Shown here piece by piece: positions 1 through 64,000 of a stretch of DNA of 64,000 nt. Source of the stretch: Lophium mytilinum (lineage: Eukaryota; Ascomycota; Dothideomycetes; Mytilinidiales; Mytilinidiaceae). A program made the position numbers and the translations under genes. The stretch's first letter is position 1; the number at the start of each line of letters is the position of its first letter. Location of the stretch: the NCBI GenBank assembly GCA_010093605.1, contig MU004198.1, positions 378,456 through 442,455 of the forward strand, given 5' to 3'. The notes below the pieces were generated by a model. That model did no database searches, was not told where the DNA came from, and saw nothing but the letters and a program-made list of their open reading frames with translations.

Positions 1-882
1 TGCGTATTGAGAGGCCGCTCTGCTCGCAAGAAAGATCAGAAGTCCGAGCGAAAGTTCATTCTGGAAACGGATGTGACATGGAGGTATGGATACGTCGCCG
101 AAGCATTTCCACCAAAAGCCCTCAGTGAGCACCTCAGTACAAAATCATCGCAAATCAAGGTACTCGAGGACGGCTCAGTCTGTGTCTTGTTATTCCGCTG
201 CAGCTCCAACTCCCGCCGCCCAGGTCGCGATGGAGAGAGCTTTGCCGTTGCACTCAGGAAGCGTGTCAACGCCGTACAATCAAACCTGATCACTGGCATT
301 CAAGGATCAGAAACTGCCGAAGATATCTACATCTCATACCAGCAACCGGCACCAGAGGATGATAGTGACAGCTACAAAGTTCCGCAGTTTCAAATATCGA
401 ATTCGTCTACGGGAGCCGACCCTATCAAAGAAACCAGACACTGGCAAAGCGAATCTAGTCCCATAAAGCCCTTACTCTTTAAGGGAGGTCGTTCAGGGAA
501 GGTCCGTGTTCTCATCAAACGTCAATTAAAAGATGTCCAGTCCGACAATCTTGCCATTCCTGCGCGAGAGTTCGGCATACGTCACGCTGCGCGGACGGAA
601 AAGATCTCGTTTGATGTCCTGGAGATTAGGCTCCGACTATCTCGTTTGAATAGCGAAGGTTCACAGATGCCTCGGTTTTCGCCAGCAGACTGGACTTCTA
701 GTTTGAGTCCAGGAACTTGGACAATCGCAGCGGCTACCTCGCCGGAAGCCGAATCAAAGGATGACATGGACATATATTCTTCAACGATAGGCCCTTCGCA
801 TGATTACCTTCCGGTTCCACAGCAGGTACACCACACTACGAGAACGAGGACTCCAGAAGTACAAGTCACATTTGAGGAATGA
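1..882 (+). CDS. Hypothetical protein, 5' truncated by window edge
   Basis: The reading frame is open at the left edge and runs 293 codons to a TGA, so the true start lies outside the window. The visible part is hydrophilic, rich in Ser, Arg and Gln, with no membrane segment, signal peptide or domain that I recognise. A basic stretch with alternating hydrophobic residues (KVRVLIKR, near the middle) could be a beta strand of a folded region. The C-terminal 60 residues look disordered. Codon use is ordinary and not TpA-biased, which argues for a live gene rather than a decayed one. An alternative last exon cannot be excluded. No function is assigned. Confidence 0.55.
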   Translation, partial: CVLRGRSARKKDQKSERKFILETDVTWRYGYVAEAFPPKALSEHLSTKSSQIKVLEDGSVCVLLFRCSSNSRRPGRDGESFAVALRKRVNAVQSNLITGIQGSETAEDIYISYQQPAPEDDSDSYKVPQFQISNSSTGADPIKETRHWQSESSPIKPLLFKGGRSGKVRVLIKRQLKDVQSDNLAIPAREFGIRHAARTEKISFDVLEIRLRLSRLNSEGSQMPRFSPADWTSSLSPGTWTIAAATSPEAESKDDMDIYSSTIGPSHDYLPVPQQVHHTTRTRTPEVQVTFEE

Positions 883-3159
883 CCCACGCCATATCTGCTA
901 CTATCTGAGCGTTATCATTGTGTCTCGCGGTTATGCCAGGTGCAATGTTTGTATGTATCTTCATTTGTCCTCCTACTACATCATGCTGTCTCTGGACCTG
1001 CTCGTCGCAATCCACAATGCATGGGAAAGTGCCTCTCTTGTTCTCTGCCTTAATCTGCTAATTCTCCCCCTAGATCAGAAGCCTCTTCGTCAACCCCATG
1101 GACCTTCCAGTATCTGCCCAGGAGCCGTTTCTCATGGCAACCCTCCTCCGAGCATCAATGGCTCTTTGTGTGCGGGTTTGCTCAAATCTAGAAGCTTGAA
1201 TCTCGAAACGATCAAGCGATATTGGTTTCCCGCAAAGAGTTGATCAGCCTGTCGCAAAAAAAGTCACCGCCTCTATATCACTTCGCAACTTCTCCGTCCG
1301 TCTACGCGGCCCTCCGGGTCCAGATTTAAGATTCAAGTGAGCCTGCCTTAGCTTCGCTCGAAGTCTAGTAGTCTCAAGCATTGCGCAGAAGTGCAAGCTC
1401 GAGCGGGGTAGTAGTCTTTTTCTTAACTGCAAGGACCAGACTTCGAAATTTTCTTCCTAGCCCGGCATTTCGTTGTCAAAGGACTCAACCTGATCACCGA
1501 GTTTTCATGCCTTGCGCAAGGTGACCTATGACCAAGTTCTATCCGGTGTCCAACATGGTGATATTACCAGATTGCGACGGCTCAGTGAAGAGTTTCCATT
1601 ACCAAGCTTGAAACGGTATGCAACTTAGTGTTGTTTATTGGAGTATTTAATGTCGCTTATTTTCCGGTCCCCCTAATCTTAGGCGGGGCGTGCTTTTTCA
1701 TCCAACATTGTTGACAAGTTGCTAGAGAAAGTCAGTCCATTACCAGGCTGGAATCCTCGAGCAGCTCAGCTTTGTTACCAATTTAGAATCCTGAAGCAAC
1801 TCAGTGTCAATAACCAAATACGATTCAGCGCGAGGGTCGGAAATGCTGCCAAGTATCAAGCAGTCAGGAGATTTAACCACCAGGTCCATCCGTGCGCCCA
1901 TAACTGCCACCACCTACCCTGCTGGGCCAGCTCTTCTTCCTCAGCCTGGTCTACCTCTCGTTCATTCTTCCTCGTCTCTTCTAGCCAAGTGTCAGCTAGG
2001 CAAAGAACGGCAATATCGCGAGATCGCCCGCCTATCTCAGTCTTAGACGGTCTTTTGGTCGCAGCGCCGGATTTTTGACCGCGTCCACGAAGGGAAATCC
2101 GGAAAGTTCAAAGAGCCGTCAGAGTATCGTTGTAGTGTTCGATATGGTGCGTGTGTACCAGCCTCGACGATTTAGAAGAAGGTTCGCGGCCGGCTTGAGC
2201 GCGCAATTCCAATTTGAGTTCCGGATGCACGCTAACGCGGCCACAGCACCGCCATAGCAAGATTGGAGATGCGCGACATCAAAAACAACATCTATCTACT
2301 TTCCATTCGCACTATCCGAGAAACTTAGAACAGAAAACTCCAAGCCAGAATATCACTTCAGGGTGTCACGGATTGTTCGTGTGGCATTGTCAACCTTAAG
2401 ATCGTTGCAAAGGTTAGAAAGAAAGAGGGTCGACGGAACCGTGATGCTAGGGAATAGTAGTGCATGATAGCTACGTGCGTTGCCTTTTGGCTTTCGATAA
2501 CGTGTTGGAGTACCACAGAGAGTAGGGAGGTAGGTCAACTTTCCATGTATGAAACGCTCTATAATTTAAGCCCTCTGCGACACACTACGTCGGATTTCTT
2601 TTCCTGTGCCGAAGGACCTCAATCAGCGACAACTGACTGTGCTCAAGCTTTTAGTATCACAATGGAATACTATTTTTCGATATACGAGAGTGAGAAATGA
2701 GCTTAAGATAAGCACGGAGCTTAGATGCTGAAGGTCATGGGTGTCACGATCACGTTGAGTAAGACAGTCAAAGTAAGTATACAAGATCTATTCATTATCA
2801 CTCTATCCTACCCCAGTCATCTATCCTCCGCGCTATGCTAGGGGGCCTGAGGCGCCGCCTAAGCTGCCGCGCAACGTCTTGCATTGCCATAGCCGTTACC
2901 AGCGGGCCTCCTCGAAAGTGGCGCCGACCGGGTTACAGGCTATCCTAGCGGGCCTTAAGGCACCGGCGAGGTTGCTGTACGACTGGGCTGATGTGCCCTA
3001 CAACGAGGCTAAGCTCCGAGTCTCATGCTGTGTTGCTGCAAGCTGGGTGTGGCTCCTGGTTCAGCGCACCAGCTCACACAGCAAGACGTGCTAGTACGTA
3101 GGTGTTGCACTGCGCGAATGCTGCCGATCATTCGGTGTGCTAACACGCTGGTAGAAGGT
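883..3159. other. Gene-poor interval, no supported gene
   Basis: Only short, mutually overlapping reading frames occur here and none resembles a known family. The part from about 2820 to 3130 is GC-rich and could be an old coding remnant, but no frame stays open. No tRNA, terminal repeat or transposase was seen. Confidence 0.5.
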
Positions 3160-3873
3160 CTACCGCCGCCTTCCGCTATTATGCTCGTCCATCATACGGC
3201 GACCGTAATCCCCAGCTCCTCGTGTCGAGCGGTGGTTCGAATCGGACTCATGGCCAGCGCCAGCGCGAGAGTTCGAGGCGGCGCCGAGAAGGGAACGTCT
3301 AGGTTCAGACGTAGAGGGCGGTGCGGCGTGCCAGGGACGTCCAATCTGGATACTGTTAGCGACGGGGCGGGGCGACTGACCAACAGGGGCCGACTCTCTG
3401 AAGGAGAGGTGACGAGCCTGTTCTATCACAGATCCCCTAGCAGCGAGGGGTGAATGGGCTCGTGTGCCTTGGTGTGTGGCCGAGCTCCTAGTCTCCTCCA
3501 TCGCATGTGTCAAGGCACCCGTACTCGCGGATGGATCTGGGGCAGCACCAAAGTGGTCTGCAAACGCAGCAAGAGTGCTCATAGCTGGAGAAACGCCAGA
3601 CAGGCCTTCAACCACAGCAGGAGTAGCTAATGCTGGGGCAGCACCAAAGTGGTCTGCAACCGCAGCAGGAGTGCGCATAGCTGGGGAAAAGCCAGACAGG
3701 CCTTTAACAACAGCAGGAGTAGCTAATGCTGGGGCAATGCCGGAAAGGCTTGCATCCACAGCAAGAGTAGTCGAAGCTGGGAAGAGCTCTTCCCATAGTG
3801 CCCTGGCACGTGCCTCCTCGGATTCAGGATCAAGCGGAGCAAGAAGGTCACGCTCTTCTGCTGAAAAACCCAA
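3160..3873 (-). CDS. Doubtful repeat-containing ORF (Ala/Pro-rich)
   Basis: A minus-strand frame of about 237 codons encodes an Ala/Pro/Ser-rich protein with a 32-residue tandem repeat (core ATPAVVxGLSG..SPAM..T). The frame stays open upstream to about 4060 without a good ATG, so the start is unknown; a first exon may be missing. The C-terminal 90 residues are Ser/Arg-rich and look disordered. The opposite strand is also open for 207 codons over the same repeat, as expected for a GC-rich 96-bp repeat, so strand assignment is weak. No domain is recognised. It could equally be a decayed fragment. Confidence 0.25.
   Translation of the reverse strand: MGFSAEERDLLAPLDPESEEARARALWEELFPASTTLAVDASLSGIAPALATPAVVKGLSGFSPAMRTPAAVADHFGAAPALATPAVVEGLSGVSPAMSTLAAFADHFGAAPDPSASTGALTHAMEETRSSATHQGTRAHSPLAARGSVIEQARHLSFRESAPVGQSPRPVANSIQIGRPWHAAPPSTSEPRRSLLGAASNSRAGAGHESDSNHRSTRGAGDYGRRMMDEHNSGRRR
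3539..3760. repeat. 96-bp tandem repeat, two full units plus partial
   Basis: Units begin with GGGGCA at 3539, 3635 and 3731, exactly 96 bp apart. The first two differ at only a few positions and the third diverges after about 50 bp. A more distant partial match (AATGCCGAATTGGGCTGC) lies near 3880. The period is a multiple of three, which keeps a frame open on both strands. Confidence 0.8.
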
Positions 3874-5211
3874 CGCTAGGGCAATGCCGAATTGGGCTGC
3901 ATCCGCAGCAATGGTAAATGGCGCCTGGGACGGTGTCCCGGCAGCCGCGCGTGTTGGAAGACCAGGCGACTTAGGTCGCTGTTTAGCTAAGTACCGGTTA
4001 GCAGATGCCTCTTTCTTCAGTTCCAGCCATAGAGTACTCGCCTTCGCTCACCGGTTGGCGTTTCCGTCGTCGCGCCATCGTGAATAAAGTGGAGAAGTGA
4101 ACGTTGTGAGCGAGAACCTGTTGTTGATAGATTAAAGATCCGCGCTAGTCTGTTTCGGGATGCGCTAACGCACCCACCCCAAGTCTTGCCAGGCGACTTT
4201 GTAGCATATCCCTGATGCAAAGAAAAAAACCAGATCTTGATTGTGGCTTTTAGATCATCGTTAAGCTCTTGATAAGTCTCATGCAGTCGCTAGCAATTTT
4301 CCTGGCGCAGAAAGCTTCGGCTCAGTAATTGGGATCCTCATTGATACTCTCACATTGTGTAGGATGTTGAAAAGGATCTTGCGATGCTTACTCCTCATTC
4401 GAGCCATACGCATCACGGCATGTAGAAGCATGGAAATTATGCTATCTTGAGTTTCCTTGGAGCATATCGATTCGGTCTTCGCGTCCTCGTATACAGTAGT
4501 CTAATACCTAGGTCTAACTGAAATGGCACGTATCTCTTTAGGAAGCAGCTTTTTTATACATACAGCGAGCAGCCAACAGCATCGCAGAGGAACGCAGCTA
4601 TGTTCTTTCCTTTCGATGATTCACTACCTTGTATCTCCACAATGTGCGTTAGATCAGGAGAGCGCGTAGACGCGGGCGAATGTGCCAAGACTTGTGCGAA
4701 GGTGAATGAAATCGTAGAAAAGAGCATTCAGCGCTTGACCGGCGCGGTCGGCAGAAGGAGGTGGAAACTGGCGGATCCGGAGACTATTCACTACTTGCTC
4801 GAGAACGCCCAGGCTCGACGCGCCTTCGCCCACATAAAAGCCTCCTCGCAGTCTCCTCAACCCTCTCTCCTCCACCAACCTTGAACAAGCACCACCACAC
4901 CAACAAGCACTTTTCTCAAGCAGCCACCACCGACACCAGCTTCCAGCTTTCAGTCTCCAGCCAGAAACGTGCTTGTATCGACCGTCGTGTACGCACACTG
5001 TACATTGTTCCAGGACTCTACCAGGTTCACAATTCACCACCATTTCTCGTGTCCTGCGACATATCTCCCGCTGTCGCGCCAGCTGTCGACCTCATCCTCA
5101 ACAACACACACATCCACCACACCACCGCCTCTCGTCTCCACGTACAAGCACAAGCTTGTCATCACTTCCCAACACACACCTCTACCGTTCATCTTCACGA
5201 ACCCACTCAGC
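3874..5211. other. Intergenic region and probable leader of the downstream gene
   Basis: No gene is supported from 3874 to about 4800. From 4880 to 5211 the plus strand is rich in CA and CT, typical of a fungal 5' leader. A TATA-like CATAAAAG lies at 4833-4840, about 380 bp before the ATG at 5212. Frames that overlap the leader upstream of that ATG are judged spurious. Confidence 0.5.
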
Positions 5212-7353
5212 ATGTCTGCTTTCGACATCACCAACGTCGACGAGGTCACCGGAACCGATCAGTCCAACACCAACATCAACGAGGCTGCCGGAACCGCTCC
5301 GATCAAGGCAGCTCCCATCAAGCGCAAGAGGGCCAAGAAGGAGCCCAGCATGTTCTTGGAGGACCCGACGAGGAAGGTCCAGCCTAAGTCCGCGGCCAAA
5401 GTTCCTGATACCCCGACACTGGACACCTACGACCCCAACTACGTCCCTCCTCGCGTACCCATGAGCCACATCAGCACCCCGATGACCGCTCGCAAGGACG
5501 TGTTCGTTGACCAGAACTTGGTCAGCTTGAATGTTGCCGGCCGCGCTGAGTTGGCCTCCACCCCCGCGGGTCGAAAGCAGCTTAAGGCGGAGGAGACTGG
5601 GAAGAAGCCCGCGAAGAAGCAGATCAGCAAGATAGAGAAGGTGATGAAGGATCCTTCCCAAGCGGCCCGGAACCAGGAGATCCAGGCACAGCGTGCTGCG
5701 AACGGTGCGGATCTGGTGGCTGCCCGGAAGGCGGATAGAGCAGCCAAGGAGGCTGCCAGAGCAGCCAAGGTGGCTCAAAGGAACGCAAGGGAGGCTCAAG
5801 AAGCTCTCCCGAGCCCCCCAAGCCCTCCTCAGAAGCTTTCGGCGGACAAAGCGGCTCTCGATGCGCTGTTTTTCGGCGATGATGAGCCCGAGGTTCCGGC
5901 CGAGAAGAAGGTGGTCCAGGAGCTACCCAAGCAGGAGGTGGCCAAGGAGTTGCCCAAGAAGAAGACAGCGCCGAAGAAGGAAGCGGACGAAGAGCCGCCA
6001 AAGAAGAAGTCAGCGCCTAAGAAGAAGGCGGAGGAACCAGAGGTCATCAATCTGGACACAGACGATGACGAGCCCAAGATGGCTGTTCATGACCAGCCAA
6101 AGAAGGCCATCAAGTCTCAGGCCAAGCCAGGTCCTTCCGACCCCACAAAGCATGCAGCTGGTATGGCCGAGTGGAACAAGAATAAAGAGAGGAGCTCGAA
6201 GTCCGCCCTCCCTCAGGCCGCGCTCCCAGGCTTCATTGCGCCTCGCAAGCGGACTGCACACGCTGCCGAGCTTGAGACGACCCTTGACGACGACGCGCCC
6301 AAGCAGCGGGCCCTTCACCCGATGAAGAAGCTGAAGCTGAAGGAGTCTGGCTCGGAGGAGCTGATGGAGGTCGAAGACACTTCCATGCTTGCCACGGAGC
6401 CTGAGAAGGTTCACCATGAGCCAGGTGCCCCTCTTCCAACACCTCCACGTGAGGCAGATCCTTTGTTTGAAGACGAAAGCGAGGAGGAGGACGAGGATGA
6501 CGAGAAACCAGTCGAATTCAGCGGTCTGGTTATTGTAGATGAAGATGGCAACGAAATGGACCATCCCCTCGCCGTCGCCCCGGGCCCCTTCAATCCCCAA
6601 CGTGAGGTCCCCTCCAAACCTCCACCGAAGAAGGAGCCCGCGAAGCGTACCTCTCTCAATACGGTCGCTGGAGGCCGCGTCACCAAGAGCACCACCCCGG
6701 CCAAAAAGGCAAAGGTCACGAAGGAAAAGGCCGCCCCCAAGCCAAAGGCCGCCCCCAAGCCAAAGGCCGCTCCAAAGCCTAAGGCTGCTCCCAAGCCGAA
6801 GGCCGCCCCAAAGACCACCAAGCGTGGCAAAAACGCCGCAGCTTCTGGACTACATTCCATCAAGGCCCTCTTTGCCATGAACAAGAAGGACCTCTTCTCT
6901 GAGCTCGCGGAAAGTGGCCTGGACATCAACCCCGAGGAGACTGAGCCGCTGCCCCCCATCCTAGCCCGCAAAGCCATTGAGGACGCCGAGAAGCTCGTCA
7001 AGTCCCTCAAGGACGACTATAATGATGAGATGGGGCCTCATTATGGACACGACGGGCAGAAGGCGGAGGAGGAGATTGAGGCCCGGGTCCAGCAGAGAGT
7101 GGAGAACGCGATAATGGCATACATCCGTTCAATGCACCCGGATGATGAGGCCGGTGATGCCCCAGCGGTGGCCCAATATCAGGCGTATAAGGAGAAGATG
7201 GAGGAGGAGCAGGAGCAGGAGGATGAGGACGAAGAGATGGTGAATGAAGAATATGGGGACCTTGAAGCAGAAATGACGGCAGCGCTCCAGGGTGATTACG
7301 AGGAACCCCCGCAGGCGATGAACGACGACTCCTCCGAATCCGAAGAGGAGTAG
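5212..7353 (+). CDS. Lys/Ala/Pro-rich acidic-tailed protein, probably nuclear
   Basis: A single exon of 713 codons. The start is the ATG in CTCAGCATGTCTGC; the frame is open upstream but through CA-rich leader sequence. The protein is low-complexity: a basic patch near residues 36-43 (IKRKRAKK), a long Ala/Arg/Lys segment likely to be helical (about 140-205), repeated PKKK blocks, an acidic run (about 420-435), five copies of an AAPKPK motif (about 507-535) and a very acidic C-terminus. A SUMO-interaction-like motif VINLDTDDDE starts at residue 278. A more ordered segment lies about 560-640. The composition resembles chromatin or nucleolar linker proteins. No enzyme domain is visible. A nuclear location is inferred from the basic patches only. 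Confidence 0.85.
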   Translation: MSAFDITNVDEVTGTDQSNTNINEAAGTAPIKAAPIKRKRAKKEPSMFLEDPTRKVQPKSAAKVPDTPTLDTYDPNYVPPRVPMSHISTPMTARKDVFVDQNLVSLNVAGRAELASTPAGRKQLKAEETGKKPAKKQISKIEKVMKDPSQAARNQEIQAQRAANGADLVAARKADRAAKEAARAAKVAQRNAREAQEALPSPPSPPQKLSADKAALDALFFGDDEPEVPAEKKVVQELPKQEVAKELPKKKTAPKKEADEEPPKKKSAPKKKAEEPEVINLDTDDDEPKMAVHDQPKKAIKSQAKPGPSDPTKHAAGMAEWNKNKERSSKSALPQAALPGFIAPRKRTAHAAELETTLDDDAPKQRALHPMKKLKLKESGSEELMEVEDTSMLATEPEKVHHEPGAPLPTPPREADPLFEDESEEEDEDDEKPVEFSGLVIVDEDGNEMDHPLAVAPGPFNPQREVPSKPPPKKEPAKRTSLNTVAGGRVTKSTTPAKKAKVTKEKAAPKPKAAPKPKAAPKPKAAPKPKAAPKTTKRGKNAAASGLHSIKALFAMNKKDLFSELAESGLDINPEETEPLPPILARKAIEDAEKLVKSLKDDYNDEMGPHYGHDGQKAEEEIEARVQQRVENAIMAYIRSMHPDDEAGDAPAVAQYQAYKEKMEEEQEQEDEDEEMVNEEYGDLEAEMTAALQGDYEEPPQAMNDDSSESEEE

Positions 7354-7635
7354 CCCTCTGGTTCTTCCTTTTCTTTACTTTTGTTATACTTTAAGCGAGT
7401 TTTGTTATATTGCGGGTCTTCTAGTGCCTAACAGCACTAGCTAAACTAAGGCTTCTTTTGTGTCTTTTAGAGGATTCCTTGTCTTTTCATAGGGTCGGTT
7501 GTTTGTACATTTGGTTCTGTCCCCTTGCGATATGTTTGCGAACTACCTCCGAAAGGGTAGAGTATGCTTTGTAGCTGCAGTAGCTAAGAATGGGAACTAT
7601 ATCTACATATACGGATCTCTTTGCTTGACATGATA
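7354..7635. other. 3' flank of the Lys-rich gene
   Basis: AT-rich sequence after the stop codon, with several T-runs typical of a fungal 3' UTR. It contains no gene. The repeat array starts at its end. Confidence 0.5.
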
Positions 7636-8415
7636 AATTGGGCTGAAGCAATAGTGATTTTGACAACCTACTTACCCGCTTGATCCGCTCCGTGACATAC
7701 CTAAAATCAAAAGCTCTGATGTAAAGCGCTTGCCACCGTAGATCAGACATGTAAAATTGTAACCCCGCAAACCAGCCAGGTAAAAACTGAGCACTGGAAA
7801 TCGGGATAATATCCTAGGGATTTTGGCAAACTATATGCACTATCCAACCTCCCTTTGCCATATCTACGGAGAATTTGTCGAATGTAAAGCTCTTAATACC
7901 GTAGATTAGACATATAAAATCCTGACCGCGCAAACCAGCCAGGTAAAAACCGAGCACTTTAACCCAGCTCAACTTCCTAAACCCCTTAGCAACCTACATA
8001 GGCTACCAAACCTCCCCGCACCATATCCTCAGATATTTTCTTGAATGTATAGATCTTGGCACCGTATATTAGACATGTGAAATCCTAACACCTTGAACTA
8101 CCTAAGTAAAAACTAAGCACTTTAAATTAGCTTATCTTTCTAGGCCCTTTGATAACCTACGTAGACTACTAAACCTCCCTTCGCCATATCTATAAAGCTT
8201 TCTTCGGATGTAAAGCTTTGAAAACCGCAGATTAGATATGTAGAATCCTTGCCTCGCAAACCAGCCAGGTAGAAACCGAGCACTTTGAATTAGCTCGACC
8301 TCCCAAGCCTATTGATAACCTACATACAGTCTCAACCCTCCCTTCGCCATTTCCACAAGAAATCTCTCGAATGTAAAGCTCCTGACCCCGCAGACCAGCT
8401 AAGTGAAATCTTACC
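7636..8415 (+). repeat. Tandem array with exact 163-bp period (copy 1)
   Basis: The anchor GTAAAGC or a variant occurs at 7721, 7884, 8047, 8210 and 8373, each exactly 163 bp after the last. Each unit also holds a block like CAAACCAGCCAGGTA, then GAGCACTT, GATAACCTAC and CCTCCCTTCGCCATAT in fixed order. The first unit is partial, recognisable from about 7636. Units differ by scattered substitutions but almost no indels. The array fills the gap between two genes whose 3' ends face each other. A related array in the opposite orientation lies at about 37270-37600. There is no terminal inverted repeat and no open frame. Confidence 0.9.
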
Positions 8416-8520
8416 GATCAATAAAGCTTATGCGGCACGTTCAGCAAGGCAATAGCAAGATCATCACTAGCATCACATAATCTCTATAACCTATCTAATC
8501 CCCACCCATCCCCTACTACC

Positions 8521-10522
8521 TCACCACTTCCCAACCAACCCCGCAACCTCCCTCACCACCTCTGTACCCCCCTTCCTCCCCTCTGCCAACTTAACCTTTT
8601 CTACCGTCCCCTTCGCATCCATCGCCAAGCACAAATCCCGTACCTCCCCCTCCCGCCCCGCCCCAAACGCGATCCACCCCACACACACTACCCCCATATA
8701 CCGCACCTCCTCCGCCTCGTCCGCAGGAGGCCTTCCCAGCACCTCCAACACCGACGCCAAAACTTCCACCTGCTCGCCCTCCGGCAGCTCCCCCACCCCG
8801 GCCTCCTGCCCTGCGGATAAAGCCGCCGTGCGCACTTTATGGTTCGCCCCCGCGAGATTCAGCGCCAGCGCCATCGCCGAGGCGCGCAGCGCGCCATGGT
8901 GCTCGTCCAGCAGCGCGGCAGTGAGGAGGGTAACGAGCAGCGACGACAGCGGAGGCGCGAGGAGGTGGGGCGTGAAGAGCGGGCTGGAGAAGAGGTTGCA
9001 GGCGAGGTGGATGGATGTGAGGCGGAGGTTGTAAGGGGCGGAAGGGCCGAGTGAGGCCACGTAGCTGAGGAGGTGGGTGATTGTGGTAGTAGAGCCCGTG
9101 GTTGAAGAGGCGGAATGCTCTTCGGCAAACCAGCCGGCGATGCGGGGGTCCGGGAGGGTTGTGCGCAGGAGGTCGAGGGCTGTGAAGAGGAGGTCTGGGG
9201 GGAGGGTTGTTGGGGCGGAGCGGAGGAAGGCGGCGAAGGCCGGGAGGGAGGGGAGGGGGGAGTCGATGGCGCCGGCGGCGGAGAGGGATTTGATGAAGGA
9301 GACTATGGAGGTGACGGCGGGGTCGTGGCCGGCGGGGCCCATTTTGGCAGTGAGTTTGTCGAGGGGTGGGACTTTGGGGTAGGTGATTGGGCGGAGGGGG
9401 GTGTGGAGGAGCGTTGGGACGTTCTGGAGCAGATGCGGGTGGCGGGGAAATGCTTGGTCTAGGAGCATTGCTGCGTTAGCCCGTAGTCGACGTTCGTCTG
9501 CACCGCTCCATTCGTCTTGCTTTTGGCCGCGAAGGAAGGACGTGAAGGTCGGGGTTGCTCGGACACCGTATTTCGATGCGACTTCGTACGCGTTGTTAAT
9601 GTCGACTTTGATAAAGACGCCTTTGCTGCCGGCTTCTGCGGCGATTTCGTCGTATGCGGGATATACGATCTTGCAGGGCGCACAGGTAGAGCTCGTGAAG
9701 AAGATTATGGCGCATGATTTTGAGGCAGAATATAGGAGACTTTCGACTTCTTGGAGAGAGGTCACGTTATGAACTTTGCCTTCTGTGCCATTGGACACCT
9801 TATGATATAACCCGGTTGGTGTGTTTCGTGGTAGGGCTGACTGCGGGGGAACGTTTCGTTGCGGTACGGGTGCTTGAGTAATAGATCTCATGGCGCTGTC
9901 CAGTTGTGGTTTGAGCATCTGTCCGAACGGGGTGTTCAGAACAGTCTGTGGAAGGGATGTGATATGGTCTGGTATGCCTCTGCCGACTAAGAACATGGCG
10001 AAGTCGTTGGAACTATGAAGTCGTCAAAGCCGAAACTTCGAGTCTATTGCTCAGTAAACTCACAAGTTGTTGCAGTTATGCAGGAATAAGTCGTAGGATT
10101 CCGGCGTATATATCTGCTTCAGCGAGTCCATGTACTCAAGTATGATTTCCATAGGTAGCGCCGTCTCCCCCAGTGGTATAACCTCCATCGGTGCTCCATG
10201 ATGTGTTGTTCCGGGGTAGCATGTCTGTATGCCCTGGCCAAAGAAGTACTCAACGCCACCGAATACGAGTGCCGTGTGATAGACGGCGTCTAAGGTCTAT
10301 TAGAGGTCGGCTTGATGGGTGGTAGATGAAGGTATGGTACCTATCTGGGTTCCGAGGAACTGGCGGGACAGCTATTTGACGTGTTTAGCTTGGCGTATTC
10401 GAAGGCCGGAAAATGTAGCATACCTGTCGCGCCAGGCCCTAGGATATTGTTAATTAGCTTTCAGGTGGCGGGGTTCATGACACTACCTTGGAAAGATCGT
10501 AGACGTAGAGCTGGACGTCCAT
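8521..10522 (-). CDS. PPPDE (DeSI-like) isopeptidase-thioredoxin-PUL protein
   Basis: Five exons: 10522-10487, 10438-10424, 10371-10341, 10289-10064 and 10012-8521, giving 599 codons in frame. Residues 1-120 form a PPPDE domain with the expected catalytic pair His32 ([10 protein letters not shown]) and Cys100 (LHNCNNF). PPPDE proteins are desumoylating or deubiquitinating isopeptidases. Residues about 180-290 are a thioredoxin fold with active site CAPC (213-216). The C-terminal 250 residues are helical and Leu-rich, matching a PUL domain, the Cdc48/p97-binding module known from PLAA/Doa1. This order is known in fungi. The combined role is inferred to be Cdc48-linked removal of ubiquitin or SUMO with redox sensing. 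The first three exons are very short. The PUL part is strongly skewed in base composition. Confidence 0.9.
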
Positions 10523-11789
10523 GTTTGCGATCCAGATCGTGAATGCTATCGTAGCATGCTGTAGGACGGGGAGGGTACAAGTTCTTGAAAGGTGTGAATA
10601 GCTTCAGGCATCGGAGTGACGCGTGCGAAGCTTCTCGACACGCTCAACGCAAGGCTGCGCTTATCTAATCTAAACGCCTCTAACCCCGAGCTGTTAGGGC
10701 TGCGTCACCTCAACCACCCTTGCATCTTCATTACAACCTTTCTATTCAGACATATGAGGGGCTGTTAGGCCATCTCCAGCGGTGCTAGACACGTATTACT
10801 ACGCCTAGGATACAGAAGTATGCTCCGAATTCCACTGTCTACTTCACATTCTCTTCAGGTATTCTATCCATATTCTCACTTCGCGCCCCTGTTTCCAAAT
10901 CCCGGATCTAAACCCTGGGCAGCCTCTCCACCTCTGGAAGAAACAGCCTGTTTGTTCACGCTTCCGTTGGACCGTCTTTGGGTCTCCTGTATCAAGGCGA
11001 TTCGTTCACTTCCCCTTCGTTATATTCTAGAGCGCGTGGCGGCTGGCGGATCCCAGTATTTCAGAAAATCGCCATAATGGCCCCAATACAATTGCATACC
11101 TGAAAACGCGGCCCTCTCATACCTGCATTTCCTGTGTAAACGTGTCACCCACGTAATGCACTGCCGGTGTCCAGAAATCCTCCTTCAAGCACTCATCGTC
11201 TATCCGATTCTGAGACGCTCACAAGACGACTGCTCTCCCTCTTCTATCAGTACTCGAAATTCAATTATTTAGCGTCATGTTTAGCCTCTCTGTTCAGCTG
11301 AACTACTACGATATCAATTCTGTTACTTCGTCTTTTCTCTACCTGCTTCGTATGTCGAAGATCACAAGTATCTAACACTAATCCGCATCTGTTTTAGCGC
11401 TGTTGGCCAGGGTGTTGATTTGAAGATTTGTCGTGGAACCGCAGACATCATTCCGGCTCGTTCGACGCTTCAGTTCACACCTCCAGGTAATCGCTATCAC
11501 CCTGAATCTTCTTAAAACTCTTGAATCGACACATCTTTGAGGAATCCATGAGAGCGGAATCATATCTTCAGCCGTTAATGTAGATCACTGTGGCGCAGCA
11601 GCTTTAACCTAATTCAGACCGCAGCCCGAGGTCTTTCAAGGGTCTGCTCAGGTGTAAGGCAACGAGACTCTGAATGAAATATAAAGGCCAAGCCCCAAGC
11701 TCTCCCATATCCTCAACATAGCTCCAAATCTGATACTTCTCTTCCAAATCAGAAACGCATCGTAATCATTATATATCACCAACGACGAG
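10523..11789. other. Divergent promoter region, no gene
   Basis: Lies between the starts of two genes that point away from each other. Only short frames without ATG support or recognisable content are present. CT-rich stretches near 10870-10990 and 11190-11250 are typical of fungal promoters. Confidence 0.5.
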
Positions 11790-13344
11790 ATGTCCGGGCA
11801 GTACTCAATCACGCACGCAGCCAACGGTGACCAAACGCTCATCGTACAAGGCGGTGTTAAAGACTTCAAGGAAACTGCCGAAAATATAGTCAACGACGAC
11901 GACCAACTCGTCCACCTTCGGACAATTGAGATCATCGGAAGAGACGACAACGAAGATGCATCCTGGGAAGAACGACCGCAAGAGGAGCTTAGAGCTGAGT
12001 TGAACGCTTTCTGCGAGTCCATGGTCAACATCCTCAACGCAGTCCATGAAAAAGGAAAACTAGAGTCCTTTAAATGGGCTGGTCTTCGATTCTACCTAAA
12101 GAAAGAAGGGCGGTCTGCAGCCTTCTGGGAGGCGCTGTGGAAGCACTCCGCCACTCTCACCAAGCTAGAACTAGACTGCGAACAGCGCGAGATTGGAGAT
12201 ATAGTAATTACATCTCCTATCATCCCTATCAACAACTAGCTAACAGCTCAAAGCCCCACCCCACCGCCCCCATGCCCAATCTGCACACCCTCAACCTCTG
12301 GATGGGCAACGCCTGCGGCGACGACGGCACCATCCTCAACACCCTCCTCCACAACACCCCCAACATCCGCTCCCTCGCCCTCTCCCTACCCGACTGCGAC
12401 CTCGAAGGCTGCCGCATCCGCAACCTCACCTGGGACTACACGTTCCCTCACCTCTCAACGCTGCTCGTCAGCGTCTTCAGCGTCCCCTCCACCCCCGTCT
12501 TCGCCTTCCTCTCCCGCCACCCCCTCGTCACAACCCTCACCTACGGCGTCGACACCGACCGCGACGACAGCCCCGACGTCTTCCCCCCCGCCGCCTTACC
12601 GCATCTCCGCGCTATCAGGTTCGAGATCTGCTTCGACGAGGCCGCCCTCGCCGAGCTCTTCGCCGCCGACGCCGCGCGCCCGATCGCGCACGTCTTCCTG
12701 GAAAGGCATTCCCGGAACGCCCTGTCGCAGCTCGTGGGGGTTGCGGCTTCATTGAAGTGTCTAGAAATCGAGGCGATGGCGCGGGATTGGCGGCCGGAGG
12801 AGCCGGATTCGGACGACTCTGACTCCGACGACGATGAGGAAGCGGAGGGAGAGGAGGAGAAGACGGAGAGAGAGCCGGAGCCGCGGTTGCCGGAAGTCGT
12901 TAAGGGGCTGCTTCCGGAGCTGGGGGAGCTGCAGGAGCTCGCGGTTGGTTTGGAGACGGCGAATACGTATGTGGGGAGGTTTCAGCATCCGCCGCCGATG
13001 GGGGTGGATGATTTGGTAGGAACACCTTGGAATCCTCATGTTGAGTGGCTAGTGACTGACTGCGTGAATAGATCGCCGTGCTGGAAGTCCTTCCGGCGAA
13101 GTCTAAGATACGGGCTATTCGCTTGTCTGATTCGCGGGGCGAAGAGCTTTCGGAGGAGTTTAAGGCGGATGTGCCGGGCGTGCCAGAGGGTCTGGAGTTT
13201 ATTCGATGGGACGTTGGTAAGAAGAAGAATCTGTATCGTCTTGAGAGAGGAAATGGAAAGGTAAAGGCTGTCTTACATGAGCCACTTTGGCAGAACACGA
13301 GTGAGGAGAAGTCTTGGACGGATGAGAGGGTATTGGAGTATTGA
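11790..13344 (+). CDS. Leucine-rich-like hypothetical protein
   Basis: Three exons: 11790-12203, 12254-13015 and 13072-13344, 482 codons. Both introns are phase 0; the first uses GTAATT and the AG of CTCAAAG, the second GTAGGA and GAATAG. The middle exon shows leucine-rich patterns (PNLHTLNLWMGN, IRSLALSLPDC, LSTLLVSVF), the style of fungal F-box/LRR proteins, but no F-box is seen at the N-terminus. An acidic Asp/Ser/Glu insert lies near residues 318-340. The C-terminal exon (VLEVLPAKSKIRAIRL) returns to a folded pattern. The function is unknown; substrate-adaptor-like recognition is only a guess. Its 3' end faces RAD5 at a distance of about 315 bp. Confidence 0.75.
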
Positions 13345-13658
13345 AGTGACGATGAGTAACGATCTCATGAGGATTTGGAAAGAAAGTATACCAAGACTTA
13401 TTTCTCGATGAACGCAACGTGATAGAGCATGTAAGGTTTGCTAAGAAAACGTTTTTACCTGTAACGGCGGAGGTACCAAAGGGCCGAACACAGAGAGCTT
13501 GGGTTCTTGGCATTTTTCGATTGATATCAAGCCGTATCCCTAAATCGCATATTCATGTACGCTGGTATTCAACTCGCTACTATCCATCAAAGTTCAGCCA
13601 ATCTATATACCAGAACCACATACAACCAACAGCCAATAAGTATCCCCCATAGGCCAAC
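13345..13658. other. Short convergent 3'-3' gap
   Basis: About 315 bp separate the two stop codons. It holds no 163-bp repeat unit and no gene. Confidence 0.6.
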
Positions 13659-16600
13659 TCAACTCAGCAACTCCTTGATATCCTCAATGCGCTGTAACCG
13701 CTTCTCCTCATCACTCATCATTCCTAAAGAACTCGCACTGCATCACAGTTAGCAAATGCCCTCCCAATACCGCACCCATATTCACGGAACGAGAGGACTC
13801 ACATAAACTTTTTCCGCTCCTGAATCCTCAACATCTTCTCCTCGATGCTCTTCTCCACTACAAACCGAACCACCCGCACCTCCCCATCCTGCCCCATACG
13901 ATGCACACGGTCGATCGCCTGCGCCTCGACCGCAAAGCTCCACCACGGATCCATCATGAACACGCGCTTTGCAGACGTCAGGTTCAGTCCAACGCCACCA
14001 GCCCGCAAACTCAGGAGTAGCACGATCCCCTTCTTGGACGCTGTGAACTCGGTCAATACGGCTGCCCGCGCTTTCTGTGCCATTGAACCGTCAAAACGTA
14101 GGAAAGGGATGCGGTCACGTTCCAGCGCTGGCTCGATGAGGTCGAGGAAGGAGGTGAATTGGGAGAAGACGACAGACTTCATGCCGGCATCCGCGCGGCG
14201 AATTGACTTGAGGTGCGTGAGCAGCGCAGCAGTCTTCGCGGAGCCAGAGGCGCCAATACGGCGGAGCGAGATGCGCGGAGTCTGGGTAGCGGGTGGAGGA
14301 GAGGACAAGTCATCGAGGTCCATGTCGCCGTCATCTAGCTCTCCCACGACTTCGTCGTGGCGGATAACCTCGAAGACGTCGCGAGCGTTGATAGGTTCGC
14401 GGCAGTTGAAGCATTTCGCAATTTCGCCTTTATCCCGCTGGTGGGTGATGTAATCGAGAAGACACTTTTTACATGCGCTGTGCCAGCAACCGGTGACGGC
14501 CTGGTCTTCCATGGGGTCTTCAGAGCATATTGGGCATTCTTGGTTGGCTTCTTCTTGTATCTGCTTCAATACGGTAGCGCCGAATCGGTTTGCGTCTTGG
14601 TCGCTGTCTGACGCGAAGCGTTCGAGGAGAGTGTCGAGGTCCATGTCGTCGGCAAGGCCGTTGGCAATGTCAGCTGCTGCAGCTGCGTCATCTTCGTCTG
14701 CTACAATTTCCTTTTTGCGAATGAGGACCGGGTGGCAGCAAGACTGGCGAAGTCGAAGAATTTGCGCGAAGATAGTGGTGTAGGATTTCATGAGTGTGCC
14801 AGCTTCGGCGTTGGCTGCAAAGACTCGTTTCGCACGCGTGAAGATGTAGTCGTATACTTCTCTTTCGTCCTTGGAGAGCTCAATGCGCTCTATTTCGATC
14901 GTCCGTGGAGGTAGTGGCACTAGGGCTTTTCCGTCGGGTGTTTTCATATCTTTCGTCCGGCGTAGGACGAGAGGCTCTAACACGGTTTGAACGACATCGA
15001 GTGCCCGAAGGAAATCCTTTGACTCGAATGGAACGGTGATGAAGGTCTTCCAGAATGAGAAGTTACTCCATGGCTCAACTCTCAGGAAACGGACAAGACT
15101 GAACAGGTCTTCCAGGCGGTTGACGATGGGAGTTCCGGTGAGTACCCAACGGTGCAGAGCACTAATCTCATAACATGCTTTGGCAGTCTTCGATTGTCGA
15201 TTCTTGATGAAGTGCGCTTCGTCTAAGATAACCCGAAAGTATTCTAGAGAAAAGAGGCCGCCATGTGACCCTCTATTGCCGTCATTGGCAGCGACTTGGT
15301 TGAACTCGGAGAGAATCACACCATAGCTAGTAATTATAACATTTGGGGCATTGGCTGCGTTGGCCTCGCAGCAAAGTTTCTGCAAGTTTGCAGACTTTTC
15401 CGCGCCGTAGTAAACCATTGTTTTCAAGGTTCCAGGCAGGGATGCTTTTTCTGCTTCACTTTGCCATTGAGCGAGTAAGGACATTGGAGCTACAACAAGC
15501 GTTGTGCACGGAGCGCGCTCAACTGATGTTGAGTTCTTTGGCAATCTAGGGAGGTTGTTCACACTTGCTACCTCTCCGGATGCCGCCATTGCGACGTCAG
15601 ATCTATGCGTATGAATGAGACTGAGCATCTCGATCGTTTTTCCAAGACCCATTTCTGTACTAATTAGCTTTGATGATTTAGCAGGAAGAAGACGTCTTAC
15701 CATCAGCAAGTATACCACCCAAACAGTTCTGCTCTTGGACAGGAAAGTCAAGTGAGAGTTCTCCGGAATAGGGGTTGACGTAAAAGCTAGCCTGATCGGT
15801 CACTTCTGGCAAGTCTTTGTCGTCTACGTCCTTCGTAGGCCAGCTATACTCTTCCCATAAGGGATGCATAGATACCTCCTTGTCATCAGCCTTTTCATCC
15901 TTCTCTTTGCTTATCATCCAGTGTAAAGCTTGTTTTTGGTACTTCCGCAGATCCATGCAGAATGTGTCGGCTGGCTCTGCCGTAGGTGTATTGAAGTCGA
16001 AAGACTGTGCCTTTTTGTATAATGTGTCGAGCTGGTCTTGTTCCAGCTCTTGGCCATCTTCCGCATCATCTGAGGGTGGAGAGGCGCCTTCGGCTCCGTC
16101 CGGCTTTCCGTCTGGTGTCTTGTTCCCATTCCTCTTCTCATGCTGCTCTGCGACCTCTGCGGCTTGTAGAAGACCTTGACGTTTATGCTTTTCAGTAGTG
16201 GCGTTAATTTGAGTAGGGTGCAGATTGACTTCATCGAACAATTTGACCATTGCGACTTGACGAAGCCTTAGATTCTTCTCATCGTTGCTCTCTTTAGCTT
16301 CAAAGAGCCCTGTTTCGCGGTTATCTTGAGGCCTAATGAAGTTCGCAGCTTCAAACGCGCCCTTCAAGAGATAGCATCTCAGCTGCAGATAAACGTTCTC
16401 GTTTGTTCTTAATCTTTCGGGTGCATAGACGCAAGATCCCTCGAACGTGCATATTTTCTGGTCGATTAAGGTTGATATCCAAGCAGCAGACTCATTCTCA
16501 AGTCTTCCTACCTCTTGCCCTCGGGTGTTCGTAAATCGTACGATGATATCTTGACGCTTGCTTACAAATGCCCGCGCTTTTCCGCCTCTACCAGGCTTTG

Positions 16601-17279
16601 TAGCTGGGGCTTGCATCTTTGCTCGCTCAATCCCAACCTTTTGACCATACGCGATCAAGCCTGTACCGCTCTTTGTAGACCATCCTGTCACCCCAAATGC
16701 ACCAATGTACCTTGTCCGCGGTGTTGATGTCAGAAGAGTTGTGGAAGGCTTGGACGAGGCGTTTGTAGCTTTGAGGTCGGCAATTGGTGAAGACAGACCC
16801 GATTTCTGGTCTTCTTTCCGCCATGATGAGAGAATATTGTGATTCTGCGCCTTGGAGGGACGTGGCGATGGTGTTGTGTTCCATGATCCGTCCAGATACA
16901 TGTTTATAGCTATTGGATGTTAGCAAGACAAGACTACAACGCGAACATGGGACCATTTGCCTTTCTGGATATCGTCTCCGCATTGCTCTTTGAGCCTCCG
17001 AAGGACAGACGGCGCAACGCGCTCCCCAACGACGCTCGCAAAGAATTCTCCGTCAAATCCACCGGCATCTTTTCTACCAAATTTCTCTTCATTGTCTGAT
17101 TGTGTAAGATCAATAGACTCTATGACATCTGCATCAGGCGTAGTTTCTGGTAACGCGTCGATTTCGTCCGGCAAAGAGGTTTCGTGATGCCGGGTGCGGT
17201 CGACAATCGGGGAAGAGGGGTCCTCTACGAAGAAACGGCGCTTCTTCGCGGGTCTCTCCTGGAATTCAACGGAGCTCAT
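13659..17279 (-). CDS. rad5: RAD5/HLTF-type SNF2 helicase and RING ubiquitin ligase
   Basis: Four exons: 17279-16961, 16909-15701, 15654-13803 and 13737-13659, 1152 codons. Order: a disordered N-terminus with PAKKRRFF, a short helical part ending in AINMYLDGSW, HIRAN domain (about 162-275, RYIGAFGVTGW), SNF2 ATPase with Walker A EMGLGKT (about 510) and ILDEAH (about 652), RING finger (about 884-930, CPICSEDP to CFNCREPI) inserted between the helicase lobes, and a C-terminal lobe ending in DRVHRMGQ. This is diagnostic of Rad5, which polyubiquitinates PCNA and regresses stalled forks. Intron 1 (16910-16960) fits only with a GC donor, AAAG|GCAAAT. The last exon (IASSLGMMSDEEKRL) is conserved in the family. 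An upstream in-frame ATG at 17348 would add 23 residues; the one chosen has A at -3. Confidence 0.95.
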
Positions 17280-17596
17280 GTTGGATATAGAAGGGTGAGC
17301 ATCTGTATGGCGTTGGAGGTGTGGCGGCGAAGAAAAGTAGGCTGACATTGGAAGACGCGCCGACGCGCTCCACTTTAAGAAACAACGCTTGGGAGATCTG
17401 CGGCGTCATCGCCGAGATTCATCAACGTCCATCCATTCACCATTTCACGCGCATTGTATCTAGAAGCACACCGGAGGTTCTTTTCCATGCACTATACTAT
17501 TGAAGTTGGACATCGAGTCTTCCGTTTCACCTTTCCGTCTACAATGGCAGCTCGTCGTCCCTCTTAAAGCCATATACCCACTTTCCTCCCGCTTCA
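17280..17596. promoter_or_regulatory. Bidirectional promoter between rad5 and the NDUFAF6-like gene
   Basis: About 320 bp separate the two start codons, so both genes must draw on the same intergenic DNA. A GC-rich block (GACGCGCCGACGCGC) lies near 17354. No clear TATA element was seen. Confidence 0.6.
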
Positions 17597-18850
17597 ATGA
17601 GCTTTGCAAACGTCAAAAATATAACAAGATGTCGGAGGGCAGTCTTCTCAGTCTCAAAGAATGGCCGAAGGAGTTATGCGACCGCAAGAGATGGTGGCTC
17701 ATCAATGCCCTCGGCTGTTGAAATTGATTCTGCCAGAGCATACTGCTCAAATCTAATACGGTTTGTCCTAAAACCCTGTCTTTCTAACATATCAACGGAA
17801 CTTTACTAACAGTACCGTAGTAATTACGACTCGCCCTCATTTACTCTCCAAACCTTCATCCCGCCGTCCTCCCGCGATGCCTACCTCGCCATTCGCGCTT
17901 TCAATATAGATGTTGCCCGCGTAGCCGACACGACGAGCACACCCACAATTGGCATGATGCGCATGCAATTCTGGCGGGACACTGTTTCCAAGGCACTGGC
18001 AGGGTTTCCGCCAAAGGAACCAGCCGCTGTTCTTCTCGCAAAAGCGGCGGAGGACCTGCATGACCGGACGGATGGGAAGAGCCGCTTCAGCAAGAATTGG
18101 TTTTTCCGTGTCATCAACACCCGCGAGCAGTATCTCACCAACCCACCATACCCGGATCTTGCGTCACTGGAGAGTTATGCGGAGAATACTTACTCCACAC
18201 TACTGTACCTGACACTCTCGTCCCTGCCCCTGGCATCTGTCACAGCGGACCACTTGGCGTCCCATATCGGGAAGGCCACGGGCATTGCTGCTGTCCTTCG
18301 GGGACTTCCGCTCGTTGCTTTCCCTCCGCCTCCCGCATTTGGCACCAGCAACTCCTCGGCCGGTTCATTAGGCGGAAGCTCGAGGCAGGGATCAGTACTT
18401 CTCCCGTTAGACGTCATGGCCGAAGCTGGGGTAAAAGAAGAAGACATTCTCCGACAGGGCTCGTCCGCCGAGGGTCTGCGGGACGCCGTCTTTGCAGTCG
18501 CGACACGCGCAAACGACCATCTCATCACAGCGCGAGAAATGCTATCGAATCTACGTTCTGGGAGTGATATAGGGCACGACTTCGAGCACCAAGATAACGA
18601 AGAGAGGCAGTACAGCTCGCAGCAACTCAATGCTGGGTCGACAATGCAGTCGGATGATGTGGAGCGTGCATTTGGGGTGTTAATGCCAGCCGTGGCTACG
18701 CAGGCGTGGCTAGATAGGTTGCAAAAGGTTGATTTTGATGTGTTCTCACCGACGCTGAGGACGACGGACTGGAAGTTGCCGTGGAAGGCGTATTGGGCGT
18801 TCAGCCGGCGGAAACTGTTGAATATGACGCGAAAAAAGCAAGTAGGATGA
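17597..18850 (+). CDS. NDUFAF6-like complex I assembly factor
   Basis: Two exons, 17597-17760 and 17821-18850, 397 codons, joined in phase 2 (CG|T). The N-terminus (RCRRAVFSVSKNGRRSYAT) is basic and free of acidic residues, as in a mitochondrial targeting peptide. The rest is a squalene/phytoene-synthase-like fold (ARAYCSNLIRNYDSPSF near the start, MRMQFWRDTVSK). The motif AENTYSTLLYL replaces the metal-binding DxxxD of true prenyl synthases, and HIGKATGIAAVLRG is typical of NDUFAF6. The family is needed for early assembly of respiratory complex I in the matrix and is thought to have no synthase activity. It is transcribed away from rad5. Confidence 0.9.
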
Positions 18851-19173
18851 ACTATATGAGACTTGACGGTTTGATCATTTCTATTTTCCTACTAGTTCAT
18901 TCGGTCATGAGTGTGCAGGTGCTATCTTTGCACTCCTATGACCTTGTATCCTCGCTGGTGAACGAATCGTAACTTATCTACACTTACCCTAGCGTCCTCG
19001 TGGGTGCACGGGGCAACTTGCCAAAGTGGCTGGCTGACATGTGAAATCAACATCACTAAGGGTATATAAGGCTATTTGTTTTCCAGATACCTCAATCTTG
19101 GGTGGGTCTACCTGTGCTGCTCTCGTACGCCGTCAACACCTTTGATTACACAAACCAAATAACCCACAAAAAT

Positions 19174-19241
19174 CTCTCAGCTGTTGCTTGGATTTGAACT
19201 AGACTTGGGGCCCTAGTTCGAATCCGAGTGACAGCTGAGAG
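19174..19241. repeat. 29-bp inverted repeat (hairpin) with tRNA B-box-like arms
   Basis: Arms at 19174-19202 and 19213-19241 flank a 10-nt loop. They pair over 29 positions with only four mismatches, all transitions. Each arm, read from the loop outward, contains CTAGTTCRAATCC, matching the RNA polymerase III B-box consensus (GTTCRANNC), and ends in CAGCTGAGAG. No complete tRNA cloverleaf can be drawn around either arm. A T-run follows the right arm. It may be a palindromic tRNA-derived fragment or the remnant of a small inverted-repeat element. Confidence 0.7.
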
Positions 19242-19909
19242 GTTTTTGCTTTTTGCACTCTTTTTGTGCTTCTCTTATTCACCTTCTTGGACACAACATA
19301 TATGTACCGTTTCTTTAAAGATCCAATTTGCAGCAAGATTTGTATGAGCCAGGAAACCATTGATAGGCGCTTGCCTATGTGATAGTAGGAGAAGGCAAGG
19401 TTCATTCCGGCGTCACGGCACTATACAGGGCGGAGGGTTCTTACGGAGCACTGAGGCTCAAGGTCTAACTACATCTTAGGGCCTACTTCCCTTTTAAAAG
19501 ACCGGCGTCGACCCATGCCTCTCTGCATGTGACTTGATTCATTTTGGCCTGTCCGTGGAAAGCGAAGCTATGAGGAAGCTGGGCTTGATAGCGGCGAAGC
19601 CGGGAGATATTGCGAGGTTCTTGTCTGCTGCTTCGGCTGCACTAAACTTGTTTTCTGTTAACAGCCCAACCGTGACTGGGCAAAGAGTCGAACTTAGAAG
19701 GATCTCCGTTGTTGGTAAAAACTTGAAGAGAGGGAAGCCATCTGTGTTGGGAAAAATCTTTTTTAAGGGTGGCTGTGGGATCAAGTATGGTACCTGACGT
19801 AAGTGAACCAGAGAGAGGTCAAGACCCACGAACTCATCTATGGTTCTTTGAGACGAGGATACCTTATAATACCCGCGGTTGAACATTACACAGCCCTAAC
19901 ATCCTTAGT

Positions 19910-19916
19910 TATAAAA
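19910..19916 (+). promoter_or_regulatory. TATA box upstream of the His-rich gene
   Basis: TATAAAA lies 81 bp before the ATG at 19997, a normal spacing for a fungal TATA promoter. Confidence 0.5.
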
Positions 19917-19996
19917 ATTTGACGCCGCTTTACCGTTATCTCAATATTACTTTCTCCATCTCACCTCGCCAACTTTCTATCCACCCTACGAACACC

Positions 19997-20356
19997 ATGA
20001 CGCACCACCACGCTTCCGCCTCCCACTTCGGAGGACACCATACCCACCACGCATCCCATCATCAACCTAGCCATCATGGGCACCACAGCCACCACGGCAA
20101 TCAAGGACATCATGCGCACGACAGCTACCATCACAGCCACCACGGGCGCCACCATCACCAAAACCACCCCACGACTGTTCTTCCATACCCCATTGTACTT
20201 CCGCAATGGCAGCCACCCTCCTCCCCGGCGGTGACCCTTGCAAAGCAGCCTACCAAACCGGCCAAGTACTGCCCTCGCTGTAACGCCGGTGAGAAGACTG
20301 CGGTTTGCAGCTGTCGCCCGCAGAGCCGATGGCGGAGATTTCTGTGTGGGATGTAG
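19997..20356 (+). CDS. Histidine-rich mini protein with C-terminal Cys cluster
   Basis: A single exon of 119 codons. The ATG (ACACCATGACG) has A at -3 and sits downstream of a TATA box. Residues 1-60 are about half His, in HH and HHxxHH runs mixed with Gly, Ser and Gln. A Pro-rich link follows, then a short C-terminal Cys block: CPRC, later CSC, and a last Cys two residues before the end. Such composition is expected to bind transition metals (Zn, Ni, Cu). There is no signal peptide. A metal buffer or chaperone role is inferred from composition alone; no family was recognised. A chance open frame over a CAC/CAT repeat is the main alternative, but the Cys tail is not part of that repeat. Confidence 0.65.
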   Translation: MTHHHASASHFGGHHTHHASHHQPSHHGHHSHHGNQGHHAHDSYHHSHHGRHHHQNHPTTVLPYPIVLPQWQPPSSPAVTLAKQPTKPAKYCPRCNAGEKTAVCSCRPQSRWRRFLCGM

Positions 20357-21117
20357 GAAAGGATCAAATCGCGTACGAATGTGCATTAAGTAGTTAGGAT
20401 CATCTTCAGAGATATATGAAGAAGTGAGAATTTCAGTATCCTTCGGTATCTATTCTGCAGGCGCACCTCAGCTATAGTTAGATTATCTAATGAAGCTGAC
20501 ATTGCTTCGACCATAGTTTTAAAAGGGATCCAAGGGAACTAAGATTGTGGAAGCGGACAGGTATTTGTGTTGGAGGAAGGGCCGAAGATTGGGGATAGCG
20601 AAGGTTCAGATAAGAAATACGAGTACACAGTGATGTAGTTTGATCAATTCGACGAGGACAGCAAAGTATCGTCGTACTTGCCATGAACACTTCATCCGTC
20701 TCCTGAGCCCGAAGCAACCCTGGGGTCGAAAGCTTGGTTTTCTTTCCATATTCAACATACTCTCGATGCCGGCAGTCCATGAGTCGAACCATTTGCGGCA
20801 GTATCGCGTTTATCCAGTGTCTCTCGTCCAATTACAGCCTCCCGGGATCGGCCATGTACTTTACCCCAATAGAATGAAGTGATCTCCATCAATACGTAGC
20901 CCCTGAGGACCGTAATATGGACGGAAAGGCACACAGACACGCGCTGCAGCATTCAAAACATAATGGCATACTCTATCTGGTGGCGCCGGGAGCTGTGGGG
21001 GAGTATGCGGAGAAGGCCAATGGTAATGAATACAAAGGACACCGTAGGGCGAGTAGATTGATCTTGAACGTGTTTCTCGTGCTCTTAGCTTCTCCTCTTT
21101 CTATATTAAACTTCAAA
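20357..21117. other. Intergenic region, nothing recognised
   Basis: Short overlapping frames only. The last 60 bp before the AA9 pseudogene are CT-rich, like a promoter. Confidence 0.5.
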
Positions 21118-22007
21118 ATGATCTTTTCAACTCTGATATCAACCGTCGTCTTGCTCGTTACCCAGGCGGCGGCCCATGGTGCGGTGATTAGTTATGTTAT
21201 TGGCGGTACGACGTACCCAGGGTAAGACGCCTCAATATCTCCGCACATCATAGTGGACAATATTGACGCTGATGCACTTTCAATACAGCTACACCGGCTT
21301 CAGCCCCGCCTCCTCCCCCCAGCCATCCAACGCCAATGGCCCGACTACAACCCCACCCCAACTATCACCGACGCCAAAGTAAAGTGCAACGGCCGCACCT
21401 CCGCCGCCCTTAGTGCCTGCATCGTCGCCGGCTCCACAGTCTAAGCCATCTGGAGCCAGTGGACCCACCAGCAAGCTCCGGTCATGGTATAGATGTACAA
21501 ATGCAGCGGCGCCTTCTCCGCGTGCGACGACTCCGGGCAGGGCTGGTTCAAGATCGACCAGATGGGCATGACCTCGCCGCCCCTAACCGGAACGTCCTGG
21601 GGACCGCGGTCGTGTACAAGGATCCAGCGTGGACGAGCACGATTCCCCCGAGTCTGGCGCCGGGGAATTATCTGATTGGGCATGAATTGCTGGCGCTGCA
21701 TCAGGCGAACACGCCGCAGTTTTATGCGGAGTGTGCGCAGATTGTGGTGACGGGGGGTGGGAGTGCGGCGCCGAGTGGGAGCTATTTGGCGACGATTCCG
21801 GGGTATGCGAGCCAGAATGATCCGGGAATCATGGTGAGTTGATTTGAGATCCCAATTGATGGGGGGGAAGAGGAGAGTGCAGCTGAGGTAATATAGATCG
21901 ATATTTACTCGAGTTCTGCGACGACTTACACGCCTCCGGGGCCGGCTGTATGGAAGGGGTGGATATGTTATGTACTGGTGGGAGTTGATGCGTTGGACTA
22001 TACTTAG
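21118..22007 (+). pseudogene. AA9 lytic polysaccharide monooxygenase pseudogene
   Basis: The first exon (21118-21221) encodes a good signal peptide ending in QAAA followed by HGAVISYVIGG, so the mature protein would begin with the His of the copper-binding histidine brace. After an intron (21222-21288) the AA9 pattern continues (IQRQWPDYNPT, DAKVKCNG, IWSQWTHQQAPVMV, WFKIDQMGM, GNYLIGHELLALHQA, FYAECAQIVV) and, after a second intron, ends in PPGPAVWKG. The pattern needs at least two frame changes (in the C-run near 21310 and near 21600) and crosses in-frame stops near 21442 and 21492. The second replaces an expected Trp (TGG to TAG). AA9 enzymes cleave cellulose oxidatively outside the cell. 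The breaks indicate a recently dead gene, since the similarity is otherwise high. Confidence 0.85.
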
Positions 22008-22112
22008 TAGGCATGCATCGTCCCCACGACCAATTCATGTTGAGGTGCGGATTCCGCTCTTAGTGCCGTGCTCTTGACATTGCTTTGAGCCAAAAACGAT
22101 GGTAAAATGGGC

Positions 22113-24692
22113 CTAGAGACCCCATTGACCGCCGGCTCCCCATTCAATGTTATCGAAAAAATCGGCCATGTCCATATTATCAAGCCCATCTAGAGATGGA
22201 TTTCCCATGAAGCCAAGGTCTAATGTGCTGTGGAATGCAGCGGATGGTTTGGGGTCCAAAATGTCATCTATAAGCCGCGTGAAGGTTTTCGCGGCTTTCT
22301 TGCAGATTGGATAATTACCGTCCCCGGGTCTCGAGACTGATTCGAGATTCGAAATTAGTACACTTATGCTTCGGATAATCTCCGAGCGAGTAATCGATGC
22401 CGGCAATGATGCTCCCGTGGCTGACTGCTCTTGGAGCGCGGTCACCAGTACGCTGCCACTTGGGATGCCGAAGGAAAGTACCTGGCGACTAGTTTTAGTC
22501 TGCTTTCCCTACGATAGTACCTAGCGAAATAGGACTTACAATGTACGAAAAGTCTTTGAAGTTATCGAATACTCTGTCGCGTGGTTGACCCAATGTCAGA
22601 ACTGTAGCAAGAAGCTCCATGCTCACACTTAGATAAGCTTGATTCTGAGCAAGCGGCCTCTTGTCCAGAAGCTTCTGTATAAGGAATTCATTGAACAAGT
22701 ATGCCAAATGAGCAAGGACGAGCTTGAAACAGACACCCGATGGTACGAGCTCATCATCCCAAGAGCTATGCTCATAGCGCAAATGTTCCGGAATCGAGTT
22801 CCACATTTCATGGCCCCGCCGCGAGATGTTTCTTATAGAATGTCAACTTAGTGCACAAAGACTGCAAGTAAGGGCACTCACAGCAACGAAGCTTCAGCTG
22901 CCTCATCAATGCTTCCGATCGAATGGTCCATAATCTGCTCTCGAAAAGTGCAGATAAGGCACCGAAGCCTAATCCAAGTAGATTGATGGACACCTCCGTA
23001 GGTGTTCCATCCATTGCTATCCAGGCTCCTGCACGCGAGTTCGACTTCTCCAGTGGGTGCAACCAAATCTTCATCTCGGAGGTCTAATGGTAGCTGTATA
23101 TCCGTGTGCCTCCAACACAGACGAGGCGGTCGGCCGAGCAAGGTCGAAGAGATTTTATCCATGTAATAGGTCGCGCAATAAATTCTTCGACGTGATTCTC
23201 GCAAGAAGATTGGCATAGAACCGTCCTTGGATTCCCGATGGATTCCTAGGGCATAGATTTCTCCGATCAAGTCGCCAAATCTTCGCCAGAGCAGAGGATC
23301 TTCGTAAAGGTAAGCGATTTAGGCCACTTTCTTCGATAATCCGTAATCTTTCTGGGTCTTTCCACCTGAAATCACGCACTGCCAGGAAGAGGAAACATAC
23401 AGATAACGATCGACGTCTGACCATGTACCGACGTAATCACTGTAAGGAAGCGTACACAACCAACTGAGAGGCAATTGAGAATATCAAAAAATTCATGAAA
23501 TTGACTTACTTGTGTCACCGCATATGATGCTGGTTAGTACGGCATTATCGAAATATAACCATAGCAGCAGATCATTGACCGGAGCGAGCAATTTACAAAG
23601 CTCCACACAAGCACTACTTGCACGAAACATTTCGTTGGCAGTCTGGAACCCGTCCGTCATTTCGTTTGCTAGGCCAATATAGACGGCACGAGCGGTGATA
23701 TTCAAAAGAAGGGCAATTGTCTCAAGACGCAGATTTTCCCCTGTGAACATCTCGTGAAATTGGCTTGCTGTTGGCGGCACCTTCACCTTCTTGATTGTGT
23801 TAGCGAGAACGGCTGTGATAAGGTGCGGGTCCGGGGGATTATTCTCAAGACCGAACTCTTCCACGGTGCGCCTCACGGCAGCCAGCGCATTGAGGATGAA
23901 AGGAGATGGGGCCGGAGATATCAAGGCTTGGGCTTTACCGTAGAATGCCACTACTAATCTGTCTATGACAGGGAAAAAGCGCAAGCAGGTAAGAGCATCT
24001 AAAGCTATTTTACTGCGACTCGATTTTGGAATGAATTGTCCCACAAAGCACTCGTGGTCGCACGCAGAGTCCGATATTCCAGAATCGCTAGGGGTGCGAT
24101 CAGGTATCGCATGATTATCTAGCGAGAGTATTGCCTCATAGCTCGTAGGGCCTAGGTAGCCTGGTTGATGGCTTTGGTTGGTGGCCGAATAGGGGCTGTT
24201 TTGTCGTTCGGGTGTGAGAACCTGCGCCTGAGTGCTGAGCTCGACACTATTCATTGATTCGTGCTGGGGCGTTCGCCGTCTGGGTGACCATTAGCATGAA
24301 CAGCTGAAAGAATCATAGTAATGCCTGGTCTAATCCTGCACATTTCTATGACTGCCAGAGGTAATTTAATGACTTCGAATAAATGAGATATAATGGGCTC
24401 CTTATGATGCTGTGATGTATCAGAAACAAGAAGGAAAGTCCGATTACCTTGCATTCGCAGACACCCGCGAAACTCGTGACGCGGCACTCAAACGCTCGTC
24501 CCGAGTTCTAGTCAATGGGGCGGGATGATAAAAACATTGGTCCGCAATGCCACGCTGTTGACAGCGATTACAAATCGGGGTTCCATGATCGCAACGCGTC
24601 TTATTTTTGCGGCAAGGCTCACAAGAAGCAGGTTTGCCATTCTTACGAGGAGGATGCCTGTCAAAGAAGTTAGAGAGACCTGGAAATGGCAT
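22113..24692 (-). CDS. Zn2Cys6 fungal transcription factor
   Basis: Five exons: 24692-24448, 24279-23510, 23299-22882, 22831-22540 and 22481-22113, 697 codons with all phases matching. The N-terminus has a C6 zinc cluster, CX2CX6CX6CX2CX8C, at Cys24, 27, 34, 41, 44 and 53. The middle is the fungal-specific regulatory domain, with the conserved LWRRFGDLIGEIYALGIHRE and LGRPPRL. The C-terminus ends in acidic DNMDMADFFDNIEW, a plausible activation region. Such proteins bind CGG-containing sites as dimers. Introns 1 (168 nt) and 2 (210 nt) are long for this window. Intron 2 is inferred because only skipping to the AG at 23300 restores the conserved LLWRRFGDL. Its 3' end faces the AA9 pseudogene 105 bp away; the target is unknown. 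Confidence 0.85.
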
Positions 24693-25940
24693 GCAACTGC
24701 GATAGCTCCGGGAGTGAAGCCGTACATTGTGGTGTGTGATCGCGACGCGTGGAGTTGGCGGTCTAGGGTGTGACTACATGGCACGAAATCCATAGGTAGG
24801 GCCATTCTGCTGCATGTTTTAGCGATCACTGAGGCGAAACTCGTATTTGTAATAGACGCTCGATTATTGTAGGTACGAGGGGTTGAAAAAGATGTGTACT
24901 TGGGAGCACGCGGTGCGGCTGTGAACGATTTCAGGGTTTCGCTTAGGGGCGCTAAAGCAGATGCGGTTTAGTGTTGAAGATTGGTGAGAGACCAGAAGAT
25001 GAATGACCATTGAGGTTGCTGTACAACTAGTATCAAGGACTAGGAAGGAAATAACAGATGTGAGGGATTGCAGTTTTCCTAGGCTCGAAAACCTCCACCA
25101 GCGTACGCGCTTCCAGGTTGTCAAGATTAAGTAGCGAGAAACATCGTACTCATTATTTCACTGTCAGAGTCCAACTGATCTATCCAGGATAGCAAAAGAG
25201 TGCATTAACATCATTACACCATATTGTGGCCCTTGTATATATGGATCTAAGATATCGGTGCATTATCTAAATTAGGTTTAAATTGAGCTATCTATCAGCT
25301 TTATCTTCGGCTGCTGCTGTGAGAAGCGGACTGTCCAAAGTCGCGTAGTACTATTATCGTTAAGACTAGAAACAAGCTGGATCAAGTGCTCTAGGAGATT
25401 GGATTCTGGAACCCGTTCATGATTTCAGGCTCATATCAACGGGATCTGCAGCAGAGGAGTTTGACATATCAGCTGCCGCTGCTAGACCATTGTCATTGTC
25501 TGGGCTCAGTCTATCTGGCTGTCGTGGATACCTGCTTACGGAATAATTCCGGTACTAACGGAGTGATGAAGACAGACCTGGCGATTGTATCAAAGCTCCA
25601 GCATTTGGTGGTAGATCGTCAGGAAGTTTCCCGCTTGCGGCCGAAAATAAACAGACCACGGGTATTCACATCGTTGCATTTTTGTCTCTCCGCAGTAGAG
25701 CTTTCTAGTCTCTATCCATCTGAAAGGTTGAGTATGTAGTGTATGAGAGACTGGTCGGTGAGCGACTACGGAAACTTGCATAACGCCACGACAATTCGAA
25801 GCATCCACCCGTACGAATAGCTCTTCTACCTAGCTTAAAGATCGGTCCTACCTGTAGTCTCGTCTTCTTCTCATCCGTCATCAATCAATTCCAGTTGCGA
25901 TCGATCTCATTCCTTAAAACGCTCTGTACAAGAAGATATC
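24693..25940. other. Intergenic, no supported gene
   Basis: AT-rich in places (25130-25330). Frames are short and unrecognised. It contains the promoters of the zinc-cluster gene and of the MGTRG gene, which diverge from it. Confidence 0.5.
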
Positions 25941-26701
25941 ATGGGAACTCGTGGCATCCTAGGTAGTATTCCTGACACTTTTCTTCCGTACGAGCTGACG
26001 AAAATTCAGGTTTCCGCAAGAAGAATCCTACTGGTAGAGGCGGCTATATCCGCAAGGGAGCATACAACCACTTTGACTCCTTCCCAGGCGGCCTAGGCCA
26101 CCGCATTGCCGCCTTCGTCCTCAATCTCACCCCCGAAGGACGCCAAGCCATGATCGAGCAAGTCGAAGCCCTCACCTGGGTCACCGACGGTACCAGAAGC
26201 GTCGGTCCTGGTTCCAAACCCCGACCCTCCGACGCAGAGATCGAGAAGTACAACGCTCTCGGCTACGCCAGTGACGACTTCAGCGGCAAGGCGTGGGACT
26301 GGGCTCATGGGAAGATCGGCAAAGTCGTTCCGCTCAACCCTCCGCCGACATGCTGGTACGCGCTCCTCCGCAACCTGCAGAATGGGTTCCTCCTCTTCGA
26401 GATTCACAAGGGGGACCTCACGCATATCATTGATGATTCGAGCTGGCGCTTCAATAAACGCTGCGAGTGGGGATACTTCATTGATTTAGAGGAGGGCGAG
26501 CTGGAGACTTGGAAGGACGGGAAGAGGGCCGATGTCGTGAAGTTTGATGACTTGACTGAGAGCTATATGATTGAGGAGTTGGAGCCTCGACTCAGGGGTA
26601 GCGAAGCGGGTAAGGGTAATGCCACGTTGAACGTCATCGTTGGTGGACAGGTGGTCGGGCTCTTGAGAATTGAGACTCGTGCAGGCGAATGTCAGCCGTA
26701 G
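25941..26701 (+). CDS. MGTRG-type conserved hypothetical protein
   Basis: Two exons, 25941-25962 and 26010-26701, 237 codons. The first exon encodes only MGTRGIL; the junction G|GT restores GFRKKNPTGRGGYIRKGAYNHFDSFPGGLG. The opening MGTRG, an aromatic-rich segment YNHFDSFPGGLG and later FEIHKGDLTHIID, WGYFIDLEEGELE are typical of a family of unknown function seen in fungi, bacteria and phages. No catalytic motif is evident and no membrane segment is present, so it is probably soluble and cytosolic. It converges with the hydrolase gene, with about 225 bp between stop codons. Confidence 0.85.
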
Positions 26702-26925
26702 ATGGCGGACAGAATAACCTTCGGCTACGGCGATATCGGGGTGGTTTCTAAAGCTCTACGCTGCCATTAATAAGTGGAAGCCCACATCCACCATGGCCTA
26801 GACAGTTGTACCACTCCTCTGACGATGTTATTCCCAGGCAGTGCCCTTTGACATCGGAGTTCTACTTTCAAGCCACCTTTAATGATTTAGCACGGGACAA
26901 CATCTTCAAACCCAAGCTACCCAAC

Positions 26926-27970
26926 TCACCTAACGGAGTATTCCAGGAATGGATCCCTCAATTCCGCCCTCTCATTATGACCAGCATGCAACATGTCCGG
27001 CCACGACTTGAATTCTTTGTCTTGTACACCCAGCTTTTCAATAAAGTTACGCGAAGCTTCTGGGCTCGTCGAAATGTCCTTTTCTCCATGCGAAATCAAT
27101 ATTGGCAAGTTCTCCGGCCAGCTCTTATACCCGTCCGAGAGAATCTTATACCCTTCACAGAGCATGCCGCTGACGGTCTTGATGAAGATATCGCCGCGAA
27201 AGGAAGGGTCTGATTGGATGTTTTCTGCGATTTCCGGGTCACTTGTCAAGTGATCCGTCTTCAAAATTTTCGTTAAGCGCAGATTAGGGTATATCCAGGT
27301 TACGACAGGAGCAATCAAAAGGACTTCAAAGGGAGGTAGCTGAATGAAATGAGCTTGAGTCTTCGAATTGAGATGTTTTAGGGGTGGGAGTGGTAGCTCT
27401 TACGTCCTTTCGTAAAATCCAAGGCGCGCCACATATCACCCCGGATATCATATTACGGACGTCTGGAGATTTCTCCCTTTTACTTCGAGGTCGTGTCATC
27501 AGCGTGAGAATGATGCCACCTCCCTACATTGACCAATCAGCATATTGTGCCGAGTGCTATCAGAAGCAGCCGTAGGCTGGGTTCTAACTCACCATGCTAT
27601 GCCCATACAAATAGATGGGTACAGTTCTCTTCTCAAATCTCTCGTCTAGTCCCTTCCTTTCTGTTCGAATAGCATATGCTAGGTCTGCCACTTGCTTTTC
27701 CAACGTAGTGTCGCCATACCTTGGCCCTGATCTTCCAAATCCTCGTTGGTCGTACCCGAAGACCTCAATCCCTTGGGCTGCGAAGCGAGGCCACACATGG
27801 TCGTACCGCTCAACGTGCTCCGCAAAGCCGTGGAGGAAAATCACCAAGGCTCGTGGTGGTGAAGGGTCTCTTGGAATCCACCGTTTCGTGAAAAACCGAA
27901 CTCCGTCATGCCATGGCACTGATGTTGATTCAGTGTAGGATTTGTCACGGCTTGAAAATTTCTCGCCCAT
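26926..27970 (-). CDS. Monoacylglycerol-lipase-like serine hydrolase
   Basis: Three exons: 27970-27593, 27523-27404 and 27339-26926, 303 codons, introns phase 0. An alpha/beta-hydrolase with oxyanion region FLHGFAEH, nucleophile elbow GHSMGG (Ser125, split by intron 1), acid Asp254 in ISHGEKDIS, and His284 or His287 in MLHAGHNE. The layout and length match yeast Yju3 and other monoacylglycerol lipases, which release fatty acid and glycerol from monoacylglycerols on lipid droplets or the ER. The substrate is inferred from family resemblance. No signal peptide is visible. Upstream codons in frame are open but lack an ATG, so MGEKFSSRDK is the start. Confidence 0.9.
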
Positions 27971-28561
27971 GTTCAAAACCCAATGAATTGCGCAAACTAC
28001 GGCGACATGCACAGATCAAGCAGCGGCGTGATGTAGGAAGGTGTGAAGGCAAGAACTGACACCGGTTGGTGTTCATATTAATGATAAGAGGCTGTAGGTG
28101 TGTAGCCTGGGTATGAAACAAGCTAAGCAGCTGCGCCTCCTACGCACTGACGCCGAGGTTGTATTGACATGCGTTAAAATGCCTTAAATTACATGACTGG
28201 AAAATGGACAGAGAGGAGAGTAAATCTGGACTGTTGGGGTAGTCAAATACTATACCTAGGATCAACACTTTTAAAATGCCAAGACTTTGCCCTTTCAGAC
28301 GAATTAGGAGAGCCTGACTTGGGCATGAAGTCTTATAATATGGTAGTGGTATTGCCGCTCATTCTAAAAAAGTTTACAAGAAAAGTGTCTATACCTGGCA
28401 CATCGTCGTCATGAGCTTACATCTTACCTACACATCGCCGGAACTCCTTCGCGATGCTCATCCAGGCATTCCACCCGCTAGCAAAGGAATCCGGCCTGCT
28501 ATCATCCAGCAGAAGCATCAGTTGCTTCGCCTCGTACACTCCAGCTTTCTCCCGCCCAGCA
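27971..28561. other. Intergenic region between two minus-strand genes
   Basis: No recognised gene. The part from 28430 overlaps the C-rich block that continues into the PEX11 coding region. A minus-strand frame ending at 28417 is judged non-coding because the PEX11 protein already ends at its expected C-terminus. Confidence 0.5.
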
Positions 28562-29632
28562 TCAAGCCGTTTCCCTCCACTTCTCAAGCAATCCCACGCC
28601 CCCTGCCACGATCCCAAGCGCCCCGACCAGTGGTTCACTAACCATACCCGCCTCCGTACTCCAGTGCAGCGTCAACGGCCCCCAGGCCGCATTACTGACC
28701 GCATCGCGCCACCACGCCTTATCCTCCTTACTACTCTTCTCCACCTCCTCCTTCTCCGCTTTCCCACTATCGACATGCTTCTTGAACAACACCCCCAACC
28801 TCACCCCCTCTAACGCCACATGCGCCGCCCAAAACCTACTACTCCACACCCACCACCTCGCCTCCCTCCTCTTCCCCGCCTCCCCCATCCACCCCGGCGT
28901 CACAAGCACCCCCTTACTCGCCAGATACGCCCCATTCTCCAGCACCTGATACGCCGCGCAACTCGCCACCTGCCCCCACGCCACCGCCCTCAACACCTTC
29001 TCCTTTCCGCCCGCTCCCTCCGCCAATTTCGCATTCCACACCCCCTTGCCCCATGTGTATATTCCTAGCAGCCCCCACAGCCGCACGAAGATCCGGTAGT
29101 CGCTGATCACGCTCGCTAGCGCTTTCGACCCCGCCGCGCCGCTTGCGAGGAGTTTCGTGGATGTGGGCGCTTCGAAGGTCGTTATCAGCGTCTCGCCGGG
29201 GAGGAGCACGCCGTCGGCTTTGGTGGCGATTGTTGTCGCGAGAGCGCGTAGACGGCGTTCTAGGAGGTAGGAGAGGGCGGGGTGGAGGAGAGTGAGGGTG
29301 TAGCCGAGCGTGCAGAGGAAGGAGTCAATCCCGCCTGGGGTAGAGAGGAGGCGGGAGAGGCGGGAGAGGGTTGAGTCGGTGGAGCGGGCGGTTGTGAGGG
29401 TAGAAGAGATGGCGAGGTTGCGGAGTTTGGCGAGGCGGGTTGAGGTGGTGGGAGTAGGGCGGAGCTGTGGGGTGGGCGGTGGAGTTGGCTCTTGTTGCGG
29501 AGGTATGGAGTCCTGCGATAGAGGCGCGGGTGCTGGTTCGGTTGGTGATGGTGGGGCGGGTGGTGGAGCTGTAGTTGGGATTGTTGTCGTGGTTGGAGGC
29601 AGGGGGACATCTGGCTCTGGTGTAGCCTCCAT
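28562..29632 (-). CDS. PEX11-family peroxisomal membrane protein
   Basis: A single exon of 356 codons starting at ATGGAGGCTACA. Residues 1-65 are Pro/Thr-rich and disordered. The rest matches a PEX11C-type domain: GGIDSFLCTLGYTLTLLH, SKALASVISDYRIFVRLWGLLGIYTWG, VLENGAYLASKGVL and a C-terminal hydrophobic stretch VGALGIVAGGVGLL before EKWRETA. PEX11 proteins bend and elongate the peroxisomal membrane before fission. The coding strand is C-rich over the first half and G-rich over the second. It is adjacent to other membrane-organelle genes, but no operon-like link exists. Confidence 0.85.
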   Translation of the reverse strand: MEATPEPDVPLPPTTTTIPTTAPPPAPPSPTEPAPAPLSQDSIPPQQEPTPPPTPQLRPTPTTSTRLAKLRNLAISSTLTTARSTDSTLSRLSRLLSTPGGIDSFLCTLGYTLTLLHPALSYLLERRLRALATTIATKADGVLLPGETLITTFEAPTSTKLLASGAAGSKALASVISDYRIFVRLWGLLGIYTWGKGVWNAKLAEGAGGKEKVLRAVAWGQVASCAAYQVLENGAYLASKGVLVTPGWMGEAGKRREARWWVWSSRFWAAHVALEGVRLGVLFKKHVDSGKAEKEEVEKSSKEDKAWWRDAVSNAAWGPLTLHWSTEAGMVSEPLVGALGIVAGGVGLLEKWRETA

Positions 29633-30192
29633 CGTGAGAAGTTCGTAAAGTAGTATGGAGGAATGGCGGAGGAGAGTGTGAAGGTAGAATTAGATGGATG
29701 GCGTGGTGTTTATCTTTCAGGGTTTAGATAGCCATGCGGCCGAGGTTGATCGGGCTTGGCAAATTCAGGTCATGAATCACGTGCAAATAAGAATAGGGGA
29801 CATATCAAATAAGGGTTCCTTTCCGTGTTGTATGATTATAGTTTACCATTATTGATTCCCTAAAGCATACCCTGCAGACCGTCCTTTCTGTCTTGCTTAG
29901 ACGCCGTCAATGTAAATTCAAGAAGCCACCCAGTGTGTGAATCCATGTAACCCCCTTCTGCCCCTCTCCAACGCCGCCGCCGATGCAATGCAGATTATAG
30001 TTGTACACCTTCTTGTAAAGTACAGCAAAAGAAGATGGACTGACGCAGGTGCTACAGTGCTCTGAGAAAAAAAAAAAGAGAGAGCAAGCCAGGGGGGGTT
30101 TGGAGAGCGGGTAAAGCTCCGTCGCCGCTGCGATACTGTGCAAGGGACACACTGTTGGGAAAGGTACAGTGTTTGCAAGGCACCGCAGGAAC
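29633..30192. other. Intergenic, promoter of the PEX11 gene
   Basis: Contains an A12 homopolymer near 30067 and a G7 run near 30094. No gene is seen. Confidence 0.5.
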
Positions 30193-31623
30193 CTATACCT
30201 GGGTCATTATTTGCTCTTCGTCTTCGGTAAGGATATCAGGTATGTGCTTTTCCACGGACTCCTCCGTCAATGCCACACCGCCGTCCACCTCAACCTCGCT
30301 GCCCTCAGACAAGCTGGAATACTCGGAATAGGCATCAGAGCTAGAGGCATCCAGATGGTCATCCTCACTGATGTCCGATGTAAAGCCGCTCGTAGTCCTG
30401 GAACTTTCCTGCTCGATGACAAGCCGCCTATGACTACGAACTCGCTTGAGCGAACCAAGATCGAAATCGTCGGTTTCATCCGTCCATCCACCACGGTGTC
30501 TACCAGTCCGCGCTAGAGGCAGTGTGATGGTCGACCCATCCGAGGAAGGGTCCCTGCTTGGGCGAAACAGACTGTTGAAAGCTTGCATTAGACTGCTACG
30601 CAGACTGATCTTCTGGAACTCGCGCTTCAGCTCATTCGAAGGACCAGAGCCGAGTTTATAGAAGTCTCGTGGGCCTTGCCTCAAGATGTGGAGATCTTCT
30701 TGCTCGGAATGAGTGGTCGTGATGGTGTATTGGCTGTCGAAGCTGGCGTAAAACTCTTCGCTGAGTAGTCGATGTTGTCGAGGGCGTAAACCGATGTTGC
30801 GAACAATCTCGGCACTAACAACAGGAAGATCCTTAGCCTCCTCGGTTGTTAGAGGAGGAACCTCGTTGGCTAAGACAGCCCCGAACGAAATGTAGATGCG
30901 ATCCTTGTAGAATGGTCGGCAGCTATGGCACACCTTCATCTGACAGGGCGGGGGTATTGTAATAATTCTCTTGAGAGTTGGGTCTAGCTCGTTGAGACTA
31001 GTCGAGGTGGATGGGGCTGGCTGAGGAAGCGGAAAGATCTCGTCCTGGGACTGTTGATTCTCCGTGCTATCGTTTGTCATTGGGGGAGGATCGTTCTCAG
31101 ACGACGGTCGATCAACGCCCGAGTCTTTCCTCTTGTGGCCTTCAGTATTTGTTCCAAGTTCTACCAGTTCCTTGGTCTGGGGACTTTCGTTTTCGCAGCG
31201 AAAGCGGTCTGCAATGGAGACGACCTCGTTGAGGCGAAGCTTCTGGGCTTTGATTCTGTGCAACTGTTCGACTGTGTATCCACCCTTCTCGGCATTTTCG
31301 ACGATTGATTTGCTCACGCCGATGTCTTCAAGGTCGGCACGCGCCAGAGATTCAATGGAGGAGTCGTTCTTGAGGATGCTATCATTGAACGGGAGGGGTT
31401 CCGCCTCTCGTTCGTCCTGGCGGCACATGTAGAGCCAACCAAAGGAGGGGAATCTTCCGCAGGACTGGCATTGCTGGTATCCGAAGATGCGGTCCATCTC
31501 GATATGGGTACAGTTGACCTTTGTGGCGTGGCGGCGCCCGGTAGGCTTGCGATTCTGCATCGCCGAAGTCAATGCTTTGCGCAGCTTCTGAGCGTGTTCC
31601 GCGAAGTTATCACTTACGCTCAT
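30193..31623 (-). CDS. Conserved-looking hypothetical protein with Cys motifs
   Basis: A single exon of 476 codons from ATGAGCGTAAGTG. An N-terminal block holds Cys38, the pair Cys52/Cys55 (CQSC) and Cys67; a second block holds Cys227 and CHSC (232-235), spaced like zinc ligands. Between them are a helical segment (about 95-140) and a disordered Ser/Pro-rich stretch. A folded part follows (RPFYKDRIYISFGAVL), and the last 120 residues are Ser/Asp/Glu-rich. No enzyme motif or membrane span is seen. The overall style (a Cys core with long disordered tails) is common in uncharacterised fungal regulatory proteins. I infer metal binding only. Confidence 0.8.
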   Translation of the reverse strand: MSVSDNFAEHAQKLRKALTSAMQNRKPTGRRHATKVNCTHIEMDRIFGYQQCQSCGRFPSFGWLYMCRQDEREAEPLPFNDSILKNDSSIESLARADLEDIGVSKSIVENAEKGGYTVEQLHRIKAQKLRLNEVVSIADRFRCENESPQTKELVELGTNTEGHKRKDSGVDRPSSENDPPPMTNDSTENQQSQDEIFPLPQPAPSTSTSLNELDPTLKRIITIPPPCQMKVCHSCRPFYKDRIYISFGAVLANEVPPLTTEEAKDLPVVSAEIVRNIGLRPRQHRLLSEEFYASFDSQYTITTTHSEQEDLHILRQGPRDFYKLGSGPSNELKREFQKISLRSSLMQAFNSLFRPSRDPSSDGSTITLPLARTGRHRGGWTDETDDFDLGSLKRVRSHRRLVIEQESSRTTSGFTSDISEDDHLDASSSDAYSEYSSLSEGSEVEVDGGVALTEESVEKHIPDILTEDEEQIMTQV

Positions 31624-32776
31624 GGCGACTAATGGCCGAGAAGAGGTGGTGGAGCGGCGGGAGACGCAGCGAGTGTGTGGTCACGGGAGGAAATTTGGAG
31701 GTCTTGAGACGGTATGAAGGCGCTAGACGGAGTATACAGAAGGTATTTCTCGTGGGTAGAAGCGAGAGACTCCCATTACGGGGCGTATTGGGGCGGGTGC
31801 CCTTGAGGGTGAGGCTGTTGTTGTTGTTGTGGAGGAGGTGAAGTTGGAAGGTGATGGCGGGGCCACGATATGAAGCTGCAGTGGGAAAGATAGGTGGGTA
31901 ACGATGGATCCGGGTCGCCGTAATGGCTTGAGAACGACCGTCACATAGGTAGGCCTGGACCAATATTCACGGAAAAGAAGAAGTACAGGGCGTACGAAGA
32001 GAGTGGAGGGGTTTGAGCCCCGCGCAGGTGAAGAGGAAGCTATGCGCTATGGGCAGGCACGCCGTGGATGTAGACAGATATGTTCCCAATGAGACTGCTG
32101 TGCCTATTTTACCACCTACCATTGCCTTCCAGTTCTATTTGTGAGTCTGCTCAACCCTAGGCTATTCAGACCCGCTATTCGCCTCGTGATGTATCCACGG
32201 TAGCATGTCTCTCCCCGCGACCAGAATGTTACCACTTACAAAGGCACTGTGTCACCCACACGAGCGGCAGCCCGTCAAGCAAGGGACTGCCGGCTACTTG
32301 AGCTTACCGCGACCTCACGCTTGTCTCGATGTCCATTTTGAAGCCGTCCAGGCCGTGGCGTACGGACCTCGCCGTCGTGCGCAGCTATCTTGCCGTCCTC
32401 TCGCCTTCCGGTTGAGGCGCAAATTCTCACCTTCGTCCCGTGCCAGCCGTCTGCACGAACATTTACATGTCCATCTCGTAATCTGCACGAAGATTTACAA
32501 CTCCATCTCATAAGGAACAGCCGCACGCCGCAGTAGGACAGCAATCGTCGAGTCTGCTTTTGGTGTCGTCGGCGCGTCCCGAGGTCCCCAGAAAAAGCAA
32601 CCCCTGTCCCGCGCTAACTGTCGTCGTCCTAACGACAACAAACACCTCTCGGCCCTGTCGCCAGCCATCACCACCTCCTCCCAGCCCTCCGACACCAAAG
32701 CGCAACACAGCAAACACTCTACGCGCGCCCTCCCGACGACTGCGACCTGGCGCCGTGACCCGCACCCGTCGAAGCC
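31624..32776. other. Divergent promoter region, no gene
   Basis: Lies between two genes that start away from each other. The C-rich tract from about 32560 to 32776 is the probable leader of the Mpv17 gene. Frames inside it lack support. Confidence 0.5.
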
Positions 32777-33715
32777 ATGTCGGTCAAGTTTGAGAAGGAG
32801 ACGATCAAGACGACCACCGGCATCCCCGTGCCCGGCGGCAAGCTGGATGATGGGAAGCACCACATTGCCCGCGAAATCGGAAATGCCCTTACCAAAGGCG
32901 GCGGGCCGAATGGCTACCTGGCTGTATGTTGCGCGCCATTGCAGTGTGGGAAGAACGCGATGCTGACTATCCGGTGTGCAGGCTTATCTCAAGCAGCTTC
33001 AGGACAACCCAATGCGCACCAAGATGCTGACCTCTGGCACTCTCGCCGGGCTGCAGGAGTTTATGGCCTCGTGGATTGCGCACGATCGTAGCAAGCACGG
33101 TCATTACTTCACCTCGCGCGTTCCCAAGATGGCCCTCTACGGAGCTTTCATCAGCGCGCCCCTCGGCCACGTCATGATCAGCCTGCTCCAGAAGATGTTC
33201 CGTGGCCGCACCAGCCTGAAGGCTAAGATCTTGCAGATTCTCATCAGCAATATGGTGGTATGTGTCAATTCCGTCATCCCTTGAGCTGCCCCGCTAACTC
33301 CTTCCAGGTGGCTCCGATACAGAACACCGTCTACCTCATTTCGATGGCCATCATCGCAGGCGCCCGCACTTTCCATCAAGTGCGCGCCACCGTCAAGGCC
33401 GGTTTCATGCCCGTCATGAAGGTTAGCTGGATCACGTCGCCAATCTGCCTCGCCTTTGCCCAGCAATTCCTCCCCGAGAGCGTCTGGGTGCCCTTCTTCA
33501 ACCTGGTTGGATTCATTATCGGCACATACATCAACTCGCACACCAAGAAGAAGAGGCTTGCAGCGTTGAGGCGCAAGCATTACGGAGATTCTGGACGGGA
33601 TTCATCTGGACTTGGTCGGGATCCGTCCGGGCTTGGACGGGACCCATCAGGAAGGGAGACTGGCCGCAGGGAACCAGGGAGGCCCGGAGATGATTACGAC
33701 AGGCGGGGGTACTAG
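32777..33715 (+). CDS. Mpv17/PMP22-family peroxisomal membrane protein
   Basis: Three exons: 32777-32923, 32982-33257 and 33308-33715, 276 codons, both introns phase 0. Typical family features are AYLKQLQDNPMRTKMLTSGTLAGLQEF at the start of the domain (read in two parts across about 27 residues), hydrophobic segments around YGAFISAPLGHVMI, VYLISMAIIAGA and the closing SVWVPFFNLVGFIIG. These proteins form small channels or pores in peroxisomal or mitochondrial inner membranes. Peroxisomal placement is inferred from the extended, basic C-terminus. That tail carries a short GLGRDPS repeat and ends in DDYDRRGY. Start codon context GCCATGTCGG is good. Confidence 0.9.
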
Positions 33716-33971
33716 ATATATCACAGGCCGGCGTTCTGGTGGTTTGTTGGCCTGCCACCTACCCCTGAGAGACGCCGTAACTATGGACAACGGGACTGTG
33801 TCACGAGCGACTTTGTAAATTCAATGATTTTTGGCCGGGTAATTGGTGGGTAGGCTAGGTGTTGCTTTTGGATATAACTTAAATTCCAGTGCCTCGTTGT
33901 AAGTGTGTATACTTTTCTGTCGCTTTTTGAGATGCTTCATTACATTCTCAGAAACGCTAAAGAGATGGATT

Positions 33972-34157
33972 TCAGCTTGGATAATATTTCGATGAGCTGG
34001 GCCCGTCCAAACGGCGAGACCTAGGCTGAAATGGGATATCTCCTTTAGACTTTCTAAAGTACTGAAGGGTCACAAGCAGCGTCAGAAGAATGCACATCCC
34101 TATGACGAAGCATGCCCAGTCTTCCCCGTTCATCTCCGTCATCCTTGATTTCTCCAT
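33972..34157 (-). CDS. Possible single-pass membrane micro-protein
   Basis: An ATG frame of 61 codons. Residues 14-34 (WACFVIGMCILLTLLVTLQYF) form a clear transmembrane helix, followed by a basic stretch (RKSKGDIPFQPRSRR), which predicts N-out/C-in topology. No relatives are recognised and there is no splicing evidence. The charge pattern around the helix makes it more plausible than a random frame, but such frames do occur by chance. Confidence 0.35.
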   Translation of the reverse strand: MEKSRMTEMNGEDWACFVIGMCILLTLLVTLQYFRKSKGDIPFQPRSRRLDGPSSSKYYPS

Positions 34158-34738
34158 CCATCATATAATGCTAGTTAGCTGAACTAAAACACACGTACAG
34201 GTACATGTAGGCGATTCTTCCCGTTTCTCTCAACGTTTCTATCTCTTTTCCAGCCAGTTCATAATCTCCATCGTGCATCTTCTCTCCCAACGCGGTGGTC
34301 TTTTCAGCCGCTCCGTCATTATCCTCTATGCGTCGTCCAGGCATCATCTAAGAAGCACCACGATAGTATCACGCGGCCGGTTGTCTTATCCCGACCCCGT
34401 CATTTCATCAGTAATATCCGGAGTTGAGTCCTGATCCTATCCACAAACTGAGCTTCCCCGCGATCGGTTTAGCATCTTCTCCTCGCGTTGGTGGTGTGGA
34501 GATCTACAGCTACCCGCACCCGATGATTGTCCCCGTGATTGTGGTCACAAAACAATCTTACTGGCACAACACTACGCTAAGCATCGACAAACAACCGCTA
34601 TTCCGCTGCTAAATGACGTGTTCAACCTTCCATACTCCAACACTTTTACCGACAGCTGGTAGGACAGAGCACATGGACAAACCGCTTTCTGCCCACGATG
34701 CCTGTCTACGATGCTGGACGATGACAATCTCTATGCAT

Positions 34739-34745
34739 TATAAAA
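34739..34745 (+). promoter_or_regulatory. TATA box of the SprT-like gene
   Basis: TATAAAA, 80 bp before the ATG at 34826. Confidence 0.5.
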
Positions 34746-34825
34746 TTGCCCGGCACGCTTCTGATTGAGAGGGCACTGGTATCCTCAGTTCAGTCCATAA
34801 CCATCAGTTCGAAACCACTACAGTC

Positions 34826-36910
34826 ATGTACGCTCAATCCGTAAGTCGAGTCACTCGCCCTGGTCACGCTCCCGTTTCGTGGCAGAATTATCGCATGGAT
34901 GATGGCTCCTATTCGTCCGAATATGAGGGCAACTTCAGAACTACGTACCCATTGCGGCCTCGGATTGGAAGAAACCGCGCCTTTTATCCCGATGCTCCGT
35001 ATCCTGGAATTCATGCGCAACCATTCTTACACCATCCTACTGTGATGTCTCGACCTAAGGGACCTCCCCCGCCTCTTGAGGATCCCGATCTGGAGTACAA
35101 GTTCAATCCGAAGTGGAATATCGACTATGCTACCGTATTTCTTATCAATCGACTAGGAAAAGACAAAGATCTAGCCAATGGAATAAGCAAGATACGCGAG
35201 AAATCCCGGCGATACGATACGCGAGAAATTCCATACCGATCCTTCGACGCTCTCAACGACGTCTTGTTCGCAGGTCGACTGAAAGATGCCGTCTACCTCA
35301 AATGGGTAGACCTCGGCCCTCATGTCTCTGGCACCACGTGCAATCCCGGAGAAGGACCTGACCATCGTGTCTCCCGGAGTACTCTTCTCCTGAATTTCAC
35401 GTTGCACCAAGACGCCCATCCCGATGATATCTTAGCCTCATTGATACATCACATGATCCACTGCTACTTCATCGTCACCTGCGGCCCCCAGCTCCCTGAT
35501 GAAACAAAGTATGGTCGTCTCTCACACGGAATGCACTTCGGCAAGGTCATGTCTACTATTAAAGACCTCTCTGCCTCCACAGGTCGTCGGCCTCTCCTTG
35601 TCGACATTGGTCACAACCTCGCACAAGTCAGAGACTACCAGTATGAGAGACCCACTCCAGCCTTATCTCCCCGCAACCTCTCCCTCCTTCGTTCCCAAAT
35701 GGAACCACGCAACCAACGCTCTTCTACCCGCAGTTTCTGCCCTCCTCACCCAAAGGTCAACCGGCCTAGTCAAGCAGAAGTGGATGAGTGGTACACGAAG
35801 ACATGCATTCCGCTCCCTGACCTCCCCAAGTGCGTCCGTGGACAGAATCTTTACACGCTCGTTCTCCCCGGCTCTGACTTCCGCGAGTTTCCACGCGCAA
35901 AAGCACCGCCGAACCAGGAGTATGTTGAGCTCATCTACGCAGATAAATGCGTGTATATCCCTGCTACCTCCATCTCCAGCTACCCGAGCCTGGTAGCACA
36001 ATTCGAGAAAGCAAGATGGCTCGAGATACCGGACGAAACCTCCCTAGAAAGCTTCAAAACCCTCTACGAATTCCTACTCCGCGGTAGATTCAGCCCCGAC
36101 CAGCCATCCGACCACGAGCACGGCAACCACCATACCCCCAGCCCCCCTCTCATCCGCTCCCCCTCCGCAACCGCCGACCCCTACCTCACCACCTCCATCA
36201 AAGCCCTCAAACTCGCCACATCCCTCAAGTTCCCCCAGCTCGAAGCCCACGCCCTCCACCGCCTCAACGCCCTCCCCCACACCCACGAAGACCCCTTCAC
36301 CCTCCTCTCCGAAATCTACACCGACTCCCCTGACCCCCTCCCGGCCCTCCGCGCCTGGGCCCGCGCTTTCCTGCTTCGCCGCGCGCCCGATCACCCCGTT
36401 ATGGCCTACCTCGACCTCGCCACCGACGCCGGCGCCGCTCCTGCGAACCTCGAGCTGCTGGAGCGCGACCGCGGCTTGCGGGAGCGGTTTGACTACCTCC
36501 TCGAGCACGGCGGCGCGTTCCACGCCGACGTCACGGCCGCGCGGACGGCGCTGGAGCGGGACCGCGAGCGCGACGTGTTCTCCTGGCAGGGCGGGCGTGT
36601 GCATCCGCATTTGTTTGAGGTCCCGATCCCGCCACCCCCACCGCGGATGATGGATGATTGGGACCTCCCGCCTCCACCGCCGCCGCCGCCGCCGCCGATG
36701 TTTGAGGGGTTTGAGGGGAGGGGGTTCCCGCATCCGGATTTTGCGTGCTCGGCGACGGCGCTGGGGAGGGAGAGGGAGGCGAGGTTGGGGGTGTTGGGGT
36801 GGGGGCCGGTGGAGAGGGAGGGGGAGGGGTGGTGGAGGAGGCGGAATGGGATGACGGGGCAGGTGGCTGGGAGGAGGGGGGAGGGGGAGTGGGTTTTGAG
36901 GGGGGGTTGA
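34826..36910 (+). CDS. SprT-like putative metalloprotease with BTB-like C-terminal region
   Basis: A single exon of 694 codons. Residues about 120-260 resemble an SprT-like zincin domain: YRSFDALNDVLFAGRL, then HHMIH (208-212) and a later SHGMHFGKVM as third ligand site. In active SprT/Spartan proteases the motif is HExxH; here His replaces the catalytic Glu, a variant also known in fungal relatives, so activity is uncertain. Spartan-type enzymes digest DNA-protein crosslinks. Residues about 350-500 (YADKCVYIPATSISSYP, LKLATSLKFPQLEAHALHRL) look like a BTB-type region that checks expression level or binds partners. The C-terminus has a Pro9 run and a Gly/Arg tail. Coding-strand composition changes from C-rich to very G-rich. 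Confidence 0.8.
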   Translation: MYAQSVSRVTRPGHAPVSWQNYRMDDGSYSSEYEGNFRTTYPLRPRIGRNRAFYPDAPYPGIHAQPFLHHPTVMSRPKGPPPPLEDPDLEYKFNPKWNIDYATVFLINRLGKDKDLANGISKIREKSRRYDTREIPYRSFDALNDVLFAGRLKDAVYLKWVDLGPHVSGTTCNPGEGPDHRVSRSTLLLNFTLHQDAHPDDILASLIHHMIHCYFIVTCGPQLPDETKYGRLSHGMHFGKVMSTIKDLSASTGRRPLLVDIGHNLAQVRDYQYERPTPALSPRNLSLLRSQMEPRNQRSSTRSFCPPHPKVNRPSQAEVDEWYTKTCIPLPDLPKCVRGQNLYTLVLPGSDFREFPRAKAPPNQEYVELIYADKCVYIPATSISSYPSLVAQFEKARWLEIPDETSLESFKTLYEFLLRGRFSPDQPSDHEHGNHHTPSPPLIRSPSATADPYLTTSIKALKLATSLKFPQLEAHALHRLNALPHTHEDPFTLLSEIYTDSPDPLPALRAWARAFLLRRAPDHPVMAYLDLATDAGAAPANLELLERDRGLRERFDYLLEHGGAFHADVTAARTALERDRERDVFSWQGGRVHPHLFEVPIPPPPPRMMDDWDLPPPPPPPPPPMFEGFEGRGFPHPDFACSATALGREREARLGVLGWGPVEREGEGWWRRRNGMTGQVAGRRGEGEWVLRGG

Positions 36911-37269
36911 GGTGGATGGTTTTGGGGTGGTAGGGGGTGTAGGGGACGGATCAAAGAGATAGACGATAGGGGCGGGATTGCGGTGTTGGCGGTCGAGGAT
37001 GGCTGAGTGGGGTGTTTTACGGTATGTAGATTTCATGTGGGTGATTTACGGTGGCGCGGTCTTGGTGTTGAGTAACGTGTTCTGGTGATTCGGGCGACGG
37101 GTGGTTTGGTGGGTTAAAGAGGTTGTCGGAAAAGGAGTGATGGGCGAACTGATTTGAAGAGCTGGATTTGGACATGTCTGACGCGCGCTGTAGGAAATTC
37201 AGTGACTGAATATAGTATTAAGGAAGTCGAGTCAATAAGGGTGCTCTTATAGGAGGCGGAAGTCAAAAC
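36911..37269. other. 3' flank of the SprT-like gene
   Basis: G-rich sequence continues past the stop for about 100 bp. No gene is seen. Confidence 0.5.
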
Positions 37270-37600
37270 GATAGAAAAGCGAGCTGATTCGAATGGTCGA
37301 GATTTTACATAGCTGCTCTGCAGTGTCAGGAGTTTTACATCCGAGAAAATCTGTGTAGATTTGGCGAAGGGAGGTGTGGTAGTCAATATGTTAAGAGCTT
37401 TACAGAAACTTTTTGGGGACAGCGCGAAGGGAGGTTTGATTATTCATATAAGCTGTTAAAGGGCTTAAGAAGATAAGATAATTTAAAGTGCTTAATTTTC
37501 ATATTACTATTTTGCGCGGTTAGGATTTTACATGCTTGATCTACGGTGTCAAGGGCGTTACATTTGGGAAAATCCCTACACCTATGGCAGAGGAGGGTTG
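37270..37600 (-). repeat. 163-bp repeat family, copy 2 (inverted, partly deleted)
   Basis: Read on the minus strand, anchors like GTAAAGCTC occur at 37561, 37403 and 37338. The first interval is 158 bp; the second is 65 bp, which indicates an internal deletion. Shared blocks with copy 1 include CACCGTAGATC, ATGTAAAATCCT, ACCGCGCAAA, AGCACTTTAAATTA and CCTCCCTTCGC in the same order. Like copy 1, it lies between two convergent genes. Copy 1 is 29 kb away in opposite orientation. Confidence 0.85.
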
Positions 37601-37900
37601 GTTGGGAAGTGGTGAGGTGGGAGGGGATGGGTGGGGATTAGATGGTTGATTGATCGATTGATTATTACTCGCAGATTCTATTTTAAGGAACGTGGAGGCT
37701 GTTCTTGTATGTAATTAATAGCCAGCCCACTAGACAAGTGTAGGTCTACATGTGCCTCATGGGCAAAAGTCGGGTATCCAAAGAACCGAACCCATATAAC
37801 CCCTCTCTATGTTTCCTCACCGCCACCCCCAAACCCCCATCCATCTCTCCAACCTCCCCACCGGGCTCCCCTCGGCCTCCAACCCCCTCCCCGTATCACG

Positions 37901-40079
37901 TCAAACCGTATAGCTCCTCTCCACCAACGCCCTCCCCCTCCTAATCCCCCTGCGCCCCTCCCGCCTCTTCTTACTCTTCCGAATCGCCCTCTTCTGCACC
38001 ACCCGCTGTATAACCCTCCACAACATGCTGCGCATCAATATAATAATCGTCGCCGCCATGACCGGAATCGCAATCGTCCAAAAGAACTTATCCGAATGCT
38101 GCTGAACGCCCGGGAACGTCGCGAAATTCTGCCCGAAGTAGCCTACCAGAAATGTGAGGGGCAGGAAGAAGATGGTGACAACGGTGAGCTGCTTCATGCT
38201 CTCGTTCTGGAAGGAGCCGACCATGTTGAAGATGAGGTCGATCATGTTGTCGGCGGCGCGGCGCATTTGGTCGAGCGAGGCGGTGATGGTGATGCAGTGG
38301 TCTTCGACGTCGCCGAGGTAGGTGTGGGCGAGGGGGGAGATGGTGATGCTGGAGATTTGGATGCGGGAGGGGCGCCCTGAGAGGCCAGGGCGGCCGGAGA
38401 GGCCGGTGAGGCCCGGGGTGGACATGGGCTCGGATTTGTGGTCGCGGAGGGAGTTGATGAGGGAGCTGATGGGTTGGATGGAGCTGCGGAGGATGGAGAG
38501 CTCGGAGGTGAGGATGTCTGGGGACGTTGGTGTTAGTTTTATGGGTGTATGAAGAGTGTATTGGTGATGACTGGGATCGCGTTTTGAAATGATAGGATTT
38601 GAACGTACACAAAGATCGCGAATGGCCGATGTCAGGGTCGGTCAGGACCTCTAGCTCCAGCTCGCTCATGGCATCTTCATAGGCTGCAACGACAGGAATG
38701 GCCAGATCGATAATGGCATCTATGATGGCTTGGACGAGCATGCTACCGTCACAACTCTGTCTGATGATCGTGTCTGAAGAGCCGAGACGCTTCAGGATTG
38801 GCTTCTCGATATCTTCTGCGGAGTGCTCGAAGAAGGAGATGACGGTATTGTCCGAAGTTATGAACATGGACACCTGCTCTACGCTGACTGCTAGCTTCTT
38901 CTTGGCCAAGGTCGAGTTGCGCTCCATGTAGATGGTCCTCTCGATGTTTGGTCCGCCACGGTAACGCTGTAGAGTCCGAATCTGTTCCTTGCGTTGGACA
39001 CTCGACTGCAGGCTCCGAGCAGTGACGGTTCCATCAAGCGTGAAGCTCTTGTCTTCTGTCTGCCACGTGTGCTCCATGTCGGCGCTAGTGGGAGTTGGAC
39101 TCAAGAAATCTCGACACTTCTTGTAGAATGACTTCGTCTTCTTGGTCTTCTTGTGCTTGTGTTTTCTGGCAGGGCCGAAGTCTTGGTCCGAGTCGCTGTC
39201 CGAGTCGTCGTCTGTGAGTTTGACGAGCTTCTGTAGGGTCAATAGCACTTGTTCAGTTAGTATGATACATTCTGATTGACTAGATGAAACAAGATAGATG
39301 CAAGATGCAAAAACAGCAAACAAGTAAAACATAGGTTGTATTGTACATGAGTTTCGATGGATATGGTTATATTTAGGGGTTTGTTTAGGACCCGTGTAGC
39401 CCAGGATTGGAAGGATGAAGAGATGAGCATCACATGGAGCAAACGTCACGTGACTGCTTAATGACACCAAATTGCGTATCTTGGCACGAGTAATAGATTT
39501 TGACTTACTGAAAGCCTGGTCAGAGTACCAGTCAGCCTTTGTGCGGCCCCTAGTATTCATCAAGTCTTCAATGGCTAGCCGATGTAGATTTTTGTGGTTT
39601 CCCAGCATCCTGATGACGTCCCAGCTGAGACCATTGACATTGATCCACCGGCATTGGACCCATTCCTCCTTGGGCATGTCGAGAAACACGGCCAAGTCGT
39701 CATTGTCTAGGCGGCTCTGCATGATCTTCTCGTCGGAGAAGTCTACAACTGTGATGTCGCAGTGCTGCTGGAGCAGCTCGAAATGCGGCTGGGCTTCCTG
39801 GGCAGTGTCTACACCCGGCTCGGCACCTGGCTCCTCCCATGTTGGCCGTGTGGGCGAGTGGTAGTTTCGCACGGTATTGGAACGCGTCATACGCCGCTTC
39901 ATGGGAGAGTCGACGGAGAATCGAGGGCTGTGGTGGCCGGTGGCCGACAGGTTGGCCGACAGGGCTGAGACAGCACTGTGCCGGCGGCCGCGATGCGTCT
40001 CTCCATCGGTCTCGGGGATTGTGATGGTAGGGCCTCGCGGGCGGGTCTGGAAGTCCCTGACGTTGGTGGAGTCCGACAT
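37901..40079 (-). CDS. CorA-family Mg2+ transporter
   Basis: Three exons: 40079-39509, 39247-38609 and 38517-37901, 608 codons, both junctions phase 1. The N-terminal 100 residues are disordered with Ser/Arg and Pro. A long soluble domain follows ([36 protein letters not shown]), with a Lys/His insert (KHKHKKTKK) after an Asp/Ser run. Two C-terminal helices ([19 protein letters not shown] and [18 protein letters not shown]) flank YFGQNF, the fungal form of the CorA GMN signature. Plasma-membrane Mg2+ uptake as a pentamer is known for the family (Alr1-like). Intron 1 is 261 nt. A donor-like CGTCAGC|GTAAGT near 40220 suggests a further intron in the 5' leader. Confidence 0.9.
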
Positions 40080-41434
40080 GGCCGAGGATCGTGGTGCTTG
40101 GCAAGGGTGTCGAAGATATCTGTACGATCTGATATGCAGGCAATTCAGAGGCCTGCTCGAGGTCAGCCCGCGGTCCAGGCTGTTGGGATTCCCGTCTGCT
40201 TTTATGAAGTGCACTTACGCTGACGACCCCTATACCGTCCCAGCTGGCCGAGATGAGTTGTTGTCTTTGGCCGCAGCGCAGGACGCAGGCGGTGGTCCAG
40301 TCTCAGCCCGGGGAGTCGCCATATAGAGTCGGCGGATTGTGCCGTGGCAGGAAAAGTCAATCGCCATGAGATCACAATGCGCCAGAGTTTTCGTCTAGTC
40401 GACCCGCAGCGCGTCACTTGTCTTCAGCTTCTGGACTCTCAGGACTCTCCAGCACGCTGCACGTCCAGACGTCCGGGTGTAAGCGAACGTCTCTGGCTCG
40501 GCACCAGCACCGTTTCATCTGGGCACAGGCATGGAGCGTTGTAGCCCGTGGACTCGGCGCATTTGCTGCTGACCAAGGCGTGCGAAGCCGACCTGGCCGA
40601 CTCCCCGCTGAGGAGACTTGGGGACGCTGCGAGCAGCACAAAGACACACTCTCCCCTCCTCAAGCCTCTGCTTCTACTATCACCGCTGCATTATCCCTAT
40701 TCTCCCTCTGCGGCACTGTATTGGCCGTCCCGCGTCCATTAAGCGCCTGTGCTGTGTTGGTGGCTATTCATAACGCATTGAAATTCACCCTCCTCGGGCC
40801 CAATCACCTCCCTGCCGCCCAGCCTTCCCCATCTCCACTCCTGGGCAGCAGCAACGCCAACACCTCACGCACCGTCTCGTCTCCCATCACCGTCCAGCTG
40901 CGACCCTCTATCCATCAGCTAGCAGATATACCCCCTCCGCGCCGCCAAAGCCTCACCTCTACAACCCCCCGACTCCTCGCCGCGCTGAGCCTCCTCCCAA
41001 GCCTCGCCGGCCTTCACCTGAGCGCTCTCGCCACACGCGCACTTTCCCGACCCGAGCGCCCCTAAGGAGACCATCGCCATCCAGATCCCATAATCAACCC
41101 TTATAAATCCCTCCATCCACTGTCCGACACACGCACGCTGCTGTTTGGCCGCCGAGTGTCTTCTATATTGTCCTGCCTGCCTAGCAAACCCCTCTGCCGT
41201 CACAGTTTGCTGTTCTGCCTCCCGCCGTCCTCGACACCTCGACACGGACCTCTTTGGCCGCCCGGCCGCCGAAACAACTACTGGATCGTGTCTCTGCGCC
41301 CGCTGCCGTCTCTGGGTACATGCCAACACGCAATCTCGTCGGCTTTGACTAACCGCCCGCGCCCCTAGTCTGTGAACAGTCACACCTCACCCCGACGACC
41401 GGCCATCAAACCGTTGCTGCAAACCGACGCAAAC
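40080..41434. promoter_or_regulatory. Divergent promoter and leaders of the CorA and samB genes
   Basis: The two genes start 1.36 kb apart and point away from each other. The half nearest samB (40640-41430) is CT- and C-rich, consistent with a long 5' leader. A 215-codon plus-strand frame here has no ATG start and no recognisable content. Confidence 0.55.
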
Positions 41435-43261
41435 ATGAGAGAGGTCAACTTCAGCATCCCGAACGCTAATAAGGCGTCGGTGGGCATCACTACCGCCCTC
41501 TACGACCGCCGGGCGCTCGACTGCACCTCCACCCTGCCTCTCATCAACTCGCTCAACCATCTCGCATATCTCACCACCTCATCTGCCCGCATTCGGGACA
41601 TCCTCACCGTCGATGGCGGTGTCGAACGATTGGTATGCATTCTCAAAGAGGGGCGGAGTAAAGACATGATGGACATGTGGAAGTGGAATCTTGCGTTTCA
41701 ATGCGTTTTTAACATTGGTGTCCGCGGCACGGAGAACGTCAGGACACGAGTAGTAGAGGCCGACATGGTCCCTGTCATCGCCACGATACTCGATAACTAC
41801 GTCAAAGTCATTGACAAGTGCCGGGAAAAGGCAGAGGCCGAGTTGAAGAGGAATTCTGCCAGGCTTGGCGCTTCGTCGAGGCATCACTTCTCCCGCTCCG
41901 ATCACGTTGGCTCGTCTTCTGGCCACCGCTCAGAGCGAACTCGGCGCCATGCACCTCCTCCCATCGAGATTCCACAGACCTTCACACAACCGCCGCTCGA
42001 ATCACAGCTGGGGGACGTCACACCGACTCCTGCTTTTGCCATGAGCTCTCCTCCCGAACGAACCACATTCACACGACCGAGCACTCTCCACAACCACCGC
42101 AGTCAAGAAGGCAGGACACAGCTCTTTGGCACTATCGGTGGGCAGACTCGTAACATTGGTCAGCCTTTGGTCAGTGCGTTACCGACAATGGAAACTGGAG
42201 AGACGTTCGGGATCAGGCCTGTTCGGGACGTTGACCGTCTCCCTTCTATGCTCCCAGCACTGCAAGGGGAAATCACCTCACAGCCAGAGTCCCCCACAAC
42301 GCCAAGCGCAGCCCGACCCACCAGTCCGCGGGCTTTGGGAGCTGGCAGATCTCGGAGACGACCATCGATTCGCCATCAGCTGTCGATGTCTGGCGAGTCC
42401 GACGATGGCCAGAACGACGACATGATGGCAGACGCCTCTGCCACCGCTGGCCCGGCGAGCGAGCCCATCGTCGGGATCCAGAACGAGATCAATATGCAGG
42501 ACATCGTGGACAACGAGGAGATGCTGGACGCAGGGGCTACCCCTGTTGGACTTGCTGCACCCCCTTCGGAAGGGCCCGACGCAGACACTTTCAACATCAC
42601 CCACAGATCTGCTCTAGATGGCAGCATCATCAACCCTGCAAATACCCAAACAACAGGTGCTATTGGCTTCTCTCCCGTGCAGCCAACCATCAACGTTGCC
42701 AATGCAAACCCTCCAGCAGCACCGTGGTATCCGCGCTACGCTCAGGACCGCAATGCAACGGCGGGAGTACTTGCGGCCATGCCGAGAGATGAAGATGTCC
42801 TCATGTCCCTTCAGCTCTTGGCGTACATCTCTAAGTATTGCTACCTCCGCTCGTACTTCCAGAAGTCTCACCTTGTGCCGAAACTGAAGATTGGATCCGA
42901 TTTACAACTTCTCGATGGCGAAACGTGTGCTGCTCCTGCTGCGTCAGAAGAAGATGAGGATGAGGAATACCTTCTCCCGGATGACTTCAACATTTTCCCT
43001 CTGGTCGAGAAGTTCACGGTCCGACACCACTCCCAGGATATGCAATACTGGGCTGGTGTTGTAATGAGGAATCTGTGCCGGAAGGACGACTCCCGCGGTG
43101 GAATCCGACAGTGTGCATACTACCAGTGCGGTCGGTGGGAAGAATTTACGCGACAATTTGCCAAATGCCGTAGATGCCGACGCACAAAATATTGCAGCAA
43201 AGAGTGTCAAAAGAGCGCTTGGGTTTTCCACAGGCATTGGTGTGTAGCAGCTCAACAGTGA
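41435..43261 (+). CDS. samB: SamB/MUB1-type MYND zinc-finger protein
   Basis: A single exon of 608 codons starting at MREVNFSIPNANKASVG. Residues 1-130 form the conserved N-terminal armadillo-like domain (RALDCTSTLPLINSLNHLAYL, GGVERLVCILKEG). The middle is a long disordered Ser/Pro region. A second folded part (VLMSLQLLAYISKYCYLRSYF) precedes a C-terminal MYND zinc finger (560-603; CRRC, KYCSKECQ, HRHWC). In yeast the homologue Mub1 partners Ubr2 and Rad6 to ubiquitinate Rpn4; in Aspergillus nidulans samB affects cell polarity and conidiation. Assignment to this family is firm; the partner in this species is inferred. Confidence 0.92.
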   Translation: MREVNFSIPNANKASVGITTALYDRRALDCTSTLPLINSLNHLAYLTTSSARIRDILTVDGGVERLVCILKEGRSKDMMDMWKWNLAFQCVFNIGVRGTENVRTRVVEADMVPVIATILDNYVKVIDKCREKAEAELKRNSARLGASSRHHFSRSDHVGSSSGHRSERTRRHAPPPIEIPQTFTQPPLESQLGDVTPTPAFAMSSPPERTTFTRPSTLHNHRSQEGRTQLFGTIGGQTRNIGQPLVSALPTMETGETFGIRPVRDVDRLPSMLPALQGEITSQPESPTTPSAARPTSPRALGAGRSRRRPSIRHQLSMSGESDDGQNDDMMADASATAGPASEPIVGIQNEINMQDIVDNEEMLDAGATPVGLAAPPSEGPDADTFNITHRSALDGSIINPANTQTTGAIGFSPVQPTINVANANPPAAPWYPRYAQDRNATAGVLAAMPRDEDVLMSLQLLAYISKYCYLRSYFQKSHLVPKLKIGSDLQLLDGETCAAPAASEEDEDEEYLLPDDFNIFPLVEKFTVRHHSQDMQYWAGVVMRNLCRKDDSRGGIRQCAYYQCGRWEEFTRQFAKCRRCRRTKYCSKECQKSAWVFHRHWCVAAQQ

Positions 43262-44401
43262 GCGGTATCCTTTGTCCGGCATCTCAGCACATCCCCACGA
43301 CGAACACTTTTATTTACGCGGCATACTGCACGGCGCGAAGCAAATTTCCGATACTCAGATTTTATGAACCGCAACGACGACCGAATACCTCCTATACGCG
43401 AATGGATTGGCGAAATCTATCTTGGAGTTGGAGCACGATACGCTCTGGGGGATATAACCCCGCTTTCCTCACATACCCATACCACATTGTTATCCAGGGC
43501 GATGAGCCATTCTTATCCTTTTCTCCTCTTCCGCATGTTTGGGAGGAGGCCTCTGAACGTTGCTCTTTAGCGTCTCCGCATTGCGAATTGAGAAACCGCT
43601 CTGTGATTTTCGTTTCCTAGTGCTCTGGTCGTGGTGCAAAAGGCGTTTTTCTCTATTCTTCATATCCGGGAGCATCAGTCGTCATCTTCCTTCTCCGTTC
43701 CTAATTGCATGCGAGGTGCGTGGTTGGTGGCTCGGTGTAACTCCCGTTCTTCTCTTTGTTCGCACTCTCACGCCCTCCCTGTGTTGGAGCAGGCTTAATG
43801 GCACGGTTCGTCCCGGTGCGCTGGGTCAATGCGAATACACAATCGGGGAAAAGCCCGTGGACAATGCTTTCTTTGTGTCTCCCGTTCGCGATGGTTAATT
43901 CGGGGATTGGGGATCATTGGATGGGACTGGACCTCGTTGGCGAAGAACTGGCTATATAGGATGCGTACCTAGGGCTGGAGAATGACAATGCTTAATTTCT
44001 GATCAACGTCGTTGCCAGGGTCGATTTGTGCCCCACTAGTTTCGTGTTGTTGCCCATCATACGCGGCGGGGCGGCCTTTCATCGCGCCGCTCGGAGCGTG
44101 CAGATTGGATAGCTCGTAGTTTGCACCGGGTCTAATCAAGCTCGGCACTGCTTTATCGTGTGGCATGAAAGAAGTACTCGATATTCTACAGCCGCCAAGC
44201 TTGAAGTTACGGTACAGCCAATCAACGAGCACGGCTTACCTCGAAGCATACGCAGTTACGGGAAAGCCGGCTGGAAGTAGTGACCCACAAACGATACGGT
44301 CAATGGATTGAGAAATTGGTGTACGAATGTCAGGGTCGCGCAGGCATGATTTAGAACTTCCAATGATTAGAACATAATTAAAGGATTGCTTTTACTTTCT
44401 A
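43262..44401. other. Intergenic, no gene
   Basis: Ordinary base composition and short frames only. It ends at the transposon's TA target site (44400-44401). Confidence 0.5.
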
Positions 44402-44537
44402 CAGCCTTGACCAAAATTAGAGGCCGCCCTAAATTTAAAAAACGTATTTTTAAATATAGATTTCGGGCCGCCACGTAATCTCCGTAAATAGGCTATTCCT
44501 GTAGTAGTAATTAGCCTGTTTTTCAGGGGATTAAGTG
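44402..44537 (+). repeat. Left terminal inverted repeat, 136 bp
   Basis: Matches the right repeat over its full length with five differences. All five are T or A here against C or G on the right, consistent with RIP acting on this side. Confidence 0.92.
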
Positions 44538-47049
44538 CCCGGCCGTAATTACTATAGCAATATAAAGTTTATATTATCTTATACTTGCATAGAGAGGGCT
44601 AAGAAAGCTTATACTTATCTATTTACTACTTTTTAATAATAGCCTTCTTTCTAAATTACTAGAAACCTTAATATAACGCTGTAATATTATTAAATAACCT
44701 AGAGTTAGCCTCTATTTCTTATCGCCCGCCTAATTTACTGTTATTATTAAATTTTAACGAATCTTAATAGCTTCTAAGTATAGCCTTATTTAATTTCTAT
44801 TCTTAGCCAATTAATAGCCTAACGTGGCTGCCCCCTTTAACCCAGCTTAACTACACTAATACGGAAGCGGCTAAGCTACTTAGCGGCCTATTAATTAATA
44901 AGATTATAGGCGGAGTACTAGCGGAAGAGGCGCCTCTTAGAGGGCTATTACTACCGCCTATAGATAACTATAGCCCTAAAATTAGCTGTAATTTTAAAGA
45001 GAATAGCTAGGCGTTTAAGAACTAGAGGGCCCCTAGAGGGGGCTACAGCCGCCTACCTACGCTGTTATTATTAGCTAGATCTGCCTCTTAAACGGCCTCT
45101 TAAATAGCCTCTTAAATAGCCTTAACTGCCTTACCTCTATATTATATATTACGGGCGCCTATAGAGTATAGTAATAGTAATAATACCCTAAAAAAGCTAA
45201 TTCTCTGCTAGTAGGGGCGCTAATAGAAGGTCTATAGGCCGCCGCGTAGCTGTATATTTACTATATATAATATACTATTAGTAATTAAGGTAAAGGTAGG
45301 TAAGCAGGTAGTAAGAATCTTACTAGAGAATACCTTTAAGAAATAAGGCGTTCTATACGCGGTGCTCTAGGTAAAGATTATCTACCTAAAAGTGCAGGCT
45401 ACTCTTTATATATATAACCCGGCGGGTAACTAGATATTAGCCCCGCCTATTAAAATAAAGTTTAATACTATATAGTACAGCGTAAAGCTTTTAAAGCTCT
45501 TAATTAATCTAGAGAAGAAAAAGGACTGCTAACGCTTTAATAAGAAGGTAATTAATTAGGTAGGCTACATTAATAACGCTAACATGTAGAAGCTATTAAT
45601 AATTAAGATAGAACTATTCTATACTAATTAGGGCAGCGCCGGCGGAATAGGCGGCCCGGCGTTAAATTCTATAGTAGCTTAGTTAGCTAGAGCTCTACCT
45701 GCTTAATTAGTACTAGTTAATAAGGCTACTAGTAGTGCATAGCTCTTCTAGACAGCTCTTATAAGGCAGTAGAGGTGTAGCAATTAAACCTATATATAGT
45801 TATTAAGCTAGTACTTTTAAATAGATAGTATATACGTTAGAATTCTTATAGGTAATCTTATAAGCTAGACTATAGTAAGAGGAGAGAATAGTATTAATAT
45901 AGAGACGCCTCCACGGGTAATAATAAAGGTATTCTAGAAGTAATAAGATAATAGGCAATTAAGGCCTAAATTAATGCTAGCTCTAGCAACGCTAGCAGCG
46001 CCTATACTAGTTATTGTAGTCCTTAATAATTAGGTAGTTAGTAGCCGCCGCCGCAGGCGTAGCTTAAGCTTAGAATCTAGGTCGCTATTAAGAAGGAGAA
46101 AGAGATTAAAGAGGGTACTAACTAAGCTGCTATTATTACCGCCGCTACGTATTTAATATGTAAATAGAGTTAAGAATTGCGTCTAGAATATAGAGGAGTA
46201 CTTTAATAGCCTTAAGGCGAGTATATAGAATAATTCTAAGTAGGTAGAGAAGTTCTAGGTAGCTTAAAAGGCTCTCTAGAAGTAGCGGATAACCCTAGAT
46301 TATATCCGCAAAAATAAGGCGGCGGTAAGGGCTATTATAATAGATATAGGCGTTTCTAATATATTAATTAGTAACGTAATTAAAGGAGTTAAGTAGTAGA
46401 AAAAGGAGAGGATAGAGGTGTTAGTAGAGGAGGAAGAAATGTAGAATAAGCTATAGGCACAAGAGAGAGGTAAATTAAGCTTATTTAAACAGGCAAAAAT
46501 AGTTATATATAAAGGAGAAATGCTATATAAAACTATAGTATATTTACTTACTATTTCTATATATAAAATATATGCTATTTTATATATATATTCTCTTTTT
46601 ATATACTATATTTATACTTGCTATTAAATAGGAAGTCTATATACAGCCTTTCTATTTAGCTTAGCCCTTATTTAAGCTAATTAGAGGCCGTATATTAGCT
46701 TAGCAAGCACGCTAATAGCTATTAGCGCAATAGTAAGTATATACGTAGACTTACTATATAACTACAGTCTATACCTCTATTAATTTTCTAGGCTATAGTT
46801 ACTTAGCTCTAGGCAGCAGCCGTTTAAGCTAATTAGAGGCTGTAGTCTAGCGTAGAGGCAGAATAGACTTAAAAGGAGTAAGAATAAGGTACACGCTAAT
46901 ATAATAAGCGAGCTAATTAGCTGCTAGTATATTTTAATTTACCTGCACTTCTAGAAATTAATAGTAAACGCTAGAGAGAATAACCTTCTACTAACTATAA
47001 CCTCCTCTATATTCTCCTCTATGTTCTTAAATGTAACTACTATATTTAA

Positions 47050-48049
47050 AATAGCCTCTTACCTAAGCCCTATTACTACCTACTACCCCTATATAATACT
47101 CTAGGAACTATTTAAAGCTATACTTAAAGTACTTAGAGTAGCCTATCTAAGCCAGCCAGCTATAATATATAAAGCTCTTTAGCTTACTAAAAAACTCCTT
47201 AATTAGGTTTAAATCTAGTAAATATAGTAGTAGGTATACTAAAATAACGCCTGCCTCTCTAAATAAAGCTTCTATCTAATTAGAGTAGTAGAAGCTCGCA
47301 TTATCTATAACTACTACTAATTTTAGCGCAGGAAATTAACTATACGCTGGAAGAAGGTAGTTCCGGATCTAGTACTTATAGTTCTTATTATTTATAGCTC
47401 CTTTATATACTAATAAGATAAGAACGCTATTAATAGTATAGGCTAGTAGTATATTAAGCCGCGTCTCTTCTTAATTATATAGTACTCTCTACACCGGCGC
47501 AACACCTATAGAAGACTATCTAAACTTCCTTATACTAGTCTTTAAGTTAGCATCTAATTTATTAATAAATATAAGCTAATTAGTCTAGAACTATAAGATC
47601 CACGCTATATATATATTACGTGCCTTATAGCTATATTTAAGGGCGTAATGGCAGTACTAGGTATATTAGTATAGGCTTTATCTACTAGGCAGTATACTTA
47701 CTATCTTTCTATTCTAACCGGCCAGCCTTAACTCTCTTATAATAGATAAGCGAGAAATAATAGTACTAAACTTATTATATAGTAGCTACTATATCTTATC
47801 TATATATAGTATTAGCTTTTTAGTAAGCTATACTAGTAAATAGATAACTATTACTATAGTAAGGCTGCGCCGTCTTCCTACTTAATTAGAAGGCGCGTAG
47901 ATAGTGCCCTAGGCCCTCTACTACCTTATTAACTTTCTTGCGGTCCTCTAGCAGTAATTAAGCTTATAGCTAAGCTTATAAAAGGTAATTCCGCCCTTAA
48001 TTAGTATATTAGCGGCGTTATAGGTGTATTTACTTAGGCGGGCAGGCAT
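47050..48049 (-). pseudogene. Decayed Tc1/mariner DDE transposase
   Basis: Begins with an ATG reading MPARLSKYTYNAANIL and continues with lysine-rich helix-turn-helix-like sequence that soon meets stop codons. Near 47312-47190 the remnant VVVIDNASFY and then VILVYLLLYLLDLNLIKEFF corresponds to the second Asp and the PYSPDLNPIE block of DDE_3 transposases, with Pro and Ser codons converted to Leu by C-to-T change. Many stops and substitutions make it non-functional. Boundaries are approximate. Confidence 0.75.
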
Positions 48050-48169
48050 AGTAGTAAAGAAAATAAGAAGCTATTACAAGAAATCCGTGTAGAAAAGGAG
48101 GAAGAGAGAATGCAGCAGATGGGATAGAAGGGCTCGGCGAAATCCAGTTTATTTGTTGTTGTTGTTATC

Positions 48170-48305
48170 CACTTAATCCCCTGAAAAACAGGCTAATTAC
48201 TACTACAGGAATAGCCTATTTGCGGAGATTACGTGGCGGCCCGAAATCTATATTTAAAAATACGTTTTTCGAATTTAGGGCGGCCTCTGATTTCGGTCAA
48301 GGCTG
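48170..48305 (-). repeat. Right terminal inverted repeat, 136 bp
   Basis: Reverse complement of the left repeat with five transitions. The 120 bp inside it, up to the transposase ATG, also keep near-normal base composition, so decay is weaker at this end. Confidence 0.92.
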
Positions 48306-48676
48306 TATATGCTCTATAATACGAATCGGTATAATCTCCGACTTATCGTCTATCCAGGCTTTGGTGGGGAACTGGGCGTTACGTCAGGTGCTTAAAATAG
48401 TGTATATGCAGGGGTCGAGGGACCACTTCGTGGCTTGGAAAGAAGACGCAGCAGCTCGAGTCGGATCGCCCTTATTACTTCCCTATCATCAACCACGGGG
48501 CTGGAATCCTGTCGTACCACAGCCGGCTCTCCATGCCTGCGTCCTAGTCGTTTCCCGAACCATAAAACTCGTTGAGTATGCAGAATGTCCCGCCTTGACA
48601 TGAAGACTTGGGACGAGAGACTGACTATACATTCTCGTAGGGCAAACTTCCCCCCACATAGGCATGCGATGCGACA
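48306..48676 (+). promoter_or_regulatory. Promoter region of the P4-ATPase gene
   Basis: Only 371 bp lie between the transposon end and the ATG. The sequence has normal GC content and no sign of TpA bias spreading from the element. No TATA box is evident. Confidence 0.5.
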
Positions 48677-51600
48677 ATGACCGGCGGCGACGAACCCCCG
48701 GAATATAATCGCGATGGCCTCCGGCGGCGCCAATCGTCCCATCATGAGGACAACGAGGACCTGCTCGCAGCCGCGCAAACTGTGGCGCCGGTCTCGCCCA
48801 CTACATACCACGTAGAGCCTCCCCGGCGAGCAAACACCGACCCAGACGCGGCCGTGGCCTCGACTTCTTCCGCGGTGGATAATGGCACGAGGACAGCTAC
48901 CAGGGCTTCGATTGATGTGGGGCCGCGCGTTCGTTTCTCCACAGATGTGGAGAGGCAGCTCCCGTCCCAATCGAAGAGGAACTCAGCAGGTGCTTCCATG
49001 GATATTGGTGGAGATGGGCGGAGGGCCTCGCTGCCGAAGATGAAGTCTGGGGCTCCGGAATTGAGAGTCGATACCCAGGGCGGCGCTGCGGCGGGAGGTG
49101 CGCCGATATTGGGCCAGGGAACGGTACTGTCACCTACGACTGCTTCACCAACATCGCCGGTTGCTGGCTCACAGAAGTCGCCCATTTCACCTGCGGCGCG
49201 GAATCGAGGCTATTCGCTGCGTCGGGCGCTGTTTCATAGGACGATTGAGGATCAGGCCACTTCGCCGGGATCTATAATTGAGATGCAAGATACGGCTGGA
49301 TCGTCGAGTCAAGCATCAACCTCTCAATTGGATGGTGTCCACGATCGCAGTACGCCAAGTAAGAAGCGGCAATCAATGGTCGTCGTTACACCGGTGGCTA
49401 TGGATTTTGGAGATCTCCCTGATAGGAATAAATCCAAAGGCTACAAAGGGACTTCTGCGCTGCCGAATTGGGAGAATTGGGTGGAAAAGAAAAGCAAGAG
49501 GATCGCGATCTCGAGCAAGGTTCGTGACTTTACGACCAAAACGAAGAAGTTCGTTCTGCGAATCCAGGAGATACCGCCAAGCAAAGACGGCAGACACATT
49601 GACCTTGACTGTTCGCGGAAAGAACCTCTGATTGACGAAAGAACCAATAAGCCGTATATCAGTAACTACATCCGCTCAACTCGTTATTCGGCCTGGAACT
49701 TTCTACCCCGGCAATTGGTTGCACAGTTTTCGAAACTGGCAAATTTCTACTTCTTGTGTGTTTCTATCCTGCAGATGATCCCTGGTCTCAGTACTACGGG
49801 TACTTACACGACGATTATACCGTTGATTTTCTTCGTGTGTATATCGATGGGCAAGGAAGGGTATGATGATCTCAGGAGACACAAGCTTGACAAGGCCGAG
49901 AATAATCGCGAAACCAAAGTTCTACATGCGTACAAGAACACCGGTCCTACGGATGAAGAAAACATCCCGACCTCTCCTTCAGGTGCCGTTGGCCCTCTAC
50001 ATTGGGCAACGACGAAATGGCATAACCTCCAGGTCGGCGACGTTGTGAAACTTGATCGAGACGACGCTGCCCCAGCCGACCTTGCCATCTTGCATTCAGG
50101 GGGAGAAAATGGCATTGCATATGTGGAGACTATGGCTCTCGATGGAGAGACTAACCTCAAGAGCAAGCAAACAGCGACATCTGTGAGCAAAGTCTTGACT
50201 AATCAGGATGATGTTGCGATATGCAACGCCGAGTTTGTGGTCGAAGATCCTAATCTCGATCTCTACAACTTCGAAGGCCGAGTCAAAGTCAACGGAGAAA
50301 CAGCGCCGCTAACTACCGCTGAGGTCATCTACCGGGGTAGTATTCTCAGGAACACTCCCAACGCCATTGGCATGGTCATCTACTCTGGTGAGGAGTGCCG
50401 AATTCGAATGAATGCCAATAAGAACCCTCGCATCAAAGCTCCGTCGCTTCAGAGCATAGTCAACAAGGTCGTCATTATCATTGTCATTTTCGTCATTGCG
50501 CTTGCGATCTTCAACACCGTCGCGTATCGCATATGGTCTAATCAGACAGAGGACAAGTCCTGGTACCTCTCCAATGCTGACGTGGCGTTCTTTCCCATTC
50601 TCACCTCGTTCATCATCATGTTCAATACCATGATTCCGCTGTCCCTATACGTGAGTTTGGAAATTGTCAAATTGGCACAGATGTTTTTTCTCAATGACAT
50701 TGACCTATACGATGCCGAGTCTGATACGCCTTTGGAAGCACGGACCTCGACAATCAATGAGGAGTTGGGCCAAATCAGGTAAGCTGGCCATAATATAATG
50801 TTCGGGCTGCTTTGCTGACCTTTACAGTTACATCTTCTCCGATAAAACCGGCACCCTCACAGATAACTCGATGAAGTTCCGGAAAATGAGCGTGGCTGGT
50901 ACTGCATGGCTTCATGACGCAGATTTACAAAAGGACGCCGCCAAGAGGAAGCTTTTAGAACCCAAGAAGAAAAACAAGGGCAAAGGCAAGAAGCCAGCTA
51001 GGAAATCTCGTGATGTTCAGGCCGTTGAAGAGTCCCTTGCACTCCGAGAGCATGTAGTGGACCCAGCCAGCACCAGCCGCTCGTCAAATGAAGCGTCTGG
51101 CGCTAGTGGGCTTCAAAGAAGCGGATCAAACTGGAAATCGACAGCACGGCCTGGAAAGGCTCAACCTGAGCTTCTGACGAAGGACATGCTCCGGTATATT
51201 CAACGCAAGCCGTATACCCTATTCGCTAAAAAGGTACGATTGTTTCTTCTCTCTTTGGCACTATGTCACACCTGTCTTCCAGAGACACAGGAGAATGGAG
51301 AGATCGAGTTTATGGCATCCTCGCCGGATGAGTATGCTCTTGTGCATGCAGCTCAAGAGATGGGCTTCCTGGTCATCAACCGCGACTCTCGAACCATCAC
51401 GTTGAAGATCATGCCCCAAGGCAATGACGCGGAACCATTGCTGGAAACCTACGATATCCTAGATGTCATTGAGTTCTCCAGTAAGCGAAAGCGGATGTCT
51501 ATTGTCGTCCGCTTCCCAGACCAACGGATTTGCATTTTCTGCAAGGGCGCCGACTCCATCGTTATGCAGAGACTCAAGCTTGCAACACTTGCAAATAAGA

Positions 51601-53870
51601 AGGTCGTCGAGATTGAGCGTCGCGCGAGCAAGAGAAAAAGCTTGGAAGCACAGTACGCCATTGCACGGAAAAGTGAACAGATTGAGCGGAAGAGCAGTGT
51701 CGGCGGCCGAAGAAGCATGACCCTCAGTGGTGCGGCTCGAGCGAGTTTCACCATCGGGCGTGCCAGCACAACACTCAGTCGTGGCAGCGTTAGCGGAAAT
51801 CGTTTGAGCATGGTCGGCACTGTACGACAGCCGGTTCGTGACGAGTTAGATCAGTGGTTGACTGAACGCGAGCATGACGTGGATATCTCCTCGGTTGAGG
51901 AGAACAGCTTATATTATTCTCCGCGTCCTTCAGCTCAGCTTAACCGGCAGTCTCTTGCCCTCTCATTCAGTTCCGATCCCCGAAGTTCGATGCAGTTCGA
52001 AGAGATGGATGAGTTTGTTGAAGAGTCGCTGGTAGCGGACGAGACAGCAGTGATCGAGCGCTGCTTCCAACATATCAACGACTTCGCAACTGAAGGACTA
52101 AGGACGCTTCTCTATGGCTACCGGTTCATTGACGAGCAAGAGTATATTTCATGGAAAAAGGTCTATCTCGACGCAACTACAAGTCTCATCAATCGTCAAG
52201 ACATGATCGAATCTGCGGGCGACCACATCGAACAGAATCTCGATCTCGCAGGCGCTACTGCTATCGAAGATAAGCTTCAAAAGGGCGTCCCAGAATCCAT
52301 CGACAAGCTCCGCCGTGCGAGCATCAAGATGTGGATGCTAACAGGCGACAAGCGCGAGACGGCCATCAACATCGGCCATTCCTGCCGCCTGATCAAAGAC
52401 TACTCCTCCGTGACCGTCCTGGACCACGAAAGCGGTGAAGTCGCGCAGTACATCGCCGACGCCATCCTCAATATCAACGGCAGCAAAGTCGCACACTCGG
52501 TCATCGTCGTCGACGGCCAAACCCTCGCCACCATCTACGAAGACAAGCACCTCACCGCCCTCTTCTTCGACCTCGCCGTCCTCGCCGACTCCGTCATCTG
52601 CTGCCGCGCCTCGCCCTCCCAAAAAGCCGGCCTGGTCAAAGGCATCCGCAAGCGCGTCCGCAAATCCATCACCCTCGCCATCGGCGACGGCGCCAACGAC
52701 ATCGCCATGATCCAAGAAGCCCACGTCGGCATCGGCATCACGGGCAAAGAGGGCCTGCAAGCCGCACGCACGAGCGACTACTCGATCGCGCAGTTCCGCT
52801 TCCTCACCAAGCTCCTCCTGGTCCACGGCCGCTGGAACTACGTCCGCACGTGCAAGTACACCGTCGGCACCTTCTGGAAGGAAATGCTCTTCTTCCTCAC
52901 GCAGGCGCTGTACCAGCGCTGGGCGGGCTACACGGGGACTTCGCTGTACGAGAACTGGAGCTTGAGTATGTTCAACACGCTGTTTACGAGCTTACCGGTG
53001 ATTTTCCTCGGGATCTTTGAGAAGGACCTTGCGGCGAGTACGTTGTTGGCGGTGCCGGAGCTGTATACGAAGGGTCAGCGGAACGGCGCGTTTAATTTTA
53101 GGATCTATGCGGGTTGGATGTTTATGGCGGCGAGTGAGGCGATGGTTGTGTTCTTCGTGATGTTGGGGGTATATGGCCAGGCGATTTTCACGAGCGATCA
53201 GGGGATGTTCGCGTTGGGTGATCTCTGCTTTAGTGCTGCGGTTATCGTCATTAGCGTGAAGATGCAGTAAGTTCCCCCCCATTCTCCTCATACCTTCTGT
53301 TCTCAAACAAAGGTTATATACTAACGACCCTCTAGGCTTATCGAACCCCACACCCGTACCCTCCTCATCCTCATCCCCCTCATCTGCTCCATCGGCGGCT
53401 GGTGGCTCTGGAACCTCCTCCTCGCCGTGCTGTACAACCCCCACGCGCCCATCTACCACGTGCGCAACGCCTTCACGCACACGTTTGGCGCGAATGCGCT
53501 GTGGTGGCTTACTCTCGTCCTCATCCTCGCGTGTGTGGTTGTCTTTGAGCTCGGGGTCGCGAGTCTGAGAGCAACGTTTTATACGCAGGACGTCGATGTT
53601 TTCAGGGAGTTGGAGAAGGATGAGGGGGTGAGGAGAAGGTTTGAGGAGGCGGCGAGGGGGGAGATGCCGGTTTCGTTGGTAGGAGTGGGGGTTGGGGAGG
53701 TGGAGGTAAAGGGGGTGGAGAGGGTGAAGACGAGGGAGGAGGAGGAGAGGAGGGAGGGGGAGGTGGCGGAGATGCTGGCGATGAGGCCGGTAGGGGAGCT
53801 GGGGAGGGGGGGGACGGATGTGGAGGAGGCGCTTAGGGGGGCGTTTGGGAGGGTGAGGGGGGTGGAGTAG
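48677..53870 (+). CDS. dnf3: DNF3-type P4-ATPase (phospholipid flippase)
   Basis: Three exons: 48677-50778, 50828-53266 and 53336-53870, 1691 codons. A disordered N-terminal region of about 330 residues precedes the ATPase. Motifs in order: first membrane pair (FSKLANFYFLCVSILQMIP), actuator DGET in ALDGETNLKSK, PLSLYVS at the membrane site where P-type pumps bind ions, phosphorylation site DKTGTLT split by intron 1 just upstream, KGAD in the nucleotide-binding domain, and GDGANDIAMIQ. A large Arg/Ser-rich insert in the nucleotide domain (after FCKGADSIVMQR) is typical of Dnf3. The family flips phosphatidylserine and related lipids at the trans-Golgi, normally with a Cdc50-type partner, which is not in this window. 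The C-terminal tail is Glu/Gly/Arg-rich and G-rich at DNA level. Confidence 0.94.
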
Positions 53871-54471
53871 GGGTGGGGTGGGTTGGGTTGGGCCGAAGGG
53901 ATGATTGTATGATTTTTGTGATGGGTGATGCTGTTTTGGGATGGGTTGGGTTAGCAAGGGGGGGCATGCGGAGGCGTTTTTTTTTTTGGTAGCGGTGATA
54001 TCCAGCCCCTGATTATTCTTATGAAGAGGATCGTGGTACGCGATTGTGATCAGCCGCTGTGGATAGGGGAGCCTAGAAGGACCGAGCGAGTGCTGAGAGC
54101 GGACGTCGGACGACCTAGATTGGGAAGATGTTGCAGCAAACGAAATTTCTGCTTGCGCTTCGTATGTGTAGTGCTTTCAGGGAACATCTAGCTATGCGAT
54201 CAGTTTGCTCGTAGAAAGAGTTGGCAGTATAAGTGTCATAGACCCTCATCCGTCGGCCGAAACTCGTATCTCGAAGCGAAGCTGGTAAGTCTCCCGAAGG
54301 GACGAGACAAGACGCTATCAATACTCTGAGCCAGGGGCGAGCAGGGAGATCAGCGGGAGGAGCGGAGCGAGGGTAATTGAAGAGGTGAGCCATTGCGTAA
54401 GCAAGTCTGCATACAACCATTGATTCAGTTTGAGATTAGAACGCATCTGACCCAACGCTTCTTTTATATAG
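53871..54471. other. Intergenic region, no gene
   Basis: Has a T10 run near 53980. Minus-strand frames of 84-101 codons here show no recognisable content. Confidence 0.5.
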
Positions 54472-55623
54472 CCCACCAAGCCAAGCATCCCCACCCTCGC
54501 CACCGAGCTCCAAGAACTCGTCTTCTCGCACTGCGACGTCTTCTCCGTAGAAGCTCTTCGAGCAACTTGCAAGCAGCTCCGCGCCGTCGGAGCGCGCTTT
54601 CAATTCGACGAGGTGCACTTTGCGTGGCACAAACGCAGCGTCAACGGGTTCCTCAGCGTCGCAAATAATCTAGGACGCTGCCAGAAAGTGAGGAGGGTGG
54701 TTATACATGCAGATGTGCTTCGGCCCCTTCTGGAGGTTAAAGACATGTTCTGCCTTGATTACGAGGACCTCGAGCACTTTCTCAAAAGGCGGTATGCGGG
54801 ATGGGATGTTGATTTGAACGCAGAGGTTGTGTTTCAAGAGGCCCGAGATGTTGTGTTCACGATAGATCAACTTAGGGGATTTGATCTGTGGCAGGAAATT
54901 CATCAAAACAGAGATCATGAGGACATGTATGGTTGGGGTTCGCCGGATTATCTCTTGCACAACTCCGACATTCCTCGGGCCATCAACCGGCTAGAGAACC
55001 TGGAATAGGTTGTTGTGATGGTCACTGAAGGCGAGCTAGAAATCGCCCACTGGGTAGACTATACTCCAACCTGCCGGCATCCGTTTTGGCGTACTCTCTA
55101 CGACGCGGTCCCTTCACAGCTTTATTTCTGGTCCTGGCCACCGAGGGGTCTGCACCAGGTTCTGGAACTTATCTATGGTTTCATGATGCTGAACCAGTAC
55201 CCTCCAAGGTTACGCATTGAGTGCCTTAGCTTGCCTTCATGGCCACAAAACTGGTCAGACGCCCATGAACGAGCGTTGTGGCATCTGAACCTGCACAGAC
55301 TGAACGCATTGCCACCCGCGATTGCACTCCTCACCCGCTTCAAGTTCCGATTCATGGCATTTCCGGGATCCTCAATGTGCGACGACTGGCTTCCCATGTG
55401 GTGCGGTCCGGGTAACATAGAGGAGCACCGCCTGAACGAGTTCTTGCTGCAAGCCACGAATCTCCGTGCCTTATCCGTCGAAATTACTTCGAACGTCAGT
55501 TTGGACGCGGCTTTCCGAGGTGTAACACTTCCATCTCTTGAGTCTCTTGGACTCGCCGGGACAGCTTCTTTGGCCGAAATGACGGCTTGGCTCAGGATAA
55601 CGCGCCTCTGCTCCGAGAGCTGA
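54472..55623 (+). pseudogene. F-box-like protein pseudogene
   Basis: The frame starts with PTKPSIPTLATELQELVFSHCD and continues FSVEALRATCKQLRAVGARF, an F-box motif typical of fungal F-box proteins. It then runs 175 codons to an in-frame TAG (55006-55008) and reads on in the same frame (VVVMVTEGELEIAHW) for about 200 more codons to a second stop. The protein looks continuous across the TAG, so a CAG-to-TAG change (CpA to TpA) is likely. No ATG starts the frame: a TAG lies just upstream of PTKPSIP. It is probably an inactivated adaptor of an SCF ubiquitin ligase. An alternative is an unseen first exon plus a sequence error. Confidence 0.7.
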
Positions 55624-57672
55624 ACGTTGTGAAATGGAAAGAGCAAGATTTGGAAACCGATTTGTTGATGAAAGCTGATTACGAAAAGGTTTGCAAATTC
55701 GTGTAATGGCGAGAGGCAAGCCGAAACGATGAGGATAGAAGCGATGGAAGTGGATTTTAGAGGTCGTTTCGGGGATATGATATCTCTGTATGCGTTTTGG
55801 CGCCCTAAAGAGACAGGGGAGGAGCCAGCGACGGCAGAGTCGGGACCGTCGTTGCGAGAGGGAAAGGATTATATGGTGCTGGAATGGTAGACCGGTCGTG
55901 GTAGAGACTGGTGGATATAGGCGGTGGACATCTCTTACCTACGCTAAATCCTCCTCCACAGCGTGAAATGAAAAGAGCAAGATACAGTACTAGCCCACAA
56001 GACTGGGGTCACTGGTATACCACAGCTTGAGGGCCATTTTGGAAGCTAGGCATCACTGTCAAAGGCGGCACCGATGCTTGAAAATCGGCAGTCAAGAGGC
56101 TGCTTAGACTCCAAGGTATGAGATTCGGCATCACGCGTAGGTTTTTGTGGCACCACTGGAGCACCTCAGGCAGTGGGAAACGAAGGTGCAAAGACCTGTT
56201 GTCGGTCACCTGAATCTAACCCTTATGACAAAAGCGTTCAAAAAGAGACTGTAAATCAGGTCAACGAATTCTTGATTCCTAAGCGGCCGCTGGAGTGTCT
56301 CTGTGGGAAGCTTAGTTGCTTTTGTCACTTAAAGTTACAGATCGAACCGAGTAAACCGAACTTTGATAGACGTGGTGTGCACGCGGCGTAGTTACAAGTT
56401 GGCTAATATGGACCACAGAAGCAGCAGACGTAAATAAGGTCGTCGTTCAGAGGATGTTTAAACCCTGCTGAGGCACCTCTGTTAGGAATTAGCGCAGTGT
56501 AGTTGCTTAAAGTCACAATTCGAACCGCGTGAAAGGAATTCTGGTAAGATGCGGAGGGCTCGTTGGAGAGAGAGGCCAGATTAGAGCGACGGAAAAAGGA
56601 TTACGAAAAACGGAGGAAGCGCCTTTCCGAAGATTCTGAGCCGATTGGTTACTAAAATTCACATATCTAACTGCGTACAAAAAGATTTTTAGACGCGGAG
56701 GGTACATCGCGTGGCAGATATAGTTGTGGTTTTACCCCTTGATAGATAGATATAAATTAGGCTGATGGAATTAGGATCGCAAAAGACAGTGGAAACACCT
56801 CCATGGAGGATCTGAACAGATTGGTTACTAAAAGTCACATATTGAACCGCGTGAAAAAAAACTTTTTACTTTTTGATGGAGGGGCGTAAGTTAGGCTGGC
56901 GGAAATAGGATGGCGAAAAACGGCGGAAGCACCTCTATGAAGGACCTAAGCAGATTAGTTACTAAAAGTCACATATCGAACCAAGTACACCGATTTTTGG
57001 TAGACGATGCGTGGACGCGGCGTGCCGTAGCCTAGTCTCTACCAAGGAGGCATGAATCAGCCCGCGGGGAAGGGGATATCGGAAACGTTCCTGGTTTCCC
57101 CTCTGCGCCAGTTCTACACTTTTTTGTTGCAACTTTTCACGAATCTGACCGCGCGAATCGAAAAATCAGTGACGCAGCGTATACGCAAAGACCACGAAAA
57201 GGGCTGCGCTGCGAGCAAAGGGCTATTAATTAGACTATTGTCAAAAGGATAATGAACACAAGACGAGGTACCCCTGTTAAGAGTTTGTGGCCTTTTATTG
57301 CAAGTGTTAACGAATCTAACCACGCGAATCAATTTTTGGTAGACGTGGAGGGCACGCGGCGTGCACCTGGCGTAGTCACCTTTCCAAACGAAAGTAGTGA
57401 GATGCATATGTTTGAATTCAGATGCTCTTTCGAAAAACATTGGTAGGTGCGATCGAAGCTACCCTTGTAATGTCTAGCCCAGATTTAATGTGTCCCAGAT
57501 CTTGAATGGCATCGTGCTTCGCCGCATTGCCTCGCCGCAATCGAACCAAGGTGCGACGTTTTGCTTTCGAGTCCTCTACGAATTCACGACAAATCCAGCA
57601 CACGACATTCGCGCTCCCATTTTGGTCTTTTCTGAAATCTAGAGACTCCCGGCATCTTTATACCATCGCACA
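55624..57672. other. Interval with a degenerate repeat array
   Basis: No gene is supported. From about 56300 to 57400 it contains the repeats listed separately. The last 270 bp (57410-57672) are the promoter of the next gene. Confidence 0.55.
56300..57400 (+). repeat. Degenerate tandem repeats, period about 134-178 bp
   Basis: A core like AGTCACATATCGAACCGCGT recurs near 56341, 56519, 56665, 56841, 56975, 57143 and 57314 (spacings 178, 146, 176, 134, 168 and 171). Units also share TTTTTGGTAGACG, CACGCGGCGTG and GGAAGCACCTCTATG-like blocks. It is unrelated in sequence to the 163-bp family. Divergence is high and includes indels, so the array is old. Confidence 0.75.
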
Positions 57673-58258
57673 ATGAACGCGCTTGTCATCCCGACCTATG
57701 ACATCACGCCCGAGGTACGTCCTCCACATCTCCAAGTTGATGTTAAGAAAGTATACTCATCTGACCGACTACTAGCAATGGGCCGAATTTGCCAAAGCAG
57801 CTGCAATTCCTCCTGAAGATGTAGGCGGCAAACACATTGTTCCATACGTCCTTCTACACTCCCCCACACAGCAGCATGTCCATCAACAGACCGATCGAAT
57901 CAGCACAACAGTCAAAACAAAATTCAGCTCAGCTACTTGGCAAGAAATGAGAGACACCGTTCTCGAACTTGGAGAGCAAGAACCTCCAAATATCCACACG
58001 CTGTACTTCTTGATACTGGACAAGCAGTCAATCGAGGATCGCAGGGTCATTGTTATGCAAAGGGACGGGAAGTACGTGAACGCAGAGGGCCAAGAGTGTT
58101 GGCCGGTCCCGGGGGATTACGCGACATGGATAAATGTATGGAAGAGACATCGGGTCCCGTTTGAGAAGGCGTGGGTAACTGTGGCCATGATCGATACGCA
58201 TGGGGGCTTGGATGAAGAGCCGTATCTAGAAGAGGTGATGGAGGAGCAGCCTGAGTAA
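57673..58258 (+). CDS. Small hypothetical protein, 174 residues
   Basis: Two exons, 57673-57714 and 57776-58258, intron phase 0 with GTACGT donor and CTACTAG acceptor. The N-terminus reads MNALVIPTYDITPE, then QWAEFAKAAAIPPEDVGGKHIVPYVLLHSP (about 30 residues). The rest is a compact alpha/beta pattern: TLYFLILDKQSIED, RRVIVMQRDGKY, WVTVAMIDTHGG. No signal peptide or membrane span is seen. Frame, codon use and junctions support a real gene. I do not recognise the family. Confidence 0.75.
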
Positions 58259-58784
58259 CGCGTTGAGATACCTGTGGTATATAGACGACTCTTCGGGCTT
58301 GTAGTTTTACTAGTCTAGTTTAGGCTATCCAGCACGTACTTCTTATGCGCGCTGTAGGATTAGCATTGTGAAAAGTCCACAGAATACGATGATGTGAGCG
58401 CTTGATGCGACGCGGCGCTTGACAAGCAGTGAAGGTGTGAGGTGTGAAGAGGTATCAAGATGACAAGGAGTTGGCGATCACGTGGCAGTGAGGCTCTGCG
58501 GACGCCTTTCCCTTTTAGGCTACTGCCAGCTCAAGAAAAGAACAGTCTACAAAGGGGTTGAGGGGGCAATTCACCGCCAAAGTCCCTGAATCCCTCTGCC
58601 ATCCCCTCTACGATTGATTGCTTCTGCGTGAGTACCCTTTTCATGTACCTCTTGTGTTTCTGATCCGCGCAACATACCGCTCGTCCTCCACCATCCTCGC
58701 AACTAATCTCAACAACCCCAGCCCCGTCACTCGCTAAGGTCGCGTCGCAATCTGTGAGCGCACGCCCTGAACTTCGCGACACAT
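58259..58784. other. Promoter region of the GDA1 gene
   Basis: No gene is seen. A C-rich stretch occurs just before the start codon. Confidence 0.5.
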
Positions 58785-60614
58785 ATGTCAAGCGGTGTTG
58801 ACGTCCGCCGACGTCCAGGAATCTGGTCTTACCTGAGCTTCTCCTCTAGCCCTCGCCGCCGCACCTCCTCCGTCTCGCTACCGCGTAGCAACAACACCCA
58901 GGACCCCTTCGAGAAGGCCGACCGTCACTCTGGACACGGGCCGTCAGGATCAGGCTTCATGAACGATATCAAGGCCGCGGGGATGAATCAGGGGCAGCGG
59001 ACACGATACTTGAAGGCGGGTGGCATTCTCGCCTTCATCCTCCTTATTTTCTTCTATCTCGCGCCCAAACATGGCAGTGGTATGTTTTTCAAACAGCCCC
59101 TGGCTTCTATCAACATGCTAACAACCCCAGACTCAGGTCCTTTCCCCGGCGGAGATACCGCATCAGATCCCTCTCTGGCTACGTCGAAGTGCAAGAAGTC
59201 TTTTGACTCCCATAAGCCCCTCATCCAGTACGCCCTCATGATCGACGCTGGCAGCACCGGCTCTCGCATCCACGTATACCGTTTTAACAACTGCGGCTCT
59301 ACCCCGGAGTTGGAAGATGAAATATTCGAAATGACCGCGAAGAAGGACGGCGGCTCCGGCTTAAGCTCATATGGCGAGAAGGCCGAAGAGGCGGCCGCTA
59401 GTCTGGACGTTCTCATGGACGTTGCTGTGAAGAATGTCCCCGATAAGATCAAGAAGTGCACCCCAGTTGCCGTCAAGGCGACTGCTGGCCTTCGCAAACT
59501 TGGCACTGAGAAAAGTGACAACATTCTGAAGGCTGTTCGACACCGATTGGAGACCAAGTACCCCTTCCCCGTTGTATCGGAAGAAAATGGAGGTGTGGAG
59601 GTCATGGATGGCAAAGATGAGGGTGTTTACGCTTGGATCACAGCCAACTACCTCCTAGGAAAGATCGGTGGCCCTGACAAGTCTCCAACCGCCGCTGTCC
59701 TCGATCTTGGTGGCGGATCCACTCAAATCGTTTTCGAGCCTACCTTCAAGGACAGCAAAACCGGCGGTATGCCTGAGAAGCTGGCTGATGGTGACCACAA
59801 GTACGAACTGAGCTTCGGCGGTCGCAAGTTCGAGCTATACCAACACTCCTACCTAGGCTACGGTCTGATGGAAGCCCGCAACAACCTCCACAACGTCGTC
59901 ATCAACGCCACCTACGAGGAGAACAAATCCACCGATGCCTCCAGCTGGCTTTCCAAGCCTGTCCTCAACCCCTGCATCGCTCCCGGTATGTCCAAGGAGG
60001 TCACTGTCAGCCTAGGCGCTGCCCACCCTCTCGGTGAGTCCGTCACAGTCAATATGACGGGACCCTCCGACGGCTCGCCAGCTCAATGCCGCGCCCTCGC
60101 CGAGAAGACTCTTGAGAAAGACGCGGATTGCAAGCTTGCTCCCTGCGCTTTCCGAGGCGTCCATCAACCGTCGCTCGAGAAGACTTTCGCCCGCGAAGAC
60201 GTCTTCCTCTTCTCCTACTTTTACGACCGCACGCAGCCGCTCGGCATGCCAGAGTCGTTCACGCTATCCGAGCTCAAGGACCTCACCCACCGCGTCTGCC
60301 ACGGTGAGGAGGCTTGGGACGTCTTCCACAGCATAGAAGGCGCGTTGGACGAGTTGAGGGACCGACCCGATCATTGTTTGGATCTGAACTTCATGCTTGC
60401 GCTTCTGCATACTGGGTATGAGATGCCGATTGAGCGTGAGGTCAAGATTGCGAAGAAGATTAAGGGGAATGAGTTGGGATGGTGTCTTGGTGCTAGGTAC
60501 GTTCTTCTTCCCTCTCCTTTACGTTCTATAGCATTTACTAACGCTTCCTTCAGCTTGCCATTACTTAATAAGGAGTCGGGATGGCAGTGCAGGATCAAGG
60601 ACGTGACGCAGTAG
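58785..60614 (+). CDS. gda1: Golgi guanosine diphosphatase (GDA1/CD39 family)
   Basis: Three exons: 58785-59079, 59131-60496 and 60554-60614, 573 codons. A type II membrane protein: a basic cytosolic tail (about 78 residues) and one helix (GGILAFILLIFFYLAP). The lumenal part has all five apyrase conserved regions: DAGSTGSRIHVYRF, KATAGLRKL, SEENGGVEVMDGKDEGVYAW, VLDLGGGSTQIVFEP and LDLNFMLALLHTGYE. It hydrolyses GDP to GMP in the Golgi lumen, which drives GDP-mannose import for glycosylation. NATY and NMTG are potential N-glycosylation sites. Both introns (51 and 57 nt) are multiples of three without in-frame stops. The end GWCLGASLPLL is typical. Confidence 0.93.
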   Translation: MSSGVDVRRRPGIWSYLSFSSSPRRRTSSVSLPRSNNTQDPFEKADRHSGHGPSGSGFMNDIKAAGMNQGQRTRYLKAGGILAFILLIFFYLAPKHGSGMFFKQPLASINMLTTPDSGPFPGGDTASDPSLATSKCKKSFDSHKPLIQYALMIDAGSTGSRIHVYRFNNCGSTPELEDEIFEMTAKKDGGSGLSSYGEKAEEAAASLDVLMDVAVKNVPDKIKKCTPVAVKATAGLRKLGTEKSDNILKAVRHRLETKYPFPVVSEENGGVEVMDGKDEGVYAWITANYLLGKIGGPDKSPTAAVLDLGGGSTQIVFEPTFKDSKTGGMPEKLADGDHKYELSFGGRKFELYQHSYLGYGLMEARNNLHNVVINATYEENKSTDASSWLSKPVLNPCIAPGMSKEVTVSLGAAHPLGESVTVNMTGPSDGSPAQCRALAEKTLEKDADCKLAPCAFRGVHQPSLEKTFAREDVFLFSYFYDRTQPLGMPESFTLSELKDLTHRVCHGEEAWDVFHSIEGALDELRDRPDHCLDLNFMLALLHTGYEMPIEREVKIAKKIKGNELGWCLGARYVLLPSPLRSIAFTNASFSLPLLNKESGWQCRIKDVTQ

Positions 60615-60950
60615 ATATCTGAAATCAAACGGAGAGCGACGAGCGACGACGTATGCATTGGATCGGCGTTCCTGTTTTCTTTTCCTTCTTTTCTCCTCCC
60701 TTATAGAGCTTCTATTGGGCCCTACTTCGCATCATCTGTTTCCATCAAGAATATTCGTGTTTCATGCGTCATGTGCATTACAGAGATGTATCATAGCATC
60801 GACCGCATTACTTTCTATCAACCCATCCATGAAATCTACCGCCTGTGTGCTCCCTCATAGCTCCCCGGGCCGCCCCGCCGCTACCACTAGAACATTTTGC
60901 ACGTCTACCAACTATTGCCCATCTAGCACATTTACAATTCCCTTTCCCCT
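60615..60950. other. Short intergenic region
   Basis: T- and C-rich; holds the promoter of the FAD monooxygenase gene and no gene of its own. Confidence 0.5.
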
Positions 60951-62059
60951 ATGTCCACCTCCCCAATACACATCGTAGGCGCCGGCATCACCGGCCTAGT
61001 ACTGTCCCGCTGCCTGTTGAAACGCGGCATCCCCTTCCACCTCTACGACCGCTCACCAACCCCGGCGCACAACAACTACGCGATCACGTTACACGCATCT
61101 ACATATTGCGCATTATGTAAAGAGCTAGACATCGAAGAGAGTTTGTTCCAGCAGCGCGTCGGCATCAGCACAAGCTCAGAGGCAAAGGAGACAGCCAGAA
61201 ACGAGGAGAACGAGTTGCGAGTCCACCGCGGCGCACTCGAAGCCCTACTCCACGAGCCCCTAAACATCCAAACCAACCACCAACTCTCCCACATCTCCCT
61301 CTCCCTCTCCACCCCCAACCCCACCTCCCCTTCTCCCCCTTCCAAAACTCTCCACTTCACAACCGCCCCCTCGCTCCAAACCCCCGCCCTCCTCATCGCA
61401 GCCGACGGCATGCACTCGGGTGGGCGCACCTCCCTCCTCCCCTCCCACCCCCCAACCATCCTCCCCTACGTCGCCTTCACCAGCCGCCGCCATCTCCCCG
61501 GCCCCATCTCCAACACCCTCTACGCCCCCGCCTTCACCACCTCCCCAACCCCCACCCTCCTCACCCACCACATCGCCACCGCGCGCCTCACCATCTCCCT
61601 TACATCCCTTCCCGCCTCCGCCACAACCATCTCATGGACCTACTCGCGCCCCGCCCGGTCACCGCCGCGACCACTATCCCGGCAGAGTTCTTCGTCGAGC
61701 TGGACGCGCTGCACGACGCGCTGCCGCAGCCGTTTCGGGATGTTTTTGCCAGCGGCAAGATCCGTGGGGAGCGGGTTTTGCATTGGCTGATGCGCGAGGT
61801 GCTTGTTCCGTTGGCGGAGTTGCGGGAGCTGGTGTTGGTTGGGGATGCGGCGTGTGCGGTGCCGATTCTAGGGGGGGAGGGGGCGAATCGGGGGGTTGAG
61901 GATGCGATAGCGTTGGCGGAGTGGATTGCGGGAAGCGGACGGGAGAGGGTGGGGGAGTGGTATGGGGAGCGGTACGGAGGGTGGGAAGGGGGGTTTGGGT
62001 TGAGTAGAGAGAGGATTGGACAGATGCATGGGGAAGCGGAGGGGACGGCGGTGTTGTAG
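60951..62059 (+). pseudogene. FAD-dependent monooxygenase with a frameshift
   Basis: The N-terminal part (60951 to about 61660) has the Rossmann GxGxxG motif in HIVGAGITGLVLSRCL, an acidic/arginine end in YDRSPT, and a middle sheet (LLIAADGMHS). It ends near YSRPAR. The C-terminal part, in the +2 frame from about 61634, contains the second FAD motif GDAACAVPILGGEGANRG (flavin-binding GD motif) after FFVELDALHDALPQPF. The two halves belong to one protein but the frame changes within a C/G run (CGCGCCCCGCCCGGTC, about 61649-61664). No intron of normal length can join them, since the only GT-AG span there is 28 nt. It may be a pseudogene or a one-base sequencing error. The family oxidises aromatic or polyketide-like substrates. 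Confidence 0.7.
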
Positions 62060-62340
62060 TGCGGTCCATTGTTGAGACGAGCTGTGAAAGCCGTGACTGA
62101 TTTCTTCTTCCATGCCCAGCAACCAGGCTGGAGTCATGAATGAAAAAAATTGATTGCAATATGCAAATATGTACCCTCCATCGCTCAATGCTCAACCCGA
62201 CAGGCAAGAAGAGCAGCTGGACGACAAAGGCACCACGACCGAAATCGTGATGTGGTTTCACTCTCGCTTCACTGTGTACACTTGCTCGTCCTGGGAGTGG
62301 AGACGGCATGCTCTAGCAAAATAGGAAGCGGATAAGATTT

Positions 62341-62660
62341 CCCCCAGAAGCCCACGAGACATCACCGAAGTGAGTCCAGAATATCCCCCAGAAACCCGCG
62401 AGACAGCACCGAAGTGCGTCGACAGAGATCCCCCAGAACCCATGAGTCAGACTGCCGATGATGCGAAGGTGGACCTTTGCCAGAGCCGGAGCTCCGTGAT
62501 GTTGGCAGCTGAGAGTCGAGCACCGGAGTGCATCAACATACATTCCCCCAGAAACCCGCGAAAGAAACCCCCAGAGCCCGAAATCAGAATGTCGATGATA
62601 CGAAGGTAGACCTCCGCCGAGTAAGACCCGTGGTGTTGACAACTGAGAGCCAACAGCAAG
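62341..62660. repeat. Compound tandem repeat
   Basis: CCCCCAG recurs at 62341, 62385 and 62430 (spacing 44-45 bp), each followed by AACCCGCGAGAC-like sequence and CACCGAAGTG. A larger block starting at CGATGATGCG (62456) recurs at 62593, about 137 bp later, with GAAGGT.GACCT and AACTGAGAG shared. Further CCCCCAG copies lie at 62545 and 62568. Confidence 0.75.
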
Positions 62661-62989
62661 GCCGCAGCTTCGGTCGCGAAGAGAATTGATGATGACTTGG
62701 AGAAGCCTCTCCAGTTGCAACCACGAATGGTAGCAACTTTGGGCTGAGCCTCCAGAAACTAGCAAAACCTCTCGCTGTTCGATGCTACAGGAATGGGACG
62801 TCTGCAGGCTTTGCGAGGTGAGACCTCAGTGACGTCTCAAACCAGAGAACGTTGACGAGGCAGGACCTCAGTGAAGCCTCTGAACAGAGAACTTGAATGA
62901 CCGAGTGACATGCACAAGGTTGCTTGGAGCATTCGCTCGTAGTTTGTCCAAGTGCCGTGGCACGGGATTGGGCTCATGGCCTGAAATTT

Positions 62990-63300
62990 GAGCGTGATAG
63001 CTCGTGACTTGAGCGCGATGGCTCGTGACTTGAGCGTGATAGCTCGATGACTTGAGCGTGAGAGCTCGATGACTTGAGCGTGAAGGCTCGTGACTTGAGC
63101 GTAATAGCTCGATGATTGAGTGCCTGCAGGACTCGATGCCTTTGAACTTGGGCGTGCTGCCGCTGAACGTGGGCGTGATAGCCGCTGAACTTGGGCGTGC
63201 TGCCTCTGAACTTAGGCGAATTTGCCCTCTGATCTTGAGGGCGTGACCTCGAAGGACGTGAGGATTTTTGAGCGCGGGGGCTCGATTGAAACATTTTGAG
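62990..63300. repeat. 21/22-bp minisatellite
   Basis: GAGCG units start at 62990, 63011, 63032, 63054, 63076 and 63097, that is spacings of 21, 21, 22, 22 and 21 bp (consensus CTTGAGCGTGATAGCTCGTGA, read within 21 bp). A related but distinct set starting GAACTTGGGCGTG follows at 63144, 63165, 63187 and 63208 (21, 22 and 21 bp). Two sibling minisatellites thus lie head to tail. Confidence 0.85.
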
Positions 63301-64000
63301 CAGCGCCGGGTACATCGGAGGCCGTTTCGACCGTCGCCATGGACATTGCTGCCTGGCATCGACTGGAAGCACCGGACACTCCGGAAAACCTGTCGCTATG
63401 CTCGAATCTCTGCGGACGCGGGGGTCCTAACTCTGTACTCTGTCGACCAGCTACCATCTTCGGCCATACTGCGTGTGTCGCCGGCGGTGAGAACCAATGG
63501 TTTCATGCCTGTCGCGAACGGCTAGCGCAATGGCACTGTTTTGAAGAATGGTTCGTTGAGCTTGGTGACGTTTGAGTGACAATTGTGACAATTTGCTCAT
63601 GTCTGCACCAGATGGTCTGTCTTCGGCCAACTGCGTTCGTGATCGCCGGCTGTTCTGGCCTGGTAGCGAAGTGAATCTGCGGTAATGCCTTGTGAAGCTT
63701 TCCACTTTGCCTGGGAGAACCTGAGTGACTTAGGTATTCTGTACTCTGCCTCAGCTTGAGACTGTTCGCACGTCTGTGCGTTCGCCGGTGGCGGTGATGA
63801 AAGTGGTGGCCCTTTCATCCGCAATGTTCGAGGAATCTGCTTTGAGCGTAGAGGTCTTTTGAGTGAAATCTTTTCCACGCCTTGCTTACGATGTAGCTCT
63901 GGATCGACTCTCATCTTCCGAGTTCCCTCATGGGCCAAAGAAAGATCGCGTGGTGTAGGTACATCCGTGTCGACAGTGGCCCGGGTCTCGTCTGGAGTCG

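What the first reader, a model, noticed from the sequence alone, without database searches (positions are those of the whole stretch)
7636..8415. Tandem repeat with an exactly conserved 163-bp period
Five anchors lie exactly 163 bp apart although the sequence between them has diverged by many substitutions. Indels have therefore been excluded more strongly than substitutions, so spacing may be under selection. The period is close to nucleosome repeat lengths reported for fungi (inference). The array has no coding capacity and no terminal inverted repeats.
Basis: partly seen in the sequence, partly recalled or inferred. Interest (0 to 1): 0.75.

Follow-up and report, generated by a model that had tools for sequence, protein, structure and literature searches.

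The report
Old 163-base tandem array, two loci
Between two fungal genes lies an old, decayed tandem repeat whose units have kept the same length; a broken sister copy nearby suggests that the spacing is not essential there, so it is most likely an ordinary repeat relic with an unusually intact rhythm.

Summary
Window 7636-8413 carries about 4.8 non-coding units of exactly 163 bp, 56-74% identical pairwise, with one gap-free block of 776 bp. It lies between convergent genes. The reading "selection on spacing / nucleosome phasing" is not established. DNA and pattern searches of the 43.2-Mb genome gave one other copy: a degenerate, inverted sister array at 37605-37010, 29 kb away, also between convergent genes. 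It has lost register: gaps of 5, 85 and 13 bases and a strongly gapped remnant. Against other diverged tandem repeats of this genome, array 1 is nevertheless indel-poor: 0 gaps per 186 mismatches versus 16 per 346 (naive p 0.002; 0.016 if a doubtful edge gap counts). I found no convincing nucleosome, coding or RNA-structure signal and no dominant RIP signature. A 49-bp near-identical copy of the neighbouring gene's 3' end abuts the sister array, probably a trace of ectopic template use. Best reading: an old, locus-specific, nucleosome-length tandem duplication decaying mostly by substitution.

The parts
7636..8413 (+). Array 1: 4.8 units of exactly 163 bp (starts 7636, 7799, 7962, 8125, 8288), non-coding, GC 0.43
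37010..37605 (-). Array 2: degenerate inverted sister. 37605-37405 is in register with the array 1 consensus; gaps of 5, 85 and 13 bases follow; 37383-37278 matches one more unit; 37277-37010 is a strongly gapped remnant
8493..8541 (+). S segment, presumed original copy: last six codons, stop codon (8521-8523) and 28 bp of 3' flank of the thioredoxin-PUL gene
37595..37643 (-). S segment, presumed ectopic copy (47 of 49 identical), overlapping the start of array 2, whose first unit begins at column 42. A 23-base piece of S with up to 3 mismatches has only one further place, on another contig, with 3 mismatches
4885..7353 (+). Flanking reading frame (822 aa stop to stop, no Pfam family at E 0.001) that ends towards array 1
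8521..10023 (-). Flanking reading frame with thioredoxin and PUL domains (and a PPPDE peptidase fragment below Pfam's cut-off), convergent with the previous one
34769..36910 (+). Reading frame (SprT-like, just above Pfam's cut-off) that ends towards array 2
37901..38641 (-). Reading frame with the end of a CorA-like Mg2+ transporter, convergent on array 2

Best explanation
An old, locus-specific tandem duplication with a nucleosome-length unit (satellite- or minisatellite-like), without coding function, in the spacer between two convergent genes. A 163-bp stretch was amplified in place to about five units. After the units had begun to differ, a multi-unit stretch was copied in inverted orientation into another convergent spacer 29 kb away (or the reverse). 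Both arrays then decayed. Array 1 kept its register because indels outside homopolymer runs are rare compared with substitutions and it was spared by chance, possibly helped by weak constraint; array 2 lost its register through deletions. A later break-repair event at array 2 used sequence next to array 1 as template, leaving the 49-bp S patch joined at microhomology. Shown: period, gap-free block, two copies only at the sensitivity used, the decayed sister, the S patch. Inferred: neutrality, the order of events, the repair mechanism.
For: Only two places in 43.2 Mb match array 1, the sister or a two-unit consensus, and a 26-base core pattern with up to 3 mismatches gives five places, all in these arrays, with 0 control matches (it misses unit 5 and the other array 2 units, which shows its limit). 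The sister has gaps of 5, 85 and 13 bases and a gapped remnant. In the unit tree, the three partial units of array 2 are interleaved with those of array 1 (split u1, u2, A2_1 against the rest: bootstrap 81 of 100), which fits copying after amplification. Other diverged tandem arrays with no stop-free frame over 121 aa occur in the same genome (window 56242-57445; L026 5653-6755; L028 462-716). No open frame through the array and no phase signal in conservation (six of six tests p 0.23 or more). RNAalifold consensus energy only -0.09 kcal/mol. No Rfam match at gathering level in the window. Array 1 has no homopolymer run of 6 or more; in Neurospora mutation-accumulation lines 88 of 96 one-base indels fell in homopolymers (passages of PMC10234303).
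Against: Array 1 is indel-poor against controls: 0/186 versus 16/346 (p 0.002) or versus 32/516 (p 0.0001); with one edge gap counted, p 0.016 and 0.0009. With 143 parsimony substitutions, 6.6 indels would be expected at the narrower control rate, P(0) 0.0013. These values are after the fact, the pairs are not independent and arrays differ in indel rate. Against the sister the p value is 0.11 (two events), 0.035 (three events) or 0.10 (three against one edge gap). Conservation along the unit is clustered (p 0.0002), and columns 83-123 are the best kept quarter in array 2 (83/98) and nearly so in array 1 (175/205), which could mean weak function. Private shared states do not settle which unit is orthologous to which.
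Confidence: 0.68

Rival explanations
1. Spacing is selected: each unit phases a nucleosome or binds a factor, so that indels are removed while substitutions are tolerated; the array would be a chromatin or terminator element between convergent genes.
For: A gap-free block of 776 bp at 26-44% pairwise divergence, with fewer gaps than same-genome controls; position between convergent genes, as for array 2; clustered conservation; WW-dinucleotide power near 10.2 bp in the top 5% of 643 sample windows, although a coherent tandem array inflates that figure.
Against: The sister array lost register; no other homologous array found; the 10.19-bp harmonic is only the sixth strongest of the unit; array 1 invariant columns are matched in array 2 at 0.79 against 0.73 for variable ones, r 0.05; other arrays in the 264 kb examined have other periods.
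Confidence: 0.15
2. RIP (repeat-induced point mutation), which makes C:G to T:A changes and no indels, caused most of the divergence and therefore preserved the register.
For: The genome shows RIP: the 44.5-48.5 kb block has a composite index of +1.44. Array 1 has +0.12 where 58 of 64 1-kb windows are negative. Transitions are modestly enriched in RIP context, 35/119 against 83/409, p 0.045.
Against: Transversions are 40% of the classified differences between adjacent units (79 of 197) and pairwise ts/tv is 0.66-2.67. RIP can explain only a minor part.
Confidence: 0.06
3. Remnant of a mobile element with internal tandem repeats, or of a satellite family that was once larger and is now lost from the genome.
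For: Two separated inverted copies in similar spacers; units interleaved in the tree.
Against: No inverted repeats of 14 bp or more around array 1; apart from S, the tested flanks of the two arrays show no similarity clearly above shuffles (19, 44 and 96 of 200 shuffles reached the three scores); no further copies found.
Confidence: 0.08
4. A family of small non-coding RNA genes, such as C/D box snoRNAs, one per unit.
For: Weak match of unit 1 to GlsR5, 23 bits, E 0.011; the better kept half of the unit is about 80 bases.
Against: Gathering score is 100 bits; only unit 1 of five is listed; the box-like letters differ among units (motif definitions recalled); no conserved fold.
Confidence: 0.03

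Closest known systems
Nucleosome-length satellite DNA (monomeric alpha satellite and similar: recalled; review PMC8122249 seen as listing, abstract start and passages)
   Same: Head-to-tail units of about nucleosomal length, diverged by many substitutions, little length variation (recalled), non-coding.
   Different: Only about five units at one place and one broken sister; not abundant, not shown to be centromeric or heterochromatic, lies between genes.
Other diverged tandem arrays of the same genome (window 56242-57445; L026 5653-6755; L028 462-716)
   Same: Offsets of 134-228 bp between aligned copies, 61-81% alike, no long reading frame; the first is unique in the genome by DNA search.
   Different: They carry gaps and uneven spacing, although one of the four pairs of the first has none.
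RIP-mutated repeats of filamentous ascomycetes
   Same: Same genome shows RIP nearby.
   Different: Differences here include 40% transversions.

Membership tests
Nucleosome-length tandem repeat (satellite-like) | Head-to-tail units of about 150-200 bp, non-coding | tested here: met
   Period 163, 4.8 units; stops in all frames
Nucleosome-length tandem repeat (satellite-like) | Long, abundant arrays, usually centromeric, pericentromeric or telomeric | tested here: not met
   778 bp between genes; two places found in 43.2 Mb. Chromatin state could not be tested. So it resembles such a repeat in form, but is not filed as satellite DNA in the strict sense
Spacing-constrained nucleosome array | Fixed spacing in all copies | tested here: not met
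   Sister array has lost register
Spacing-constrained nucleosome array | Indels depleted relative to substitutions | tested here: met
   0/186 against 16/346, p 0.002; p 0.016 with one edge gap, with the caveats given in the report
Spacing-constrained nucleosome array | Many arrays of the same spacing | tested here: inconclusive
   No further homologous arrays found; unrelated arrays of the same period were looked for only in 264 kb, none found
Spacing-constrained nucleosome array | Phased nucleosomes in vivo | not testable with these tools
   Needs MNase-seq
RIP-mutated repeat | Almost only C:G to T:A transitions, biased to CpA | tested here: not met
   79 of 197 classified differences are transversions
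C/D box snoRNA cluster | Rfam-level match in each unit | tested here: not met
   No gathering-level match; one weak match in one unit
MITE or other DNA element with terminal inverted repeats | Terminal inverted repeats | tested here: not met
   0 inverted pairs of 14 bp or more in 7354-8520 (exact seed of 9, no gaps)

The most novel reading that the evidence does not exclude
The register of array 1 is under purifying selection against indels: a short gene-spacer array in which unit length, more than sequence, is what matters (one nucleosome or bound complex per unit separating convergent genes), with array 2 as a copy that has lost the function.
Probability: 0.13. Interest if true: 0.65.

Novelty: new member of a known kind. 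Interest (0 to 1): 0.3.

Why it matters
If neutral, it is a clean small example of how a nucleosome-length tandem duplication ages in a genome with RIP: substitutions far outnumber indels, one copy keeps register, the other breaks, and an ectopic patch marks contact between them. If the spacing proved selected, it would be a short array conserved for length rather than sequence, with a broken sister in the same genome as a natural control.

Tried and rejected
Coding origin: six-frame translation of the four full units, stop counts and phase tests were negative. The 163-bp period is also not a multiple of three. I considered an exon-plus-intron unit while reading the sequence; no frame is free of stops in all four full units except for parts, so I dropped it, without a splice-site test.

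RNA structure and RNA families: no consensus fold, no Rfam family at gathering level; the weak GlsR5 match in unit 1 was judged chance. No tRNA in the window (ARAGORN was run with the bacterial code).

Larger composite repeat (array plus S repeated): the flank after S in locus 1 does not match the array (136 of 300 shuffles reached the score); the flank before S in locus 2 is borderline (14 of 300). I read S as a patch, not as part of a larger unit, but the second figure leaves some doubt.

Weak sequence-model match at 13118-13201 minus (E 0.016): not followed, too weak.

Literature: seven searches listed papers on nucleosome spacing, satellites, mutation accumulation and fungal repeats; among the titles and abstract starts listed I saw none that describes this array. 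I read passages only (no whole paper) of PMC4938642, PMC10234303, PMC8497519, PMC2897762, PMC3376729 and PMC8122249.

Control pairs: 13 were given. Two (L026 1840, L040 5617) aligned trivially onto their own overlap and gave no counts; BLAST had given them 106 mismatches with 17 gaps and 92 with 7. The other 11 gave 516 mismatches and 32 gap events. I then dropped four: L037 (GC 0.32), L026 706 and L026 2857 (stop-free frames of 102 and 144 aa) and L039. The last was dropped because its locus holds an AT-rich block, but the pair itself has GC 0.50, so that drop is not well founded; it would add 46 mismatches and 6 gaps. The seven left have 346 and 16, summed by hand. The drops make the contrast weaker, not stronger.

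Mended on checking: the sister has three gap events in its alignable part, not two, so its comparison with array 1 is given for both counts; a doubtful 1-base gap at the end of array 1 is now stated. These pull in opposite directions and I left the odds as they were.

Full report
What is there. The window belongs to a 43.18-Mb genome in 24 contigs. At 7636-8413 lie about 4.8 head-to-tail units of exactly 163 bp. Tandem Repeats Finder reports 0% indels. A wrap-around alignment to the consensus runs 776 bp, 7634-8409, without a gap; a 1-base gap followed by 18 weakly matching bases at the far end is possible. The anchor ATGTA stands at 7719, 7882, 8045, 8208 and 8371. Unit identities are 56-74% over ten pairs. 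No other place among the 264 kb examined scores near it.

Context. The array fills most of a spacer between two convergent reading frames: one with no Pfam match ending at 7353, and one with thioredoxin and PUL domains ending at 8521. It is not coding (9-21 stops per frame in the six frames, no three-base phase in conservation). It has no conserved RNA fold, no Rfam family at gathering level and no inverted repeats of 14 bp or more.

Copies. DNA searches of the whole genome with array 1, with array 2 and with a two-unit consensus, and a 26-base core pattern with up to three mismatches, find only two places. These searches score only the best candidates, so very decayed copies could be missed. 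The second place is in this window, 37605-37010, minus strand, again between convergent reading frames (SprT-like and CorA-like). It keeps register for 201 bp, then shows gaps of 5, 85 and 13 bases, then 106 bp of one more unit, then a strongly gapped remnant. Its three partial units are interleaved with units of array 1 in the tree (bootstrap 81 of 100 for the main split), which suggests copying after amplification. Private shared states are too few to assign each unit.

The S patch. At 8493-8541, 79 bp after array 1, stands the end of the thioredoxin-PUL gene (GLVGKW and stop on the minus strand). A copy with 47 of 49 identical bases stands at 37643-37595, at the very start of array 2, whose first unit begins only at column 42. 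A 23-base piece of S with up to three mismatches occurs otherwise only once, with three mismatches, on another contig; the reversed control pattern also has one match. S is far more alike (47/49) than the units of the two arrays (68-74% for the best partner of each array 2 unit). It also lies on the other side of the array. I infer that it was not copied together with the array but by a later break-repair event at array 2 that took its template beside array 1 and rejoined at an apparent microhomology, ACCAACC.

Are indels excluded? Adjacent units of array 1 differ by 186 mismatches and 0 gap events under one scoring scheme (four pairs). Eleven usable control pairs from other diverged tandem repeats of this genome give 516 and 32; seven of these, kept after a stricter choice, give 346 and 16 (the second total summed by hand). 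Fisher p is 0.0001 and 0.002, or 0.0009 and 0.016 if one edge gap is counted for array 1. The parsimony count for array 1 is 143 substitutions, for which 6.6 indels would be expected at the second rate, P(0) 0.0013. The true strength is less: the array was picked because of its regularity, pairs share units, and arrays differ in their own indel rate. Array 1 also lacks homopolymer runs of six or more, while two of the five other repeats examined have them. In Neurospora mutation-accumulation lines 88 of 96 one-base indels fell in homopolymers (passages of PMC10234303). Against its own sister (2 or 3 indels per about 73 substitutions, with 0 per about 155 in array 1, substitutions worked out by hand from the terminal branch lengths) p is 0.11 or 0.035, and 0.10 for three against one edge gap. 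The gapped remnant of array 2 at 37277-37010 was left out of that count and would widen the contrast.

Is it nucleosome spacing? Fungal nucleosome spacing differs between species (PMC2897762 passages). Dinucleosome lengths peak at 285 nt in Aspergillus fumigatus and 300 nt in Mixia (PMC3376729 passages). So 163 bp is in a plausible range but not diagnostic. AT-dinucleotide power near 10.2 bp is in the top 5% of 643 sample windows, but a coherent array inflates this; within the unit that harmonic is only sixth. The sister array has lost register. Other arrays in the 264 kb examined have other spacings. Columns invariant in array 1 are hardly better preserved in array 2. Conservation along the unit is clustered (p 0.0002), and columns 83-123 are well kept in both arrays, so weak function is not excluded.

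RIP as the reason for substitutions without indels was tested: RIP-context transitions are mildly enriched (35/119 against 83/409, p 0.045), but 79 of 197 classified differences are transversions. It is at most a minor contributor.

Verdict. A real, old, locus-specific tandem array of nucleosome length with an unusually intact register and one broken sister. The most likely account is neutral decay with few indels. Selected spacing keeps a probability of about 0.13-0.15 and can be tested with relatives and nucleosome maps.

Noticed in passing
window 56242-57445: Another diverged tandem array without a long reading frame, with uneven spacing (offsets 134, 166-180, 302-339), unrelated to array 1 and unique in the genome by DNA search.
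   Followed up: partly
window 44500-48500: AT-rich block (GC 0.35) with a strong RIP signature, composite index +1.44.
   Followed up: no
window 37595-37643 (-) and 8493-8541 (+): 49-bp near-identical copy of the 3' end of the thioredoxin-PUL gene at the edge of array 2; C-rich, so the other strand is G-rich.
   Followed up: partly
L026 5653-6755 and L028 462-716: Further diverged tandem repeats, offsets about 228 and 154-155, in 200 kb of sampled genome: such repeats may be common in this genome.
   Followed up: partly
window 8521-10023 (-): Reading frame that joins a thioredoxin domain and a PUL domain, with a PPPDE peptidase fragment (below Pfam's cut-off) at its start.
   Followed up: no
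window 13118-13201 (-): Weak match to the unit model, E 0.016 in the window, probably chance.
   Followed up: no
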